64,000 nucleotides of DNA from the NCBI RefSeq assembly GCF_020215665.1, contig NZ_CP084061.1, forward strand, positions 2,884,001 through 2,948,000, read 5' to 3'. Below are positions 1 through 64,000 of this stretch, in pieces. The translations under genes and the position numbers were made by a program. Position 1 is the first letter of the stretch; each line of letters begins with the position of its first letter. The DNA comes from Blautia parvula (lineage in GTDB: Bacteria > Bacillota > Clostridia > Lachnospirales > Lachnospiraceae). Below the pieces are notes generated by a model. It was not told the origin of the DNA and did no database searches. It worked only from the letters and a program-made list of their open reading frames with translations.

Positions 1-272
1 ATTACCATGGATAAAAAAGCAATACAGATACTGTTCTTCAGGGAAGACAGGAATTCTGCATCCTGGAAGTTCTTGATCCAGGGCTCTAAGGTAAAATTGT
101 GCGGATAATATGTCACAAGTTTGCCGAACGATTCCGCATCTGATTTAAAGGACATTGCAAGAATCCAGTAAATCGGAAACAGGAACAGAATGGCAACAAT
201 AACTGCGATAACACAGTTGATCAAATTTCTTCTTTTTTCTTTGGAGCTTGTTATTTTCACTTTTCCTGCCAT
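1..272 (-). CDS. Carbohydrate ABC transporter permease, MalG-like (partial)
   Basis: N-terminal 90 residues of an inner-membrane permease for sugar uptake; the rest lies beyond the window edge. Read on the minus strand it starts MAGKVKITSSKEKRRN, then a hydrophobic first membrane segment (about residues 17-40, ending LFPIYWILAMSFK), then a loop with FGKLVTYYP and FTLEPWIKNF, the pattern typical of the MalG/UgpE side of CUT1 importers. The ATG is only one base past the stop of the MalF-like permease gene, so the two are translationally coupled. It should pair with that permease to form the membrane channel. The ATPase is not in view; CUT1 systems often share one encoded elsewhere (family knowledge). 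Confidence 0.85.
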   Translation of the reverse strand, partial: MAGKVKITSSKEKRRNLINCVIAVIVAILFLFPIYWILAMSFKSDAESFGKLVTYYPHNFTLEPWIKNFQDAEFLSSLKNSICIAFLSMV

Positions 273-273
273 T

Positions 274-1176
274 CTAATCATCCTCCTTTGATATGAGACG
301 CAAGTAGAATAGTCCGACAATGAACAGGCATGCGAACAAGATGATCGCCGCTGTAGAACCTAAGGAGAATTCATACTGTTTGAAGGACAATGTATAAGCG
401 TAAGTACCAAGAACATCAGTAGAGTTCAGAGGACCGCCGCTTGTCATAACAAACATCAAATCGAATGCTTTGAAGGTATAAATAAAACCTAACATAAGCA
501 CAGACAAAATAGCCGGTTTCATAAGCGGAAGTGTGATATAGAGGAATCGCTGGAACGGATTAGCACCGTCAACCTCCGCACTCTCATAAATCTCCGTGGA
601 AATCCCTGTCAGGCCGGAAGTCAGCAGCAGCATATTGAACGGAATTCCAACCCAGCAGTTCACTGCAATGATCGCGATCATAGCTGTACTTCCGTTCAGC
701 AGCCATTCCACCGGAGCGTTGATCAGCCCAATCTTCATAAACAGGTCATTGATCACACCACTGGATACATCGAACATATTCTTGCCCAGCAAAGCCGTAA
801 CAGACATGGGCATCATATAACCTACCAAGATCATACCACGGATGGGTCCGGCAAGTGTAAACTTCTTTGAGAAAAACAGTGCAAATATAAATCCTATAGT
901 AAACTGTACAACCAAACATCCAATGGTAAATATAAATGTATTTTTAAATACCATCAAAAATGTTTCATTGTGGAATAACTCTATGTAGTTGGACAAACCT
1001 ACAAAGACATCGGTTCCGCCTTTGAACGTTTTAACATTTACATTCCTGAAACTGAGCACAAAGTTATAAATCAGCGGATACCCAAGAACCACCAGCATAT
1101 AAATGAATCCTGGAAGGATAAAGGTATAGCCTTCTCTTCTTTTTTTTGCCGCCATCGACATTTTCATGGATTTCAC
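274..1176 (-). CDS. Carbohydrate ABC transporter permease, MalF-like
   Basis: 300-residue polytopic permease of the CUT1 (binding-protein-dependent sugar) family. About six membrane segments are visible. The EAA loop that contacts the ATPase is near residues 198-222 (ESAEVDGANPFQRF followed by ITLPLMKP). The N-terminus has several in-frame Met codons; the first is favoured because AGAGGGG lies about 6 bases upstream. It sits between the solute-binding lipoprotein and the MalG-like permease, so the three form one importer. The substrate cannot be read from the sequence; an oligosaccharide or glycoside is typical for this family when next to YesM/YesN regulators. Confidence 0.9.
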   Translation of the reverse strand: MKSMKMSMAAKKRREGYTFILPGFIYMLVVLGYPLIYNFVLSFRNVNVKTFKGGTDVFVGLSNYIELFHNETFLMVFKNTFIFTIGCLVVQFTIGFIFALFFSKKFTLAGPIRGMILVGYMMPMSVTALLGKNMFDVSSGVINDLFMKIGLINAPVEWLLNGSTAMIAIIAVNCWVGIPFNMLLLTSGLTGISTEIYESAEVDGANPFQRFLYITLPLMKPAILSVLMLGFIYTFKAFDLMFVMTSGGPLNSTDVLGTYAYTLSFKQYEFSLGSTAAIILFACLFIVGLFYLRLISKEDD

Positions 1177-1202
1177 CCCTCTTCCAAATTCCTATCTGTT
1201 TC

Positions 1203-1248
1203 TTTTAAAAAGGTTTAAGATGTATCGCCGGGATACACCTTAAACCTT
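1203..1248 (-). terminator. Intercistronic hairpin/attenuator between binding protein and permease genes
   Basis: Inverted repeat with outer arms AAGGTTTAAG (1210-1219) and CTTAAACCTT (1239-1248) and inner arms TGTATC/GATACA, separated by one mismatch. On the minus strand it is followed by TTTTTAAAAG. It looks like a Rho-independent terminator that would be partly read through. That would leave the binding-protein mRNA in excess over the permease mRNA, as is common in importer operons (inference). Confidence 0.65.
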
Positions 1249-1280
1249 GTTTTACAGTCAGCATCCAGACTTATTCTGTA

Positions 1281-2672
1281 TTACTTCTGTACTGCAATAG
1301 GTGTTTCTTCCAAAATAGGTGAAATCGTTGCCTGGGCTTCTTTCAAAGCTTCTGCCGGGTCTTTGTCACCCAGTAAAGCTGCCTGCTCTGCTTTGTACAG
1401 GGCTTCGGAAATGGTCGGCCAGGACTCGTGAGGTCCCCTTGCTACTGCAAATTCCATGGAATCGTTGAATACTTTGTATCTTTCATCTGCTGTCCAGAAG
1501 TCTTTCAGTTCAACTGCATCTGCACGAACCGGTAATTTTCCTGCGATTTCACACCAGTCTGCCGTGTTCTGTGCGGACTGCATATATTTCAGGAATTCTG
1601 CACACTCTTCTACATTTTCAGAACCGCTGCATACACCGAAGTTTTCGCCGCCGATAACGGTTGCCTGCTGCTCGCCTTTTGGCATTGGAGTATATTTGTA
1701 TTCCCATGTTACATCGTCTTTATTATCGGTATCTAATGTAGCAATCTGCCATGTACCGGATTCCAGCATTGCCGCTTTACCTGCGATCCAGGCATTGTAA
1801 GCATCGCCCTGTCCCCAGTTTACAGCTTCTTTACTCATATATCCGTCTTTTACCAGATCACTTAAGAATGTCAGCGCATTTACTGCCTTGTCACTGGAAA
1901 CATCTGTGATGTCTGCTCCTGCTCCATACAGCCACGGAATGAACTGGAAGGTTCCCTCTTCATTGGCGATTGCTGACATGGCAAATCCATAGACACCATT
2001 TGCCTCATCTGTGGTCTTCTCGCATGCTTCTTTGAATTCATCCCATGTTGTCGGCGGATTTTCAATTCCTGCAGCTTTTAAAAGGTCCATGTTGCAGAGT
2101 AATGCCAGACAGTTTGAGTTGTTCGGCAGTCCGTAGTATTTGCCGTCAGCATCCATACAACTGCTCAGAGGTCCTTCATAGAACTGGTCCAGATCAGACC
2201 ATCCCTCCAGATATTCGGTGATGTCCGCAAATACTCCCAAAGAAATGTAGGAAGCCATATCCGGTGAATCTACCATACCGATGTCAGGAAGCTCTCCTGA
2301 TACAGCACCGATCGTATACTGTTTCATCAATTCATCACGTGATACAAAAGTAGGTACAATGTAGATATCACTCTGCTCTTCGTTGTATTTCTTTACAACT
2401 GCATTTAATGCGTCAGCCTCATGCTCAAAATAATGCCAGAGGGTAACTTCTTTTCCGCCATTGGGCTCACCTATGTCTGCTGCAGTAGCTTTTGTTCCTG
2501 TTTCAGTCTCTGTGGAACCGGTGTCCGCATCATCTGCGGTATCCTCTGTACCGGTATCTGTACTGTCAGTCTTAGTGTCGCTGCCTCCCGAACTGCCGCA
2601 GCCTGCTGTCATGGTCAATACCATCGCAGATGTCATGGTCAGTGCCAATGTCTTAACAACTTTCCTCTTCAT
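1281..2672 (-). CDS. Extracellular solute-binding lipoprotein, family 1 (sugar ABC importer)
   Basis: 463-residue lipoprotein. It has a positively charged, hydrophobic signal peptide and a lipobox ending MTAGC, with Cys25 as the lipid-anchored residue. A Ser/Thr/Asp/Gly-rich linker (about 26-70) precedes the family 1 solute-binding fold that begins near KEVTLWHYFEHEADAL. The length suits CUT1 sugar-binding proteins. RBS AAAGGAGGAAAC lies just upstream of the ATG. It is the first gene of the importer set with its own promoter region, separated from the upstream response regulator by a terminator. It should capture a carbohydrate outside the membrane and deliver it to the two downstream permeases. 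Confidence 0.9.
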   Translation of the reverse strand: MKRKVVKTLALTMTSAMVLTMTAGCGSSGGSDTKTDSTDTGTEDTADDADTGSTETETGTKATAADIGEPNGGKEVTLWHYFEHEADALNAVVKKYNEEQSDIYIVPTFVSRDELMKQYTIGAVSGELPDIGMVDSPDMASYISLGVFADITEYLEGWSDLDQFYEGPLSSCMDADGKYYGLPNNSNCLALLCNMDLLKAAGIENPPTTWDEFKEACEKTTDEANGVYGFAMSAIANEEGTFQFIPWLYGAGADITDVSSDKAVNALTFLSDLVKDGYMSKEAVNWGQGDAYNAWIAGKAAMLESGTWQIATLDTDNKDDVTWEYKYTPMPKGEQQATVIGGENFGVCSGSENVEECAEFLKYMQSAQNTADWCEIAGKLPVRADAVELKDFWTADERYKVFNDSMEFAVARGPHESWPTISEALYKAEQAALLGDKDPAEALKEAQATISPILEETPIAVQK

Positions 2673-2714
2673 TTTGTTTCCTCCTTTTGTTTTTTTGTTT
2701 CTTAGGATGTCCTT

Positions 2715-2720
2715 ATTATA
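2715..2720 (-). promoter_or_regulatory. Probable -10 box of the solute-binding-protein promoter
   Basis: A perfect TATAAT on the minus strand about 45 bases upstream of the ATG. No good -35 hexamer lies 16-18 bases further upstream (the sequence is T-rich with an imperfect TTGAAA at too short a spacing). A weak -35 fits activation by the YesN-type regulator encoded just upstream (inference). The remaining 2730-2870 is AT-rich with no gene. Confidence 0.4.
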
Positions 2721-2872
2721 GCGTTTAAATGATATTTCAAAAACCGCCGCTTTTAAGATTTGGATTAATTTTTTAGGGTATTTTTTTAATATTGGAGTAA
2801 AAAATTAATATTTTTTATTTTTCATTGTATATATTGTACATTTACAGCATATATTGACAGCATTTTATACAC

Positions 2873-2898
2873 AAAAAAGCGAGACACTAACGTCTCGC
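2873..2898 (-). terminator. Terminator overlapping the end of the response-regulator gene
   Basis: Perfect 7-bp stem GCGAGAC (2879-2885) / GTCTCGC (2892-2898) with a 6-base loop, followed on the minus strand by TTTTTTG. The TAG stop codon of the response regulator lies in the loop, so a ribosome ending translation would cover the hairpin. Confidence 0.8.
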
Positions 2899-3624
2899 CT
2901 TTATAAACTCCGTCACATTGACTCCAGTCTCTTCTTTGAAGCATTTGTTAAAATACTTGGGATCTGAAAATCCCACACTATACAGTACCTCGTCCTTAGA
3001 AATTTCCCCTTCCAGCAAAAGTTCCTGGGCTTTCTCAATCCGGTATCTCCGAAGGAACCTGGAAAAATTCTCTCCCACATCTCTGCTGAACAGATAACTG
3101 AAATATTCCGCACTGACACCCAGGTCTGCAGCCAGATCTTTCTGTGAAATTTTAGATGCATAAGAGCATTCTATAATATGCATTGCCTTTAAAATAAGCG
3201 GATGCGCATTGGGATATCTGCTTTTTAAATCCCTGTTCTCTTTATCCCAGACCACACTGTTGTGCTCCTCCAGTCTGTGTATAATATCCTCAATGTCCTC
3301 AGGGACCAGAGGCTTCACCAGATAATCCGTGACCCCAAGAGAGATGGCCTGCCTGGCCAGTTCAAATTCCTCATACGCGCTGATGATCACAAACTTAGTC
3401 TTCATATCCTGAGCTCTTGCTGCTCTAATCAGAGAGATTCCATCCATATAGGGCATTTTAATATCAGTAAAGACCACATCAGGCTCTAATAGCTTCATGA
3501 GTTCAAATGCCTCTTTTCCGTCCGCCGCCTCACCCACGACCTCATGCTTATCCGAAGCCATCATGATCAGATTTCTGAGTCCTCTGCTGGCCCTCTTCTC
3601 ATCTTCTGCTATAAGTATTCTCAC
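2887..3624 (-). CDS. Response regulator, receiver plus AraC-type HTH (YesN-like)
   Basis: 245-residue cytoplasmic transcription factor. The receiver domain (about 1-120) keeps the acidic pocket (E7, D8), phospho-acceptor D54 (VFTDIKMP), S82 and K104 (YLVKP). A C-terminal AraC double HTH occupies about residues 140-243. I chose the GTG at 3624 rather than the upstream in-frame ATG at 3645: AGGAGGAGG sits directly upstream of it, the receiver fold starts right there (VRILIAEDE), and GTG overlaps the kinase stop (GTGA). It should be phosphorylated by the coupled sensor kinase and activate the sugar importer downstream. Confidence 0.9.
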   Translation of the reverse strand: MRILIAEDEKRASRGLRNLIMMASDKHEVVGEAADGKEAFELMKLLEPDVVFTDIKMPYMDGISLIRAARAQDMKTKFVIISAYEEFELARQAISLGVTDYLVKPLVPEDIEDIIHRLEEHNSVVWDKENRDLKSRYPNAHPLILKAMHIIECSYASKISQKDLAADLGVSAEYFSYLFSRDVGENFSRFLRRYRIEKAQELLLEGEISKDEVLYSVGFSDPKYFNKCFKEETGVNVTEFIKARR

Positions 3625-5459
3625 ACTAATTCCTCCTCCTGGCATATCTCACTCTGTTTTTTCAACTCTGATTCCGGGATTGGAATCCAGAATATAAAGG
3701 AGGTTCCTGAATCCAGATTTGTCTGCATTTGGATATCCAGATTTTCTCCATAATACATACGCATTCTTGTAACAACATTTAATATTCCTATCCCTACCTT
3801 CTGACGCTGCAGCACAGGTGCCATTCCTTTTGACTCCAGGATATTTTTTATTACCTTTTCAGTTTCAGAATCTATTCCGCTTCCATTATCTTTTATCTCT
3901 ATTCTTAAGCGGCCTTTTTCCTCTGAAACAGTGATCTTCACCATTCCCCCCTCATGTCTTCCCTCAAACCCATGAAGGATGGAATTTTCTACAAATGGCT
4001 GGAACATCAGCTTACAGCATGGCCAATAACCGTATTCCTCTTCAAAATCAATAGAATAATCAAATACATTCTCAAATCTTGTCTTCTGCAGATAAAGATA
4101 CTGGTCAATCCAGGCTATCTCCTGATACAGATATACATCCTGGCATTTCTGGTCAAAGGTATAGCGTAGTATGTTGGAAAGCTTTTTGATCAGCACAGAT
4201 ACCTGACGATTTCCCGCCTCTATAGCTTCATAGTTGATCGTACCCAGTGTATTACATATGAAATGTGCATTGATCTGGGATTCCAGGGCCTCCCGCTCTG
4301 CCTGATGCTGGCGCTCAATGGACGCCAGTGTCTCCTCATGCTGTCGTTTCATGGCAAGATTTTTCTCTTCCAGTGCTTCGATCATTCTATTGTACTCATC
4401 CGCAAGCTGCCAGATTTCATGTTTTCCTTCTATGGAAATCTTACTGTGGAAATTTCCTTTTTTCACTGTCTTAATAGACTCTGAAATCTTTGTCACAGGC
4501 TTGAGAAGATAACGCATGAAAAAAACAGTCAGAAATATGTAGGCCGCCAGAATCAGAATATAGATGATGACACCCCTGTTGTAAATCTGGTCCACATGCT
4601 CCTGCATTTTATGCTCATCCATCAAAATATTCATAGTCCAGCCAAAATAGCCCAACTCACGGCTGATCACCTGTATCTCATCATCACGCACCAGGCTGTC
4701 CTCTGCGGTACCGATATATTTATCCATATTATGGTAGAGAATCTGTCCGTTCTCATCTGCGATGTAGCCCTGCGCATATTTAACTTTTGGTATCTCCACT
4801 GTGTTTAAAAATTCTTTAAAGACATCCATATTATAGCTGACGATCAGAACATTTTTCACTTTTTTAAGCCCGGTCCTGTTGCCGATCAAAGGATATGCCA
4901 CGTGAAAAAGGCGCAGGTCAGAATCCTGCGGATGCACACTTGGCTCTGTGGATGCCATGTACAGGGGAATATAATAGTTATTCGTATTGTTCATGACCTC
5001 CTGAAACATTTCACGCAGATACTTATCGTTGTCATCATCCCACATAGCCCCGTCGGAACGCTTATAACGGTCATACTGGCACATCAGGCCATCCTCACCC
5101 ACAATGGCTACGGCAACTGTATTCTTAATATAATCATAGTCTGACAGGGTATTATATAATGCACTATATCCATTGCTGTCATAAAAAGATTGGACTTTAT
5201 TATATATATCCGCAGATACCACCATCTCACTGCCAAAATTTATATGCTCTTTAATAGAATAATTCACATTTTTCTGAACAGATACCAATACTGCATTCTC
5301 TGTTTCAAAGCTTTGTTCCACAAGATAGTTCAGGTACTCATTTTTCAGATATCCCTGAAAAACCAGTGCCATCACCAGAACCGCCAGCGTGAACACAAGA
5401 ACAAAAGAAGAAACGATATGCTCTTCAAAATATGTCTTTATCTTTCTGTATATACGCAT
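3621..5459 (-). CDS. Sensor histidine kinase, YesM-like (HPK7 family)
   Basis: 612-residue membrane kinase. TM1 is about residues 17-37, followed by a large extracellular sensor region (about 38-294, dCACHE-like size). TM2 is about 295-317, then HAMP, a coiled-coil linker rich in Gln/Glu/Lys (365-395), and a His_kinase domain. The phospho-accepting histidine is H399 in NAHFICNTL, where most relatives have NPHFLYNTL. The ATPase has the N-box QPFVENSILHG (487-497) and DNGSGI (524-529). It overlaps the response-regulator gene by 4 bases. It probably senses an extracellular sugar, directly or through the binding protein, and controls the ABC importer (inference from family and context). Confidence 0.9.
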   Translation of the reverse strand: MRIYRKIKTYFEEHIVSSFVLVFTLAVLVMALVFQGYLKNEYLNYLVEQSFETENAVLVSVQKNVNYSIKEHINFGSEMVVSADIYNKVQSFYDSNGYSALYNTLSDYDYIKNTVAVAIVGEDGLMCQYDRYKRSDGAMWDDDNDKYLREMFQEVMNNTNNYYIPLYMASTEPSVHPQDSDLRLFHVAYPLIGNRTGLKKVKNVLIVSYNMDVFKEFLNTVEIPKVKYAQGYIADENGQILYHNMDKYIGTAEDSLVRDDEIQVISRELGYFGWTMNILMDEHKMQEHVDQIYNRGVIIYILILAAYIFLTVFFMRYLLKPVTKISESIKTVKKGNFHSKISIEGKHEIWQLADEYNRMIEALEEKNLAMKRQHEETLASIERQHQAEREALESQINAHFICNTLGTINYEAIEAGNRQVSVLIKKLSNILRYTFDQKCQDVYLYQEIAWIDQYLYLQKTRFENVFDYSIDFEEEYGYWPCCKLMFQPFVENSILHGFEGRHEGGMVKITVSEEKGRLRIEIKDNGSGIDSETEKVIKNILESKGMAPVLQRQKVGIGILNVVTRMRMYYGENLDIQMQTNLDSGTSFIFWIPIPESELKKQSEICQEEELV

Positions 5460-5535
5460 CGAATCCCCCCTTTTCTTTTTACAGCCATACCGTTAGTGCG
5501 TTCACACCCTGGTGGCTCCTTAAGACCAAACGATG

Positions 5536-6270
5536 TTACCCTTCCGCCGCCTTCACTTCCTCAGCCACCACCTGGATCTGCCCGTCCACATCCTTTTTAA
5601 ACTGCTCCCAGGCATCGGGGTGGTCCACAAAGTATTTGGGGCAGATTTTCTCTGTCACATCGTAGTGGCGGATCACATCACTGCTCTTTAAATCAAAACG
5701 GTAGCAGAGCCATCCAACCAGCTTCACAAGGGAGTCATAGGTTGCCTGGGTAAATTCGCCGGTCTCATCCTTGTGGCAGCACTCGATGGACAAGGTGTCG
5801 TCATTGCGGGAATTGGAGGCATAGGCAATCTCTGAACTGGGAATACACTGGACGATCTCGCCCTCGATTCCTATGACGAAATGGCTGCTCACTTTTGTCT
5901 CGTGGCTGTCCTTCAGGCCCTCAAAATAGTTTCTGTTTTCCGCTGCCGTGCTTCCCGGATTGGCGGTATAATGCACCACAACGCCTTTTATTTTCTTCAG
6001 AGGGATACCTGGCCTGGAATACTCGTTTACATCCAGCAGGTTCACGTCAAAAGGCGGCGCGCCGATAAAACTGCCGTTCTCCTGGGTGACCTGGGCCTGC
6101 AGTTTTTCCAGTTTGGCCTCCTGTATCTTTCCTGTCATTATTTTTATAACCCCTATTGCGAAAATGATTCCCAGCAAGACCAGGCCGAAAAGCATGAGCC
6201 TTCTGTTTCTCTGTTTCCTTCTGTTTATCCTTCTGTAATCCCTTCTGGTATTTCCTCTCCTTTGTCCCAT
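5536..6270 (-). CDS. N-acetylmuramoyl-L-alanine amidase, membrane-anchored (Amidase_2)
   Basis: 244 residues from the ATG at 6270, chosen over the ORF start at 6330 because GGGGAG lies 8 bases upstream and the reading begins with a typical Arg/Lys-rich anchor. A basic N-terminus (about 22 residues) is followed by one membrane segment (about 25-44), then the amidase_2 fold. Likely zinc ligands are H100 (GVVVHYTANPG), H202 (IRHYDV) and C210 (KICPKYF); K212 is the conserved neighbour. The enzyme should cut the amide bond between MurNAc and the stem peptide outside the membrane, in wall turnover or sporulation/germination. It stands alone between guaB and the kinase gene. Confidence 0.85.
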   Translation of the reverse strand: MGQRRGNTRRDYRRINRRKQRNRRLMLFGLVLLGIIFAIGVIKIMTGKIQEAKLEKLQAQVTQENGSFIGAPPFDVNLLDVNEYSRPGIPLKKIKGVVVHYTANPGSTAAENRNYFEGLKDSHETKVSSHFVIGIEGEIVQCIPSSEIAYASNSRNDDTLSIECCHKDETGEFTQATYDSLVKLVGWLCYRFDLKSSDVIRHYDVTEKICPKYFVDHPDAWEQFKKDVDGQIQVVAEEVKAAEG

Positions 6271-6324
6271 AAGCGTTTCTCCCCATTTATGTACATTTCC
6301 TGTATCACAGGCTTCCCCTTTATA

Positions 6325-6357
6325 AGACAAAAGGCTGTTGCCACTTTAGCAACAGCC
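6325..6357 (-). terminator. Rho-independent terminator of guaB
   Basis: Perfect 9-bp stem GGCTGTTGC (6333-6341) / GCAACAGCC (6349-6357) with a 7-base loop, followed on the minus strand by TTTTGTCTTAT. It lies 46 bases past the guaB stop codon. Confidence 0.85.
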
Positions 6358-6402
6358 TCTGTTCTTGTATCGATAGGAGATACACAATGCCTGTGCTTCC
6401 TA

Positions 6403-7878
<1,476 letters not shown>

Positions 7879-7890
7879 TTATAGTAAAAT

Positions 7891-7919
7891 AATATAACAA
7901 ATTACGACAAACCTGTCAA
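7891..7919 (-). promoter_or_regulatory. guaB sigma-A promoter
   Basis: Consensus -35 TTGACA (7914-7919) and -10 TATATT (7891-7896) with 17-base spacing. The -35 overlaps the TGA stop of the upstream membrane-protein gene. Confidence 0.8.
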
Positions 7920-8419
7920 TCCGTAAAAACTTTTCTCGGACAGCTTTTTTCAATATTTTTGATCAATTCCATGTCCGGCTCGATCAGCACTTTACAAACC
8001 TCTTTGTCGTCCGGGATGATCATGGCATAAATATTATGAGATGGATTTCCGGATGAAAAATCAAAAACCTTCATATTTTTATTATGATTCTGGTAGTCCA
8101 GACGATGTGACTTGAGGGGTGCCATAATTTCCATCTTGGAAAGGTCCAGGCTCTTTATTCTCTTTCTCTTTGCCTTGGAAGCGATCCTGTCAATGTCCAG
8201 TTCTCCATTCACATAGAGATATTCAAATTCCAGATCCAGGTTCGGCAGCAGAAAATAGGCAGCCACTCCCAGAACCACAGCTACAACCAGGGCAATCGGT
8301 GTAAATAAAATACCGGCAACTGCAGCCAGTACGATCAATGCGATAACCAGTACCTTGATTGCCTTCTCCTTCATCGTCTGCTCCTTTTTCACGAGCAGCT
8401 CTGAGTACGCGTCGTTCAT
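7916..8419 (-). CDS. Conserved small membrane protein (DUF6106-like)
   Basis: 167 residues. A short cytoplasmic start (YSELLVKKEQTMKEK) is followed by two closely spaced hydrophobic segments (about 19-38 and 41-60), then a soluble mixed alpha/beta region with no catalytic motif I recognise. It resembles the DUF6106 proteins common in Lachnospiraceae, from memory of the family. RBS AAGGAGG precedes the ATG. It lies between groEL and guaB but has a terminator upstream and a separate promoter downstream, so it is not in their operons. Function unknown. Confidence 0.7.
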   Translation of the reverse strand: MNDAYSELLVKKEQTMKEKAIKVLVIALIVLAAVAGILFTPIALVVAVVLGVAAYFLLPNLDLEFEYLYVNGELDIDRIASKAKRKRIKSLDLSKMEIMAPLKSHRLDYQNHNKNMKVFDFSSGNPSHNIYAMIIPDDKEVCKVLIEPDMELIKNIEKSCPRKVFTD

Positions 8420-8464
8420 GTTTTCCTCCTTTAGTATCAGCTTTTGCTTATAAGTCTATCACAA

Positions 8465-8494
8465 AGAAATGCCGGTGTCCATATGACACCGGCA
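8465..8494 (-). terminator. groESL terminator
   Basis: Perfect 10-bp stem TGCCGGTGTC (8470-8479) / GACACCGGCA (8485-8494), loop CATAT, followed on the minus strand by ATTTCTTTG. It lies 28 bases past the groEL stop. Confidence 0.8.
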
Positions 8495-8521
8495 TAAGAA
8501 ATGTGAAATTTCTATTATATA

Positions 8522-10201
<1,680 letters not shown>

Positions 10202-10238
10202 TCATGTTAATAGAGTTTCCGTAAAATCAGCTTCTGCT

Positions 10239-10258
10239 GCTGTCTCTTCGCCGACAGC
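10239..10258 (-). other. Hairpin in the groES-groEL intercistronic region
   Basis: GCTGTC (10239-10244) / GACAGC (10253-10258) with an 8-base loop, just past the groES stop. It has no T-tract, so it is more likely an mRNA stability or processing element than a terminator. Confidence 0.35.
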
Positions 10259-10264
10259 TTCCTG

Positions 10265-10564
<300 letters not shown>

Positions 10565-10584
10565 TTAGAATTCTCTGCTTGTTA

Positions 10585-10611
10585 TTAGCACTCATTTGAT
10601 TCGAGTGCTAA
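10585..10611 (-). promoter_or_regulatory. CIRCE operator of groESL (HrcA-binding)
   Basis: TTAGCACTC (10585-10593), nine bases, GAGTGCTAA (10603-10611): a perfect match to the CIRCE consensus. The repressor HrcA is encoded in this window at 42.5-43.5 kb, with a second CIRCE in front of its own operon. Confidence 0.97.
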
Positions 10612-10622
10612 CCGTTAGTCAT

Positions 10623-10651
10623 ATATTAGTGAATCTGCCGCATTTCTGCAA
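10623..10651 (-). promoter_or_regulatory. groESL sigma-A promoter
   Basis: -35 TTGCAG (10646-10651), 17 bases, -10 TAATAT (10623-10628), placed so that CIRCE covers the transcription start. Both boxes match four of six consensus positions. From 10652 to 10870 I see only AT-rich DNA without a gene. Confidence 0.55.
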
Positions 10652-10870
10652 CTTCTTTCATCTCCAATTAATTGAGTTAATACTAATTATTTCTCATTTT
10701 TTCTCTTGTATTCTCGTTTTATCTCATCTTTTTAATTTTCATTGAATTTTATATTTATTTTAGAATCTTTATATTTCCGCATGAAAACCAGGTTCCGGGC
10801 CATCCCATAGCAAAAGTTTAGCCCAAATCTGCTGACCGCATACAGTATTTTCCGTAAAAATATAAAAACC

Positions 10871-10919
10871 CAAAGAAAACCGGAGGTTATTTCCTACTAT
10901 ATGAATAACCTCCGGTTTT
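10871..10919 (-). terminator. codY terminator
   Basis: Perfect 16-bp inverted repeat: AAAACCGGAGGTTATT at 10876-10891 and its complement at 10904-10919, with a 12-base loop. It is followed by TTTCTTTGGG on the minus strand and lies 13 bases past the codY stop. Confidence 0.9.
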
Positions 10920-10931
10920 CTTTCCATGCAT

Positions 10932-11723
10932 TTACTGTTTTTTCACCAGTTTGCGTTTCTTGATCTCTTCCAATTCATCAAAGATCACTTCATTGAGCAC
11001 TTTGATATAGGTTCCTTTCATGCCTGAGGACCTGGACTCAATAACGCCGGCACTCTCAAATTTTCTCAGCGCATTGACGATCACGGAACGTGTGATTCCC
11101 ACTCTGTCTGCAATCTTACTGGCAACCAGAATTCCTTCGTCCCCGTCCAGCTCATCAAAAATATGGATGATCGCTTCCAATTCTGAGAAAGAAAGCGTAT
11201 TGAACGCAGATTTCACAACCTGGATCTTCCGGTTCTCCTCTGCATTCTCCTCATGTACAGAACGCATCATTTCCAGCCCAACCACTGTTGTTCCATATTC
11301 ACTTACAATAATATCCTCAATATCATACCCTTTCTGATCCCTGTACATAAAAAGGGTACCCAGTCTCTCGCCGGCAATATCAATGGGGCTGATGATCGCC
11401 ATATACTTACTGATGTTCTCGCCTTCAAATCCCAGTGTCTGGAGATTCACGTTCTCCTTTGTTGACAGCACGCCCAGCAGACGTTCATTGAGCAGTTTAT
11501 CAATATATCCTCCCACTTCACTGTCAATCAATTCCGTAATCTCCTCCACGCCCGGACAGGTACCTACACCAAGCACCTTTCCTTTCCGGCTGATAACCAG
11601 GATATTAGAATCCAAAGTCTCCACCATCACCTCACAAATGTCGTTGAACAGCACCTTAGAAGAATTGTTGTTATGAAGCAGTTTGTTAATCTTTCTGGTT
11701 TTATCCAATAACTGTACGCTCAT
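10932..11723 (-). CDS. codY: GTP-sensing pleiotropic repressor CodY
   Basis: 263 residues. An N-terminal GAF-like ligand domain (about 1-155) would bind branched-chain amino acids. The C-terminal winged HTH contains SKIADRVGITRSVIVNAL (about 202-219). In Firmicutes CodY with GTP and Ile/Leu/Val represses nutrient-acquisition genes. RBS AAAGGAGG precedes the ATG. It is monocistronic, with its own terminator. Confidence 0.95.
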   Translation of the reverse strand: MSVQLLDKTRKINKLLHNNNSSKVLFNDICEVMVETLDSNILVISRKGKVLGVGTCPGVEEITELIDSEVGGYIDKLLNERLLGVLSTKENVNLQTLGFEGENISKYMAIISPIDIAGERLGTLFMYRDQKGYDIEDIIVSEYGTTVVGLEMMRSVHEENAEENRKIQVVKSAFNTLSFSELEAIIHIFDELDGDEGILVASKIADRVGITRSVIVNALRKFESAGVIESRSSGMKGTYIKVLNEVIFDELEEIKKRKLVKKQ

Positions 11724-11790
11724 AGCGACCTCCTTTCACTCTATTCCTACAGAATATAACCGCTAATTTCTATTCTCTATATCCTTTTTT

Positions 11791-11819
11791 ATTTTAACAC
11801 ACAATTATTCTGAAATCAA
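11791..11819 (-). promoter_or_regulatory. codY promoter with overlapping CodY-like box
   Basis: -35 TTGATT (11814-11819), 17 bases, -10 TAAAAT (11791-11796). The segment TGATTTCAGAATAATT, starting in the -35, matches about 10 of 15 positions of the CodY motif AATTTTCWGAAAATT, which suggests weak autoregulation (inference). Confidence 0.5.
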
Positions 11820-11925
11820 TGCATGATTTTTTTATTTTCTGTCTATTTATCTCTTTCCCACAAACTTAACTTTCAAAACAATTGAAATTTCCCAGACTTC
11901 CCTTACTTTCCCCGTCTGTCAGATA

Positions 11926-12021
11926 CTTTCCCCCATTCTCCAACTCTTCCCTCCCCCCATCCCCCAATGTCAGATACCACCCCCTTTTCCCCCAACCTTA
12001 CCCCCAACTCTTCTTTCCCCA
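11926..12021 (-). other. C-run-rich tract (G-quadruplex potential on the minus strand)
   Basis: On the plus strand at least six runs of five or six C occur within about 80 bases, separated by short AT-containing loops. The minus strand therefore reads as repeated GGGGG runs with loops of 1-14 bases. GTCAGATAC occurs twice in it and resembles the AGATACC core of the adjacent 58-bp repeat, so it may be a decayed part of the same array. No plausible coding sequence. Confidence 0.5.
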
Positions 12022-12030
12022 CACATCCCT

Positions 12031-12283
12031 TTTCTCACTGCCAAATACCTGTGTGAACACCCATCCAGCACCTTCCGCATACACTGCCTTTCCCACTTCC
12101 AGATACCTGTATTAACACCTATCCAGCACTTTCCGCATGCACTGTTTTTCTCACTGCCAGATACCTGTAGACCATCTATCCAGCACCTCCCGCATACATC
12201 TCTTTTCTCTCTACCAAATACCTGTGTAAACACCCATCCAGCACTTTCCGCATGCACTGTTTTTCCCACTGCCAGATACCTGC
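12031..12283. repeat. 58-bp tandem repeat array, about 4.4 copies
   Basis: Units start at 12031, 12089, 12147, 12204 and 12262 (58, 58, 57, 58 bp, then a partial). Each has the pattern TTTCYCACTGCC, ARATACCTGT, a variable stretch, then ATCCAGCAC and CCGCAT. The copies differ at scattered positions. The last partial copy runs straight into the left arm of the large inverted repeat. Apparent open frames over it change register and are repeat artefacts. Confidence 0.9.
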
Positions 12284-12517
12284 CGCACAAAGTCCCTGGG
12301 GGCCATTGGAGGCAGATGGCTGGATGGACTTATGGGAAAAAGCGGGAAGAATGGGTGATAGAATTTGCTTCACAAAAGCAAATTCTAAGGATAGCTGAGC
12401 AGACAAAACATCAGTTTTGTCTGCGGTTCTATCCGGTTCACCCATTCTTCCCGCTTTTTTCCATTAGTCCATCCCCATCTGCCGACTGGCCTCCAGGGAC
12501 TTTGTGCGGCAGGTATC
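12275..12517. repeat. 243-bp near-palindrome with a two-hairpin apex
   Basis: Left arm 12275-12363 and right arm 12427-12517 are imperfect inverted copies (I estimate over 80% pairing by eye), starting with GATACCTGCCGCACAAAG on each strand. The 63-base centre holds two further hairpins: AGAATTTGCTT/AAGCAAATTCT (12360-12370/12376-12386) and GCAGACAAAAC/GTTTTGTCTGC (12399-12409/12414-12424). It ends 60 bases past the topA stop. It could fold as a cruciform or as an RNA with a long stem and a branched tip. No recognised family. Confidence 0.9.
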
Positions 12518-12577
12518 GTCCGCCCTAGACAACCTCCGCCCCTGCCACACTCTCGCTCTCATTCAACCTTACACAGA

Positions 12578-14668
12578 TCAGGCCTCCTGCTCCACCTCAT
12601 CCTTCTTCCGTATCATCACAAACCCACAATGCTCATCCGCACAAACAATCTTATTCCCCTTCTCCAGCATATACCCACCGCAATTCGGGCATTTCTCCTT
12701 AGAAGGCTTCTGCCATGACATAAACTCGCATTCCGGATTATTCTCACATCCATAATACCGGCGCCCCTTCTTACTCCTGCGCAGCACCACATCTTTCCCG
12801 CAGACAGGACAGGGAACACCGATTTTTTCAAGATAAGGCTTCGTATTCCTGCAGTCCGGAAATCCCGGACAAGCCAGGAACTTCCCGTGCGGTCCATATT
12901 TGATCACCATATTCCGCCCGCACAGATCGCAGATAACATCTGTCACCTCATCCTCGATCTTCACTTCCTCCAGCTCTTTCTCCGCAGTCTGCACTGCATC
13001 CTCCAGATCCGGATAGAAATTCCGTATCACAGTCTTCCACTGCACAAGTCCTTCCCCCACACTGTCCAGCAGTTCCTCCATTGTGGCCGTAAAATACACA
13101 TCCACAATACTGGGGAATGACTTCTTCATAATATTATTAACGACTTCGCCCAGCTCCGTCATATACAGATTCTTATTCTCCTTCGCCACATACCGCCTTG
13201 CAATGATCGTGGTGATCGTAGGGGCATAGGTACTTGGACGTCCGATTCCCAGTTCCTCCAGCGCCTTTACCAGTGTAGCCTCCGTATAATGTGCCGGCGG
13301 CTGTGTAAAATGCTGCTGCTCATGGAATCCCTGGAAGGAAAGCTCTGTGCTCTCGTCCAGTCCTTTTGCAAGGAAAGAATTCTCTGTCTTCTCCTCATCC
13401 TCCTGCACATAGACAGCCATAAAGCCGTCGAATTTCAGCTTAGAGGCAGCCATGGTAAAATAATACTCTCCGCCCTTGATTTTCACGGATGTAGTCTCAT
13501 ATTTTGCATTCTGCATCCTGCTGGCAGTAAAGCGTTTCCAGATGAGCTGATACAGCCTGAACTGATCTCTGCTCAGAGATTCCTTCAGAGAAGCAGGTGT
13601 CCTTGAAATATCTGTTGGACGGATGGCTTCATGGGCATCCTGTATCTTTTTCTTCTTATCATCCTTTTTCTCCTGGGTCAGAGTGTATTCCGGCCCATAC
13701 TGGGAAGTGATGTATTCATGAGCGGCAGATTCAGCCTCCTCAGAAATCCTGGTGGAGTCTGTACGCAGATAGGTGATAACACCCACTGTGCCGTTCCCTT
13801 TAATATCAATTCCCTCATAGAGCTGCTGCGCCAGACGCATGGTCTTCTGTGTGGAAAAATTCAGCACTTTCGATGCTTCCTGCTGTAAGGTACTGGTAGT
13901 AAACGGAAGCGGCGGCTTTTTCGTTCTCTCGCTCTTCTTCACCTCAGCCACTTCATAGCTGGCGCCCTCCAGCCCGGCAAGGATCTTATCCAGTTCTTCC
14001 CTTGAGCCGATGCTCATTTTTTTGTTTTTATTTCCATAGAACTTGGCAATCAGCGGCTTCTTTTCGCCTTTGACAGCAAATTCCGCATCCAGTGTCCAGT
14101 ATTCCTCAGGGATAAATGCATTGATCTCATCCTCACGGTCCCCGATGATGCGCAGGGCCACTGACTGTACACGGCCCGCACTGAGCCCTCTTTTCACCTT
14201 AGCCCAGAGTACCGGACTGATCCTGTAACCAACCATGCGGTCCAGCATTCTTCTGGTCTGCTGCGCATCCACCAGATTCATGTCAATGTCGCGCGCCTCT
14301 TTAATAGAAGCTTTCACTGCAGTTTTCGTGATCTCATTGAATGTAATTCTGCGCATCTTCTTCTCGTCCAGTTTCAGCGCTTTGGACAGGTGCCAGGAAA
14401 TGGCTTCTCCTTCACGGTCGGGGTCAGTTGCAAGATATACCTTGTCCGCTTTTTTCGCGGCCTTGCGAAGCCCCGCCAGGATATCCCCCTTTCCCCTGAT
14501 AGTTATATATTTAGGTTCGTAATCATTCTCCACGTCGATTCCAAGCTGGCTTTTGGGAAGATCCCTTACATGTCCGTTGGACGCCATGACCTCATAATTT
14601 GAACCGAGAAATTTCTTGATTGTCTTCACTTTTGCCGGTGATTCCACAATCACTAAATATTTCGCCAT
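12578..14668 (-). CDS. topA: DNA topoisomerase I (type IA)
   Basis: 696 residues from the ATG at 14668. It relaxes negative supercoils. An N-terminal Toprim (YLVIVESPAKVKTI, DPDREGEAI) is followed by the cleavage domain with catalytic Tyr300 (GVITYLRTDS). The C-terminal region has three four-cysteine zinc ribbons (CDLCGR, CPVCGK, CPNCGG modules). The start was chosen for GGGAGG 5 bases upstream and the canonical MAKYLVIVESPAK; an in-frame ATG 21 bases upstream lies inside dprA. It starts one base after the dprA stop and is the last gene of comM-dprA-topA. Confidence 0.96.
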   Translation of the reverse strand: MAKYLVIVESPAKVKTIKKFLGSNYEVMASNGHVRDLPKSQLGIDVENDYEPKYITIRGKGDILAGLRKAAKKADKVYLATDPDREGEAISWHLSKALKLDEKKMRRITFNEITKTAVKASIKEARDIDMNLVDAQQTRRMLDRMVGYRISPVLWAKVKRGLSAGRVQSVALRIIGDREDEINAFIPEEYWTLDAEFAVKGEKKPLIAKFYGNKNKKMSIGSREELDKILAGLEGASYEVAEVKKSERTKKPPLPFTTSTLQQEASKVLNFSTQKTMRLAQQLYEGIDIKGNGTVGVITYLRTDSTRISEEAESAAHEYITSQYGPEYTLTQEKKDDKKKKIQDAHEAIRPTDISRTPASLKESLSRDQFRLYQLIWKRFTASRMQNAKYETTSVKIKGGEYYFTMAASKLKFDGFMAVYVQEDEEKTENSFLAKGLDESTELSFQGFHEQQHFTQPPAHYTEATLVKALEELGIGRPSTYAPTITTIIARRYVAKENKNLYMTELGEVVNNIMKKSFPSIVDVYFTATMEELLDSVGEGLVQWKTVIRNFYPDLEDAVQTAEKELEEVKIEDEVTDVICDLCGRNMVIKYGPHGKFLACPGFPDCRNTKPYLEKIGVPCPVCGKDVVLRRSKKGRRYYGCENNPECEFMSWQKPSKEKCPNCGGYMLEKGNKIVCADEHCGFVMIRKKDEVEQEA

Positions 14669-14669
14669 C

Positions 14670-15557
14670 TCAACCTCCCGTTCTGGCATAATAATTTTTG
14701 ACTGGCTCTGCTACAAGCCCCTTCAATTCCAGTTTCAATAATATTTCCTGAATTTCCCCAGGATTTAGTTCTACCTGAAGGAAAATCTCTTCCAGATATT
14801 TTGGCCTCAAATCCAGACAACTATACACCATTTCTTCCCGGCTTGCAAGCCTAAAGTTTGATTTTGCCTCCAAATCTGTTTTTAATTTTTCCGAAATCTG
14901 AAGTTCATCCAGAATAATATCCACGGAGTTTGCAATGCCTGCGCCTTCAAAAATCAAGTTGTTGCATCCCTCACTGAGTGTATCCCCCAAGCGCCCCGGA
15001 AGGGCATAAACAGTCTTTCCCTGCTCCAGTGCAAAGTTCACAGTAATCAGGGAACCGCTCTTTTTCCCTGCCTCTATGACCAGTACCAGATCCGCCAGTG
15101 CACTGATGAGTCGGTTCCTCCTTGGGAAATGGTAGGGAAGGGCCGGTGTCTGCGGCTCATACTCTGAAAGTACGCCTCCCCGGAACGGAATCCTTCTATA
15201 TATATCCATATTCTGCCTGGGGTAACAGATATCCACACCGTTGCCCAGAACCGCAAAGGTCTCTCCTCCGCCGTCCAGCGCTCCCCTGTGCGCCCAGCCG
15301 TCCACACCTCTGGCCATTCCGCTTATGATCTGGATCCCGAACCGGGACAGCTCTTTTGCAAAGTAATACGCCTGTGAGCTGCCGTAACTGCTGCACCTTC
15401 TGGCCCCCACAATAGCCACACTCTTTTTACGGCTGTCCGGAAGTTTTCCCTTCACATACAAATATTCCGGCATGTCCTCAAAACATCTGAGCTTGTCCGG
15501 ATAGGCTTTTCCTGTCTTGGAACAGCAGAAAATCTTCTCTTTTTCCATGTATTTCAT
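14670..15557 (-). CDS. dprA: DNA-processing protein DprA/Smf
   Basis: About 295 residues. It has a Rossmann-like DNA_processg_A fold with GARRCSSYG and ISGMARGVDGWAHRGAL (binding of single-stranded DNA and RecA loading in transformation) and a C-terminal winged-helix-like region. I chose the ATG at 15557 because it overlaps the comM stop (ATGA) and has GGAGAG upstream; another Met lies 9 bases further in. It sits between comM and topA, a common Firmicutes arrangement. Confidence 0.92.
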   Translation of the reverse strand: MKYMEKEKIFCCSKTGKAYPDKLRCFEDMPEYLYVKGKLPDSRKKSVAIVGARRCSSYGSSQAYYFAKELSRFGIQIISGMARGVDGWAHRGALDGGGETFAVLGNGVDICYPRQNMDIYRRIPFRGGVLSEYEPQTPALPYHFPRRNRLISALADLVLVIEAGKKSGSLITVNFALEQGKTVYALPGRLGDTLSEGCNNLIFEGAGIANSVDIILDELQISEKLKTDLEAKSNFRLASREEMVYSCLDLRPKYLEEIFLQVELNPGEIQEILLKLELKGLVAEPVKNYYARTGG

Positions 15558-17080
15558 ACCTTCTTTCTCTCCAGTCCTCTGTAGCACACAGCCTCACTGA
15601 TCTGTGCTTCCTTGATCTCTTCTTCCCCATCCAGGTCTGCGATCGTACGTGCTGTCTTTAAAATCTTATGATAGGCCCTGGCACTTAAATTCATCTTTTC
15701 GTAAGCTTTTTCCAAAAGGCGCTGTCCTTCACGACTGACACTGCAGTATTTTTCCACCTGTTTTCCGGACAGTTCCGAATTATAGCATACCTTCAGCCCC
15801 TGATACCTGTCCTGCTGTGCCAAAAATGCCTTTTCTACCCTTTTCATAAGCTCTGCCGAACTCTGTCCCGCCTTCCCGCCGGAAATCTCCTGATACGTCA
15901 TGCAGGCCGCTTCTGCGCAGATGTCTATCCGGTCCAGTATGGGGCCGCTGATTTTCCCGGCATACCTGCTGATATCCCTGTCCGTACAGGTACAGCGCTT
16001 CAGATCCGGATATCTGCCGCAGGGACAGTGGTTCATTGCTGCCACCAGCATACAGTGTGCCGGAAATTCATAAGAACCCCCGGTTCTGGCGATCATCACC
16101 TTATGCTCCTCCAGGGGCTGTCTCAGTATTTCTATGGAATTGTGGGAAAATTCAGGAATTTCGTCCAGAAAAAGAACGCCTCTGTGTGAAAGTGTGATTT
16201 CCCCGGGCCTTGGAATTCTGCCGCCTCCGGCCAGCGCCTGGGGAGAAATGGTGTGATGCGGTGCCCGAAATGGCCTTGCTGACATAAATGGCTGTTCCTC
16301 TGTCAAAAGCCCTGCGACACTGTATATTCTGGATACTTCCAGACTCTCCTCTCTGGAAAGCCGCGGCATAATAGTAGGAATCCTGCGGGCGATCATCGTC
16401 TTCCCCGCACCCTGAGGCCCTGTCATGAGAAAGTTATGGAACCCGGCAGCCGCAATCACGGCAGCCCGTTTCACAGTCTCCTGTCCCTGGATCTCCCTGA
16501 AATCCACATTATAAACAGGTTCCTTAAGATTCTCCCGGTCATATATCCTCTGGTCTTCCACACCCCATTTTTCCCTGCCAGACGCGTCCAGAAACTCCTG
16601 CAGGGACTCCACTCCCAGAACCTTTATCTTTCCTGTTGCCAATGCCTCCCTGCAGTTGCCCACAGGAACGATACAGAGCCAGCACCCGTTTTGCGCCGCG
16701 GTCTCTGCCAGAGGCAGGATACCTCTGACGCTGTTTATCCTGCCGTCCAGCCCCAGTTCACCGGCCAGCATCACACCGCTTAATTTCTCCTCTTCTATGT
16801 ATCCGAACGCTGCCAGAAGTGCGGCTGCAATGGGCAGGTCAAACCGGTTCCCCTCCTTCCGCACATCTGCCGGCGCCAGATTAACCGTGATCCTTTTGGG
16901 CGGCAGGCTGATCTTCGTGTTTCTGATCGCCGTTTTCACCCGCTCCTGGGCCTCCCTCACCTGGGATGACAGGTATCCGACCATATTAAATACAGGCAGA
17001 CCGCTGCTCACATCCGCCTCTACCCGTACAGGAACGCAGTTCACACCGCAGATAGCTGCTGACATAACACTGCTGAACAT
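15554..17080 (-). CDS. comM: YifB/ComM family Mg-chelatase-like AAA+ ATPase
   Basis: 508 residues. An N-terminal ChlI-like domain (about 20-140) is followed by the AAA+ core with Walker A GPQGAGKT (221-228), Walker B GVLFLDEIPEF and a Cys-rich CPCGRY/CTC insertion. The C-terminal Mg_chelatase_C domain follows. In other bacteria ComM is a helicase that promotes branch migration in natural transformation; it is conserved here with dprA. RBS AAAGGAG precedes the ATG. Confidence 0.9.
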   Translation of the reverse strand: MFSSVMSAAICGVNCVPVRVEADVSSGLPVFNMVGYLSSQVREAQERVKTAIRNTKISLPPKRITVNLAPADVRKEGNRFDLPIAAALLAAFGYIEEEKLSGVMLAGELGLDGRINSVRGILPLAETAAQNGCWLCIVPVGNCREALATGKIKVLGVESLQEFLDASGREKWGVEDQRIYDRENLKEPVYNVDFREIQGQETVKRAAVIAAAGFHNFLMTGPQGAGKTMIARRIPTIMPRLSREESLEVSRIYSVAGLLTEEQPFMSARPFRAPHHTISPQALAGGGRIPRPGEITLSHRGVLFLDEIPEFSHNSIEILRQPLEEHKVMIARTGGSYEFPAHCMLVAAMNHCPCGRYPDLKRCTCTDRDISRYAGKISGPILDRIDICAEAACMTYQEISGGKAGQSSAELMKRVEKAFLAQQDRYQGLKVCYNSELSGKQVEKYCSVSREGQRLLEKAYEKMNLSARAYHKILKTARTIADLDGEEEIKEAQISEAVCYRGLERKKV

Positions 17081-17321
17081 ACAGATACTCCTTTCCCCCG
17101 CAGCAGGACAGAAATACCCCTCCGGCGCGGGTGTACATATTCTCTTTTTACTTGCTTCATTTGTTTTGGAAACAACGGTGGAACCACCTGGAAAGAAATG
17201 CGGGAATCCGCTTTCTGACTTATTATTACTGTATCATATTTTTTTCTGCCACGCAATGGCTGACTGGATTTTTTATTATAAAACCCAATCACCCTGCTTA
17301 CCTGCAAATCATATATTACTC

Positions 17322-17702
17322 TGAAAAATTATAGGTATTCCAGGACTAAATTTATGCCAATGTCTTCCCAATTACCTATAATTTCTGTACTCTTCTTAAG
17401 AATTATTGGTATTTCAAAACCAAAAAACGGCTATTTCTTCCTCGATTACCTATAATTTCTCTACTCTTCTTAAGAATTATTGGTATTTCAAAACCAAAAA
17501 ACGGCTATTTCTTCCTCGATTACCTATAATTTCTCTACTCTTCTTAAGAATTATTGGTATTTCAAAACCAAAAAACGGCTATTTCTTCCTCGATTACCTA
17601 TAATTTCTGTACCCTTCTTAAGAATTATTGGTATTTCAGAACCAAATACCGGCTATTTCTTTCTCGATTACCTATAACACACATAATCTTCTTAAATATT
17701 AT
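17322..17702. repeat. 74-bp tandem repeat array (5 units plus a degenerate leading unit)
   Basis: Units start exactly every 74 bp at 17371, 17445, 17519, 17593 and 17667. The first three are almost identical, the fourth has a few changes, the fifth is degenerate past ATTACCTATA, and a diverged copy occupies about 17322-17370. Each unit contains the palindrome TTCTTAAGAA and near-complementary ends (TACCTATAATT and AATTATTGGTA), so each can fold into a hairpin. 74 is not a multiple of three. The array fills most of the gap between the AraC-regulator stop and comM; 17081-17320 shows nothing else convincing. Confidence 0.95.
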
Positions 17703-18559
17703 CCGTTTACATGAGCCTGATCCTTCCTGTACTCCCTTGGCCCTATCCCACATTTTTCCTTAAAGATATGCGAAAATGCCAGCGCATCCCTGTATCCCAC
17801 CCGGGCAGCGATCTCACCGATTGTATCCTGCGTATCACGCAGAAGTTCCTTTGCCCTCTCCATCCTCACCTGCAGGAGATACTGCTGGGGCGGGCATCCC
17901 ATGACGGTTCGGAATTGTCTGGTCAGACCGCTCCTGTTCATTCCATGTTCCCGGGCGATCTGCTCGATTTTCAGGCTCTGCTCCATATGCGCTTTCATAT
18001 ATGCGGCAATCTCCTGTATTTCTCCGGCTCTGCCCCTGCTGTCCGGCACTTTATATCCTGTCTGCCCCAGGGATTTCCTGTAATCCTCGATCAGATCGAT
18101 CCATATCTTCGTCACACGGCAGTTCTGTTCCAGCCGCTCCACATAGTCCGCACTTCCCGCCTCAAGCATATCTCTGACTGTCCTTGTCAGTTCCGCCAGA
18201 CAGTCTGCAGAACAAAGGGGCGTCCCCCCGGCAAGACCGGCCTCCCTGACACATTCCTCCACCTGGGCACCACAGGAACACAGACGGATATAATAGAAGA
18301 AATCCTGCGCGTTTCCCTGGATTTTCACTTCCGTCTCCGGGGTGACCGCCAGCACATTTCCCACGTTTACGCCATAATCTTTCCCGCCTGCTGTTATACT
18401 TCCGCTCCCTTTGGTTATGATAAATAAAGCATATTCCCCGCTCCCTGTCCGGTACTTAGCCATCCCCTGTCCCATACAGCTCCACTCCACAGACAGCAGG
18501 CTCATGCCGCCCTGCGTACAGTCACTTCCCTGCTGCTGACTATTGTAATTCCCGCCCAT
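17699..18559 (-). CDS. AraC family transcriptional regulator
   Basis: 286 residues. An N-terminal cupin-like ligand domain (about 25-110) is followed by the C-terminal AraC double HTH (about 180-280), with KIEQIAREHGMNRSGL and GEIAARVGYRDALAFSHIF. The ligand-sensing part shows no diagnostic motif. No catabolic gene is adjacent on this strand, so the regulon cannot be guessed. The stop lies at the edge of the 74-bp array. Confidence 0.85.
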   Translation of the reverse strand: MGGNYNSQQQGSDCTQGGMSLLSVEWSCMGQGMAKYRTGSGEYALFIITKGSGSITAGGKDYGVNVGNVLAVTPETEVKIQGNAQDFFYYIRLCSCGAQVEECVREAGLAGGTPLCSADCLAELTRTVRDMLEAGSADYVERLEQNCRVTKIWIDLIEDYRKSLGQTGYKVPDSRGRAGEIQEIAAYMKAHMEQSLKIEQIAREHGMNRSGLTRQFRTVMGCPPQQYLLQVRMERAKELLRDTQDTIGEIAARVGYRDALAFSHIFKEKCGIGPREYRKDQAHVNG

Positions 18560-18727
18560 ATAAACAGCCCTCTGCTCCTACTCTTTTTCATAAGATTATA
18601 GGTCAATTTCACCCTAGAGTCAATAGGTCACAACGCCATAATTGATTAACAATGGAGAGCTGTAGTAACCATTCAGACAAATCTTTGCATTTCCAGCGCT
18701 GACCGTACGGAACCCCAATGCCAATAG

Positions 18728-18767
18728 GCATCCGGCCTTATGAAGCGGCTTCCAGACGACCGGATGC
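18728..18767 (+). other. Inverted repeat upstream of the Xre regulator
   Basis: GCATCCGG (18728-18735) and CCGGATGC (18760-18767) flank a 24-base loop that itself holds AAGC/GCTT. It lies in the 5' region of the Xre gene and might be its operator or a leader hairpin. The rest of 18560-18727 shows no gene. Confidence 0.35.
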
Positions 18768-18818
18768 ATAAAGATGAACGGTTACAGGCTGTTTCAAAAA
18801 AGAAAAGAGGTATATGAA

Positions 18819-19040
18819 TTGTCCAGATTAAAAGACTTAAGAATCAAAAGGGGATATACCCAGATCAAAATGCAGCACCTGACCGGCATTGATCAGAGCG
18901 ATTACTCTAAAATCGAAAACGGAAAACGCTACTACACCTTTGAACAGTGCAAAAGGATCGCTCTTGCCCTGGATACCAGCATGGACTATCTGGCAGGTCT
19001 GACAGACGAGAAAAAACCTTATCCCAGAAGCATGAACTGA
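18819..19040 (+). CDS. Xre-family HTH regulator (small)
   Basis: About 73 residues and essentially only an HTH_3 domain: RLKDLRIKRGYTQIKMQH, then DQSDYSKIENGKRY and DTSMDYLAGLTD. I favour the TTG at 18819, which has GAGG 8 bases upstream. An in-frame ATG at 18774 would add 15 residues but lacks a ribosome binding site. It is one of only three plus-strand genes and precedes sigK by about 100 bases. It may be a DNA-binding repressor; the target is unknown. Confidence 0.75.
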   Translation: MSRLKDLRIKRGYTQIKMQHLTGIDQSDYSKIENGKRYYTFEQCKRIALALDTSMDYLAGLTDEKKPYPRSMN

Positions 19041-19082
19041 GTTTTTTTGCAGCCTACCCGTCCCTAAATGAGTGGGAAAAGC

Positions 19083-19114
19083 ACAATTTGGCGGATTTGC
19101 TCATAGACTATAAT
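19083..19114 (+). promoter_or_regulatory. sigK promoter region
   Basis: CATAGACTA (19102-19110) with ACA 16 bases upstream (19083-19085) fits the mother-cell sigma-K pattern (AC, 16-17 bases, CATA-N3-TA). A TATAAT (19109-19114) overlaps it but has only a poor -35. I prefer the sporulation-type reading because of the gene it precedes. Confidence 0.4.
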
Positions 19115-19138
19115 TAAATCCCTTTGAGGTAAAGCTGC

Positions 19139-19765
19139 TTGAAAACATTTCTTAAGCCCTTGACTTCCGAAGAAGAGAAGTATTATCTTCAAGAATACAA
19201 AAGGGGCAGCCAGGAAGCTAAAAATATTCTCATAGAGCGCAATCTGCGCCTTGTTGCACATATTGTGAAAAAATATCAAGGGGTTGAGGAAGATTTAGAT
19301 GATTTAATTTCCATCGGAACCATTGGGCTTATCAAGGCCATCCATACATTCAACGGAGAGAAATCCAACCGTCTCTCCACCTATGCTGCGCGATGCATTG
19401 ACAATGAACTCCTTATGCTGCTGCGTTCCAAGAAAAAGACCAACAAGGAAGTTTCCCTCTACGAGCCTATCGGAACAGACAAAGAGGGCAATGAGATAAA
19501 TCTTCTGGATGTGATTGAAAATGAACCGGTAGACGTGGTGGACCACTATTCACTGAAGGAGGATATCAGAAAGCTCTACGGGCTTCTGGACCAGGTGCTC
19601 AGTGAACGGGAACTGGAGGTGCTCAAGCTGCGGTACGGACTCTACGGAGAAAAAGAACTGACACAGAGGGAAATAGCAAAGCGGCTGAATATCAGCCGCT
19701 CTTATGTCTCCCGTATTGAAAAAAACGCTGTCTTAAAGCTCCGGAACTGCTTCCTTCCGTCTTAA
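19139..19765 (+). CDS. sigK: RNA polymerase sporulation sigma factor sigma-K
   Basis: 208 residues. Region 2 has LIERNLRLVAHIVKKY and DLISIGTIGLIKA with TYAARCIDNE. Region 4 has LSERELEVLKLRYGL and the HTH TQREIAKRLNISRSYVSRIEK. It directs late mother-cell gene expression during endospore formation. The start is TTG with GAGG 9 bases upstream. An in-frame TAA lies just upstream, so there is no room for the roughly 20-residue pro-peptide of Bacillus pro-sigma-K. The gene is not interrupted by a skin element. Its last 33 bases overlap the convergent trhP gene. Confidence 0.85.
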   Translation: MKTFLKPLTSEEEKYYLQEYKRGSQEAKNILIERNLRLVAHIVKKYQGVEEDLDDLISIGTIGLIKAIHTFNGEKSNRLSTYAARCIDNELLMLLRSKKKTNKEVSLYEPIGTDKEGNEINLLDVIENEPVDVVDHYSLKEDIRKLYGLLDQVLSERELEVLKLRYGLYGEKELTQREIAKRLNISRSYVSRIEKNAVLKLRNCFLPS

Positions 19766-20974
19766 AATATCGTACAGTTCAAGCCCTTCCCCCAAATCCA
19801 CATACAGCACCTGCTGGGGATGGGGGGCACTCTCACAGGAATTCCCTTCCTCATCATATATGGCTTTCACAACCACCGGGCGGTTCTCTCCGTCCGGTTT
19901 CATGGCCTCTATGTTCTCTCCCACGAGGAATTTATTCCTCTGGGTGATGCGGTACAGCCCTTCCGGCGTCCTGTCTTCCAGATATCCCAGATAAGTATAG
20001 TCTTTGGCATAAGTATTGCTGTCATATATCTGTGCAGTTTCATCCGGTTTCCCATAGAAAAATCCGGTAGTGAACTGTCTGTAGGTACATCCCATAATCT
20101 GCTCCCTGTACCAGGGCATATTTTTCTGATAAAGTTCAGGGCTGTCAAAATAGTCATCTATGGCTTTTCTGTAGGTCCTGGCCACTGTCGCCACATACAG
20201 GGCAGTCTTCATGCGCCCTTCTATTTTCAGGCTGTCAATTCCCGCTGTCAGGATATCATCCATATGCTCAATCATACACAGATCCTTGGAATTGAAAATA
20301 TAAGTTCCTCTCTCGTTCTCATAGACAGGCATATATTCCCCGGGCCTTGTCTCCTCCACAATGGAATATTTCCAGCGGCAGGGATGGGTACAGGCCCCCT
20401 GGTTGGCATCTCTTCCTGTGAAGAAATTGCTCAGCAGGCATCTACCCGAATAGGAAATGCACATAGCCCCATGGATAAATGTCTCAATCTCCATATCCCT
20501 GGGAATATTGGCACGAATCTCCCTGATTTCCTCCAGGGAAAGCTCCCTTGCACACACCACACGCTTAGCCCCCAGTTCATGCCAGAACCGGTAAGTGCCG
20601 TAATTGGTGTTGTTGGCCTGGGTGCTGATATGCCGCTCAATCTCCGGGCAGACTTCCTTTGCGATCATAAAAACACCGGGGTCTGATATGATCAGTGCAT
20701 CCGGCTTGATCTCTTTTAACTCTTCAAAATATTCCCGCACACCCTCCAAATCCCTGTTGTGGGCCAGGATATTGGCTGTCACATACACTTTCACCCCGTA
20801 TCTGTGGGCAAAGGCAATACCTTCCGCCATATCCTTCATGGAAAAATTCCGGGCTTTTGCCCTCAGTCCGAACACCTCGCCGCCGATGTATACGGCATCT
20901 GCGCCGTAGATCACAGCGATTTTCAGAACTTCCAGGCTGCTGGCGGGAATCAGTAATTCTGGTTTTTTTCTCAT
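19733..20974 (-). CDS. trhP: U32 family peptidase-like tRNA U34 hydroxylase (TrhP-like)
   Basis: About 413 residues. The U32 collagenase-like TIM barrel carries ADAVYIGGEVFGLRAKA and the family signature ETFIHGAMCISYSGRC, with further cysteines that may hold an iron-sulfur cluster (TGRDANQGACTHPCRW). Members next to TrmR-type methyltransferases make 5-hydroxyuridine at the tRNA wobble position (Bacillus yrrN/yrrO, E. coli YegQ). The start at 20974 was chosen for AGGA 8 bases upstream; an in-frame ATG at 20983 overlaps the end of the methyltransferase gene. Confidence 0.85.
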   Translation of the reverse strand: MRKKPELLIPASSLEVLKIAVIYGADAVYIGGEVFGLRAKARNFSMKDMAEGIAFAHRYGVKVYVTANILAHNRDLEGVREYFEELKEIKPDALIISDPGVFMIAKEVCPEIERHISTQANNTNYGTYRFWHELGAKRVVCARELSLEEIREIRANIPRDMEIETFIHGAMCISYSGRCLLSNFFTGRDANQGACTHPCRWKYSIVEETRPGEYMPVYENERGTYIFNSKDLCMIEHMDDILTAGIDSLKIEGRMKTALYVATVARTYRKAIDDYFDSPELYQKNMPWYREQIMGCTYRQFTTGFFYGKPDETAQIYDSNTYAKDYTYLGYLEDRTPEGLYRITQRNKFLVGENIEAMKPDGENRPVVVKAIYDEEGNSCESAPHPQQVLYVDLGEGLELYDILRRKEAVPEL

Positions 20975-20975
20975 T

Positions 20976-21632
20976 TTATCCATCCTGTTTCTGTTTCTTT
21001 ATACTCAGAGTCACTCCATCTCCCAGAGGCAGTATGGAGGTTTCCAGTTCTTCATGGTTCTTCAGCACATAGAGATACTCCCGCATCCTTTTGTAAATGG
21101 TGCGGTTCCTGCGCTCCACGGCAAAATGAGACTCAATCAGGTCCCCGTCCTGCAGCACATTGTCGGACACCAGGATTCCTCCCGGTCCGAGAAGCCTTAA
21201 CACTTCCGGAAGAAAATGGATATACTGCGCCTTGGCAGCATCCATAAAAATCAGGTCATAAGGACCCTCCAGTGTTGTTAATACCCGGGCGGCATCCCCG
21301 CAAAGCAGGGTGATCCGGTCCTCTTTGCCCGCTTTTCTGAAATTTTCCCGCGCAATGGGTATCCGCTTCTCATAGTTCTCTATGGTGGTGATCCTGCACG
21401 TCTCCGGCGCGTATTCGCTCATCAGAAGCGTGGAGAACCCAACAGCAGTCCCCACCTCTAAAATGAGGCGGGGACGTTTTATCTGCAGCAATACTTTCAG
21501 GAAACTCTGCATCTCCCTGCGGATGACAGGCACCCTGTCCTCCCTGGCTTTTTTCTCCAGTTCATTGAGAAAGGGAGTGTTTCCTCTGTCCAGGGAATTG
21601 ATATAGGTTACCATTCTCTCGTCAACTATCAC
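20976..21632 (-). CDS. trmR: SAM-dependent O-methyltransferase (TrmR-like)
   Basis: 218 residues of the class I Methyltransf_3 family, with the SAM site ILEVGTAVGFSTLLM, the acidic TTIENYE and the metal-binding region LIFMDAAKAQYIHFLP. In Bacillus the homologue in the same gene order (yrrM) methylates 5-hydroxyuridine to 5-methoxyuridine at tRNA position 34. The adjacent trhP gene would supply the hydroxylated substrate. It lies 15 bases after the mltG-like gene. Confidence 0.85.
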   Translation of the reverse strand: MIVDERMVTYINSLDRGNTPFLNELEKKAREDRVPVIRREMQSFLKVLLQIKRPRLILEVGTAVGFSTLLMSEYAPETCRITTIENYEKRIPIARENFRKAGKEDRITLLCGDAARVLTTLEGPYDLIFMDAAKAQYIHFLPEVLRLLGPGGILVSDNVLQDGDLIESHFAVERRNRTIYKRMREYLYVLKNHEELETSILPLGDGVTLSIKKQKQDG

Positions 21633-21647
21633 TTTTTATTTCCTCTG

Positions 21648-22124
21648 CTATTCTGTTCCCTGGTCTGTGCCTTCCCCGCCGGTCTCCGAGGTGTCCTGTA
21701 CAGCCGAATTGCCGTCTGTACCGTCACCCTGGGTGGGCTGGCCGTCCACATTCTCCCGGGCCAGAATTGCCATCATCTCTTCTGCCGTCATATTGGTATT
21801 CAGAATATAGGTACCTGCCTGAAGTTTCTTCTTATAATTGGACAGTTTCTCCTGTACTACGAAGACCTTTGCGTCCTCGATCAGGCCCTTCTTCTTCAGA
21901 ATCTTGCCTATCTGATAGACAGAGGAACCATCCTTGATCACAACCGTGATATCTGTTCCCTCTCCCTCAGCCATCGGAACCTCATTGAAGATCGCATACC
22001 CGAAATCATAGGCAGACTTGCCCACAAAAATGACTGCGAATATAATACAGGCATAAACTGCCAGTCTGAAAAATCCGCTTGCCATTATAGATGCCGCACC
22101 CTGTTTTCTGATTCCTTTTGCCAT
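21648..22124 (-). CDS. Truncated MltG-like membrane protein (no catalytic domain)
   Basis: 158 residues. One membrane segment (about 17-40) is followed by the LysM-like N-terminal subdomain of MltG (VVIKDGSSVYQIGKILKKKGLI, then LQAGTYILNTNMTAEEMMAIL) and an acidic, Gly/Thr-rich tail. Full MltG proteins are over 300 residues and carry the YceG lytic transglycosylase domain, absent here. The gene holds the mltG (yrrL) position of the Bacillus ruvX-trmR cluster, so it is orthologous by position. The tail is not a frameshift: the next gene starts at once. It may only bind or position peptidoglycan enzymes. Confidence 0.8.
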   Translation of the reverse strand: MAKGIRKQGAASIMASGFFRLAVYACIIFAVIFVGKSAYDFGYAIFNEVPMAEGEGTDITVVIKDGSSVYQIGKILKKKGLIEDAKVFVVQEKLSNYKKKLQAGTYILNTNMTAEEMMAILARENVDGQPTQGDGTDGNSAVQDTSETGGEGTDQGTE

Positions 22125-22189
22125 GTTGTTCTCCTTATAACCTGTTCCCTCCCGGCATGAAAAGCGCCGGCCGAAAACAGCTTGTTTTG

Positions 22190-22528
22190 TTAAAGATCCG
22201 GAATATCCAACTGTATTCCCTGATGAATGGAAGCATCAATACTCTGAAGCTGTCTGCACAGCGTAAGCTCCGCTTCCAGGAAACGGTTTACCTCCGGAAT
22301 CCTGCACAGTTCATCCATCTTGCTGTCTATATCATCAATCGCATCATAGAGATTGATATCGTCACCTTCTGCCTGAATCTGATAATTCAGCTTGCGCAGC
22401 TCATCTACCTGTTCCTTCAGCCCCGGGACCGCCTTGATCTCTTCCAGAGCCGTGCAGTACTGCTTGTAGACAACGCCGTTCTTGATTGCATGCACCAGCT
22501 TGTCCACGCAGACATCGATTATACTCAT
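22190..22528 (-). CDS. YlbF family regulator
   Basis: 112 residues, largely helical, with the YlbF/YmcA signature spread over VDKLVHAIKNGVVYKQYCTAL and a long central helix. In Bacillus, YlbF-YmcA-YaaT control RNase Y-dependent mRNA maturation. Here the gene directly follows RNase J (4 bases), which supports a role in RNA decay. Partners were not seen in the window. Confidence 0.8.
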   Translation of the reverse strand: MSIIDVCVDKLVHAIKNGVVYKQYCTALEEIKAVPGLKEQVDELRKLNYQIQAEGDDINLYDAIDDIDSKMDELCRIPEVNRFLEAELTLCRQLQSIDASIHQGIQLDIPDL

Positions 22529-22532
22529 CTTC

Positions 22533-24200
22533 CTAAGCCTCCATGATGATGGGGAGAATCATGGGATTTCTCTTGGTTCTCTTCCATAAAAATTCACCCA
22601 GGGAGTCCTTGATCACATTCTTGATTTTGCCCCAGTCTGTTATATGCTTGTCCAGGCACACATCAATGGCGTCCTCCACCACAATTCTGGCCTCATCCAT
22701 CAGATCTTCCGATTCCCTTACATACACAAAACCACGGGAGACTATGTCCGGTCCTGCCAATAGACGGCTGGAACGCTTCTCCAGAGTCAGCACCACGATC
22801 ATGATACCGTCCTCTGCCAGATGCTGGCGGTCACGAAGCACGATATTTCCCACATCGCCCACACCAAGTCCGTCAACCAGGATAGCGCCTGTGCGCACTT
22901 TGCCTGTAACTTTAGCAGGTTCCTCCTCATTCAGTTCCAGCACATCGCCGGACTGCAGGATAAACACATTTTCTTTCGGGATCCCCAAATCCAGGGCAAG
23001 ACCTGCCTGGGCTTTCAGGTGGCGGTATTCACCGTGCACCGGAATGGCATATTTGGGTTTTACCAGGGAATAGATCAGCTTGATCTCCTCCTGGCAGGCA
23101 TGTCCGGATACGTGGGCATCCTGGAAAATAACGTCCGCGCCTTTCATGCTCAGTTCATTGATCACCTTGGATACTGCCTTTTCATTACCCGGAATGGGGT
23201 TGGAACTGAAAATGATCGTATCGTTGGGCTTGATCGTCACTTTCTTGTGAATGCTGGCTGCCATCCTGGACAGGGCTGCCATGGACTCGCCCTGGCTTCC
23301 CGTGGTGATCAGCACCACCTTCTCGTCCGGATAATTCCTAAGCTGGTCAATCTCAATAAGCGTCTTGTCCGGAATCCTCAGATATCCCAGTTCAGAGGCT
23401 GTTCCGATGACATTGACCATGCTTCGGCCCTCCACAGCCACTTTCCTGCCGTATTTGTAAGCAGAATTAATGATCTGCTGCACCCTGTCTACATTGGATG
23501 CAAAGGTGGCAATGATGATCCTGGTATTCTTATGCTCTGCAAATATATTGTCAAAGGTCCTTCCAACCGTGCGCTCGGACATGGTAAATCCCTTGCGCTC
23601 CGCATTGGTACTGTCGCACATAAGTGCCAGTACACCTTTCTTTCCGATTTCCGCAAACCGCTGCAGATCAATGGCGTCTCCGAACACAGGTGTATAGTCC
23701 ACTTTGAAGTCACCGGTATGCACCACGATTCCCGCAGGTGAATAAATTGCCAGCGCGGAGGCATCCTGAATGCTGTGGTTTGTCTTGATAAATTCTATAC
23801 GAAAGCAGCCCAGATTGATGGACTGTCCATGTTTGATCACTTTTCTCTTGGTACTTCTAAGCAGGTTATGCTCTTTGAATTTATTCTCGATTAATCCGAT
23901 CGTAAGCTTTGTTGCATAGATAGGGATATTGATCTCCTTCATCACGTAAGGAAGCGCCCCGATATGATCCTCATGACCATGGGTGATAACGAAACCTTTG
24001 ACTTTGTCAATATTGTCCTTCAGATATGTGATGTCCGGTATAACAAGGTCAATTCCCAGCATATCGTCCTCCGGAAATGACAGACCGCAGTCCACTACGA
24101 CAATACTGTCCTCATATTCAAAGGCAGTAATATTCATTCCTATCTGTTCCAACCCGCCCAAAGGAATGATCTTCAATTTTGAGTTGTTGTTTTTTTTCAA
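22533..24200 (-). CDS. rnjA: Ribonuclease J
   Basis: 555 residues. Metallo-beta-lactamase/beta-CASP nuclease with the zinc-binding HGHEDH (H74, H76, D78, H79), the beta-CASP region and the C-terminal RNase J domain. It acts as a 5'-exonuclease and endonuclease in mRNA decay and rRNA maturation. I chose the TTG at 24200, which has TTGGAGG 7 bases upstream; an upstream in-frame TTG would add nine residues. It may be J1 or J2; no second copy is in view. Confidence 0.93.
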   Translation of the reverse strand: MKKNNNSKLKIIPLGGLEQIGMNITAFEYEDSIVVVDCGLSFPEDDMLGIDLVIPDITYLKDNIDKVKGFVITHGHEDHIGALPYVMKEINIPIYATKLTIGLIENKFKEHNLLRSTKRKVIKHGQSINLGCFRIEFIKTNHSIQDASALAIYSPAGIVVHTGDFKVDYTPVFGDAIDLQRFAEIGKKGVLALMCDSTNAERKGFTMSERTVGRTFDNIFAEHKNTRIIIATFASNVDRVQQIINSAYKYGRKVAVEGRSMVNVIGTASELGYLRIPDKTLIEIDQLRNYPDEKVVLITTGSQGESMAALSRMAASIHKKVTIKPNDTIIFSSNPIPGNEKAVSKVINELSMKGADVIFQDAHVSGHACQEEIKLIYSLVKPKYAIPVHGEYRHLKAQAGLALDLGIPKENVFILQSGDVLELNEEEPAKVTGKVRTGAILVDGLGVGDVGNIVLRDRQHLAEDGIMIVVLTLEKRSSRLLAGPDIVSRGFVYVRESEDLMDEARIVVEDAIDVCLDKHITDWGKIKNVIKDSLGEFLWKRTKRNPMILPIIMEA

Positions 24201-24223
24201 GTTAATTCCTCCAATTTCTCCGT

Positions 24224-24490
24224 TCAATTTTCAAATTCAATGTCCTCTAACATGGCTTCAAAGACCTTAAAAACCGCATCGTATTCCGTATCGTCTTCCA
24301 CGAACACGTAGCAGCCTTCTTCTTCGCCATCCTCTGAAATGTCCTTTAAAATATATGCTGCTGCCCCTTCATCGTCCGAATCGTCGGGATCCACTACCAG
24401 CAGATATACGCTTCCGTTCACTCTTGTCTGTTCCAGAATTCCTAACTCCAATTCTGTTCCGTCTTCTCCATCAAAAATAATTGTCTCCAT
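24224..24490 (-). CDS. DUF1292 acidic protein (YrzB-like)
   Basis: 88 residues, very acidic (many Asp/Glu), beginning METIIFDGEDGTELELGIL and ending with a YDAVFKVFE helix. DUF1292 proteins accompany ireB and ruvX across Firmicutes; their function is unknown. The start was chosen for GGAA 6 bases upstream; an upstream in-frame Met gives a Lys/Arg-rich leader without support. Confidence 0.85.
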   Translation of the reverse strand: METIIFDGEDGTELELGILEQTRVNGSVYLLVVDPDDSDDEGAAAYILKDISEDGEEEGCYVFVEDDTEYDAVFKVFEAMLEDIEFEN

Positions 24491-24590
24491 ACATTCTTCC
24501 TTTCTGTCGTTCTTTTTACGTGCATAAACGCCCAAACCCGGAAACGAGCCTTCTTTCCCTCAATAGTCCAAATACGGTATCAAGCTGAAA

Positions 24591-25028
24591 TCAAACTGTA
24601 CCCGGGTTTGCTTTTGCATCCAGATAGCCCTGCAAAATAAACACTGCAGCTATCATATCCACGTATTTACTTCTGTTCTCTCTGCGCACACCGCTTTCCA
24701 TGAGCGTACGGTTGGCCTCAACAGTAGTCAGCCTTTCATCCCACATGATCACAGGCAGTCCGCATCTTCTCTCCAGCATTTCCTTCAGCTCCAGAGACTT
24801 CTGCGCCCGTTCTCCTATGGTGTTATTCATGTTCTTGGGAAATCCAAGAACAATCTCTTCCACCTGATATTCGCTTACAAGCTCCTCAATCCGGCGAAGG
24901 GATTTTCTGAGTTTATTTTCATCTTCCCGACGGATAATTTCGATTCCCTGGGCAGTAAGACCCAGAGGGTCGCTGATCGCCACCCCTATTGTCTTAGAGC
25001 CATAGTCAAGTCCCATGATTCTCATCAT
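24591..25028 (-). CDS. ruvX: Holliday junction resolvase-like RuvX (YqgF)
   Basis: 145 residues with an RNase H-like fold: [17 protein letters not shown] at the start, [15 protein letters not shown], and the DERLTT motif with its catalytic acid. Family members cleave Holliday junctions in vitro and act in 16S pre-rRNA 5' processing. The first ATG overlaps the ireB stop, so the two are translationally coupled. Confidence 0.93.
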
Positions 25029-25300
25029 CAGTCACGCTTCCAGGATTCGTTCTTGATATACTCCTTCAAAAGCTCCTCCACTAACTCATCACGCTCTACT
25101 TTCATAATGGTGCTTCTGGCACCCTTGTAGCTGGTGATATAAGTCGGGTCGCCGGACATGATGTAGCCAACGATCTGGTTTACCGGATTATATCCTTTCT
25201 CCGCCATGGCATTGTATACCAGGTCCAGAACTTCCTTTACCCGGACTTCCGGTTCTGTCTTCACTTTGAAATATTGAGTATTTCCTAAATTATTCTCCAT
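25028..25300 (-). CDS. ireB: IreB family regulatory phosphoprotein (UPF0297)
   Basis: 90 residues. It carries the family core [20 protein letters not shown] followed by [16 protein letters not shown]. In Enterococcus IreB is phosphorylated on Thr by the PASTA kinase IreK and dampens cephalosporin resistance. An N-terminal Thr (T8) is present. It is the first gene of the ireB-ruvX-DUF1292-rnjA-ylbF-mltG-trmR-trhP operon. The 120 bases upstream (25301-25420) show no convincing promoter boxes. Confidence 0.93.
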
Positions 25301-25420
25301 AATCTCTCACGCCCTTATCTAAACTTGTAACTATTCGGGTTACCTATTCGGATCGCAACCGCCGGATAGTTCTCTAAACCATATCCTTATTCTAATATAT
25401 CTTGGAGGGAAATTCAACCA

Positions 25421-26725
25421 TTATATTGCGCAAATAAAAACGCCATCTTCGACAAATCCGCCAATTTTGCCAATTTTTATGCAATTCTCCAGGCTTTCTT
25501 TTGTCTCTGCTGCCACTTTCAAATACTCTCTGGTATGGCCGATCCAGTATGTTTTACCATGAATCTGGGCCTGCTCCTCAAAGAGGACCTCCACTTCCCT
25601 GCCGAGATAATATTCCATAAATTTCTGTTTCTGCTGTTTTCCCAGCTCGATCAGCACATGACTTCTGGCTGACTTTATCTGTTCCGGTATCTGTCCTTCC
25701 ATGCGGTCGGCCCGGGTGCCCTCCCGTCTGGAATATTTGAAGATATGGGTCTCGTAAAAGCCTGCACGCTCTATCATGTCTCTGGACTTTTCAAACTCTT
25801 CCTCTGACTCCTGGGGAAATCCCACGATCACATCTGTGGTGAGAGCCGGATGGTCAAAATATTTACGCAGAAGTGCACAGCCGTCCAGATACTCTTCGGC
25901 AGTGTATCTCCTGTTCATGCGTTTCAGGGTTTCATCGCAGCCGCTCTGCAGGGACAGATGGAAATGAGGACATATTTTAGATAAGCTGCTTATAGTTTTG
26001 ACAAATTCTTCCGTAATAATACGGGGTTCTAAAGATCCCAGGCGAATTCTTTTCACTCCCTCGATCTCATGGACAGCCAGAATGAGCTGAAGAAGCGAAT
26101 CACTGCAGTCCACACCGTAGGAACTCAGGTGGATGCCTGTGAGGACAAATTCCTGGTAGCCGTTCTTAACAAGCCGTTTCACCTCGTCCACGATTTCCTG
26201 CCTTTTCCGGCTTCTCACACGCCCCCTCACATAGGGGATAATACAGTAGCTGCAGAACTGATTGCATCCGTCCTGCACTTTCAGGTAAGCTCTGGTGTGC
26301 TCCCCTGTGGAGGAGAGCTTCAGTTCCTCATATGCCACCGGTTCTTTTAAGTCTATCAGTTCTTTTTCCTGGCCCTTTTCCCTGTCATACTGCTCTAATA
26401 CAGCCAGCAGATCCTGTTTTTTGTTGTTTCCCAGCACAATATCAATGGCCTTGTCTATCTGTGCCTCATCTTTTTTTGCCTGTACATAGCAGCCTGCTGC
26501 CACCACCACGGCATCCGGATTCATCTTCTTGGCCTTGTGGAGCATCTGCCTTGATTTCCTATCCGCAATGTTGGTGACCGTACAGGTATTGATGATATAA
26601 ATGTCCGCCCCGGGCGCAAAAGGCACGATCTCATACCCTGCCTGTTCCAGCATCTGCTGCATGGCTTCTATCTCGTAAGCGTTGACTTTACAGCCCAAAT
26701 TGTGCAATGCTACTTTTTTTTTCAT
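25421..26725 (-). CDS. mtaB: tRNA t6A37 methylthiotransferase MtaB
   Basis: 434 residues. The UPF0004 domain has C12, C48 and C79 for the auxiliary cluster. The radical SAM domain has CxxxCxxC (C154, C158, C161 in DGCNQFCSYC). A C-terminal TRAM-like domain follows. It converts t6A37 to ms2t6A37 in ANN-decoding tRNAs. It begins KVALHNLGCKVNAYE, typical of MtaB rather than MiaB or RimO. It is divergent from the HPr-like gene. Confidence 0.93.
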   Translation of the reverse strand: MKKKVALHNLGCKVNAYEIEAMQQMLEQAGYEIVPFAPGADIYIINTCTVTNIADRKSRQMLHKAKKMNPDAVVVAAGCYVQAKKDEAQIDKAIDIVLGNNKKQDLLAVLEQYDREKGQEKELIDLKEPVAYEELKLSSTGEHTRAYLKVQDGCNQFCSYCIIPYVRGRVRSRKRQEIVDEVKRLVKNGYQEFVLTGIHLSSYGVDCSDSLLQLILAVHEIEGVKRIRLGSLEPRIITEEFVKTISSLSKICPHFHLSLQSGCDETLKRMNRRYTAEEYLDGCALLRKYFDHPALTTDVIVGFPQESEEEFEKSRDMIERAGFYETHIFKYSRREGTRADRMEGQIPEQIKSARSHVLIELGKQQKQKFMEYYLGREVEVLFEEQAQIHGKTYWIGHTREYLKVAAETKESLENCIKIGKIGGFVEDGVFICAI

Positions 26726-26811
26726 TCTAAACCTCTTTATCGTGATAATTCGTTAAGCGTTTTGACGAATAGTTGTCATATTCTTTGTATTTTATTTCTC
26801 CCTTTTTTATA

Positions 26812-26840
26812 TTGACTTTTTTTGCCATAAACGGTAACAT
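26812..26840 (+). promoter_or_regulatory. Promoter of the HPr-like gene
   Basis: -35 TTGACT (26812-26817), 17 bases, -10 TAACAT (26835-26840), then AGGGAGG 9 bases before the ATG. Confidence 0.65.
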
Positions 26841-26889
26841 AAGTCTTGTAAGAAGCAAAAAACGGAATAGGTAAGGGAGGATTTTTCCA

Positions 26890-27126
26890 ATGAAAACAGT
26901 AAAAATTTCACTGAATTCTATCGACAAAGTAAAATCATTCGTGAATGAAATTACAAAATTTGATTATGATTTTGATTTAGTATCCGGAAGATACGTTATC
27001 GACGCTAAGTCCATCATGGGTATCTTCAGCTTAGATTTATCCAAAGCTATTGACTTGAACATCCATGCAGCTGATGGCGCTTTAGATGACATCTTAACTG
27101 TATTAAAACCATATTTAGTAGACTAA
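26890..27126 (+). CDS. HPr-like protein lacking the active-site histidine
   Basis: 78 residues with the HPr fold pattern. The Ser46 region is kept (AKSIMGIFSLDLSKA, Ser41 here), but the GLHARPA loop that carries phospho-His15 in true HPr is replaced by NSIDKVKSF. It therefore cannot pass phosphate in the PTS. If Ser41 is phosphorylated by HPr kinase it could act like Crh in catabolite control (inference). It is monocistronic, with a strong promoter and terminator. Length and start are clear from the AGGGAGG site. Confidence 0.85.
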   Translation: MKTVKISLNSIDKVKSFVNEITKFDYDFDLVSGRYVIDAKSIMGIFSLDLSKAIDLNIHAADGALDDILTVLKPYLVD

Positions 27127-27155
27127 TCGAGATTCATTCCGACAAAGCAACAGCC

Positions 27156-27183
27156 AGGACTGCCCGAGGGCAGTCCTTTTTTT
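27156..27183 (+). terminator. Terminator of the HPr-like gene
   Basis: Stem AGGACTGCC/GGCAGTCCT around a CGAG tetraloop, followed by an unbroken T7 run. It ends 9 bases before the convergent thiI stop. Confidence 0.95.
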
Positions 27184-27191
27184 CTGCTTAT

Positions 27192-28370
27192 TTATTCACA
27201 GATGATCGTCTCTGCCGTTTGGATGGCTTCCTCCATCATCTCTTCTATCTTCTCCTGAAGTTTTTCCTCAGAGCGCTTGATGACCTTCAGGCTCGGCTTT
27301 GTCACAGGATGTTTGGCCACGAAAATGGTACAGCAGTCCTCATAGGGAAGGATGGAAGTCTCATATGTGTTGATCTTCAGAGCCACATCCACGATCTCCT
27401 GCTTGTCAAATCCGATCACCGGGCGGAATACAGGCATGGTGCACACTTCATTTGTGGCTGCCAGGCTCTGCATGGTCTGACTTGCAACCTGTCCTATGCT
27501 CTCTCCGGTTATCAGTCCCAGACAGCCGTCCTTCTCCGCAAATGCCTCAGCGATCTTCATCATATAGCGGCGCATAATGATGGTCAGCTCCTCATGAGGG
27601 CACTTTTCATAAATATATAACTGAATATCCGTGAAATTGACCACATGCAGACGGATGGGGCCGCTGTAGCGTGCCACCAGTTTAGCCAGGTCCACAACCT
27701 TCTGTTTCGCGCGTTCGCTGGTGTACGGCGGCGCGTGGAAATACACAGCGTCAATCTTTACACCGCGTTTTGCGATCATATAGCCGGCCACCGGGCTGTC
27801 AATGCCGCCGGACAGAAGAAGCATGGCTCTGCCGCCGGTGCCCACAGGCATGCCGCCGGGCCCCGGGATCACCTGGGAATACAGATATATCTTATCCCTG
27901 ATCTCCACATGGATAAACACATCCGGTTTGTGCACATCCACTTTCATATTGGGGCAGGCATCCAGGATCTCTCCGCCCAGCTCCGCATTCAGTTCCATGG
28001 AATTCATGGGATAACTCTTTTTCGTTCTCCTCACATCCATCTTAAAGGTCATGGTCTTATCACCGTAAACCTCCTGTGTGTAGGATACAACGGCCTTCGC
28101 CAGCTCCTCGTATCCCTGGTCCTGAAGCACAACAGCAGGACAGATGCCGAAGATACCGAACACCCGCTTCAGCGCCTCCACAGTCTCCTCATAATCATAT
28201 TCTCCCCGGGCAAACACATAGATCCTGCCCCTCTCCTTCACCACGTCAAATTCTCCATCCACGCCCTTTAACACGTGGCGGATCTGGTCCACCAGAGCGT
28301 CCTCGAAGATATAGCGGTTCTTTCCCTTGATCGCTATCTCCGCGTATTTTATTAAAAATGCTTTATACAT
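27192..28370 (-). CDS. thiI: tRNA 4-thiouridine synthase ThiI
   Basis: 392 residues: ferredoxin-like and THUMP N-terminal domains, then the PP-loop ATPase with LLSGGIDSPVAGYM. It adenylates tRNA U8 and inserts sulfur. It has no C-terminal rhodanese domain, so the sulfur relay must use another cysteine, perhaps the paired residue in YEDCCTIF. The cysteine desulfurase directly upstream (20-base gap) is the natural sulfur donor. Confidence 0.93.
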   Translation of the reverse strand: MYKAFLIKYAEIAIKGKNRYIFEDALVDQIRHVLKGVDGEFDVVKERGRIYVFARGEYDYEETVEALKRVFGIFGICPAVVLQDQGYEELAKAVVSYTQEVYGDKTMTFKMDVRRTKKSYPMNSMELNAELGGEILDACPNMKVDVHKPDVFIHVEIRDKIYLYSQVIPGPGGMPVGTGGRAMLLLSGGIDSPVAGYMIAKRGVKIDAVYFHAPPYTSERAKQKVVDLAKLVARYSGPIRLHVVNFTDIQLYIYEKCPHEELTIIMRRYMMKIAEAFAEKDGCLGLITGESIGQVASQTMQSLAATNEVCTMPVFRPVIGFDKQEIVDVALKINTYETSILPYEDCCTIFVAKHPVTKPSLKVIKRSEEKLQEKIEEMMEEAIQTAETIICE

Positions 28371-28389
28371 ATTCTATTCCTTTCCTTTA

Positions 28390-29544
28390 TCAGTGCCTTG
28401 CATACTTTCGGAGCACAGGCAGTACAGTTCTGATCTGCTCCAGTGTATAATCAAGCTCCTCTTTTGTGGTAAATTCACTGAGGCTGAAACGAATGGCCGA
28501 TTCCCGCCGTTCCTGGTCGGCGGATATGGCTGTCATGGAGGCGCTTGCTGCCCGCTTATGGCTGGAACAGGCACTTCCCGCAGATACATAGATTCCCTTG
28601 TCCTCCAGGGTGTGCAGCAGCACTTCGCTCCTCACGCCCAGAAAGCTGGCATTTATAATGTGAGGTGCCCCGTCCTTTGGCAGCGGCCCGTTGATAACCA
28701 CCCGCTCCATTTCCGACAGGTTCTTTGCCAGATAAGTCTTAAGCGCTCTCAGCTTTTCCATTTTTTCCTCATGGTTCTCATAGACCATGCGTGCCGCAGT
28801 GCCAAGGCCCGCAATCCCCGGTACATTGTCTGTGCCGGAACGCATGCCCTTCTGCTGCCCGCCTCCCAGGATCATGGGATGGATCTTAACCTTTTCGCTG
28901 ACATACAGGAATCCCACGCCCTTCGGCCCATGGATCTTATGGCTGCTCACAGAGAGCAGATCGATCCCCATACGCTTCGGATAGATCCTGTACTTTCCGT
29001 ATCCCTGTATGGCGTCCACATGGTATACGGTCTTCGGGTTCCTGTCATGTACCAGCTTAGCCGCTGCCTCCACAGGCACAACCGCTCCCATCTCATTATT
29101 CACATACATGGTGGATACCAGGATCGTATCAGGGCGGATTGCTGCCTCCAGTTTTTCCAGGGACAGATTTCCTCTCTCATCCACCGGAATGACCGTGATC
29201 TCATACCCCTGTTCCTTCAGCCATTCCAGAGGGGCAGAGACTGCCGCGTGCTCAAAGGATGTGGTAATGATGTGCTTTCCCTGCCTGCAGTTGGCATACG
29301 CAGTACCCACAAGGGCCCAGTTGTCCGATTCTGTTCCACCGGAGGTGAAGAAAATCTCTTTCTCCTGTACTTTCAGGGTTTTGGCAATTGCGGAGGCTGC
29401 TTCCTTCACATACCGTTCCGCTTCCACGCCTTTTAAATGCATGGCTGATGGGTTGCCGTAATCCTCCATCATGGTTTTCACCACAATGTCCTTTACCTCT
29501 TCAAAACATTTTGTGGTGGCTGAGTTGTCCAGATACGCTTCCAT
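28390..29544 (-). CDS. Cysteine desulfurase (NifS/IscS-like, PLP enzyme)
   Basis: 384 residues from the ATG at 29544, one base after the rsmE stop, with TGGAGG 6 bases upstream. It begins MEAYLDNSATTKCFEEV. PLP-binding Lys lies in SVSSHKIHGPKG, and the persulfide-carrying Cys in SAGSACSSHKR. It removes sulfur from cysteine. Adjacent thiI suggests it serves 4-thiouridine synthesis (NifZ-type role). Confidence 0.92.
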   Translation of the reverse strand: MEAYLDNSATTKCFEEVKDIVVKTMMEDYGNPSAMHLKGVEAERYVKEAASAIAKTLKVQEKEIFFTSGGTESDNWALVGTAYANCRQGKHIITTSFEHAAVSAPLEWLKEQGYEITVIPVDERGNLSLEKLEAAIRPDTILVSTMYVNNEMGAVVPVEAAAKLVHDRNPKTVYHVDAIQGYGKYRIYPKRMGIDLLSVSSHKIHGPKGVGFLYVSEKVKIHPMILGGGQQKGMRSGTDNVPGIAGLGTAARMVYENHEEKMEKLRALKTYLAKNLSEMERVVINGPLPKDGAPHIINASFLGVRSEVLLHTLEDKGIYVSAGSACSSHKRAASASMTAISADQERRESAIRFSLSEFTTKEELDYTLEQIRTVLPVLRKYARH

Positions 29545-29545
29545 T

Positions 29546-30283
29546 CTATTCCTCCAGTGCAAACATCAGGACAGAGAGGACGGTAAGCCCTGCTGTCTCT
29601 GTCCGCAGAATTCGTTTTCCCAGTGTGATGGCCCTGGCCCCCATGTCTGCCGCCATACGCACTTCTTCCTCGTCAAACCCGCCCTCCGGTCCGATAAAAA
29701 TACCGATGGACTGGCCCGGTTCTATCTGATCAATGATCTTCTTTGTCTCTTTCATGTCTTTTGCCAGTTCGTAGGGCAGAAGCACCACGTCCAGCTCTTT
29801 CGCATGCTCTACGGCTTCGCTAAAACGCATCACATGTCTGACTTCCGGCACATACATACGTTTTGACTGCTTTGCCGCGCTCTCGGCAATGGCCTGCCAG
29901 CGGCGAATCTTATTTTCTTCTTTTTTTCCATCCAGCTTTACCACAGCACGCCTGGTTGCCACGGGAATCACCTCATGGACTCCAAGCTCCACGGCCTTCT
30001 GGATGATCAGCTCCATCTTATCACCTTTTGGAAGCCCCTGAAACAGATAAATCCTGGAAGACAGCTCATATCCTGCCTCCTGCACATACATCACATGCGC
30101 CAGGACTTCCTTGTCACCCAGCTCCTCAATGTAGCAGGCATACTCCAGATCATCCCCTGAGCTTATGAGGATCTCCTCTCCTGTTTTCATGCGGAGCACA
30201 TTTTTAATATGGTTTACATCACTGCCCAGGATGCGGATGGTGTGATCCTCCACCTGGGAAGGCTCTACGAAAAAACGGTACAT
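29546..30283 (-). CDS. rsmE: 16S rRNA m3U1498 methyltransferase RsmE
   Basis: 245 residues from the ATG at 30283, with AAGGAG 7 bases upstream. It begins MYRFFVEPSQVED. A PUA-like N-terminal part is followed by a SPOUT methyltransferase with the knot motifs IGIFIGPEGGFDEEEV and LGKRILRTETAGL. It methylates N3 of U1498 in 16S rRNA. It overlaps none of its neighbours but is tightly packed with prmA and the desulfurase. Confidence 0.95.
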   Translation of the reverse strand: MYRFFVEPSQVEDHTIRILGSDVNHIKNVLRMKTGEEILISSGDDLEYACYIEELGDKEVLAHVMYVQEAGYELSSRIYLFQGLPKGDKMELIIQKAVELGVHEVIPVATRRAVVKLDGKKEENKIRRWQAIAESAAKQSKRMYVPEVRHVMRFSEAVEHAKELDVVLLPYELAKDMKETKKIIDQIEPGQSIGIFIGPEGGFDEEEVRMAADMGARAITLGKRILRTETAGLTVLSVLMFALEE

Positions 30284-30294
30284 GAAAACGCTCC

Positions 30295-31248
30295 TTATTT
30301 CTTTTTGGCAGTCACGGATACCCACTCACCCTGATGTGTCACCTCAAGGATCTCAAGGCCAGCATCCTTCACTGCCTTCACCACAGTTTCTTCCTTGTCA
30401 TCAATGATACCTGATGTGATATAAATACCACCCTTTTTCAGCTGGTTCAAAATGACCGGGGTGAGCGGCACCAGCACATCTGCCAGAATGTTGGCTGCCA
30501 CAATATCGTATTTCTCATATCCCACCCTGTCCTGAATGGCTTTGTCATCAATGATGTTTCCGATCATCATGTCAAAGCTCGCTGCAGGAATATCATTCAC
30601 TTCCTTATTCTCCTCCACAGCCGGTACTGCACATGGGTCCAGGTCAGTTCCCACTGCGTGTTTTGCTCCCAGCTTTAAGGCCACAATGGACAGAATGCCG
30701 CTTCCCGTCCCCACATCCAGAAGCTCTGTCTCGGATGTCACATATTTCTTAAGCTGGCGGATGCAGAGCTGTGTCGTCTCATGCATGCCCGTTCCGAACG
30801 CGGTTCCCGGGTCAATATGGATGATCATGCGGTCCCTGTCCTCCTCCTTTACTTCCTCCCAGGAGGGAATGATCAGAATATCATCCACGTAAAACTGTTT
30901 GAAATACTGTTTCCAGTTGTTGATCCAGTCCTTGTCCTCTGTCTCGGATGTGGTGATGGTACCCTCACCGATATCCACGAAATTGCGGAGTTCTGACAGC
31001 TCGGCATTCACCTTCTCCAGCATTTCCTCTACATTTTCATCCTCATCCAGATAGAAATTCAGATATGCCACACCGTCATCCTCGGGCATATCCGGCAGGA
31101 TGTCCACAAACATCTGCTTTTTATCCTCCTCTGTCAAAGGTTGTTTATCCTCTATCTCAGCACCCTGGATGCCGATATCCGCCAGTGTGGAGATAATGAT
31201 GTCCTCCACGTCGGTCTTTGTTTTCAGTGTGAATTTATTCCATTTCAT
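30295..31248 (-). CDS. prmA: Ribosomal protein L11 methyltransferase PrmA
   Basis: 317 residues. An N-terminal L11-recognition domain is followed by a class I SAM fold with LLDVGTGSGILSIVAL and the NILADVLVPL catalytic-region motif. It trimethylates lysines and the N-terminus of ribosomal protein L11. It is followed by rsmE after 11 bases, a conserved pairing. Confidence 0.95.
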   Translation of the reverse strand: MKWNKFTLKTKTDVEDIIISTLADIGIQGAEIEDKQPLTEEDKKQMFVDILPDMPEDDGVAYLNFYLDEDENVEEMLEKVNAELSELRNFVDIGEGTITTSETEDKDWINNWKQYFKQFYVDDILIIPSWEEVKEEDRDRMIIHIDPGTAFGTGMHETTQLCIRQLKKYVTSETELLDVGTGSGILSIVALKLGAKHAVGTDLDPCAVPAVEENKEVNDIPAASFDMMIGNIIDDKAIQDRVGYEKYDIVAANILADVLVPLTPVILNQLKKGGIYITSGIIDDKEETVVKAVKDAGLEILEVTHQGEWVSVTAKKK

Positions 31249-31305
31249 ATATTATATTCTCCTTTCCTGCTGCCATCGCAGCCAGTGAAATCAATCTTGT
31301 CCTGC

Positions 31306-32223
31306 CTACACAAATAAAAATACCAGGGAGATCGTAACAGCCGAGAGCACAGTGGACAAAATGATCCCCTCGGATATGGCTGCGGTCTCTTTCCCGTACT
31401 GCTCGGCCATCATCATGGGCATATTGGCCACAGGCAGAGACATCATAAGTACAATGGATGCCCTCATAATATAATCCGGCAGCAGAGGTTTCAAAAGCAG
31501 GGCCAGGGCTATGGGCACTGCAAGAAAACGGATGGCTGTGAAAAGCAGAAGCCTCCTGTTCCTGAACACACTTCCCAGGTTCATTCCCACCAGGGACATA
31601 CCGATCACCAGCAATGACAAAAGCGTACACGCATTGCCGCAGTAGTTTACCAGTGACTGCAGATCTGCCGGAATCCTGATATGGAACCAGTAGATAAAAA
31701 AGGCTGTGATGCAGGCAATAAAGCCGGGGCTGAAAATATCTGTCCAGGACTGTTCCACCCCTTCCACGCCTTTTTTCACCAGCATGATACCAAAGGTGAA
31801 GATCACCACATTGAACAGAAAGTTAAAGACGATCACATACACCATGGATTTTGGCCCCAGCACCGCGGAGGCCACAGGCAGCCCGATAAACCCAAGGTTG
31901 CCGAATACAGTCATCAGAATGTATGCCTCCTTCTGGGAGACAGGCACCCGCAGGATCTTCGTCAGAGCATATCCCAGTATGATGAGAAATGCAAAACAGA
32001 GAACGCCTATGAGGGCCACCAGGCCCACATCTTTTCTGGATATGGTGCTCAGGTCACTGAACATGCTGGATATGATCAAAGCCGGGGAGCAGAGGTTCAA
32101 TACCAATGCTGACATGTCTTTGGATGCAGCTGAGGATATGATATGCTTTTTATACAGCAGAAACCCTGCCATAATCAACGCGAATATTATTATCATCTGC
32201 TTCATAACTACAAGACCGCTCAT
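31306..32223 (-). CDS. AEC family transporter (auxin-efflux-carrier fold)
   Basis: 305 residues with about ten hydrophobic segments arranged as two halves, starting near MKQMIIIFALIMAGF. AEC carriers export or import small organic acids such as malate or malonate; the substrate is not evident. GGAGAG precedes the first ATG; a second in-frame Met at residue 7 lacks one. It is read in the same direction as prmA with a 57-base gap, so readthrough is possible. Confidence 0.85.
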   Translation of the reverse strand: MSGLVVMKQMIIIFALIMAGFLLYKKHIISSAASKDMSALVLNLCSPALIISSMFSDLSTISRKDVGLVALIGVLCFAFLIILGYALTKILRVPVSQKEAYILMTVFGNLGFIGLPVASAVLGPKSMVYVIVFNFLFNVVIFTFGIMLVKKGVEGVEQSWTDIFSPGFIACITAFFIYWFHIRIPADLQSLVNYCGNACTLLSLLVIGMSLVGMNLGSVFRNRRLLLFTAIRFLAVPIALALLLKPLLPDYIMRASIVLMMSLPVANMPMMMAEQYGKETAAISEGIILSTVLSAVTISLVFLFV

Positions 32224-32250
32224 TTTTCCACACTCTCCGCTTTTGTTATC

Positions 32251-32281
32251 ATTATAATTGTCTGTCGCTGTAATTGTCTGT
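32251..32281 (-). promoter_or_regulatory. AEC transporter promoter region with paired direct repeats
   Basis: TATAAT on the minus strand (32251-32256) lies next to two identical 11-bp direct repeats (ACAGACAATTA, 32255-32265 and 32271-32281, 16 bases apart) that occupy the -35 region. No good -35 hexamer exists, which suggests an activator binding site (inference). Confidence 0.4.
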
Positions 32282-32366
32282 TGTCCTGATAATTACATCC
32301 AATATTCCTATTATATATAAAAAATATGAGGAATGCAACGATAAAAGAAACGGAGAGCCAATATAA

Positions 32367-32411
32367 AAAAACAGAGACGCGGCCTCCGAAAAGGATCACA
32401 TCTCTGTTTTT
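32367..32411 (-). terminator. Terminator of the APC permease gene
   Basis: AAAACAGAGA (from 32367) pairs with TCTCTGTTTT (32401-32410). On the minus strand the hairpin runs into TTTTTTTATA. Confidence 0.75.
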
Positions 32412-32464
32412 CTGATACAGCGAAGCAAAACTCCGCCTTTTTACTGACCTTTTTATGGGTCTTC

Positions 32465-33820
32465 TTATGCTTCCTCGTAGCTGACTTCCATATGGACTTT
32501 TCCGGATCTTTTGCGGAAAAACGCGTATGCAAGACCAAATACCAGTACCACTACATTGGCAACAAACTCCCACGGTTTCAGATCACTGAACAGAAGTGTT
32601 GTCTGCAGGATCAGGGAGATACCGCCTATTACAGCCCAGAACAGAAGCACGCCGTTACTTACATGGAACCTGGATTTGTTCCACACATCCGGAATCTTCT
32701 TGACCATATTGTAGGAGGTAAACGCCAGTATTGCAAAGAATACGTTGTTTAAGATAACTGCCATATTGCCGATCGTGGAGATTGGAACATTGAACAGGAT
32801 AACGATCACACACTCCAGGTAGAACATGGTGAGGATGACTGTAGGTGTTTTGTATTTCTTATGGATCGTAGCAACCTTAGGCGGGAACCATCCGTCAACT
32901 GCTGCCTGCAGGATCGGTTTTGTAACCCAGCCAAGTGCAGAGTTCAGGGTTGTGGACAGTGCGAACATGGCACCGCCGACAATAAAGAATACATGCAGCG
33001 GATACGGAAGCACTTCCGCGGATACCAGTGTCAGCGGCTGATTGGCAACTTCCGCTACCGGAAGAACGCCGGATGCAACCACTACCAGACCTGCATAGAA
33101 TACAGCGATGATACAGGTAGCTACAATGATGACAAACGGAATATCCTTGGTGGGGTTCTTACACTCCGCGCCCAAATGGATGACAACGTTCGCTCCGCCT
33201 ACGGCCCAGGTAAACAGGGCACCTGCGGACAACATGGATTTCACACCGTGGGTCATGAATTCCGGCTGTTCAAAATAAGTCGGAGTCACATGGGGCAGAC
33301 CGAACACGATAAATGCTGTCAGGGCCAGAATCATGATCAGCATCATGGCGTTCTGCAGTTTGGCTGCTCCCTCAATTCCCATCAGGTTCGTGATATAGAA
33401 GACGGTCAGCACGATGAGTGCGATCAACTGGCGTACAAAGCCGTTGGAAGACAATGCCGGGATCAGGCCCAGCATATAATCCGCAAAGCTAAGCGCGTAC
33501 ATAGCCAGTGCCGTCCAGGACAGGATATGAACGATAACGAAAAATCCTGCGCTGACATCATTCCCCAGAAGTGCAAGCTGTGTGTAAAAACCGCCTCTCA
33601 GACGAACCGTACCTGCTACAAATATCAACGGAATATTGGTAAAAATAGTAAAAATAGCGGCGATCAGCATGGAAATGCTGGCTGACCTTCCTGTCATGGC
33701 AATACCGATACCTACCATGGCAAAAATACCGGAACCGATCGTCTGTCCGATACCAATGGACAGCAGTTCTTTTCTGCCTAATACCCTCTTTAGTTCTTTG
33801 GTTGAAGCAACTTCAGACAT
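32465..33820 (-). CDS. APC superfamily amino acid permease
   Basis: 451 residues with about 12 membrane segments. The N-terminal IGIGQTIGSGIFAMVGIGIA is the substrate-binding GSGIF motif of APC transporters. The C-terminus is basic (FFRKRSGKVHME). It moves an amino acid or amine across the membrane. It is monocistronic. The specificity is unknown; the neighbours (an ene-reductase upstream) do not settle it. Confidence 0.88.
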   Translation of the reverse strand: MSEVASTKELKRVLGRKELLSIGIGQTIGSGIFAMVGIGIAMTGRSASISMLIAAIFTIFTNIPLIFVAGTVRLRGGFYTQLALLGNDVSAGFFVIVHILSWTALAMYALSFADYMLGLIPALSSNGFVRQLIALIVLTVFYITNLMGIEGAAKLQNAMMLIMILALTAFIVFGLPHVTPTYFEQPEFMTHGVKSMLSAGALFTWAVGGANVVIHLGAECKNPTKDIPFVIIVATCIIAVFYAGLVVVASGVLPVAEVANQPLTLVSAEVLPYPLHVFFIVGGAMFALSTTLNSALGWVTKPILQAAVDGWFPPKVATIHKKYKTPTVILTMFYLECVIVILFNVPISTIGNMAVILNNVFFAILAFTSYNMVKKIPDVWNKSRFHVSNGVLLFWAVIGGISLILQTTLLFSDLKPWEFVANVVVLVFGLAYAFFRKRSGKVHMEVSYEEA

Positions 33821-33914
33821 ATATTCCCTCCTCTTTTATACGCTAATATTGTATATAGACATAACTGCATCTGATTAAACCAAAAGATGCACAGACTCCC
33901 CCTGTACTGCCCGC

Positions 33915-33938
33915 CCCGGGGAATCTGCATTCCCCGGG
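33915..33938 (-). other. GC-rich perfect hairpin after the ene-reductase gene
   Basis: CCCGGGGAAT (33915-33924) and ATTCCCCGGG (33929-33938) around a CTGC loop. It lies about 40 bases past the ene-reductase stop but has no T-tract on either strand, so it may be a 3'-end stabiliser or a Rho-assisted terminator. Confidence 0.5.
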
Positions 33939-33979
33939 AGACAGTGCATTAGAGAAGAGGTTATGTCTATGTCCTGCCG

Positions 33980-35941
33980 TTATGCGTATTTTCCTGCAAA
34001 ATATCCGCCGCTTACTGCCTGCAGAATCTTGCCCGGTTTGATACAGTCACCTACTGTGATAAATTCCGCGTCGTTTGTGCGGAGTTTCTCCACCTCATCG
34101 ATCTTGGATCTCATGCCCACAGACAACAGAACCGTATCTGCCGGATAGATGACCTCCTTGCCGTCTTTATCTTTTGCGTGTACACCGTCATCCTCAATGG
34201 AGGTAACTGTGACTTCTGTATACGGATGTAAATTCTCTGTGCGTTTTTCGTATTCCAGCATCATGGCTTTCAGATGCAGGATCGGTGCGTCCGGAGCCAG
34301 TTTATCCTGCATTTCCAGAACGGTCACATCCTTTCCTTCCATAGCCAGGGCCAGACCTTCCTCGCATCCCACAAGACCGCCGCCGATCACAACGACTTTC
34401 TCTCCGAATTTCAGGTCCGGGTCGCGAAGCTGTGTGACTTTTACTACATTTTCTCTGTCAACTCCCGGGATCCTTGGGATGATCGGTTCTGCGCCCACTG
34501 CGCAGACTACTGTATCCGGTGCGATCTCCCGGATCAACTCCGGTGTTGCAATTGTATTCAGGCGTACCTGGATTGCTTTTCTCTCCACCATGCGAATCAG
34601 GTACTGCAGATAACTTCCGAGATCCTCTTTGAAGGAAACATCGTGGACAGCCACGTTGAGCATACCGCCGAGACGGTCCGCTTTCTCAACCAAAATAACT
34701 TCGTGTCCCTGCTCTTCCGCTTTCAGGGCTGCCTGCATACCGCCCGGGCCTCCGCCGATCACCAGCACTTTCTTAGGCTGTGGTTTTGGCTGGTACATAC
34801 CTTCTTTTAAGTCACGTCCGACTTCCGGATTTACCACACACTGGGAAATGCCGGAGCACATATCTACATACGGAACGAAATCCAGAGACAGGCAGTGATT
34901 ACATCTCACGCACGGGCGAACCTCATCGAAACGTCCTGCTTTTGCCTTGTTCGGGAATTCCGGATCTGCCAGGATCTGACGGCCTACATAGATCACGTCT
35001 GCCTTGCCGGATGCAATGATGTCTTCCATCTCTGCCGGATCAGACAGGGCACCTACCGTCGCGATGGGTGTCTTCACATGTTTCTTAATGGCCTCTGCCA
35101 GATATACATTGACACCGTGCGGCAAAAATGCGGACGGGAACATACGGCATCCGGAGTTCACATCGCGGAAGGAAGTGGCGGATACATGGATCAGATCCAC
35201 TTTGCCGTCCAGCATTTTCGCAAATTCAATGGCATCCTCTATGCCGTAGCCGCCTTCCATGAATTCATCACCTGAGATACGGATCTCAATGGGGAAGTTG
35301 GGTCCCACAGCTTTGCGGATACGGTCAATGACCATAAGCGGGAATCTGGCGCGGTTTTCAATGGAACCGCCGTATTTGTCTGTTCTTGTATTGTACAGCG
35401 GGGATAAGAATTCACTGAGCAGCCAGCCATGGCCGCCGTGGATCATGACCATATCAAATCCGCCGAATTTTGCCACATAAGCGCCATGTGCAAAGGCATC
35501 TGCGATCTCATTCATGATGTCTTCGTCCATGGGTGTTACATCCACACCGTATACACCCGGCTGTGCACTTGGTCCGTAGATGATCCCGTTTGTGTACTGG
35601 GGATGGGCACGGGCACCGCTATGTAAAATTTCAATATTTGCCAGTGCATTGTGCTGATGGATTCTGTCTGTCAGCTGCAGATGAGATGGCATAAATCCCT
35701 CGTTGTCCAGATTGCAGAGGTTTCCATGGGCACTTCCCGTGTGGGCGTGGACCAGAGTCTCACCTCTTGTAACAATGGCTGCACCGCCTTTTGCACGGTT
35801 TTCAAATGCGGCAAGGTTCTGCTCGGATAAGAAGCCGGATGTATTAGGCTCTGATCCCATGGGAGCAGTTGCGATACGGTTTTTCAGAGTTACGTTTCCG
35901 ATTCGTAACGGGCTGAATAAATGTGGATAGTTAGTTGACAT
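33980..35941 (-). CDS. Old Yellow Enzyme-type NADH:flavin ene-reductase with Fe-S cluster
   Basis: 653 residues in three parts. First, an FMN TIM barrel (about 1-340) with HGGHGWLLSEFLSP followed by the N-R-T-D-x-YGG pattern. Then a four-cysteine Fe-S motif (C344, C347, C350, C362). Then FAD/NAD Rossmann domains (VLVIGGGPGGMQAAL at about 393-407, KVVVIGGGLVGCEEGLAL). This is the 2,4-dienoyl-CoA reductase/BaiCD/daidzein-reductase architecture, which reduces activated C=C bonds. The substrate is unknown: bile acid, enoate or flavonoid are all seen in gut relatives. It is monocistronic, with an operator-like site in its leader and two GntR genes upstream. Confidence 0.88.
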   Translation of the reverse strand: MSTNYPHLFSPLRIGNVTLKNRIATAPMGSEPNTSGFLSEQNLAAFENRAKGGAAIVTRGETLVHAHTGSAHGNLCNLDNEGFMPSHLQLTDRIHQHNALANIEILHSGARAHPQYTNGIIYGPSAQPGVYGVDVTPMDEDIMNEIADAFAHGAYVAKFGGFDMVMIHGGHGWLLSEFLSPLYNTRTDKYGGSIENRARFPLMVIDRIRKAVGPNFPIEIRISGDEFMEGGYGIEDAIEFAKMLDGKVDLIHVSATSFRDVNSGCRMFPSAFLPHGVNVYLAEAIKKHVKTPIATVGALSDPAEMEDIIASGKADVIYVGRQILADPEFPNKAKAGRFDEVRPCVRCNHCLSLDFVPYVDMCSGISQCVVNPEVGRDLKEGMYQPKPQPKKVLVIGGGPGGMQAALKAEEQGHEVILVEKADRLGGMLNVAVHDVSFKEDLGSYLQYLIRMVERKAIQVRLNTIATPELIREIAPDTVVCAVGAEPIIPRIPGVDRENVVKVTQLRDPDLKFGEKVVVIGGGLVGCEEGLALAMEGKDVTVLEMQDKLAPDAPILHLKAMMLEYEKRTENLHPYTEVTVTSIEDDGVHAKDKDGKEVIYPADTVLLSVGMRSKIDEVEKLRTNDAEFITVGDCIKPGKILQAVSGGYFAGKYA

Positions 35942-35966
35942 AATAGCACCTCATTTCTCTTTAATT

Positions 35967-35991
35967 GGTATACATTAATTGTTGTAATACC
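35967..35991 (-). promoter_or_regulatory. Operator-like dyad in the ene-reductase leader
   Basis: GGTATACA (35967-35974) and TGTAATACC (35983-35991) form an imperfect dyad with a GTATAC core like many GntR sites. It sits between the -10 box and the ATG, a repressing position. The adjacent GntR proteins are the natural candidates (inference). Confidence 0.45.
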
Positions 35992-36020
35992 TTGTCAACC
36001 TTTCCGATTGGCTTATATTG

Positions 36021-36049
36021 ATACTAGCACAATTTATAAGTATAATCAA
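36021..36049 (-). promoter_or_regulatory. Promoter of the ene-reductase gene
   Basis: -35 TTGATT (36044-36049), 17 bases, -10 TAGTAT (36021-36026). The rest of the 416-base gap is AT-rich and non-coding. Confidence 0.5.
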
Positions 36050-36135
36050 TATTTTTTTATTATTTCAGCATTAAAGTTAATTTTACGCTCACTAATTTGT
36101 GCATTTTTCACAGTTACAATATATTTTAAATAAAA

Positions 36136-36173
36136 TTAATATATTCCAATTATATTTTTAATATATTCCAATT
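36136..36173. repeat. Pair of 16-bp direct repeats
   Basis: TTAATATATTCCAATT occurs identically at 36136-36151 and 36158-36173, 22 bases apart (two helical turns), about 90-110 bases upstream of the ene-reductase -35 and downstream of the GntR genes. It could be a regulator-binding pair. Confidence 0.6.
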
Positions 36174-36357
36174 CTCCATAAAGTCTTTAGTCTATACCAA
36201 ATCTATTTTATAACCGCTTATATGTCCTACAACATGTATATTCCGTAATCTCCAAAAAAGAAGACATAGAAAAAGCAGCGCGCCATAATCCGGCACACTG
36301 CCCTTCTCTCTTGCTTTCTGTTCTGTTTTTTGTATATCCCTGTATCATGTCAAATAT

Positions 36358-37365
36358 TCAGCTATTCTCCGCAGCCATTCCCTCTTCCAGCCATCTTCTG
36401 AACACCAGCTCCCGCAGATGGAACAGGGAACCCTGGTCAGCATACTGGTGGAAAGGAAAACTGCTGATACCCTTTTTTCCGCACAAAAGCTGTATCTCCC
36501 TTATAAGCCCGTCTTTGTAGGAGAGGTTCTGCGGCAAAATGACTGCCTGGTACCGGTCGTTTTTGCGTTCCAGTTCGTAAATACCGCTTTTTACAGGTAT
36601 GTAGGCATAAGGGCTGACCACACCGAATTCCTTCAGGAAGCATTCCACGCTGAAACGGTACCACTCACTTCCGTAAATAACGGCAATGGGCTTTTCCCCC
36701 TGCAGCTTGGCAATATTGCTGATGGTCTCATTGGATACGGACAGGACCACCTTCTCCACCGGTATCCTGTCTCCGCCTTCCACTACATGTTTCACGGTTG
36801 CCCAGACCTCATCATGATGGTTGATGGTGGTGGCGAACAGGTCATATTTTTCTCTGTTTAATACGCCGGGCTTTTCCCTGATTTCATCTATGAGATACGC
36901 GTCCGCATGGACATTGCAGAAGTCTGCAATCTCCCGGGCTGTATCCTGCAGAAATTCCTCGCTGCAGTCTATCCAGGCAAGCTTCAGCCTCTCTCTGTCC
37001 GGGACATGCCTCCAGGCGCTTTCCATGAACATACGCTCAATCTCTTTCTGGCTTTTGCCCATGGATGCCAGCTTTTCTATGGCATCATCAATCACCCCGC
37101 ATACTTTTTCGTCCATATCAGCTCTTCGGCTGGTGTCTACATAAGTACCGCTGCCTTTTTTCGTGGATGCATAGCCTTCCCTGCACAATTCCTCATATGC
37201 CTGCTTCACCGTGTTGCGGGCCACATGCAGATTCTCGCTCAGCTTCCGCTCCGGCATAAGCCGCTCCCCCTCTTTCAAGGTACCGTTCTCTATCTCTGCC
37301 ATTAACTTCTGCGCGATCTGAAGATATACAGGTATCTTTCCGTTCTCTTCTAATGTCCAGCTCAT
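36358..37365 (-). CDS. GntR family regulator with a large C-terminal domain (paralogue A)
   Basis: 335 residues. The N-terminal winged HTH (about 10-77) has MPERKLSENLHVARNTVKQA and KKGSGTYV. The remaining 250 residues match neither an aminotransferase (MocR) nor a UTRA domain that I recognise. They contain alternating beta/alpha segments (EKPIAVIYGSEWYRF, DRYQAVILPQNLSY), like a periplasmic-binding fold. It ends with a YADQGSLFHL motif shared with paralogue B. Its ATG overlaps the end of paralogue B by 4 bases. It probably regulates the downstream ene-reductase. Confidence 0.82.
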   Translation of the reverse strand: MSWTLEENGKIPVYLQIAQKLMAEIENGTLKEGERLMPERKLSENLHVARNTVKQAYEELCREGYASTKKGSGTYVDTSRRADMDEKVCGVIDDAIEKLASMGKSQKEIERMFMESAWRHVPDRERLKLAWIDCSEEFLQDTAREIADFCNVHADAYLIDEIREKPGVLNREKYDLFATTINHHDEVWATVKHVVEGGDRIPVEKVVLSVSNETISNIAKLQGEKPIAVIYGSEWYRFSVECFLKEFGVVSPYAYIPVKSGIYELERKNDRYQAVILPQNLSYKDGLIREIQLLCGKKGISSFPFHQYADQGSLFHLRELVFRRWLEEGMAAENS

Positions 37366-38360
37366 ATTTCGCCATTTCCCTTCTGTCTGTCCATCTTGCC
37401 TACCACTTCCACCATGTGCATCCAGGAACCCTGGTCAATCTCATATTCCATGGGAATGATCCTGCTCCTGCTTTTCCTTGCCCTTGCCACCACCTGCAGT
37501 GTCCACGCACTTGCATACTCTATGTAATCGGGAGAAATGATCAGGGGCATTCCCTGCCGGCAGCAGTTGTCAATGGCCTCACTCATCTCTTCCTCACTGG
37601 CACAGATCTGTTCATTTGTCTTGCCCAGATGCTGCAGGGTCCTCCTTGCATTCTTCAAAAATGTAGCGCTCCTGTACAAAATGCAGATGGGCTGGTCTTC
37701 CGGTATGGTGGCCAGACGCGCTATGGTCTCTCTGCTCTCCACCAGCGCAAAGGTCTCAGTGGGGATCCCCAGGGCATCCGCATACCCTATGAACTCCTGG
37801 TAATGGCTCTGGGAGATAAAGGCCAGATCACACCTGGAACTGATCACTCTGCTCCCTGAGAGCAGTTCCTCCAGCACATAGGTTTCCACCGTCAGATTGG
37901 GAATGGATTCCACCACAGGTGCAATGGAATGCAGGATTTCAATATTGCATTCCACCAGTGCTGCACAGATTTTCTGTTTTTCCTGAAAATGGCTGACCAG
38001 TTCCTGCTGTGCCAGCAGAAACACCCGGTTCATGGGCAGACCGCTGGACGACACTTTTGAAAACATTTCCTCCACGATATCCGAAGGACTTTTCCCCCTG
38101 CTCTGCCCGTTTTCCGGCTGCTTTTTCTGCACATAGGCACCTCCGCCGCGGATCTTCTGCACAACGCCTCTGTCCTGCAGCCAGGTATATGCTTTTTTCA
38201 CCGTACCCACAGACAAACCGGAAACCTCGGCCATTCTGACCTCTGAGAGAAGCCGTTCCCCCGGAACCAGGATGCCATCCGCTGCCTGCTGCTCCAACTG
38301 CCGGGCAAGCTGAAGATACAGCGGTGTTCCGCTGTTCTTATCTATCTCTATTTTCTCCAT
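37362..38360 (-). CDS. GntR family regulator with a large C-terminal domain (paralogue B)
   Basis: 332 residues from the ATG at 38360, which has AAGG upstream and begins with the HTH-leading MEKIEIDKNSGTPLYLQL. An upstream in-frame ATG at 38408 would add a non-conserved 16 residues. The winged HTH has EVRMAEVSGLSVGTVKKAY and RGGGAYV. The C-terminal region (QPICILYRSATFLKN, YEIDQGSWMHM) parallels that of paralogue A, so the pair arose by tandem duplication. The two probably form heteromers or respond to related ligands (inference). Confidence 0.82.
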   Translation of the reverse strand: MEKIEIDKNSGTPLYLQLARQLEQQAADGILVPGERLLSEVRMAEVSGLSVGTVKKAYTWLQDRGVVQKIRGGGAYVQKKQPENGQSRGKSPSDIVEEMFSKVSSSGLPMNRVFLLAQQELVSHFQEKQKICAALVECNIEILHSIAPVVESIPNLTVETYVLEELLSGSRVISSRCDLAFISQSHYQEFIGYADALGIPTETFALVESRETIARLATIPEDQPICILYRSATFLKNARRTLQHLGKTNEQICASEEEMSEAIDNCCRQGMPLIISPDYIEYASAWTLQVVARARKSRSRIIPMEYEIDQGSWMHMVEVVGKMDRQKGNGEI

Positions 38361-38420
38361 CGCAACAACCTTAAACTTTCTTATTCTCTGATAAATCCAT
38401 TGTATCATATCCCCACATCT

Positions 38421-38472
38421 AAAAAAAGAGACTGCCGGAGGGAAAATTTGTACATTCTCCCCGACAATCTCC
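38421..38472 (-). terminator. Terminator of the hrcA-grpE-dnaK-dnaJ operon
   Basis: A long imperfect stem (GAGACTGCCGGAGGG with its G-U-tolerant partner ending AATCTC) followed on the minus strand by TTTTTTT, 24 bases past the dnaJ stop. Confidence 0.85.
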
Positions 38473-38495
38473 TGATATGGCTGATTTCAGGCGAA

Positions 38496-39662
38496 TCAGT
38501 CCTCAAAGGTCTCTTTCAGTTTGTCCATAAAGCCCTTTTTCTTTTTCTCTGTGCTGCCGGACGGGCGGTTGCCGCAGGCCTCATCGAATTTTCTGAGAGC
38601 CTCCTTGGCATCCTCATTCAGTTTGGTAGGTACCTGAACCACCAGTGTCACATAGTGGTCGCCGCGCACGCTCTTATTTCTGAGAGACGGCACACCTTTG
38701 CCTTTCAGACGCACTTTTGTGTCTGTCTGGGTACCCGGCTTCACATCATACATTACATCTCCGTCCACTGTGCTGATGCGCACCTCGCCGCCGAGGGCAG
38801 CCTGCGCAAATGTAATGGGCGCTGTTGAGAATATGTTCATATCCTGCCTCTGGAAAATGGGATGGCGGGCAACAACAACCTCAACCAGCAGGTCTCCTCT
38901 CGGCCCGCCGTTTGTTCCCGGTTCTCCCTTATCTCTGATACGGATACTCTGTCCATTGTCAATACCTGCCGGTACAGAAACCTGGATTTTCTTTCTCTGG
39001 TTCACGTATCCGGTTCCGCGGCAGTCTGTACATTTGTCCTTGATCACCTTACCGGTACCGTGACACTCCGGACAGGTCTGTACATTTCTCACCATACCGA
39101 ACATGGACTGCTGGGTATATACCACCTGGCCTTCTCCGTGGCATTTCGGACAGGTTTCCGGGGAAGTTCCCGGCTTCGCACCCGTTCCGTGACAGGTATT
39201 ACAGGTCTCCTTCAGGTTCAGATCCAGCTCTTTTTCACAGCCAAAGACTGCTTCTTCAAAGGTAATGCGGACGGACGCCCTTACATTGGCACCCTTCATA
39301 GGGCCGTTGTTGGCTCTTCTTCTTCCGCCGCCGCCAAATAGATCGCCGAAAATATCGCCGAAAATATCACCCATATCGGCGCCGTCAAAACCGCCGAAGC
39401 CTCCAAAGCCTCCTGCTCCGCCGGCACCTCCGTTTTCAAAGGCCGCATGGCCGAACTGGTCATACTGTCTTCTCTTATCCGGGTCACTCAAAACGCCGTA
39501 GGCCTCTGTAGCCTCCTTGAATTTCTTCTCCGCTTCTTTGTCTCCGGGGTTTACATCAGGATGGTACTTCTTTGCCAGCTTACGGTATGCGCTTTTGATC
39601 GTGGCGTCGTCAGCGCCTTTGTCCACGCCTAAGACTTCATAGTAATCTCTTTTATCTGCCAT
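38496..39662 (-). CDS. dnaJ: Chaperone protein DnaJ (Hsp40)
   Basis: 388 residues. The J domain has HPD at 34-36. A Gly/Phe-rich stretch (about 75-115) and four CxxCxGxG zinc modules ([32 protein letters not shown]) follow, then the C-terminal substrate domains. It stimulates the DnaK ATPase and delivers substrates. It is the last gene of the operon. Confidence 0.98.
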
Positions 39663-39749
39663 TGGTCTTATTCCTTTCTAAACATACAGTCAGGCATGGA
39701 GTGCTGTAAACACCCCATGCCATCCAAGTCATTTACTGACAAAGCTATT

Positions 39750-41639
<1,890 letters not shown>

Positions 41640-41674
41640 TTAAAATCAATTACTTTTCCTGTTCTAAGCGGTTT

Positions 41675-41756
41675 AACGCTCCGCCAGAGCGTTTCATCTA
41701 TGAGATATAATCCGAGCGGGCTGTCCCGCCGGAGAATTTGGGTTGCGCCTCCGGCG
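41675..41756 (-). other. Hairpin cluster between grpE and dnaK
   Basis: Three stems: AACGCTC/GAGCGTT (41675-41681/41687-41693), GCGGG/CCCGC (41716-41720/41725-41729) and CGCCGGAG/CTCCGGCG (41727-41734/41749-41756). The last two share bases and cannot form together. None has a T-tract. A processing site that raises dnaK relative to hrcA-grpE mRNA is plausible. Confidence 0.5.
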
Positions 41757-41768
41757 CACCATCTAAAA

Positions 41769-42434
41769 CTAATTGGCAACCTTCACCATGCTGTGTCTCA
41801 CTACGTGGTCTTTGTAAAGGTAACCTTTCTGAAACTCTTCTACAACTATATTCTCACCGGCTTCTTCATCCTCCACATGCATCACTGCATTGTGGTAATC
41901 CGGATTAAATTCCTGCCCTACTGCTTCGATGGCCTTTACGCCAATCTCTTCAAAAACGGTCATCATCTGCTTGTATATCTTTGTCATGCCGTCCGCAAAG
42001 GGGCTTTCCTTTTCATTTTCCGGAACTGCAGCCAGACCTCTTTCAAAGTTGTCAACCACCGGAAGGATCTTATCGATCACTTCACGCGCACCGATCTCAT
42101 ACATGGAAGCTTTTTCCTTCTCCGTACGCTTTCTGAAGTTGTCGAACTCTGCCATCTGGCGCTTTACCATATCGGTGAGCTCTTCTATCTTCTCATCTTT
42201 TTTATCTTTTTTCTTTTTACCGAACAGGCCCTTTTTCTCGGCTGTCTTTCCTTTTGCCTGCTCTTCTGTCTGGCCTTCTGCTGCCTCAGCAGCCTGGTCA
42301 TCTTCCTCAACGGCCTCTTCGCAGGTGGCCTCCTCTGCCAGAGCCTTGTCGTCTTCCTCTAAGATTTCTTCTGCCTTCTCTTCAGAAGCCGCATCCGGCT
42401 GCATCTCTTCATATAATTCTTTTTCTTCTGACAC
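41769..42434 (-). CDS. grpE: Nucleotide exchange factor GrpE
   Basis: 221 residues. A long acidic N-terminal extension (about 1-55) and a Lys-rich patch (KKGLFGKKKKDKKDEK) precede the coiled coil (KRQMAEFDNFRKRTEKE) and the beta-rich head (EFNPDYHNAVMHVED). It releases ADP from DnaK. It lies 17 bases after hrcA. The extension is longer than in E. coli but common in Clostridia. Confidence 0.96.
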   Translation of the reverse strand: MSEEKELYEEMQPDAASEEKAEEILEEDDKALAEEATCEEAVEEDDQAAEAAEGQTEEQAKGKTAEKKGLFGKKKKDKKDEKIEELTDMVKRQMAEFDNFRKRTEKEKASMYEIGAREVIDKILPVVDNFERGLAAVPENEKESPFADGMTKIYKQMMTVFEEIGVKAIEAVGQEFNPDYHNAVMHVEDEEAGENIVVEEFQKGYLYKDHVVRHSMVKVAN

Positions 42435-42451
42435 GAATCCGTACCGCCTTT

Positions 42452-43489
42452 CTAGGTTTTCTTAAATATATTGTCCAACTGCGTCTTCAGCGTCTTCAAA
42501 TTGTTCACAACATTCTCGTAATCCATACGCTTTGGGCCTATAATACCGATGGTTCCCTGCATACCGTCTCCCAAATCGTATGTGGCTGTCACAACGCTGC
42601 AGTCTTTCATAGTTTTAACAGGGGTTTCATTTCCAATGTATACCTGAATGCCGGTATTCTCTTCGGAATTCATAGTATCCTTTACCAGATCCACCAGCTC
42701 CTGCTTTTCTTCAAAAGCGGAAATCAGTTCACTGGCCTTGGAGGTGTCTGCCAGCTCCGGATATTTGAAAATATTCGTTGTTCCGCTGGTGTATATCTCC
42801 ACCTCATCATCATCCACCGCAATGGCATTGGCCACCGCGTCAATGACGCTTCCCACAACCGCGCTGTGGATACCTGCCTGTTCTTTCATCTTAGTGATCA
42901 TACCCAGATTGATCTCCTCAATGGTGAGGCCGTTTAGCTGGGTATTAAGAAGCAGGTTCAGCTTCAGCACTGTGTCATCATCCATAGGCTCCTGAAGGGT
43001 TATCATGTGATTCTTCACTATATTTCCTTCAATCACCAGAACTGCCAGAAGCTGCATCTCAGCCACTTTGGAAAGCTGGATGAATTTTAATTTGTTCCTG
43101 TGATAGGTCGGGCCGGTAATCATGGTCGCATAGTTAGTGTTGGATGCAAGAACCTTCACCACCTGTTTGAGCACCTTCTCCATTTTGTCGGTCCTCTCGA
43201 TCATCAGTTCCTTGATCTCCGAAACTTCCTGTTCCTTCTCCCGCATCAGCTCATCCACATAGAGACGATAGCCCGCGTCTGAGGGAATCCGTCCTGCTGA
43301 AGTGTGGGGCTGTAAAATGTACCCCAGTTCCTCCAGGTCTGACATTTCGTTCCGGATGGTTGCAGAGCTGAGATTCAGGTCAGTGTATTTTGAAATCGTT
43401 CTCGATCCAACCGGTTCGCCGGTTTCCAGATACGTCTGGATAATGGCTTTTAATATCTTTTTCTTACGCTCATCCAGTTCACTGTCCAT
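42452..43489 (-). CDS. hrcA: Heat-inducible transcription repressor HrcA
   Basis: 345 residues. The N-terminal winged HTH has ETGEPVGSRTISKY and SSATIRNEMSDLEELGYI. A dimerisation/GAF-like domain follows. It binds CIRCE and represses groESL and its own operon until heat titrates GroEL. It is the first gene of the operon, with CIRCE and promoter directly upstream. Confidence 0.97.
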   Translation of the reverse strand: MDSELDERKKKILKAIIQTYLETGEPVGSRTISKYTDLNLSSATIRNEMSDLEELGYILQPHTSAGRIPSDAGYRLYVDELMREKEQEVSEIKELMIERTDKMEKVLKQVVKVLASNTNYATMITGPTYHRNKLKFIQLSKVAEMQLLAVLVIEGNIVKNHMITLQEPMDDDTVLKLNLLLNTQLNGLTIEEINLGMITKMKEQAGIHSAVVGSVIDAVANAIAVDDDEVEIYTSGTTNIFKYPELADTSKASELISAFEEKQELVDLVKDTMNSEENTGIQVYIGNETPVKTMKDCSVVTATYDLGDGMQGTIGIIGPKRMDYENVVNNLKTLKTQLDNIFKKT

Positions 43490-43544
43490 TATAATCTCCT
43501 TTCTGCTTCCGCATTGATGGCCCCGGATGTTGTTTCCGGTGTTG

Positions 43545-43571
43545 TTAGCACTCGTTTGTATGGAGTGCTAA
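43545..43571 (-). promoter_or_regulatory. CIRCE operator of the hrcA operon
   Basis: TTAGCACTC (43545-43553), nine bases, GAGTGCTAA (43563-43571), identical in arms to the groESL CIRCE. Confidence 0.97.
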
Positions 43572-43584
43572 CATCTATGTTCTT

Positions 43585-43613
43585 AAGATAGCACCAGCGT
43601 GTTTATTTGTCAA
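43585..43613 (-). promoter_or_regulatory. hrcA operon sigma-A promoter
   Basis: -35 TTGACA (43608-43613), 17 bases, -10 TATCTT (43585-43590). The predicted start lies at the edge of CIRCE. Confidence 0.8.
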
Positions 43614-43676
43614 GGGCTTTATATTTTTTTTAGAAAGTTTCAGAATCCGCAATAATAGGAAAGAAAAGGGACGCAA

Positions 43677-43724
43677 AAAAAACAGAGGGGAGCCGTTCAA
43701 TATTAACAGCATTCCCTCTGTTTT
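43677..43724 (-). terminator. Terminator of the ECF sigma/anti-sigma operon
   Basis: AAAACAGAGGG pairs with CCCTCTGTTTT across a 25-base loop. On the minus strand it is followed by TTTTTTTTG. It lies 34 bases past the DUF4179 stop. Confidence 0.8.
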
Positions 43725-43757
43725 ATTATAATATCAGTAATTTCTTCCCGCTGTCCT

Positions 43758-44975
43758 TTATTTGGCAGGGACTATATAATAGTTTTCCTCTGTCAGTGGC
43801 GTTCCGTCCTCCGGAATGGATTTAAGAAATAAAAAGCTCTCGATCCGGTCAGTATCCAGTACCCTGTTGAGTCCGAATGTGTGGACATATTCTTCCCCCT
43901 CATCTGAGGAAAATCCACGTCTGCCCGGCCCGCCGTATAAATAGGAATATATGGTGCCGTCTTTCATCTTTACACCTTTCAGCTCCGGCGGATCTTCTGT
44001 TAACTCCACATCAATCTCTTCTCCGGAGTCATTATACCCCTTCTCTTTCGTCTTGGTTCTCGGAAACCGGTATGCCACCTGGGCAGAAATCGGTGATATC
44101 TCTATCTTTTCCACCACGGCACCGGTGTCTCCCAGAGCTGTGCCCGGGCTGCATATTCTTACCATGTCAGACCTTTCCAGGTTCCAGTCAAAGCTCCAGG
44201 TCCCTTCGATATTTGGTCTGTATCCATCCAGATACAGACCACCGAGTCCTGTCAGCTCCAGATGGATGGGTTTTTCCATAAAATAATCTTCACTCTCTGC
44301 GTTAAAAAGAATAATATTGTATTCCATACTGCCGTCTTCCAGCACATAAGAAATCTCCTGGTCTTCCGTAAACGGCGTCCCGTCCAGATTCACTGCCTTT
44401 CCATCCTCAGGGCTCTGCACAATGCTGTCAAAAAAATAAGATGAAAGGTTTACATAATCCTTCTCGTTTTCTTCATCGTCTATATTTTTCCCATCAATGG
44501 TAATCAATGTCCGGCCAAAATCAGGCTGTTCTCCCTGCGGTGGTTCATATCCCTCCACCTTTAAAGAGATGCGTAGAAAATGCTGATCCACAATTGTCTG
44601 TACTGCCGTAACCGTAACCCCCTGGTCCGTCACAGACTGATTAATGGGAGCTGCCATATGGGTATCTTCCAGTTCACGCTTCTGCTCCTCCTTCACAGCC
44701 ATTCCGTCGGAAAGGCTTTCGCTCCACTTCATATAAGCTGCCCCGCCCGCGGTAACCGTACCGAAGGCAAGAATGGCTGCCGCTGCCAGAATCCAAAGCC
44801 TTTTCCCCGGCATTCTTCCCCCTGTTCTTCTTTCTGCTGCTCTTTCCTCTGCCGCTCCTGCCGCCGCGTCCTTTTTTATAGAAGCAAAGGCTTCATTGGC
44901 CTTCTGCCGGACTTTATCAGGAATCTCTACCTCTTTCCTGAGTTTCTCTATCATCTCCTCTTCTTTCATGCTCAT
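43758..44975 (-). CDS. DUF4179 membrane protein, probable anti-sigma factor
   Basis: 405 residues. The cytoplasmic N-terminus (1-58, charged, MIEKLRKEVEIPDKVRQKA) would bind the sigma factor. One membrane segment (about 60-82) and a large extracellular region with the DUF4179 domain follow. It overlaps the ECF sigma gene by 4 bases, the usual sigma/anti-sigma arrangement. It probably holds the sigma factor inactive until an envelope signal arrives (inference from context). Confidence 0.85.
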   Translation of the reverse strand: MSMKEEEMIEKLRKEVEIPDKVRQKANEAFASIKKDAAAGAAEERAAERRTGGRMPGKRLWILAAAAILAFGTVTAGGAAYMKWSESLSDGMAVKEEQKRELEDTHMAAPINQSVTDQGVTVTAVQTIVDQHFLRISLKVEGYEPPQGEQPDFGRTLITIDGKNIDDEENEKDYVNLSSYFFDSIVQSPEDGKAVNLDGTPFTEDQEISYVLEDGSMEYNIILFNAESEDYFMEKPIHLELTGLGGLYLDGYRPNIEGTWSFDWNLERSDMVRICSPGTALGDTGAVVEKIEISPISAQVAYRFPRTKTKEKGYNDSGEEIDVELTEDPPELKGVKMKDGTIYSYLYGGPGRRGFSSDEGEEYVHTFGLNRVLDTDRIESFLFLKSIPEDGTPLTEENYYIVPAK

Positions 44976-45490
44976 ATCAATTTCCTCCTCTCTGCCTTCG
45001 GATAATACTCCTCTGACATCTTCTTTCTGGCCCTGGCAATCCTGGTCCGGACAGTTGCCTCCGGTATCTCCAGGATCTCAGCGATCTCTGACATTTTAAA
45101 GCCTTCCACATAGTACAGGATGATCACAGTTCTGTACTTCCCATCCAGCATATCAAGCGCCTCATTCCATTCCAGATTGCCGTAGCCCTCCTCTTTTACT
45201 TCCACCTCAGGCATCTCGTCTGTGAAGAAGAGGTTCTCTTTTTTCTTCCTTATGTCATTGCATTTGTTGATCAGTATTCTGGTCATCCAGGTACGGAAAT
45301 ACCTATCTTCCCTGAGCCGGTCTATTTTCTCCCAGCAGGTGAGGATTGTTTCAGAGATGGCGTCTGCCGCGTCCTCCTCGTTGGAAAGCAGAGAACGCGC
45401 AGCTTTGTACATGTTCTGCATCTGAGACTGCATCAGCTCCGTGAATGCGTCCGCATCCCTCTCCTTTGCTTTTTTGATCAGATTATTCAT
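44972..45490 (-). CDS. ECF-type RNA polymerase sigma factor
   Basis: 172 residues from the ATG at 45490, with AAAGGA 7 bases upstream; further upstream in-frame starts lack support. Sigma region 2 (DADAFTELMQSQMQNMYKAA) and region 4 with HTH (ALDMLDGKYRTVIILYYVEG, MSEIAEILEIPEATVRTRI) are present. It directs an envelope- or stress-type regulon. I did not find a clear self-recognition promoter in the 155 bases upstream. Confidence 0.9.
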   Translation of the reverse strand: MNNLIKKAKERDADAFTELMQSQMQNMYKAARSLLSNEEDAADAISETILTCWEKIDRLREDRYFRTWMTRILINKCNDIRKKKENLFFTDEMPEVEVKEEGYGNLEWNEALDMLDGKYRTVIILYYVEGFKMSEIAEILEIPEATVRTRIARARKKMSEEYYPKAERRKLI

Positions 45491-45644
45491 ATCAGGTTCC
45501 TTTCTTCCGTACGTACGTTTCCACATGTTTTTCATGTTTCTGCTTATTAGACCTAAGGATCGCCGGAAATGTTTCAACACATTCTTAATTTCTTCCAGAC
45601 CTCATTTCCAAAGCACGGCCGCCTGCTGTTATTATCTTTTATAT

Positions 45645-45690
45645 AAAAATGGCCGGCGTCCCGTAATATCCGGTGCGCCAGCCATTTTTA
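45645..45690 (-). terminator. nhaC terminator
   Basis: AAAAATGGCCGGCG pairs (one mismatch) with CGCCAGCCATTTTT across a 17-base loop. It starts right at the nhaC stop codon, with TTTTTATAT downstream on the minus strand. Confidence 0.85.
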
Positions 45691-47199
45691 TGCTGCTGCT
45701 TTTTTATTAAATACTTTATTGATCACAAATACCACAACGATCAGAGCCACAACTGCAAATCCCAATGATACAGCGCTCTTGGTCGCCCCTGCAATGATAA
45801 ACGCAATAAGAGCGATCACACCGTTCACAAGCGCATAGGGCAGCTGGGTCCTCACATGTTCGACCAGATCACATTCCGCACCTGTGGAGGACAGGATCGT
45901 GGTGTCAGAGATTGGCGAGCAGTGGTCTCCGAACAGTCCTCCGGATAAAACCGCGCCTACGGCAATGGCAAACGGAATGGAGAATGCCTGCGCCATTGGT
46001 ATGGCAAGAGGCATCATGATCGCAAAGGTTCCCCATGAACTTCCTGTGGAAAAGGACACGAATGCACCGAACAGAAAGATTGCCGCAGGAACCAGTGCCG
46101 CGGAAAAGCTCATGGATTTCAGCACATCCACAATAAACTGCGCCGTGCCCAGTTCACTGATCATGCTCCCCAGGGACCAGGCAAGAATCAGGGTGATTGC
46201 CACATCCGTCATCCCTTTCATACCGCCCACATACACCTTGAATGTCTCGCCGAAATTCATGACTTTGAAAAGACAGATCATTAGGATCAGAACCAGCGCC
46301 CCGAAAAAGTATCCCATAGTAAGTGCAACCCTGAACTCGTTGCCGTCCACCTTCTTAAACGGAAATCCCAGCGGTGCCAGCGTGGCAAACAAAGTGACAA
46401 ATACAACTATGATGGGAAGGATCACCATGATCGGTTTTGCGTTCTTTTTGGAGTATACCCCGGTGTTTTCTTTTTCCGCCTCATGCTCTGTAAAGTTATA
46501 ATCTGCCTTTTCTTTCTCTGCCTTTTGCTCCGCTTTTTTCATCTGGAAAAAATCTATCTTTGTAAATGCGATCAGCGGAATCATGATAATTGCCAGAATG
46601 GCATAAATCTGAAACGGAATGGCCTGCACAAAGGTAGTGTAATCTGATGCCTTTACGCCCAGATTGTCAAACTCTGACTGGATGAGTCCCATAATATACA
46701 CACCCCAGCCGATAAACGGGATCAAAATAGCCACCGGAGATGAGGTGGAGTCCAAAATCCAGGCCAGTTTTTCCCTGGAGATTTTCAGCTTGTCAAACAA
46801 AGGCCGGAACACAGGTCCCACCAGAAGGGGGGTTCCCAGGTCGGAAAAGAAGATAATGATCCCGCCTGCCCATGCGCAGAGCTGTGCCTTTAACTTGGTG
46901 TTAACATAGCGGTATGCGCTCTGCCCGAAAGCCTGCGCGCCTCCTGACTTTTCCATCAGCTTGATAAATCCGCCGATGAACACCACCAGTACGATAACAC
47001 CCGCATTATAGCTGTCTGTAAGCTGTACGAATAAATAATCACCGATCATAGATTTTACCGCTAAGAACGGGTTACCGTGGCTGAATATCAATACACCTGT
47101 AAGTCCTCCGCAGAAAAGGGAAAGAATCACATTTCGGCTCTTGATTGCCAGGATAACAGCTATGATGGGCGGCAGTAAACTTAAAATACCGTAATTCAT
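45688..47199 (-). CDS. nhaC: Na+/H+ antiporter, NhaC family
   Basis: 503 residues from the ATG at 47199 (GGGAGG 6 bases upstream; the upstream in-frame ATG lacks a site). About 11-12 membrane segments. Conserved intramembrane stretches include GFIKLMEKSGGAQAF, SFSTGSSWGTFAIMMPLA and LSGGLFGDHCSPISDTT. The last matches the NhaC/ArsB-like hairpin motif. It exchanges Na+ (or a dicarboxylate/amino acid pair in some relatives) for protons. It is monocistronic. Confidence 0.87.
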   Translation of the reverse strand: MNYGILSLLPPIIAVILAIKSRNVILSLFCGGLTGVLIFSHGNPFLAVKSMIGDYLFVQLTDSYNAGVIVLVVFIGGFIKLMEKSGGAQAFGQSAYRYVNTKLKAQLCAWAGGIIIFFSDLGTPLLVGPVFRPLFDKLKISREKLAWILDSTSSPVAILIPFIGWGVYIMGLIQSEFDNLGVKASDYTTFVQAIPFQIYAILAIIMIPLIAFTKIDFFQMKKAEQKAEKEKADYNFTEHEAEKENTGVYSKKNAKPIMVILPIIVVFVTLFATLAPLGFPFKKVDGNEFRVALTMGYFFGALVLILMICLFKVMNFGETFKVYVGGMKGMTDVAITLILAWSLGSMISELGTAQFIVDVLKSMSFSAALVPAAIFLFGAFVSFSTGSSWGTFAIMMPLAIPMAQAFSIPFAIAVGAVLSGGLFGDHCSPISDTTILSSTGAECDLVEHVRTQLPYALVNGVIALIAFIIAGATKSAVSLGFAVVALIVVVFVINKVFNKKAAA

Positions 47200-47279
47200 A
47201 GGTTTCCTCCCAATATATAATATTTTCACGCAGAAAGGGCCGTGACCGGTTATCTGAAAGCGGCCATGGTCCTGTATTT

Positions 47280-47337
47280 CTGCCCTTTTTATGGGCAGTC
47301 CATGAGTAATATTACATGATTCTGAATAAATTTACAA
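47280..47337 (-). promoter_or_regulatory. nhaC promoter and leader hairpin
   Basis: -35 TTGTAA (47332-47337), 17 bases, -10 TAATAT (47309-47314). Just downstream in the transcript is a short hairpin, CTGCCC/GGGCAG (47280-47298), then an imperfect longer fold extending to about 47230. The leader is about 100 bases. I do not recognise a known riboswitch. Confidence 0.5.
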
Positions 47338-47377
47338 GAATTTTATTTCGTTACCGGGGAAATATATTTTCGGCAAA

Positions 47378-47424
47378 AGAAAACGGCGGAGTAAAATCCC
47401 CCGTAAGGGACTTTGCCTCCGCCG
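47378..47424 (-). terminator. uvrB terminator
   Basis: A GC-rich bulged hairpin: CGGCGGAG pairs with CTCCGCCG, and ATCCC with GGGA in the upper stem. It is followed on the minus strand by TTTTCTTTT. Confidence 0.7.
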
Positions 47425-47465
47425 CTCATCTATGCTTGGGCTTGTGAAGATTAGCTTGTGAAGAT

Positions 47466-49454
47466 TTAATTCTCTGATATCTCTTCCAGATTTTTTCTCA
47501 GCTCTATCATCTTGTCACGCAGCTCTGCTGCCATCTCGAAATTCAGATCCGCTGCTGCTGCCCGCATCTGTTTCTCCACGTCCTTTATCAGCTTCTGCAG
47601 TTCCTTTTTGTTCATGGATTCCGGGTCCTTTATCAGTTTCTTCTCCGTCTCGGCTACACTCTTGGAGATACTGATAAGGTCACGGACTGCTTTTTTGATG
47701 GTCTGCGGTGTGATGCCGTGGGCCTCGTTGTACTCCTGCTGCAGCTTACGGCGGCGCATGGTCTCGTCAATGGCAAGACGCATGGAGTCTGTTATGGTAT
47801 CCCCGTACATGATAACACGTCCGTCTGAGTTACGGGCCGCACGGCCGATGGTCTGGATCAGGGATGTCTCGGAACGCAGGAATCCCTCTTTATCTGCGTC
47901 CAAAATGGCCACAAGGGTGATCTCCGGAATATCAAGCCCTTCACGGAGCAGGTTGATTCCCACCAGCACATCAAAGACATTCAAACGCATATCACGGATG
48001 ATCTCCGTGCGTTCCAGGGTATCAATATCAGAGTGCAGGTATTTGACACGGATGCCCAGCTCTTTCATATAATCCGTCAAATCCTCAGCCATCCGTTTTG
48101 TCAGCGTGGTTATGAGTATCTTATTGCCTTTTTCCACTTCTTTATTGACCTCTCCCACAAGGTCATCAATCTGTCCTTCCACAGGCCGCACCTCCACCAT
48201 GGGGTCCAGAAGCCCTGTGGGACGGATGATCTGCTCAGCACGAAGCAGTTCATGGTTTGCTTCGTAATCTCCCGGGGTGGCGGATACGAACATGATCTGG
48301 TCTATTTTGCTCTCAAATTCCTCAAAGTTCAGAGGACGGTTGTCAAGGGCTGACGGCAGACGGAATCCGTAGTCCACCAGCGTGCTCTTTCTGGAGCGGT
48401 CACCTGCGTACATACCACGTATCTGGGGGATGGTCTTATGGGATTCATCTACAATGATCAGATAGTCATCCCCGAAATAATCCATCAGTGTATATGGCGC
48501 CTCCCCGGGTTCCAGCCCGGAAAGATGACGGGAATAGTTCTCGATTCCGGAACAGAATCCTGTCTCCTTGAGCATCTCAATGTCAAAGTTAGTCCGCTCT
48601 GAAATCCTCTGGGCTTCCAGCAGCTTATCCTCACTGCGGAAGTATTCCACACGCTCCTTCAGCTCCTCCTCGATGCCAACAGCCGCCTTCCGTATCTGCT
48701 CAATGGGCACTACATAGTGGGAGGCCGGGAAAATAGCAATGTGATTGAGCTGAGATTTTATTTCACCGGTCAGGGTGTCAATCTGGGTGATCCGGTCAAT
48801 CTCATCCCCGAAAAACTCCACCCGCACTGCCATATCTGTATAATCCGCCGGAAAGATTTCAAGAACATCCCCGCGCACACGAAACGTACCGCGGTGAAAA
48901 TCCATGTCATTCCTGTCATACTGGATATCGATCAGCTCTCTCACCACATCGTCACGGTCTTTCTCCATACCCGGTCGGAGGGAGATGATCATGTTCTGGT
49001 AATCCTTCGGGCTTCCGATACCGTAGATACAGGATACACTGGAGATGATGATGACATCCTTCCGCTCACTCAGGGAGGAGGTGGCGGAGAGACGGAGTTT
49101 GTCTATCTCGTCATTGATGGATGAGTCTTTGGCGATATAGGTGTCGGATGAGGGGACATAGGCTTCGGGTTGGTAGTAGTCGTAGTAGGACACAAAGTAT
49201 TCTACTGCGTTCTCAGGGAAGAACTCTTTAAACTCACCGTAGAGCTGGGCGGCAAGGGTTTTATTGTGGGCAATGATAAGGGTCGGCTTCTGGATCTGCT
49301 GGATGACATTGGCCATGGTAAAAGTCTTTCCAGACCCCGTAACCCCTAGTAAAGTCTGGCATTGGTTGCCTTCTTTGAAGCCTTTCACGAGGGCTTCGAT
49401 TGCCTGCGGCTGGTCGCCGGTGGGCTGGTATTCTGAGTGTAATTTGAACTCCAT
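47466..49454 (-). CDS. uvrB: UvrABC system protein B
   Basis: 662 residues, full length. Walker A GVTGSGKT and the DNA-pinching beta-hairpin region ([16 protein letters not shown]) are followed by helicase motifs ([18 protein letters not shown]) and a C-terminal UVR coiled coil ([14 protein letters not shown]). It verifies DNA damage in nucleotide excision repair with UvrA and UvrC. RBS CGGAGG precedes the ATG. uvrA is not directly downstream in this window. Confidence 0.97.
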
Positions 49455-49473
49455 AATGTATGTTTACCTCCGT

Positions 49474-49579
49474 GGTGACCCAACAAAAAGTTCGCCTATA
49501 GACCAAAAATTCGTAAAACAGAGTATTCAGTACCGTGGTCTATAGGCGAACTTTTTCCATTTTACGAATAAAGGTCACC
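49474..49579. repeat. 106-bp nested palindrome with pseudoknot potential
   Basis: The outer arms are GGTGACC (49474-49480) and GGTCACC (49573-49579). Inside is a perfect 20-bp inverted repeat (49485-49504 with 49537-49556; core TTCGCCTATAGACC) around a 32-base loop. The loop contains ATTCGTAAAA (49509-49518), complementary to TTTTACGAAT just outside the stem (49560-49569). CCAAAAC/GTTTTGG (49578-49593) and CACCAG/CTGGTG (49606-49624) hairpins follow. It lies immediately upstream of the uvrB ribosome binding site. Confidence 0.85.
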
Positions 49580-49646
49580 AAAACCTGTTTTGGGATACGT
49601 CGTAACACCAGATAATACCTGGTGGAAATAGTATTCTTTAAAGTCA

Positions 49647-49919
49647 CTAAAAATTATAACATAGGCATATAAAAATGTATAGGTAAAAGCGGAACATTTG
49701 TTCTTTTTCTTTCTTTTCCCGGCTGAAAATGATGATTTTGGGCTTCGTCCTCTTATAAGATTTTGTTCCTGTAACAGGATTTATTTTAATATATCCGGAG
49801 ATAACAGCCTCTTTTATAGCCAGATTCAGTATTTCCTGCCCGTTCTCTCCTGCCGATGGACTGGCTTTCGCAATACAGGCAAGCAGACTGTCCAAATATT
49901 CTACATTCGTATATTTCAC
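49647..49919 (-). pseudogene. Tyrosine recombinase (integrase) N-terminal remnant
   Basis: 90 codons. Residues about 1-70 read like the core-binding (SAM-like) domain of phage or conjugative-element integrases: YLDSLLACIAKASPS, EILNLAIKEAVISGYIKI, then NPVTGTKSYKRTKPKI, where catalytic domains normally follow. After FSREKKEKEQ the reading becomes unrelated hydrophobic sequence and stops. The catalytic Arg-His-Arg-Tyr domain is missing. It may still be transcribed but cannot recombine DNA. Recognition is from pattern memory. Confidence 0.6.
49692..49703. promoter_or_regulatory. LexA/DinR-type SOS box
   Basis: GAACATTTGTTC is a perfect GAAC-N4-GTTC dyad matching the Gram-positive LexA operator. 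It lies about 240 bases upstream of uvrB, a known SOS gene, with the palindromic element in between. Confidence 0.55.
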
Positions 49920-49987
49920 TTTTACTTCTTAATAAACAAGCAGGATTTAATAGGAAGCAGACCAGATAATTTTTAAAACTTTACAAA

Positions 49988-50016
49988 TATAAAAACCGGC
50001 ATCTGCCGGCTTTTAT
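49988..50016 (-). terminator. Terminator of the sugar ABC operon
   Basis: CCGGCA (49996-50001) / TGCCGG (50004-50009), extended by flanking A/T pairs; TTTTTATATTT follows on the minus strand. Confidence 0.85.
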
Positions 50017-50058
50017 ATGTAACTTATTCTATTTTTTCGCATGCACGCTCTGCCTATG

Positions 50059-51021
50059 TCAATTTTCTGCTGCTGCTCTTTTTATATTCCGCATTTCATT
50101 TTTTTCTATGGCCACTCTTGTAATGATCAAAGCCAATATTAAAATAACACCTCTTATCAATTGATTTACATTTGACGTTCCACCTAATAATGTCAATCCG
50201 TTATCAAGCATGAAATAGGTCATAACACCAATGATCAATTTATAAATACGTGTACCAGAGCCTCCCTGTACCGGAATACTCGCCAAGAACATGCAGAGCA
50301 TTACTTTCATCTCCACTCCTGCGCCCATTGTATTAGATGCCCCTCCAAGACGAACTACAACAAATATTCCTGCAATACCCGCAAGCAGGCCTGAAAGTGT
50401 ATAAGCCACAATCTTTACAAGACTCACCGATGTCCCGGTAAATTCCATAGCAAGTTCATTTTCACCGATTGCACGTGTATATTCTCCAAAAGGCGTAAAC
50501 CGGAAAATATATCCGAATATGATCAATACAACAAGGGCAATCAGCAATTTTATACCCAGGTTATCTAGCTTAAGCATCTGCTCATTGCAGATAAACACCT
50601 GAGACTGCAGCCACCAGTTTAATACAGCTCTGATTGCCAGCAGCATTGCCAGTGTACACATAAAGGAGGGAACTTTAAACTTTGATATAACAATACCATT
50701 TAGCAGACCTACTGCTGCCCCTACCAATATGGCTGCCGGAAACATGGCCCAGAAGCCAATGTTCAGAGCTGCATAAGCCCCCGCTGTTCCTGCCAGACCG
50801 ATAATAGAACCACAGGTGATATCCGTTCCTCCCATAGCCACTGCAAAAATCATCCCCACTCCTGCCAAAAGATAAGGTACAGCCTGATTTATAATGTTCA
50901 GAATATTATTTACGGCAAATACCTGACCGCCTGTTAAAATGACAGCTGCTAATGTAATGACGAAAAAAATAATCAGGGGCATGACTGCGCCTATGTCAAT
51001 ATTCTTTTTACTCTTCTTCAT
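50059..51021 (-). CDS. Sugar ABC transporter permease (RbsC-like), second of two
   Basis: 320 residues, about eight to ten membrane segments of the BPD_transp_2 family. MGGTDITCGSIIGLAGTAGAY and VVVRLGGASNTMGAGVEMKVML are family hallmarks. It overlaps the ATPase gene by one base. With the other permease (52.5-53.5 kb) it should form a heterodimeric channel, unlike classic ribose systems with one RbsC. Confidence 0.9.
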   Translation of the reverse strand: MKKSKKNIDIGAVMPLIIFFVITLAAVILTGGQVFAVNNILNIINQAVPYLLAGVGMIFAVAMGGTDITCGSIIGLAGTAGAYAALNIGFWAMFPAAILVGAAVGLLNGIVISKFKVPSFMCTLAMLLAIRAVLNWWLQSQVFICNEQMLKLDNLGIKLLIALVVLIIFGYIFRFTPFGEYTRAIGENELAMEFTGTSVSLVKIVAYTLSGLLAGIAGIFVVVRLGGASNTMGAGVEMKVMLCMFLASIPVQGGSGTRIYKLIIGVMTYFMLDNGLTLLGGTSNVNQLIRGVILILALIITRVAIEKNEMRNIKRAAAEN

Positions 51022-52535
51022 CAGATCATCGCCTCCACTATTTTCTCTTCAGCAAATCCCTCATCCCTGCTCAGCATCCCAGAAACTTTTCCATCTTTCA
51101 TAATGAGCACTCTGTCAGACATTCCCATCACCTCCGGAAGTTCATCGGATATCAAAAGGATTGCTCGTTTTCTTTCCTTCGCCTCTTTTTCCAGCAAATT
51201 ATAGATATATGCCTTTACCCCGATATCCACTCCTCGTGTGGGACAATCCAGAATAATAAAATCCAAATCCTGGATCAGCCATCTGCTGAGATTCACCTTT
51301 TGCTTGTTTCCCCCTGACATGCTGTTTACCGGAGCATCTACACTGACACACTTTATTTCAAATCTTTTTTTTGCATCATCTGCCAGTTTTTTTAATTTTC
51401 GGGGGCTTACAAACCAGCAGGAGGATGCCATTTTGGACAGCGATGGAATCTGGATATTTGTAGAGATTTTAGCCTGCAGCATAAGCCCTTCTGAATCCCT
51501 GTCTTTTGAGAGATATGCCCCATGGTTCCCTGTAATGTCTTTTGTCCGCTTTACCGCCTTGACACCATCCTTTGAATAGATCAGAATCTCCCCGCTCCGG
51601 ATATGTTCTTTGCCGTAAATAGCGCGTCCCAAATCATGAATACCGCCATCTGACAATCCGCAGACTCCAAGAATTTCTCCTCTGAACAGATCAAAACTGA
51701 TACTCTGCAGCTTGTCTGTCGTTAGTTCCTTTACACTGAGCACCAATTCTCCGCTATTGGAAGCTTTTTTGTCTTCCCTGTAATAGTGGGCACTCACCTC
51801 CCGTCCAATCATGACCCGTTTTAATTCATCCAGATTAAATTCCTTCTTTTCCACAGTCATAACTGCACTTCCGTCGCGCAATACCGTAATACTGTCACAA
51901 AGTTCCAAGGTCTCTTCCAAGTCATGAGAAATCATAATGATCGAATGCCCATTCTTAACAAAGTCTGACATGATCTTATATAATTTCTGACGGTTATCAT
52001 GTGACAATGCCTGTGTGATTTCATCCAATACCAAAATATCAGGCTCTATAGATAACGCTTTTACCAGTTCCACCAATTTTCTCTGTTCTATAGACAAATC
52101 CTGAGTCAATACTTTTAAAGGAATGTTCTCAAACCCGTATTTTTCCAAAATATCTGATGCGGCCTTTTCCATGGTTCTCACATTTAAAATTCCATATTTC
52201 GTAAACTGTTTTGTGTGTCCCATAAACATATTGACTGATACAGGAAGGGTTCCCAGAACTCCCAGTTCCTGTACTACCATTGCCACTTTGCAATTATTGG
52301 CATCAATCGGACTTTTAGGCGCATACTCTTTCCCGTTCAGAAACATGCGGCCGCTTGTAGGAATCTGAATCCCACAGATCTGAGAAGTCAGAGTGGATTT
52401 TCCAGACCCATTCTCTCCTATCAATCCCCTGATTTCTCCCCGCTTAAGCTGAAAATCCACATCAGCATTGGCATGGGTAACGCCATACCACTTATTTAAT
52501 TTATCAATCTGTAATATCACTTTATCTGCCATCAT
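51021..52535 (-). CDS. Sugar ABC transporter ATP-binding protein (RbsA/MglA-like)
   Basis: 504 residues with two ABC cassettes. Cassette 1 has Walker A IGENGSGKSTL, signature LSIEQRKLVELVKAL and Walker B ILVLDEITQAL. Cassette 2 has the degenerate Walker A CGLSDGGIHDLG usual for this family, signature MSGGNKQKVNLSRWL and FIILDCPTRGVD. It powers import by the two flanking permeases. Its start overlaps the upstream permease stop (ATGA), with AAAGGAG 7 bases upstream. Confidence 0.92.
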   Translation of the reverse strand: MMADKVILQIDKLNKWYGVTHANADVDFQLKRGEIRGLIGENGSGKSTLTSQICGIQIPTSGRMFLNGKEYAPKSPIDANNCKVAMVVQELGVLGTLPVSVNMFMGHTKQFTKYGILNVRTMEKAASDILEKYGFENIPLKVLTQDLSIEQRKLVELVKALSIEPDILVLDEITQALSHDNRQKLYKIMSDFVKNGHSIIMISHDLEETLELCDSITVLRDGSAVMTVEKKEFNLDELKRVMIGREVSAHYYREDKKASNSGELVLSVKELTTDKLQSISFDLFRGEILGVCGLSDGGIHDLGRAIYGKEHIRSGEILIYSKDGVKAVKRTKDITGNHGAYLSKDRDSEGLMLQAKISTNIQIPSLSKMASSCWFVSPRKLKKLADDAKKRFEIKCVSVDAPVNSMSGGNKQKVNLSRWLIQDLDFIILDCPTRGVDIGVKAYIYNLLEKEAKERKRAILLISDELPEVMGMSDRVLIMKDGKVSGMLSRDEGFAEEKIVEAMI

Positions 52536-53503
52536 TTCGATACTCCTTTATAATTGAGTTTTGAAATGACACCACAAAGGATAACGATCACACCAAGCAG
52601 GATATCCTGCCCTGTTCCGGAAGGTACACCGAGCAGTGTCAAACAGTTAAACAATCCGGCGATCAGCAGTGAACCAAACAATACCCCTGCCGGAACACCG
52701 ATAATGGACTCAAAGGATGTGGCAAGCAAAAACACTGCCAGGGATTTAAATATCTGAGACACTGAGTTCATTCCCGTGACTGCTGTCAAATGGCCGTTAA
52801 AGCTGATATAACACATTGCGGCCACTCCGATGAACAGACCGCCGATCAACGTACCAATCAGCAGCGACTTATCTTTTTTGACCCCCATTGCGCCGGCTAC
52901 TCCCGCATTACATCCCAGTGCACGTATATTCATTCCAATTGATGTATAATTATATAGAAAATAACATACTGCAAATCCGGCCAGCCAGACAATGATCATT
53001 CCCGGAATACGACCAAACCCTCTTGATGCTCCCATCTCCAGTACAGCCGTTCCCTGAGTTTTTGACATCCATTCAGAATACATTCCCATTACTGCCTCAT
53101 ACACCAGCGTCATTCCAAGGCCTGCGATCCATGAAGGGATTCTTGCTTTCAAACCAATGGTTACTGTCAATAATTCACAGCAGGCGGCACAGATGAGACA
53201 GCCTGCGATCAATCCTGCATAACCCAGGCCAAGTTCAGCGCTTAAGTATGCCCCCACATTCCCTGCTAAAATAACAGTAGCTCCAATTGACAGATCCACA
53301 ATTCCCCCTGTCATGATAAACACCATTCCAAAACCGACTAATCCCGGAAATACTGCATGTGAAACTGTTGAAATGATATTTGTCGTGGAAAAGAATCGGT
53401 TCCCTGTCAGCACATTAGCAAGGACAAACAGCAGCGCATAACATACATAAAACACAGCCATCTTAAACCAGCGTTTGTTCTTTATTGAAGATTTCTCTGC
53501 CAT
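52532..53503 (-). CDS. Sugar ABC transporter permease (RbsC-like), first of two
   Basis: 323 residues, BPD_transp_2 family. FIMTGGIVDLSIGATVILAGNVGAYL is the hallmark, and YISFNGHLTAVTGMNSVSQ follows. It starts 15 bases after the binding-protein gene. The cluster order is binding protein, permease, ATPase, permease. Confidence 0.9.
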   Translation of the reverse strand: MAEKSSIKNKRWFKMAVFYVCYALLFVLANVLTGNRFFSTTNIISTVSHAVFPGLVGFGMVFIMTGGIVDLSIGATVILAGNVGAYLSAELGLGYAGLIAGCLICAACCELLTVTIGLKARIPSWIAGLGMTLVYEAVMGMYSEWMSKTQGTAVLEMGASRGFGRIPGMIIVWLAGFAVCYFLYNYTSIGMNIRALGCNAGVAGAMGVKKDKSLLIGTLIGGLFIGVAAMCYISFNGHLTAVTGMNSVSQIFKSLAVFLLATSFESIIGVPAGVLFGSLLIAGLFNCLTLLGVPSGTGQDILLGVIVILCGVISKLNYKGVSK

Positions 53504-53518
53504 AACATTCCCCTTCGC

Positions 53519-54760
53519 TTATTCTAATCCGGCTGCTTTCATCTCATCGGCCGAAATAGTGCCTTCCTGATACTTTGCGTTCAGTCTGTCTTCCAGAGAA
53601 TAAGCGGTTACTATGTTGTCCTCAAAATCCTTTAATGACATACCAAGCATTGCCTGACATTCCTTGTCTGAATAGATACAATCCCCTGCGATATATGTAT
53701 TAAACAGATCCATCTCCTCTACCGGAATACTAAAGGCAGGTACCATATCAACATAAGGCGCTGTACCATCTTCATTCAGCATAGGTGTACCATTTAATTT
53801 ATTACACATCAGCGCTGAAGCATAAGAACCACACACTAAAAAATCGCCAATCAGGAATTGTACATAATCCTCATCCTTCATAGAAGAAAGAATCTTCTCA
53901 TCAAAATCTGCTGTAATGATCTTCATATTCTTATCATTATATTTCTTAAGAGTTTCCAGTGCCGCAGAGCCAAATGTTGAAGCGCCTGTTGCCATAATGA
54001 AATCCGCATCCGTATGTGCAAGATACATATCTTCCGCCTGCGTCACCGCCTGGTTTGAATCATCTGTATGCTGTGTTCCCAGTATCTTTCCACCTGCCTT
54101 TTCAAAGGTATCAGTAAATCCCTCTATACGGGGAGTACCTGACGCATCTCCCACACCGGAAGCGAGGATAAAGCAGGTTTCATATCCCTGTTCAATGGCA
54201 AATTCTGCCATCTGTACACCGTAAGAATAGTTGTCCGGTGTGGTGGCACCGCAGTAGGTCTTATAGGTAGCTAATTTATCTGTGATTGCCTGATCTGTAG
54301 GAACTTTGTCTGCCAGAACAAACGGAACTCCTGCCTTTTCACAAAGCTCTGCAACCGACAGATACAGGGAATCATTTGGAATCCATAATACAAGTCCATC
54401 ACAGCCAGACGCGATCATATTTTCAACATCAGTCACCAACTGATCCAGGGATCCGTTATCGCATACTCCCATTGCTTCATAGCCACAGGCTTCGATCACG
54501 TGTGACGTATTATTAGCCAGTGTATCAAGTGCATAATCACCAGCCGCAAAATAGTTGTACCCAATCTTTCCTTTTGAAGCTTCAGATTTTCCCTCCTCTG
54601 AAGCTCCGTCGGCTTCGCTCGCCGCTTTTGTTTCTTTTTTTGCTGTTGTTTCTGTTCCCGATTTGGAAGCCTCCGCCGGAGATGCTCCGCAACCTGCCAG
54701 ACTCAGAAAAATTACAGATGCTACAGTTGCCGCAATTGCCTTTTTTAATCCTTTTTTCAT
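53519..54760 (-). CDS. Sugar ABC transporter substrate-binding lipoprotein (RbsB-like)
   Basis: 413 residues. The signal peptide has lipobox LSLAGC (Cys24), then a Ser/Thr/Lys/Glu linker (about 25-65). A periplasmic-binding-protein type 1 fold follows (VENMIASGCDGLVLWIPNDSLY, AGVPFVLADKVPTDQ, DFIMATGASTFG). It is larger than ribose-binding proteins by the linker and a C-terminal extension. It should bind a monosaccharide-like or glycoside ligand outside the cell. It is the first gene of the ABC operon, with a promoter and a dyad operator upstream. Confidence 0.9.
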   Translation of the reverse strand: MKKGLKKAIAATVASVIFLSLAGCGASPAEASKSGTETTAKKETKAASEADGASEEGKSEASKGKIGYNYFAAGDYALDTLANNTSHVIEACGYEAMGVCDNGSLDQLVTDVENMIASGCDGLVLWIPNDSLYLSVAELCEKAGVPFVLADKVPTDQAITDKLATYKTYCGATTPDNYSYGVQMAEFAIEQGYETCFILASGVGDASGTPRIEGFTDTFEKAGGKILGTQHTDDSNQAVTQAEDMYLAHTDADFIMATGASTFGSAALETLKKYNDKNMKIITADFDEKILSSMKDEDYVQFLIGDFLVCGSYASALMCNKLNGTPMLNEDGTAPYVDMVPAFSIPVEEMDLFNTYIAGDCIYSDKECQAMLGMSLKDFEDNIVTAYSLEDRLNAKYQEGTISADEMKAAGLE

Positions 54761-54783
54761 ACCGTTTTCTCCTTTTACTCTGT

Positions 54784-54801
54784 TAACTTGTGATCAAGTT
54801 A
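54784..54801 (-). promoter_or_regulatory. Palindromic operator of the sugar ABC operon
   Basis: TAACTTG-TGAT-CAAGTTA is a perfect 7-bp-arm dyad between the -10 box and the ribosome binding site of the binding-protein gene. It is a repressor position. Its regulator is not obvious; the RpiR protein at 58 kb is one candidate. Confidence 0.6.
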
Positions 54802-54814
54802 CTTTATGACACAA

Positions 54815-54843
54815 AGTTTATCGAAAAACAGTATGTTTTTCAA
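54815..54843 (-). promoter_or_regulatory. Promoter of the sugar ABC operon
   Basis: -35 TTGAAA (54838-54843), 17 bases, -10 TAAACT (54815-54820). Confidence 0.6.
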
Positions 54844-54873
54844 CGCACAAAACTTTTCATTTAGTGGAGAATA

Positions 54874-56451
54874 TTATGATTTCTTGTTGCTGCATTTGCG
54901 GTAGCTTCCAGGTGAAACTCCTACATATTGCTTGAACACTCTGCTAAAATATTTCTCATCTGCATATCCGATCAGCGGAGCTATTTCATTTACTTTTAAA
55001 TCTGTCTCTTCCAGAATTTCCTTTGCTCTCTCCACACGATAATAATTCATATATTGGACCAGGGTCTTCTGTGTTTTTTTCTTATAAAGGTCGCAGAGAT
55101 AATTAGGTGTCAGATTAACTGCCTTTGCAATATCCTCCAGCGTGATTTCCTCTGAATAATGCTGATTGATATATTTTTGTGCCAGATATATACGTTCATC
55201 GGGACGCTGCATCAGAATCTTTATTTTACTAAGATACCGGCATGCAAAAAGATAAATCCAATCCAGCAGATCATTTAAGGTCCCATAAGAATCCTTTAAT
55301 TCATAATACTCTTTGGATATCTCAGCCCATGTTTCTATGGAAATCAGATTTGACTTGTACATACGCCTTTCAAACTGTATATAAAACTCCTCCGCCATAG
55401 CATATGCAAAATCCACTGCTCCCTCTCCATACATCTGTATATTTTCCACCTTGTGTACATACCATATTCCGAACATTTCCATATCACAAACATCCAGAAT
55501 ATTGTTCAGTCTGCTCTTTTCCTCTACCGTATAATTATCATTCCAATGATCACTCTTATGATTCAAATCACTCCATCGAATGATCCGGTCTGTCCCAACC
55601 AAAATGCGGTTTCTGCAAATGTACAATGCTTCTTCTATATACTCGTCCAAACGGTAAATAGATGTACAGGTATGCGGAACTGTGATGGTATATTTCATTT
55701 CGGGATGTACTTCAATGACTGCTTCACATATTTTCTGTTCCATATCAAGAAATTCCTGAAAATCATATACATTATTTAGCACGACTAAAAAGTATTTTCG
55801 AAACTGATACACAGCAAACTCTCCGGCTGGTATACTGGAACTGAAAATATCCAGGATAATATGAAAAAGAACCGCGCTTGTCTCTTTTTCCTCACGCCCG
55901 TCCTTGCCATCTAATACTACCAGGCCAATATTAAACCTCCCCTCGCTCATATTCATTTCATACTCATCATTAATCTCCCATAAAAGCTTTGTCCTGAAAT
56001 ACGCATTGTTGCTGCTGATATTTTTAAGAAACTGCTGTTTTAGCTTATTAAGTCTCATTTCTGTAAACACTCTGAATTTCTGCTCTGCAAAGCTTTCCAT
56101 ACTTTCTCTTCTCAATATATTCAACAGCTTACTATCTTCAACCGGTCTGTAGATATATTCATACATCATATGATCCATTCTTCCATTATCTCTGAAAATC
56201 CCCGCATAGTCAGAGATAACAATGGTAATTATATTTTGTCTTATATTGAGTTCTTCCGCCAGTCTGTAAATTTCCCTGGCTCTTTCATCTATGATCACGA
56301 CCTCCACAGATGCAGCGTCCAAAGACTCTATGGCCTTAATGACTGAATCTGTTTCATCAATAACTGCATATTCAAGCCTTTCTGAAGCAATCATTGTCTT
56401 TAGCTGTAGTATAAGCTGTGCGTCGGGCGATACGATCAACAGATTTTTCAC
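54874..56451 (-). CDS. AraC-type response regulator with a degenerate receiver
   Basis: 525 residues. The N-terminal receiver-like domain (about 1-118) keeps D55 (VVIIDERA) and S80, but the acidic pocket is SPD instead of an Asp pair and the conserved Lys is Arg102 (YRPVED). A central domain of about 290 residues and a C-terminal AraC double HTH (about 423-520, ITLEDIAKAVNLTPNYL) follow. It starts at GTG with AGGAGGG 6 bases upstream. It lies next to the sugar ABC operon but has no sensor kinase beside it, so it may respond to a ligand through the middle domain (inference). Confidence 0.87.
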   Translation of the reverse strand: MKNLLIVSPDAQLILQLKTMIASERLEYAVIDETDSVIKAIESLDAASVEVVIIDERAREIYRLAEELNIRQNIITIVISDYAGIFRDNGRMDHMMYEYIYRPVEDSKLLNILRRESMESFAEQKFRVFTEMRLNKLKQQFLKNISSNNAYFRTKLLWEINDEYEMNMSEGRFNIGLVVLDGKDGREEKETSAVLFHIILDIFSSSIPAGEFAVYQFRKYFLVVLNNVYDFQEFLDMEQKICEAVIEVHPEMKYTITVPHTCTSIYRLDEYIEEALYICRNRILVGTDRIIRWSDLNHKSDHWNDNYTVEEKSRLNNILDVCDMEMFGIWYVHKVENIQMYGEGAVDFAYAMAEEFYIQFERRMYKSNLISIETWAEISKEYYELKDSYGTLNDLLDWIYLFACRYLSKIKILMQRPDERIYLAQKYINQHYSEEITLEDIAKAVNLTPNYLCDLYKKKTQKTLVQYMNYYRVERAKEILEETDLKVNEIAPLIGYADEKYFSRVFKQYVGVSPGSYRKCSNKKS

Positions 56452-56478
56452 GTTAATCCCTCCTGAGTATATGCAGCG

Positions 56479-56504
56479 AAAGCCAGCGCAAATACGCTGG
56501 CTTT
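56479..56504 (-). terminator. Hairpin between symporter and response-regulator genes
   Basis: Perfect 10-bp stem AAAGCCAGCG (56479-56488) / CGCTGGCTTT (56495-56504) with a CAAATA loop. Only a short TTT follows on the minus strand, so termination may be partial. Confidence 0.6.
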
Positions 56505-56517
56505 ACACACTTTGTCT

Positions 56518-57876
56518 TTAGTTATTGTTACTTCTCTTTTCTTCCAATTGTCTTCTGATCTCTTCACTGTCTGAATCGCTGAGGTCCCAGAAAAAGCACA
56601 CCAGCGCGCCGAGGAAGAACAAAATAGCCGGAAGGAGATTGACTGTAAAGTTAATTCCCCTTAAAGTTTCTGCTGATTGCTGGATATTTGCCTGATAACC
56701 GAAGAATCCCAGAAGGAGGGCTCCTACAGCTCCGCCTACGGCATTACCTGCCTTGGTCGCCAATGTAAACATGGCATAGGATGTCCCATCCGTCCGCACT
56801 CCGCTTTTCAATTCCTGATAATCGATAGCATCTGATGTCATGGACAGTGTGATTGGAAAGGCCAGATTAAACGCTCCGAAAATAATGTGTCCAATGATCA
56901 CTAATACAAGATTATCAAAGGGAGCCAGGTAAACGATCAGCAAGCCAACTCCCTGCATGGCAAGACCCGTCATCAGGGTTCTTTTCTTACCAAATTTGCG
57001 CATAAGCGGCGCCACAAAAAAGGATGCCAGCGTACCGCCTATTGCAGGAATCGTCATAATTACTGCGATCAATGTAAATGCCCCGAGACAATAGATCACA
57101 TAGTAAGTTGTAATAGCAATCCTTCCCATAAAAGCAGTCATCTGAAGCAAAACAATGGCAAATACCAGAATCAAATATTTATTGCTGACGATATTCTTAA
57201 TGGTCACCTTCAACGGTATTTTTTTGTCATTATTACCCGGCATGATCCTTTCTTTACATCCAAGGAAAACACACCAGAATAGAGGTACCGAAATAATACA
57301 ATAAATCATTGCCGTCATGAAATAACCACGGCCTGTCGCTACTTTTGCACCATTGGAAAATGCAAGCATGATAAAGCTGGAACACACATTGATCAGTATC
57401 ATACCAACACCCATACCAACTGAACGGCAGGCATTGATTTTGTTCCTCTCATCCGCATCTGTGGTCATAACGCCAGCCAAAGCGCCGTAAGGAATATTTA
57501 CCAGTGTGTACAGCATACCGGCAATAATATACGTCACGGCAGCCCATGCAATTCCCTTCGTCCCATTTCCAAATGGAGCAGTAAATGTCAATATGATCGC
57601 CAGTGCCAAAAATGGACTGCCAAATGCTATGTACGGACGAAAACGTCCAAATCTGCTCTTTGTGCGTTCTGCAATCGCCCCCATCATGGGGTCATTGATT
57701 CCATCCCAGATCCGTGCGCACAGCATGATAGCAGAAACAGCAACCGGCGCGAGTCCTACAATATCCGTATAAAATATGGTAAGATACGAACCCACAAAAG
57801 TCCAGCCGAACTGGCTTGCCAAATCACCCAGTCCATAGCAGAACATACTCCATTTTGTAACCCTTTTTTCTTTCAT
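56518..57876 (-). CDS. GPH family sugar/glycoside:cation symporter (MelB-like)
   Basis: 452 residues, 12 membrane segments. It starts WSMFCYGLGDLASQFGWTFV, and DGINDPMMGAIAERTKSRFGRFRPYI is the GPH loop with the cation-site acid. Members move glycosides, pentosides or hexuronides with Na+ or H+. It lies between the RpiR regulator and the AraC-type regulator, so it is a second candidate uptake route for the glycoside cluster (or an exporter of a product). Confidence 0.88.
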   Translation of the reverse strand: MKEKRVTKWSMFCYGLGDLASQFGWTFVGSYLTIFYTDIVGLAPVAVSAIMLCARIWDGINDPMMGAIAERTKSRFGRFRPYIAFGSPFLALAIILTFTAPFGNGTKGIAWAAVTYIIAGMLYTLVNIPYGALAGVMTTDADERNKINACRSVGMGVGMILINVCSSFIMLAFSNGAKVATGRGYFMTAMIYCIISVPLFWCVFLGCKERIMPGNNDKKIPLKVTIKNIVSNKYLILVFAIVLLQMTAFMGRIAITTYYVIYCLGAFTLIAVIMTIPAIGGTLASFFVAPLMRKFGKKRTLMTGLAMQGVGLLIVYLAPFDNLVLVIIGHIIFGAFNLAFPITLSMTSDAIDYQELKSGVRTDGTSYAMFTLATKAGNAVGGAVGALLLGFFGYQANIQQSAETLRGINFTVNLLPAILFFLGALVCFFWDLSDSDSEEIRRQLEEKRSNNN

Positions 57877-57997
57877 TGCCTCATCCCTTCATCACTTTCT
57901 TAATTTTTTGATTTTAAATTGTTTTTATTGCAATTATCATAACATATTTCTCTTCATTTCGTTTTATCTGCAATATCAACATGTTGCCGGAATGAGC

Positions 57998-58018
57998 AAA
58001 AGTTTCTCTGCCAGAAAC
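57998..58018 (-). terminator. Weak terminator after the RpiR gene
   Basis: GTTTCT (58002-58007) / AGAAAC (58013-58018), loop CTGCC, followed by TTTTG on the minus strand, 9 bases past the stop. The following 57877-57997 is AT-rich leader DNA of the symporter gene with no clear promoter. Confidence 0.45.
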
Positions 58019-58026
58019 AAAAGAAT

Positions 58027-58803
58027 TTACACCATTACTTTTTCTCTGAATCGGATAGACAAAAGATTAATGTACATGGCAAAACGATAGTCATCAATGA
58101 TCCCCATATCACCCTCAAAACAATAAATATGATCTGCGTACTTTTTAAATTGGGGATAATAGGCATCCGTGAGCACAAACAGGGCCGCGCCCCGTTCTTT
58201 GATTTTCCTGATGATCTCGTTTACATCAACCGCATCAGATACAATGGGGGCAAGCATAATCACCATATCCTTTTCTGTCAGATTTTTGATATCCTCCAGT
58301 TGTTCCGATGCAGAATTTTTTATCTCACTCATATGGCCAGTCATGATCAAATCGCCCTGAAAACGGTATTCAGAAAACACGGTCCCATTGGTATAAAAAT
58401 TAACCTTTTTACTGTTTTGGATTGAATCTATGATCTGATCCATTTTCTCAACACTGATATCCTCCCTCAGATTACTGACCTGTCTCTCCATCAATGCCAG
58501 ATAAGCCACCAGGTCATCTTCATACTTTGCTTTTGCATTAAAAGAAACATATCTGTTTAGCATCTCATAGTTCTTTATCGTATTGATCAGGTTATTCTTA
58601 AAATCCTGAAACCCACGGTAACCCAGCTTTTTACTAAGCCGGCTAATGGTGGTTGGCGAAACATAGCAGAGTTCTGCCAGATCATAGATTGTGCAGTTCT
58701 TTACCTTATGAATATTTTGCAGAATGATTCCCACAACGGTATGGTAAATATCCCCATCTTTGCTATTATTATAATATACCTGCAAGCCTTCCAGTGCGTG
58801 CAT
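58027..58803 (-). CDS. MurR/RpiR family transcriptional regulator
   Basis: 258 residues. The N-terminal HTH_6 (YDLAELCYVSPTTISRL, then KLGYRGFQDFKNNL) precedes a C-terminal SIS domain (about 105-235, VNFYTNGTVFSEYRFQ, MVIMLAPIVSDAVDVNEII) that usually binds a phosphosugar. It is the local candidate to sense a sugar intermediate and control the glycoside genes around it (inference). Confidence 0.88.
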   Translation of the reverse strand: MHALEGLQVYYNNSKDGDIYHTVVGIILQNIHKVKNCTIYDLAELCYVSPTTISRLSKKLGYRGFQDFKNNLINTIKNYEMLNRYVSFNAKAKYEDDLVAYLALMERQVSNLREDISVEKMDQIIDSIQNSKKVNFYTNGTVFSEYRFQGDLIMTGHMSEIKNSASEQLEDIKNLTEKDMVIMLAPIVSDAVDVNEIIRKIKERGAALFVLTDAYYPQFKKYADHIYCFEGDMGIIDDYRFAMYINLLSIRFREKVMV

Positions 58804-58893
58804 ATCAGACCCCTACCTTTCCTTCCATATATAACAATTCTTCTTATACCGTCCATACTACTATAAATGTCTCATAACTTCCAGCAGAAATCT

Positions 58894-59394
58894 CTACCTT
58901 TTTATCCTACGCAGCCGTCTTTCAAATACCGAGACACCTATTCCCACATAATACACACCAGCCGCCATTGATATCAGGATTTTAATGCTTTCTATCAGCC
59001 ATCCCTCTGACATCCTTCCCAGACTACCCAGTGTCAGTGCAAAGCCGCAAAGCCAGGCCGGAAGGTATGGCTTCTCCCGGAATATCACATTTGCAAACAG
59101 GACAGCGCTCCCGCCCATAATAAACAGGACCAGAAAAAGCGCCGCATTTTCATTAAAATACTTACCCAACAATTTTATCTGCCAATCAGCCAGATTTCCC
59201 CAGATAACGCCGCCTGTAAATCCGAGCATGATCCCATTTGCTCTGCATGCCTGATTGCCCGCTGCCACATAAATTCCTGCGCACACCAATGCGATCCAGC
59301 TGCACTCAATACCGATTATTCCTCCGAGTACAGCCCATACAGGCGGCAGCAATGCAACTCCTAACGCTAAAATATATTTTTCTTTTTTTTCCAT
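58894..59394 (-). CDS. DUF1097 small membrane protein
   Basis: 166 residues from the ATG at 59394, with GAGGAG upstream. An in-frame upstream extension of 69 residues overlaps the PhlG-like gene and looks non-native. About five membrane segments (LGVALLPPVWAVLGG, GIYVAAGNQACRANGI, FTGGVIWGNLADWQI). YcdZ/DUF1097 proteins have unknown function. It follows the hydrolase gene across a terminator-like hairpin. Confidence 0.75.
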   Translation of the reverse strand: MEKKEKYILALGVALLPPVWAVLGGIIGIECSWIALVCAGIYVAAGNQACRANGIMLGFTGGVIWGNLADWQIKLLGKYFNENAALFLVLFIMGGSAVLFANVIFREKPYLPAWLCGFALTLGSLGRMSEGWLIESIKILISMAAGVYYVGIGVSVFERRLRRIKR

Positions 59395-59406
59395 GATCTC
59401 CTCACA

Positions 59407-59434
59407 TAAAGAAACGGCCATGTTTCCATGGCCG
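59407..59434 (-). terminator. Terminator at the end of the catabolic operon
   Basis: CGGCCATG (59415-59422) / CATGGCCG (59427-59434) around TTTC, followed by TTTCTTTATG on the minus strand, 16 bases past the hydrolase stop. Confidence 0.65.
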
Positions 59435-59449
59435 GCTCTTTTCATATTT

Positions 59450-60241
59450 CTACTGAATGTTTTGTTCTGCGTACAGCGACGGTAAAATCGATGCCAGATT
59501 TGCCATCTCACAAGCATTGTGTTCTGCCAGGCCCAAGAGTGTATCCAGTGTTTCTCTGGGTGTATCCGGTCCCATAGCACAAAATAATCCGTCAGGTCCA
59601 AACTGATACCCCTTCCAGAACCGGCTTCTCAGCTCAATCCCACTGCCGTCTGCCATTTCTCTGACAAAATGACAGACCACACCGGGCTGAGGGGCTGACA
59701 ACGGTTCTGCGTCGATAGCTTTTGATATCACATTTCCTCCATCTGCCAGCAACAGGGAGGATTCCTTCGCTAATTTCCCATCAATCCCCAGATTTTCCGG
59801 GACAAGATGATCTAAAAATATCAAATCCTCCACACCTTTTCCCACATCTTCACTGGACCATCGAAATCCGGCTTTATAATGGTCCCGCGGATTCCAGATA
59901 CGGTACCGCAAAGTCTGGTCCTCTTTTGACCACCAGTTATTCCAGAACTGATACATTTGAAAAGTCACTCCGGGCATTTTGTTCAGCATGGCAACGTATC
60001 CACCGCCATTTGGAAGCGTACATACTCCATACTCACACTTCATATACCCGTCCTTCAAAATATCATTCATATTGCCATTTTCTGCAAGAAGAGCATCTTC
60101 TACTGGTATTTCCTGTCTGCTTCGCAGATATTCCAGTGCCTCTTTTGCTGGTGTGGCAGGCTGCCTGTTCAAATATTTAGCATAAGGCTGACGCTTCTCT
60201 TCCTCCGTCAATTCCGGCTTTTGAATGGCTCTGCTTTTCAT
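59450..60241 (-). CDS. PhlG/phloretin-hydrolase family zinc C-C hydrolase
   Basis: 263 residues. It matches the DAPG-hydrolase fold: FQMYQFWNNWWSKED (94-108), RYRIWNPRDH (112-121), and the paired ligand motif H241-x3-E245 (EHNACEM). H121, H241, E245 and an acid near E149 would be the zinc ligands by analogy with PhlG (H, E, H, E). PhlG removes an acetyl group from diacetylphloroglucinol; phloretin hydrolase of gut Eubacterium cleaves phloretin to phloroglucinol and a phenylpropionate. It lies 22 bases after a TIM-barrel isomerase gene. Aglycone cleavage after deglycosylation is my inference. Confidence 0.75.
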   Translation of the reverse strand: MKSRAIQKPELTEEEKRQPYAKYLNRQPATPAKEALEYLRSRQEIPVEDALLAENGNMNDILKDGYMKCEYGVCTLPNGGGYVAMLNKMPGVTFQMYQFWNNWWSKEDQTLRYRIWNPRDHYKAGFRWSSEDVGKGVEDLIFLDHLVPENLGIDGKLAKESSLLLADGGNVISKAIDAEPLSAPQPGVVCHFVREMADGSGIELRSRFWKGYQFGPDGLFCAMGPDTPRETLDTLLGLAEHNACEMANLASILPSLYAEQNIQ

Positions 60242-60263
60242 GGTGATTCCCCCATTTTTTCTA

Positions 60264-61184
60264 TTATATTACATACTGTTCCATATACCGTTTACTGAGC
60301 TTCAGGCTGTTCAGAATAGCTTCTTCTGTACCCTCAAACGCCTTATCCTCTACTTCGATACAAGTATACCCATCGTATCCTATATCTGTCAATGCACTGA
60401 CATATCTTCCCCAGTCTACATCCCCCAGCCCCGGTAGCTTCGGTGACATAAATTCAAGCGGATACGCCATAATCCCGGCACTGTCCAATCTGTCCTGATA
60501 TATTTTGATATCCTTATAATGCACATGAAAAATTTTGTCTTTAAACTCATAAATTGGTTTTATATAATCTATCATCTGCCATACAAAATGAGATGGATCA
60601 TAATTAAGTCCAAGATATTCACTTGGCAGGATTTCAAATACCTTTTTCCAGACTGCAGGAGTGGTCATCAGATTCTGCCCACCCGGCCACTGATCCGGTC
60701 CAAATAGCATGGGACAGTTTTCAATAGCAATCCTTACAGAATACTTTTCAGCCGTTTCTATGATTTCCGGCCAGATTTCCTTCACTAATTCCAGATTCTG
60801 CTCCACGTTTTTCGTCTGGTCTCTTCCTATAAATGTCGTAACCATTCCCACACCAAGTTTTGCACTTGCCTGTATCAATGCCTTTAAATGAGAGACTGCC
60901 AGGCATCTCTTTTCAGGATCAGCATCCATAGTATTGGGATAATAAGCCAAAGAAGAAATTTCTACCTTCCTCTTCCCAGCATATTCCAGAATATGCTGTG
61001 CGTAAGTATCATCCTCTATAACACGCTCTGCGTCAATATGTGACACGCCTGCATATCTTCTCTCTGCTTTTCCCTTTGGCCAGCAGGCAACCTCCACACA
61101 CCCGAATCCTAATTCTGATGCTGTATCCATCATTTCTTCATAACTGCTCTGCTCTAAAATGGCAGATACAAAACCTAATTTCAT
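60264..61184 (-). CDS. Sugar phosphate isomerase/epimerase-like TIM barrel
   Basis: 306 residues of the AP_endonuc_2 (xylose isomerase-like) family. Likely divalent-metal ligands, in strand order, are the Glu in RIAIENCPM, the Asp in GLNYDPSHF, the His in FHVHYKD and the Glu in CIEVEDKAF. In clusters with Gfo/Idh/MocA enzymes such proteins epimerise, isomerise or hydrate 3-keto-sugar intermediates. Exact reaction unknown. It lies 15 bases after the oxidoreductase gene. Confidence 0.82.
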   Translation of the reverse strand: MKLGFVSAILEQSSYEEMMDTASELGFGCVEVACWPKGKAERRYAGVSHIDAERVIEDDTYAQHILEYAGKRKVEISSLAYYPNTMDADPEKRCLAVSHLKALIQASAKLGVGMVTTFIGRDQTKNVEQNLELVKEIWPEIIETAEKYSVRIAIENCPMLFGPDQWPGGQNLMTTPAVWKKVFEILPSEYLGLNYDPSHFVWQMIDYIKPIYEFKDKIFHVHYKDIKIYQDRLDSAGIMAYPLEFMSPKLPGLGDVDWGRYVSALTDIGYDGYTCIEVEDKAFEGTEEAILNSLKLSKRYMEQYVI

Positions 61185-61199
61185 GATGACACCCCCTGT

Positions 61200-62309
61200 T
61201 TATAATCGGATTTCCTTACCAAGTTCATCGGACTGATAAATCGCTTCCAAAATCTGTGTGACAACAAAGGCCTGTTCAGGCTTTACCAAAGGCTCTGTGT
61301 CATTCAGAACCGCATTCAGCCAATGTTCTGCTTCTATTACTCCCGGATCCCCTGCTCCGCCTTCAAAATAAGCCACATTTCCTTTTGCGGATATTTTTTC
61401 TTCCATAAGCTGACCATTCTTCCCTCGGTTATAGATCAGTTCATCTACCGGATATCCCATACCTGAACGGATTTCCGCCCCTGCCTTAGTTCCGCAAAGT
61501 GTTGTAGACGCCTCTCTGGAATCCAGCATATTGATCGCCCAGGCTGCTTCCAGATTGATCACAGAGCCATCCTTCATTTTGATAAAGCCCATGGCAGAAT
61601 CTTCAACCTCATACGTGTCAGGGTCCCATGCCCCAAATTCATTTCCTTCAGTAGCTTGCTGTAAATGTCCCAGTTTATAGAAAACTTTTCCTGTTACACT
61701 CTCCGGCTCATAGTTGTCCATCATCCACAGAGTGATGTCTAATGCATGGGTTCCGATATCAATCAGCGGCCCTCCGCCCTGCAGCGCTTTATTCGGAAAA
61801 ACACCCCAGGTGGGCACTGCTCTTCTTCTTACGGCATGTGCTTTTCCATAATAAATTTCACCAAGCTCTCCGCTTTCGCAGGATTTTTTCAAATTTTGGA
61901 CCTCTGGTCTGAAGCGGTTCTGATAACCTATCGTAAACTTTTTACCGGATTTTTTCCATGCATCCAGCATCTTCTTTGCATCCTCTGTGTTGTGGGCCAT
62001 GGGTTTTTCACACAATACATGCTTCCCCGCTTCAAAAGCCGCAACCGTGGCCGGACAATGGACCACATTTGGAGTCAGCACATGTACCACATCGATTTCC
62101 TTGTCCTTCAGCATTTCATTGTAATCTGTGTATACCTTTGCATTTTCTGTTCCGTATTCTTTGGCAGCTTTCTCTGCACGTTCTTTAATAATATCGCAAA
62201 AAGCTGTCATTTCACACTTATCGCTCTGGCTCTTCAATGCCGGCATATGCTTGTTATTGGCAATTCCGCCGCAGCCGATCAATCCAATCTGTAATTTTCC
62301 GTTCTTCAT
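61200..62309 (-). CDS. Gfo/Idh/MocA family NAD(P)-dependent oxidoreductase (DgpA-like candidate)
   Basis: 369 residues. The N-terminal Rossmann fold has GLIGCGGIANNKHMPAL, and the catalytic-lysine motif CEKPMAHN has K102. The C-terminal domain has GYQNRFRPEV and GGGPLIDIGTHALD, with D184 and H188 as the likely catalytic acid/base pair. Relatives oxidise a sugar hydroxyl, and in gut C-glycoside pathways DgpA oxidises C3 of the glucosyl group. It lies 13 bases after the alpha-like deglycosidase gene, which fits that role. Confidence 0.85.
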   Translation of the reverse strand: MKNGKLQIGLIGCGGIANNKHMPALKSQSDKCEMTAFCDIIKERAEKAAKEYGTENAKVYTDYNEMLKDKEIDVVHVLTPNVVHCPATVAAFEAGKHVLCEKPMAHNTEDAKKMLDAWKKSGKKFTIGYQNRFRPEVQNLKKSCESGELGEIYYGKAHAVRRRAVPTWGVFPNKALQGGGPLIDIGTHALDITLWMMDNYEPESVTGKVFYKLGHLQQATEGNEFGAWDPDTYEVEDSAMGFIKMKDGSVINLEAAWAINMLDSREASTTLCGTKAGAEIRSGMGYPVDELIYNRGKNGQLMEEKISAKGNVAYFEGGAGDPGVIEAEHWLNAVLNDTEPLVKPEQAFVVTQILEAIYQSDELGKEIRL

Positions 62310-62322
62310 ACTTATCTCCCCT

Positions 62323-63288
62323 TTACGAATTTAAAATCTTAGTATTCAATGCTACAAAGTGTTTCAACTGCTCTTCTGAATCAATAGTTTCATCAAAATG
62401 ATGCCCCTCATACTCGCTTGCAATATAACCTTTATATCCCAGATCCCGAATTGTTGTAACAATCTCTTCAAACGGAATACATTCATCGTGTTCATCGTTA
62501 TCCAGATAATAAAATTTTCCATGGATATAGAACGCACAATCAATGATATCCTTGAGCTGCTCTATTCGTGCCGGTGCACTGAATTTTGCAAACATTTCTT
62601 CGGCTGTATGTTTTTCAATTTCATTAAAATCCCCGTTTAAGATCCGGTCAAGATCTCCACCTTTTTTATGTAGTTCCGTGATTTCCTGTATCTTATCTTT
62701 TCTGCATCCAAAAGAAATCGCCTGATCAATATACAGCTGATGAGGGTATTTCTGGAAAATGCTAAAATCAGGTACAAATCCAAGCACGCCCCTTCCCTCA
62801 TTCTTCATAATAGAAAAATACTCTTTCCATACAGGTACTTCCGGATGATGTGGGTGATGCATCTCAATGGTTAGTTTCATGCCCAGTTTCTTGCAGAACG
62901 GAATCATTTTTCGGAAAATATCCGGTGAAATCGCGTGCTGCGTTCTGACCATTGGAAATCCGGCTTTTTTCGCATATATTAAATCATTTTTAGTAAACTG
63001 GATGATTTCCTCTTCTGTCAGATCTCTGTCTGTCCTTATTCCCATATCAATATACGCACTCCAGCAAACAGGTTCAAGCTCATATTTTTCAAGCAGACTT
63101 TTGAACTCTGCCAGCCAATTATCCGATGGATACGGATATTCCGGGACCATCTGTGCTGCTACAATTTCAATCCCCTCATATCCCATATCCTTAGCCTTTT
63201 TCAGAACCCCTTCCAAATCCAGTTTTTCATGGATATATTCTGTTGAAAAACTATATAAAGAGATTCCCAATTTAATATCCTGCTTCAT
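62323..63288 (-). CDS. TIM-barrel protein resembling C-glycoside deglycosidase alpha subunit (DgpC/CarC-like)
   Basis: 321 residues of the AP_endonuc_2 family. The metal and catalytic positions I can see are E142-M-H144-H145 (TIEMHHPHHPE), D174 (FVPDF), H256 (YIHGKFYYL) and E292 (IASEYEGHH). Characterised C-glycoside deglycosidase alpha subunits are TIM-barrel proteins that use a metal-bound site and a nearby His to eliminate the aglycone from a 3-keto C-glycoside. The DUF6379 protein encoded 12 bases upstream is the matching beta subunit. An ordinary sugar isomerase is the alternative. Confidence 0.75.
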   Translation of the reverse strand: MKQDIKLGISLYSFSTEYIHEKLDLEGVLKKAKDMGYEGIEIVAAQMVPEYPYPSDNWLAEFKSLLEKYELEPVCWSAYIDMGIRTDRDLTEEEIIQFTKNDLIYAKKAGFPMVRTQHAISPDIFRKMIPFCKKLGMKLTIEMHHPHHPEVPVWKEYFSIMKNEGRGVLGFVPDFSIFQKYPHQLYIDQAISFGCRKDKIQEITELHKKGGDLDRILNGDFNEIEKHTAEEMFAKFSAPARIEQLKDIIDCAFYIHGKFYYLDNDEHDECIPFEEIVTTIRDLGYKGYIASEYEGHHFDETIDSEEQLKHFVALNTKILNS

Positions 63289-63300
63289 ATATGTTCCCTC

Positions 63301-63717
63301 CTATTCCGCAATCTTTTTCTCCGTAACATCACTTTCCAACACCAGATATTGGCCGAAATAACCGGTATACGGAACTCTGTGTTTCATATATACATTCAGT
63401 TCATGAACTCCCGCTTCAAGGCCTCCATCTCTGAATACCTTTACCGTACCCTTGTCCCGCACAAACCAGTATTCTTTAAAACACTCTGAAAGTTCATCCA
63501 TGAGAAATAATTTATTATTGACTTGCAGTTGAATGTCCTCTTTGGGAATCTCAATCCCATCTATTTTAAAGGTAAGTGCTTCGATACAGCTTAAAAAAGC
63601 TCCGCGATAGGACGGATATTTAATATCAAACTCATATCCTGTCTTTAAGCCATCCACGAACGTATTCCTGATATTCCCTTTGCAGATTAATATTTTATTA
63701 TATGCCTGAAAATCCAT
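63301..63717 (-). CDS. DUF6379 / C-glycoside deglycosidase beta-subunit-like protein
   Basis: 138 residues, all-beta in appearance, with no signal peptide or membrane segment. FVDGLKTGYEFDIKYPSYRGAFLSCIEAL and GGLEAGVHELNVYMKHRVPYTGYF are the recognisable parts. This small family (DUF6379, renamed for the beta subunit of C-glycoside deglycosidase) forms a stable complex with a TIM-barrel alpha subunit. Here the two genes are adjacent in the expected way. Recognition is from family memory. Confidence 0.72.
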   Translation of the reverse strand: MDFQAYNKILICKGNIRNTFVDGLKTGYEFDIKYPSYRGAFLSCIEALTFKIDGIEIPKEDIQLQVNNKLFLMDELSECFKEYWFVRDKGTVKVFRDGGLEAGVHELNVYMKHRVPYTGYFGQYLVLESDVTEKKIAE

Positions 63718-63734
63718 AACATCTGCTCCCCTTT

Positions 63735-64000
63735 CTATTTTTCAAATTCCACTGCCTTTCCTGTTGCAGAAGATTTCCGCACTGCATCCATCAGGCACAA
63801 TACCCGTCTTACTTCCGAAAGCCGGATTGCATCCTCTTCCAGCCCTTTTCTCGCATTAATGTAATTCACAAAGAAATCCCTATGCTCTGTATGTACTTCC
63901 GGTAATTCCTCCTCATACAGTAATCCCGGTTCCGGCTCGCCAAAGCTTCTGGTGGGGCCAGCGGAAGTCATGGTCAGTTTTCCGGGAACGCTCTCCAAAA
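63735..64000 (-). CDS. Gfo/Idh/MocA family oxidoreductase, C-terminal part (partial)
   Basis: The last 87 codons are in view; the gene continues past the window edge. The reading ends ELPEVHTEHRDFFVNYINAR, then EDAIRLSEVRRVLCLMDAVR, SSATGKAVEFE. This is the typical Gfo/Idh/MocA C-terminal pattern in which a helix is followed by S-x-x-x-GK-x-V. It is a second oxidoreductase of the operon, 17 bases upstream of the DUF6379 gene. It might act in the reverse step (reducing the freed 3-keto-sugar) or on another substrate. Confidence 0.7.
   Translation of the reverse strand, partial: LESVPGKLTMTSAGPTRSFGEPEPGLLYEEELPEVHTEHRDFFVNYINARKGLEEDAIRLSEVRRVLCLMDAVRKSSATGKAVEFEK

Follow-up and report, generated by a model that had tools for sequence, protein, structure and literature searches.

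C-Glucosides from rooibos, guava, mango and buckwheat resist ordinary glycosidases, and we know of few gut bacteria that open them. The gene set described here, at one end of the 64,000-nt stretch of Blautia parvula DNA that we analyzed (the window), raises the question whether a single operon could serve both the removal of a C-linked sugar and the splitting of the released aglycone. An earlier note, made from the sequence alone, had suggested such a route and knew of no described operon joining both steps, and we found none in the open-licence literature. Our main reading, to which we give a probability of roughly 0.6, is that the set forms one operon for the breakdown of an aryl C-glucoside with an acylphloroglucinol aglycone.

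Layout of the gene set

The minus strand carries all six genes named in the earlier note, with open reading frames and little space between them (Table 1). Its families of Gfo/Idh/MocA oxidoreductases and TIM barrels held, but not their number: the window cuts the set, which comprises eight genes and extends ∼2.7 kb beyond the window edge, where Gfo2 continues and is preceded by Gfo1, the third Gfo/Idh/MocA gene, and TIM0, the third TIM barrel. The genes follow each other in the order TIM0, Gfo1, Gfo2, CGDB, CGDA, Gfo3, TIM2 and Phl hydrolase, with intergenic gaps of 15, 9, 17, 12, 13, 15 and 22 nt. The range 58894-64000 first proposed for the set does contain the six genes, Gfo2 with its 3' part, but the last gene in it encodes the DUF1097 protein, which is separated from the hydrolase gene, the final one of the set, by a terminator-like hairpin. 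This hairpin is a consensus match only; such sites are not more common in the region than in shuffled sequences (8 found vs 6.4 expected). PF19906 and PF18089 each have one location in the whole 6.25 Mb genome, which is the one described here.

Table 1. Genes and other features of the set and its surroundings; positions refer to the window unless given for locus L002.
Feature	Position	Strand	Evidence
TIM0, TIM barrel	L002:8908-9681 (outside window)	-	hydroxypyruvate isomerase is the top NCBIfam model, 167 bits, under its cut-off
Gfo1, DgpA-type Gfo/Idh/MocA	L002:7807-8892 (outside window)	-	340 bits to 9m3d, 326 to 7xr9
Gfo2, DgpA2-like Gfo/Idh/MocA oxidoreductase, 3' part	63735..64000	-	422 bits to PDB 9m37
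Gfo2, full gene	L002:6736-7797, up to window-equivalent 64796	-	
CGDB, C-glycoside deglycosidase (CGD) beta subunit (DUF6379)	63301..63717	-	PF19906 115.7 bits (cut-off 27.6)
CGDA, CGD alpha subunit, TIM barrel	62323..63288	-	217 bits to DgpC 7xrf/7bvr
Gfo3, close DgpA relative (glycoside 3-oxidase family)	61200..62309	-	587 bits to 7xr9
TIM2, IolE-like TIM barrel	60264..61184	-	PF01261 118 bits
Phl, PhlG/phloretin-hydrolase-type zinc hydrolase without lid	59450..60241	-	PF18089 146.8 bits (cut-off 22.7)
Intrinsic-terminator-like hairpin 3' of Phl	59415..59434	-	8 pairs, 6 G-C, then TTTCTTTATG
DUF1097 membrane protein	58894..59394	-	PF06496 54.7 bits
RpiR-type regulator	58027..58803	-	PF01418 51 bits
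GPH-family sugar/glycoside:cation symporter	56518..57876	-	TIGR00792 354.5 bits
AraC-type regulator	54874..56451	-	HTH_18 70.7 bits
ABC sugar-type importer: binding protein, permease, ATPase, second permease	50059..54760	-	Pfam (first three) and ORFs

Predicted C-deglycosylation genes

Profile searches confirmed the PF19906, PF18089 and GFO_IDH_MocA families among the operon proteins, as well as AP_endonuc_2 domains. The alpha and beta subunit genes are adjacent, 12 nt apart, and all eight PDB sequences matched by CGDA belong to entries in which the CGDB search also matched a chain. The best beta match of CGDB was 9m3a_B with 98.7 bits, and DgpB (7bvr_B) scored 80.2 bits; CGDA gave 136 bits to DfgA and 110 bits to the alpha chain of AgCGD2 (7dnm_A), compared with 217 for DgpC. 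The metal ligands of PuCGD are Glu, Asp, His, Lys and Glu, with a catalytic His and Glu (PMC8563793); in CGDA, E142, D174, H256, K258 and E292 align with the former and H144 and E294 with the latter. PuCGD Tyr303, for which docking suggests a clash with a C6-glucoside (PMC8563793), corresponds to His296 in CGDA. The proposed assignment of the pair to the CGD type is thus upheld by the retained metal and catalytic residues and by PDB matches that are all CGD entries; on the basis of these matches we rejected the view that the pair is a common sugar isomerase whose partner has nothing to do with it.

The DgpA-type oxidation partner suggested beforehand is present as well: besides its 587 bits to DgpA 7xr9, Gfo3 scores 471 bits to 9m3d and 110 to the next chain, and by sequence Gfo1 and Gfo2 are also DgpA-type genes. 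PDB entry 9m37 represents P581a DgpA2 in complex with isoorientin. C-deglycosylation by the gene set is well supported as a prediction from its proteins.

TIM2 would act on the released 3-keto sugar. It matched 2zds weakly (56 bits) and the 2-hydroxy-3-keto-glucal hydratase 8ro4 with 25.5 bits over 88 residues only, and relatives scoring above 300 bits occur in 23 of the 35 PF19906 genomes vs 50 of 397 genomes overall. Our literature search returned no paper on DUF6379, on 3-keto-glucal hydratase or on the PDB entries from P581a and W974-1.

The dgpABC genes of Dorea strain PUE likewise unite a DgpA-type oxidase with CGD alpha and beta subunits bearing the metal and catalytic residues, and the same two-step scheme and families are found in dfgABCDE of Eubacterium cellulosolvens, CarABC of soil bacteria and the entries 9m3a, 9m37 and 9m3d (P581a, W974-1). 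Transporters are located inside the strain PUE cluster (PMC8398226), whereas here they lie near the gene set. A further difference from strain PUE, in a comparison made outside its accessory genes, is the presence of three DgpA-type genes, three TIM barrels and a PF18089 hydrolase.

A PF18089 hydrolase without the family lid

Phl shares PF18089, the fold and four zinc ligands with phloretin hydrolase (E. ramulus Phy, M. abscessus 5xe5) and the DAPG hydrolase PhlG (3hwp). Its H121, E131, H241 and E245 align with H137, E168, H278 and E282 of 3hwp_A, which we take to be the zinc ligands, and all four positions are kept in 131 of 141 aligned PF18089 proteins. The structure model (pLDDT 92.8) reached query-normalised TM scores of 0.71-0.76 to 5xey, 5xe5 and 3hwp, while ranks 7-50 among the listed matches were at or below 0.38. 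A degenerate hydrolase was rejected on the basis of the kept ligands and the model confidence. Of the earlier assignment as a PhlG-type hydrolase, the family, fold and zinc site therefore stand, but Phl is no PhlG equivalog (58.6 bits to NF047887, cut-off 600) and lacks the family lid. Phl is 35% identical to a homolog in E. ramulus ATCC 29099 (L115), which may not be the assayed Phy.

Unlike phloretin hydrolase and PhlG, Phl has no lid of ∼20 residues between its first two zinc ligands, so that the H-E spacing is 9 aa vs 20-37 aa in 150 lidded PF18089 proteins; in another alignment set it is 18-37 aa in 64 of 67 proteins. Only five of 155 PF18089 proteins are lid-less, the window's and four others. 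This count covers sequences of at least 200 aa after removal of near-identical rows, with contig-scan ORFs >600 aa cut to their last 330 residues and survey ORFs >500 aa left out, and some of the rows are known only from loci <4 kb. All five lid-less proteins (5/5) are encoded within 10 kb of CGD genes. They represent three genera rather than five events, as loci L279 and L281 come from the same genus as L065, and the profile that led to the hydrolases of L279 and L281 had itself been made from the first three lid-less proteins. The absence of the lid in a PF18089 hydrolase found with CGD genes is a new observation. None of the lidded members with examined surroundings was CGD-linked, in flanks that were often short: of 73 distinct hydrolase-family ORFs surveyed, 21 had <5 kb on one side and 36 had 8 kb on both, so that being unlinked in the survey may not mean being far from CGD genes. 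Among the matches measured in an order-wide search (392 genomes, 13 matching; short fragments left out), lid-less members occurred only in genomes G000, G321 and G414, and a class-wide search (291 genomes, 6 matching) gave no further one.

Because the missing lid normally carries a conserved His (113/128) and Trp (104/128), Phl may cleave phloretin differently or no longer at all. Together with the low identity, its absence also suggests that the substrate may not be phloretin but perhaps an intact C-glycoside, and we would expect it to exceed phloretin in bulk or to differ from it. One could tentatively imagine a distinct lid-less PF18089 subfamily that belongs to C-glycoside clusters and takes bulky acylphloroglucinol C-glycosides themselves as substrates, splitting their acyl-aryl C-C bond before the sugar is removed or alongside its removal. 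It is rather unlikely, in a stricter version, that the hydrolase comes first and works on the C-glucosyl acylphloroglucinol in its intact or 3-oxo form, its open zinc site admitting the sugar, and that CGD then takes the C-glucosyl phloroglucinol. This order would agree with the lid being absent exactly in the CGD-linked members found and with the models, in which H121 and E131 lie on one tight hairpin where two short helices (124-127 and 134-138) are seen in the E. ramulus homolog, yet the loss of the lid would fit a different aglycone just as well. Moreover, one tree groups the lid-less members (support 77/79, long branches) and another places the window hydrolase apart from L064 and L065, so the five may reflect one event.

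Linkage and the proposed pathway

PF18089 and PF19906 co-occur in 12 genomes vs 2.6 expected (P 6e-7), and three pairs lie within 10 kb of each other vs 0.62 expected (P 0.025); with the window left out, two pairs remain (P 0.13). Physical linkage by itself is thus modest, weak evidence, and we rejected the counts alone as proof of coupling. Genome G291 (L064) joins both families in the arrangement CGDB-CGDA-ABC importer-DgpA-TIM2-PF18089, having the order DgpA-TIM2-hydrolase in common with the window set. CGD and PF18089 genes are also joined at L065, L279 and L281, from three species of one other genus, with the hydrolase 7.6-7.7 kb from DgpA and opposite-strand regulator genes between them. 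A scan of genome contigs with the single hydrolase protein as query returned no relative, and in a second scan, which gave 189 confirmed PF18089 relatives, none of the best 80 loci (34 of at least 20 kb, 31 of 10-20 kb, 15 <10 kb) had a CGD, DgpA or DUF1097 neighbor in the available flanks; the latter scan used one conserved pattern and was unable to find members like those of L064 and L065, because the pattern is absent from their hydrolases.

These comparisons also bear on the idea, which we consider improbable, that the hydrolase is a passenger or serves an unrelated acylphloroglucinol and came to its operon position by chance. The near-chance linkage count without the window would fit this idea, as would the most similar CGD set found elsewhere (G364, L171; 66-83% identity), which lacks the hydrolase and has a peptidase-like gene after TIM2, and the finding of the hydrolase in only one of 20 genomes of the genus examined, the window's own. 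Against it stand the same joining in three genera, the gene order common with G291, the position within a set spaced by 9-22 nt and the coincidence of lid loss with CGD linkage. Acyl-phloroglucinol cleavage in the same pathway as C-deglycosylation is likely, as judged from the genes.

Some neighboring genes recur around these families. In 29 PF18089 genomes, four of the six DUF1097 genes are directly beside PF18089, and a relative of the GPH symporter, our candidate uptake system, is directly ahead of DgpA in L065, L279 and L281. The four-gene ABC order is also found inside the G291 CGD cluster (41-52% identity, three genes compared). For the FAD protein of the G321 cluster, the genome relative has 27% identity over a part only.

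From the observed gene content, order, families and active-site residues we infer the following reactions and substrate. A neighboring ABC or GPH importer would take in the glycoside, and Gfo3, with Gfo1 and Gfo2 as alternates, may oxidize the glucose C3-OH in the manner of DgpA, with NAD recycled on a 3-oxo sugar. CGDA/CGDB, whose residues are kept, would then use metal and acid/base catalysis to break the C-C link to the sugar and yield the aglycone and an unsaturated 3-keto sugar, which in the weakest step TIM2 or TIM0 might hydrate or isomerize towards glucose. Finally, the lid-less hydrolase is predicted to split the acyl-aryl C-C bond of the aglycone into a phloroglucinol and a carboxylic acid, one of which DUF1097 may move. 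Nothofagin and aspalathin as substrates are guesses. That instead an O-glucoside such as phlorizin is the real substrate, its 3-oxo form, made by DgpA-type oxidation, self-eliminating, the hydrolase cleaving phloretin and CGDA/CGDB serving other glycosides, has little probability, since CGDA/CGDB lies mid-set in the same tight operon with its active-site residues kept, even if the operon has three different DgpA-type enzymes and a Dorea DgpA oxidizes O-glucosides, the majority of which release their aglycone with no further enzyme needed (PMC11239390).

Organisms that combine the two activities are already known among Lachnospiraceae: Catenibacillus scindens and C. decagia carry out C-deglycosylation as well as aglycone cleavage, which yields phenolic acids, and they encode DgpBC, DgpA and Phy, with dgpA described as apart from dgpBC; the available text of the report holds no mention of Phy beside the dgp genes (PMC11170127). 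As a catabolic operon for a C-glucosyl acylphloroglucinol, the joint gene set points to a single coordinated route by which compounds like those of rooibos tea may be used. If the hydrolase acted on the C-glycosides themselves, two different C-C bond-breaking enzymes from one operon would work on one substrate. An operon with both sugar removal and aglycone splitting would help to connect TIM barrels and DUF1097, as accessory genes of these clusters, with individual steps and would provide a simple genetic marker for complete C-glucoside degradation.

Layout of the gene set and its deglycosidase half

The minus strand of 58894-64000 carries the 3′ end of the Gfo/Idh/MocA oxidoreductase gene Gfo2, followed by genes for a DUF6379 protein (CGDB), a TIM barrel (CGDA), a further DgpA-type oxidoreductase (Gfo3), a second TIM barrel (TIM2), a PF18089 hydrolase of the PhlG/phloretin hydrolase type and a DUF1097 protein. 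The set begins ∼2.7 kb past the window end on the same single 6.25-Mb contig, of which the window spans 2,884,001-2,948,000. Its eight genes, with TIM0 first and the hydrolase last, are separated by gaps of 15, 9, 17, 12, 13, 15 and 22 nt. The tightly spaced C-deglycosylation and PhlG-type gene group of the earlier note is present, comprises eight genes in full and extends past the window. A terminator-like hairpin follows the hydrolase gene, such sites being about equally common in shuffled sequence (8 found versus 6.4 in shuffles). Profile searches of the 6.25-Mb genome revealed no second PF19906 or PF18089 copy. Upstream of the operon, two small ORFs resemble, by eye, broken transposase pieces.

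Coordinates of the features discussed (L002, DNA read past the window end; other L numbers, loci of surveyed genomes)
Feature	Location	Remark
TIM0	L002:8908-9681	outside window
Gfo1	L002:7807-8892	outside window
Gfo2, whole gene	L002:6736-7797	only 3′ end inside window
Transposase-like ORFs	L002:10038-10804	
Terminator-like hairpin	window 59434-59415	minus strand; between hydrolase and DUF1097
ABC importer	window 50059-54760	
DUF1097 beside PF18089	window 58894-59394; L075, L125, L127, L286	
NuoG-like Fe-S/flavin proteins with FAD_binding_2 partners	L075:1354-7542; L125:7837-14015; L160:1121-6917	L125 assigned by first residues only
PF18089 proteins without most zinc ligands	L082:8421-9128; L148:8847-9704; L149:6632-7441	
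CGDA/CGDB fusion	L168:15980-17371	G110
S15 gene after TIM2	L171:9515-11260	G364

CGDB matches PF19906 with 115.7 bits (cut-off 27.6) and eight PDB sequences, led by 9m3a_B (98.7 bits; DgpB, 80.2 bits). CGDA also has eight PDB matches, with DgpC on top (217 bits), and every one comes from an entry also matched by CGDB, which bears out the proposed deglycosidase-type alpha/beta pair. Chain 8qrz_A was matched by both searches, and one ORF in another genome matches both subunits and represents a natural fusion. CGDA residues E142, D174, H256, K258 and E292 align with the manganese-ligand positions, and H144 and E294 with the catalytic His143/Glu301, given for PuCGD in PMC8563793. According to docking described there, a C6-glucoside clashes with PuCGD Tyr303; this position is a His in the window CGDA and its relatives in L171 and L064, so that specificity may differ from that of strain PUE. 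The top PDB matches of Gfo3 are DgpA (587 bits) and 9m3d (471 bits; next chain, 110), Gfo1 is likewise DgpA-like in PDB sequence searches, and Gfo2 is closest to 9m37, a deposit named DgpA2 with isoorientin.

A hydrolase with a conserved zinc site and a missing lid

The hydrolase matches PF18089 with 146.8 bits and, aligned to 3hwp_A, keeps the zinc ligands H121, E131, H241 and E245. Its predicted structure (pLDDT 92.8) adopts the PhlG fold, with query-normalised TM scores of 0.71-0.76 to the three PDB entries matching at E < 0.001; the zinc site expected earlier is kept. The hydrolase shares 35% identity with a homologue in E. ramulus and scores far below the cut-off of the PhlG equivalog. 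Three other PF18089 proteins lack most zinc ligands (NKKE, NRQE and NKQS at the four places) and are possibly non-catalytic or repurposed.

H121 and E131 are spaced by 9 residues, and in the window model these first two ligands sit together on a single tight hairpin; the segment absent here, the lid, is modelled as two short helices in the E. ramulus homologue. Within this segment, 113 of 128 lidded proteins have a His at position −4 relative to the zinc Glu, and 104 have a Trp at position −8. The 67 distinct PF18089 proteins of our Lachnospiraceae survey have a spacing of 9 in exactly three cases (the window, L064 of G291 and L065 of G321) and of 18-37 in the other 64. When loci of at least 4 kb are considered, which hold 73 distinct hydrolase-family ORFs (21 of them with less than 5 kb on one side), the same three are the only members with CGD genes at their locus. 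Adding relatives from genome contigs and further searches gave short spacing in 5/155 proteins. The two additions, from G414 and G423 of the same genus as G321, likewise have a DgpA gene at a distance of 7.6-7.7 kb and a CGDB gene at 8.8 kb; because the profile that recovered them was based on the original three, the prediction is confirmed within one genus, not independently.

Proposed coupling of hydrolase and deglycosidase genes

At E up to 0.001, a search of 397 Lachnospiraceae genomes yielded 29 with PF18089 and 35 with PF19906 (27 and 34 above Pfam cut-offs); 12 genomes carry both, versus 2.6 expected (P = 6e-7). Pairs at most 10 kb apart number three in these 12 genomes versus 0.62 expected (P = 0.025), or two with the window left out (P = 0.13), and coupling from physical linkage alone is weak. 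Gene order adds weight: G291 shows CGDB-CGDA-four ABC importer genes-DgpA-TIM2-PF18089, with identities to the window of 81% for TIM2, 73% for DgpA and only 31% for the hydrolase. The window importer has the same gene order as that of G291 (41-52% identity, three subunits compared).

Several observations count against coupling. Within the genus, the hydrolase occurs in 1/20 genomes, the window's own. The closest CGD relative found, in G364 (CGDB 66%, CGDA 82%, Gfo3 83%, TIM2 79% identity), has no hydrolase 3′ of TIM2, and opposite-strand regulator genes separate hydrolase and DgpA in L065, L279 and L281. The place after TIM2 in G364 is occupied by an X-Pro dipeptidyl-peptidase-like gene. Of the PF18089 loci from the genome-contig collection (the best 80 of 189 relatives), none contains a CGD or DgpA gene in the stretch of DNA available, which is shorter than 20 kb for 46 of the 80.

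According to PMC11170127, Catenibacillus strains combine the two activities and encode DgpA, DgpBC and Phy; dgpA is separate from dgpBC and, in the text available, no Phy is mentioned beside the dgp genes. In searches of open-licence literature for phloretin hydrolase, or a hydrolase, together with C-deglycosylation, no title or abstract among the matches listed reports a joint operon.

Accessory genes and the proposed pathway

Of 397 genomes, 50 contain TIM2 relatives above 300 bits; among the 35 genomes that have PF19906, 23 do (P = 3e-15). Similarity of TIM2 to a solved 3-keto-glucal hydratase is marginal; a fair guess is that TIM2 helps to process the keto sugar once it is released. The 29 PF18089 genomes hold six DUF1097 genes, four of which, in four genomes, directly adjoin PF18089, and G424 has an additional pair. 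The pairing is thus recurrent, but not general, since no DUF1097 neighbour occurs in the best 80 of 189 PF18089 relatives' loci. DUF1097 is a possible functional partner of the hydrolase, perhaps transporting phloroglucinol or the acid.

In G265 and G126 the hydrolase-DUF1097 pair adjoins a NuoG-like/FAD reductase set (two large ORFs in G126 judged from first residues only), and the G321 CGD cluster contains a comparable set. These are candidate flavonoid C-ring reductase sets.

In the proposed pathway, gene context suggests that the glycoside would be imported; the sugar would then be 3-oxidised and its C-C bond to the aryl group cut by the CGD, as indicated by relatives of tested enzymes. 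The sugar would be rehydrated and reduced, again judging from gene context, and the acyl-aryl C-C bond hydrolysed, as the conserved zinc site of a diverged enzyme suggests. Nothofagin and aspalathin (reviewed in PMC8745648), cited earlier as examples of possible types of substrate, both satisfy this scheme, and no result singles them out. The O-glucoside phlorizin is a live alternative, because a DgpA oxidises O-glucosides, the majority of which then disintegrate, according to PMC11239390. For the FAD protein of the G321 cluster, the window's own genome offers only a partial match (27%), which weakly fits a substrate whose ring need not be reduced first, e.g., a dihydrochalcone or benzophenone.
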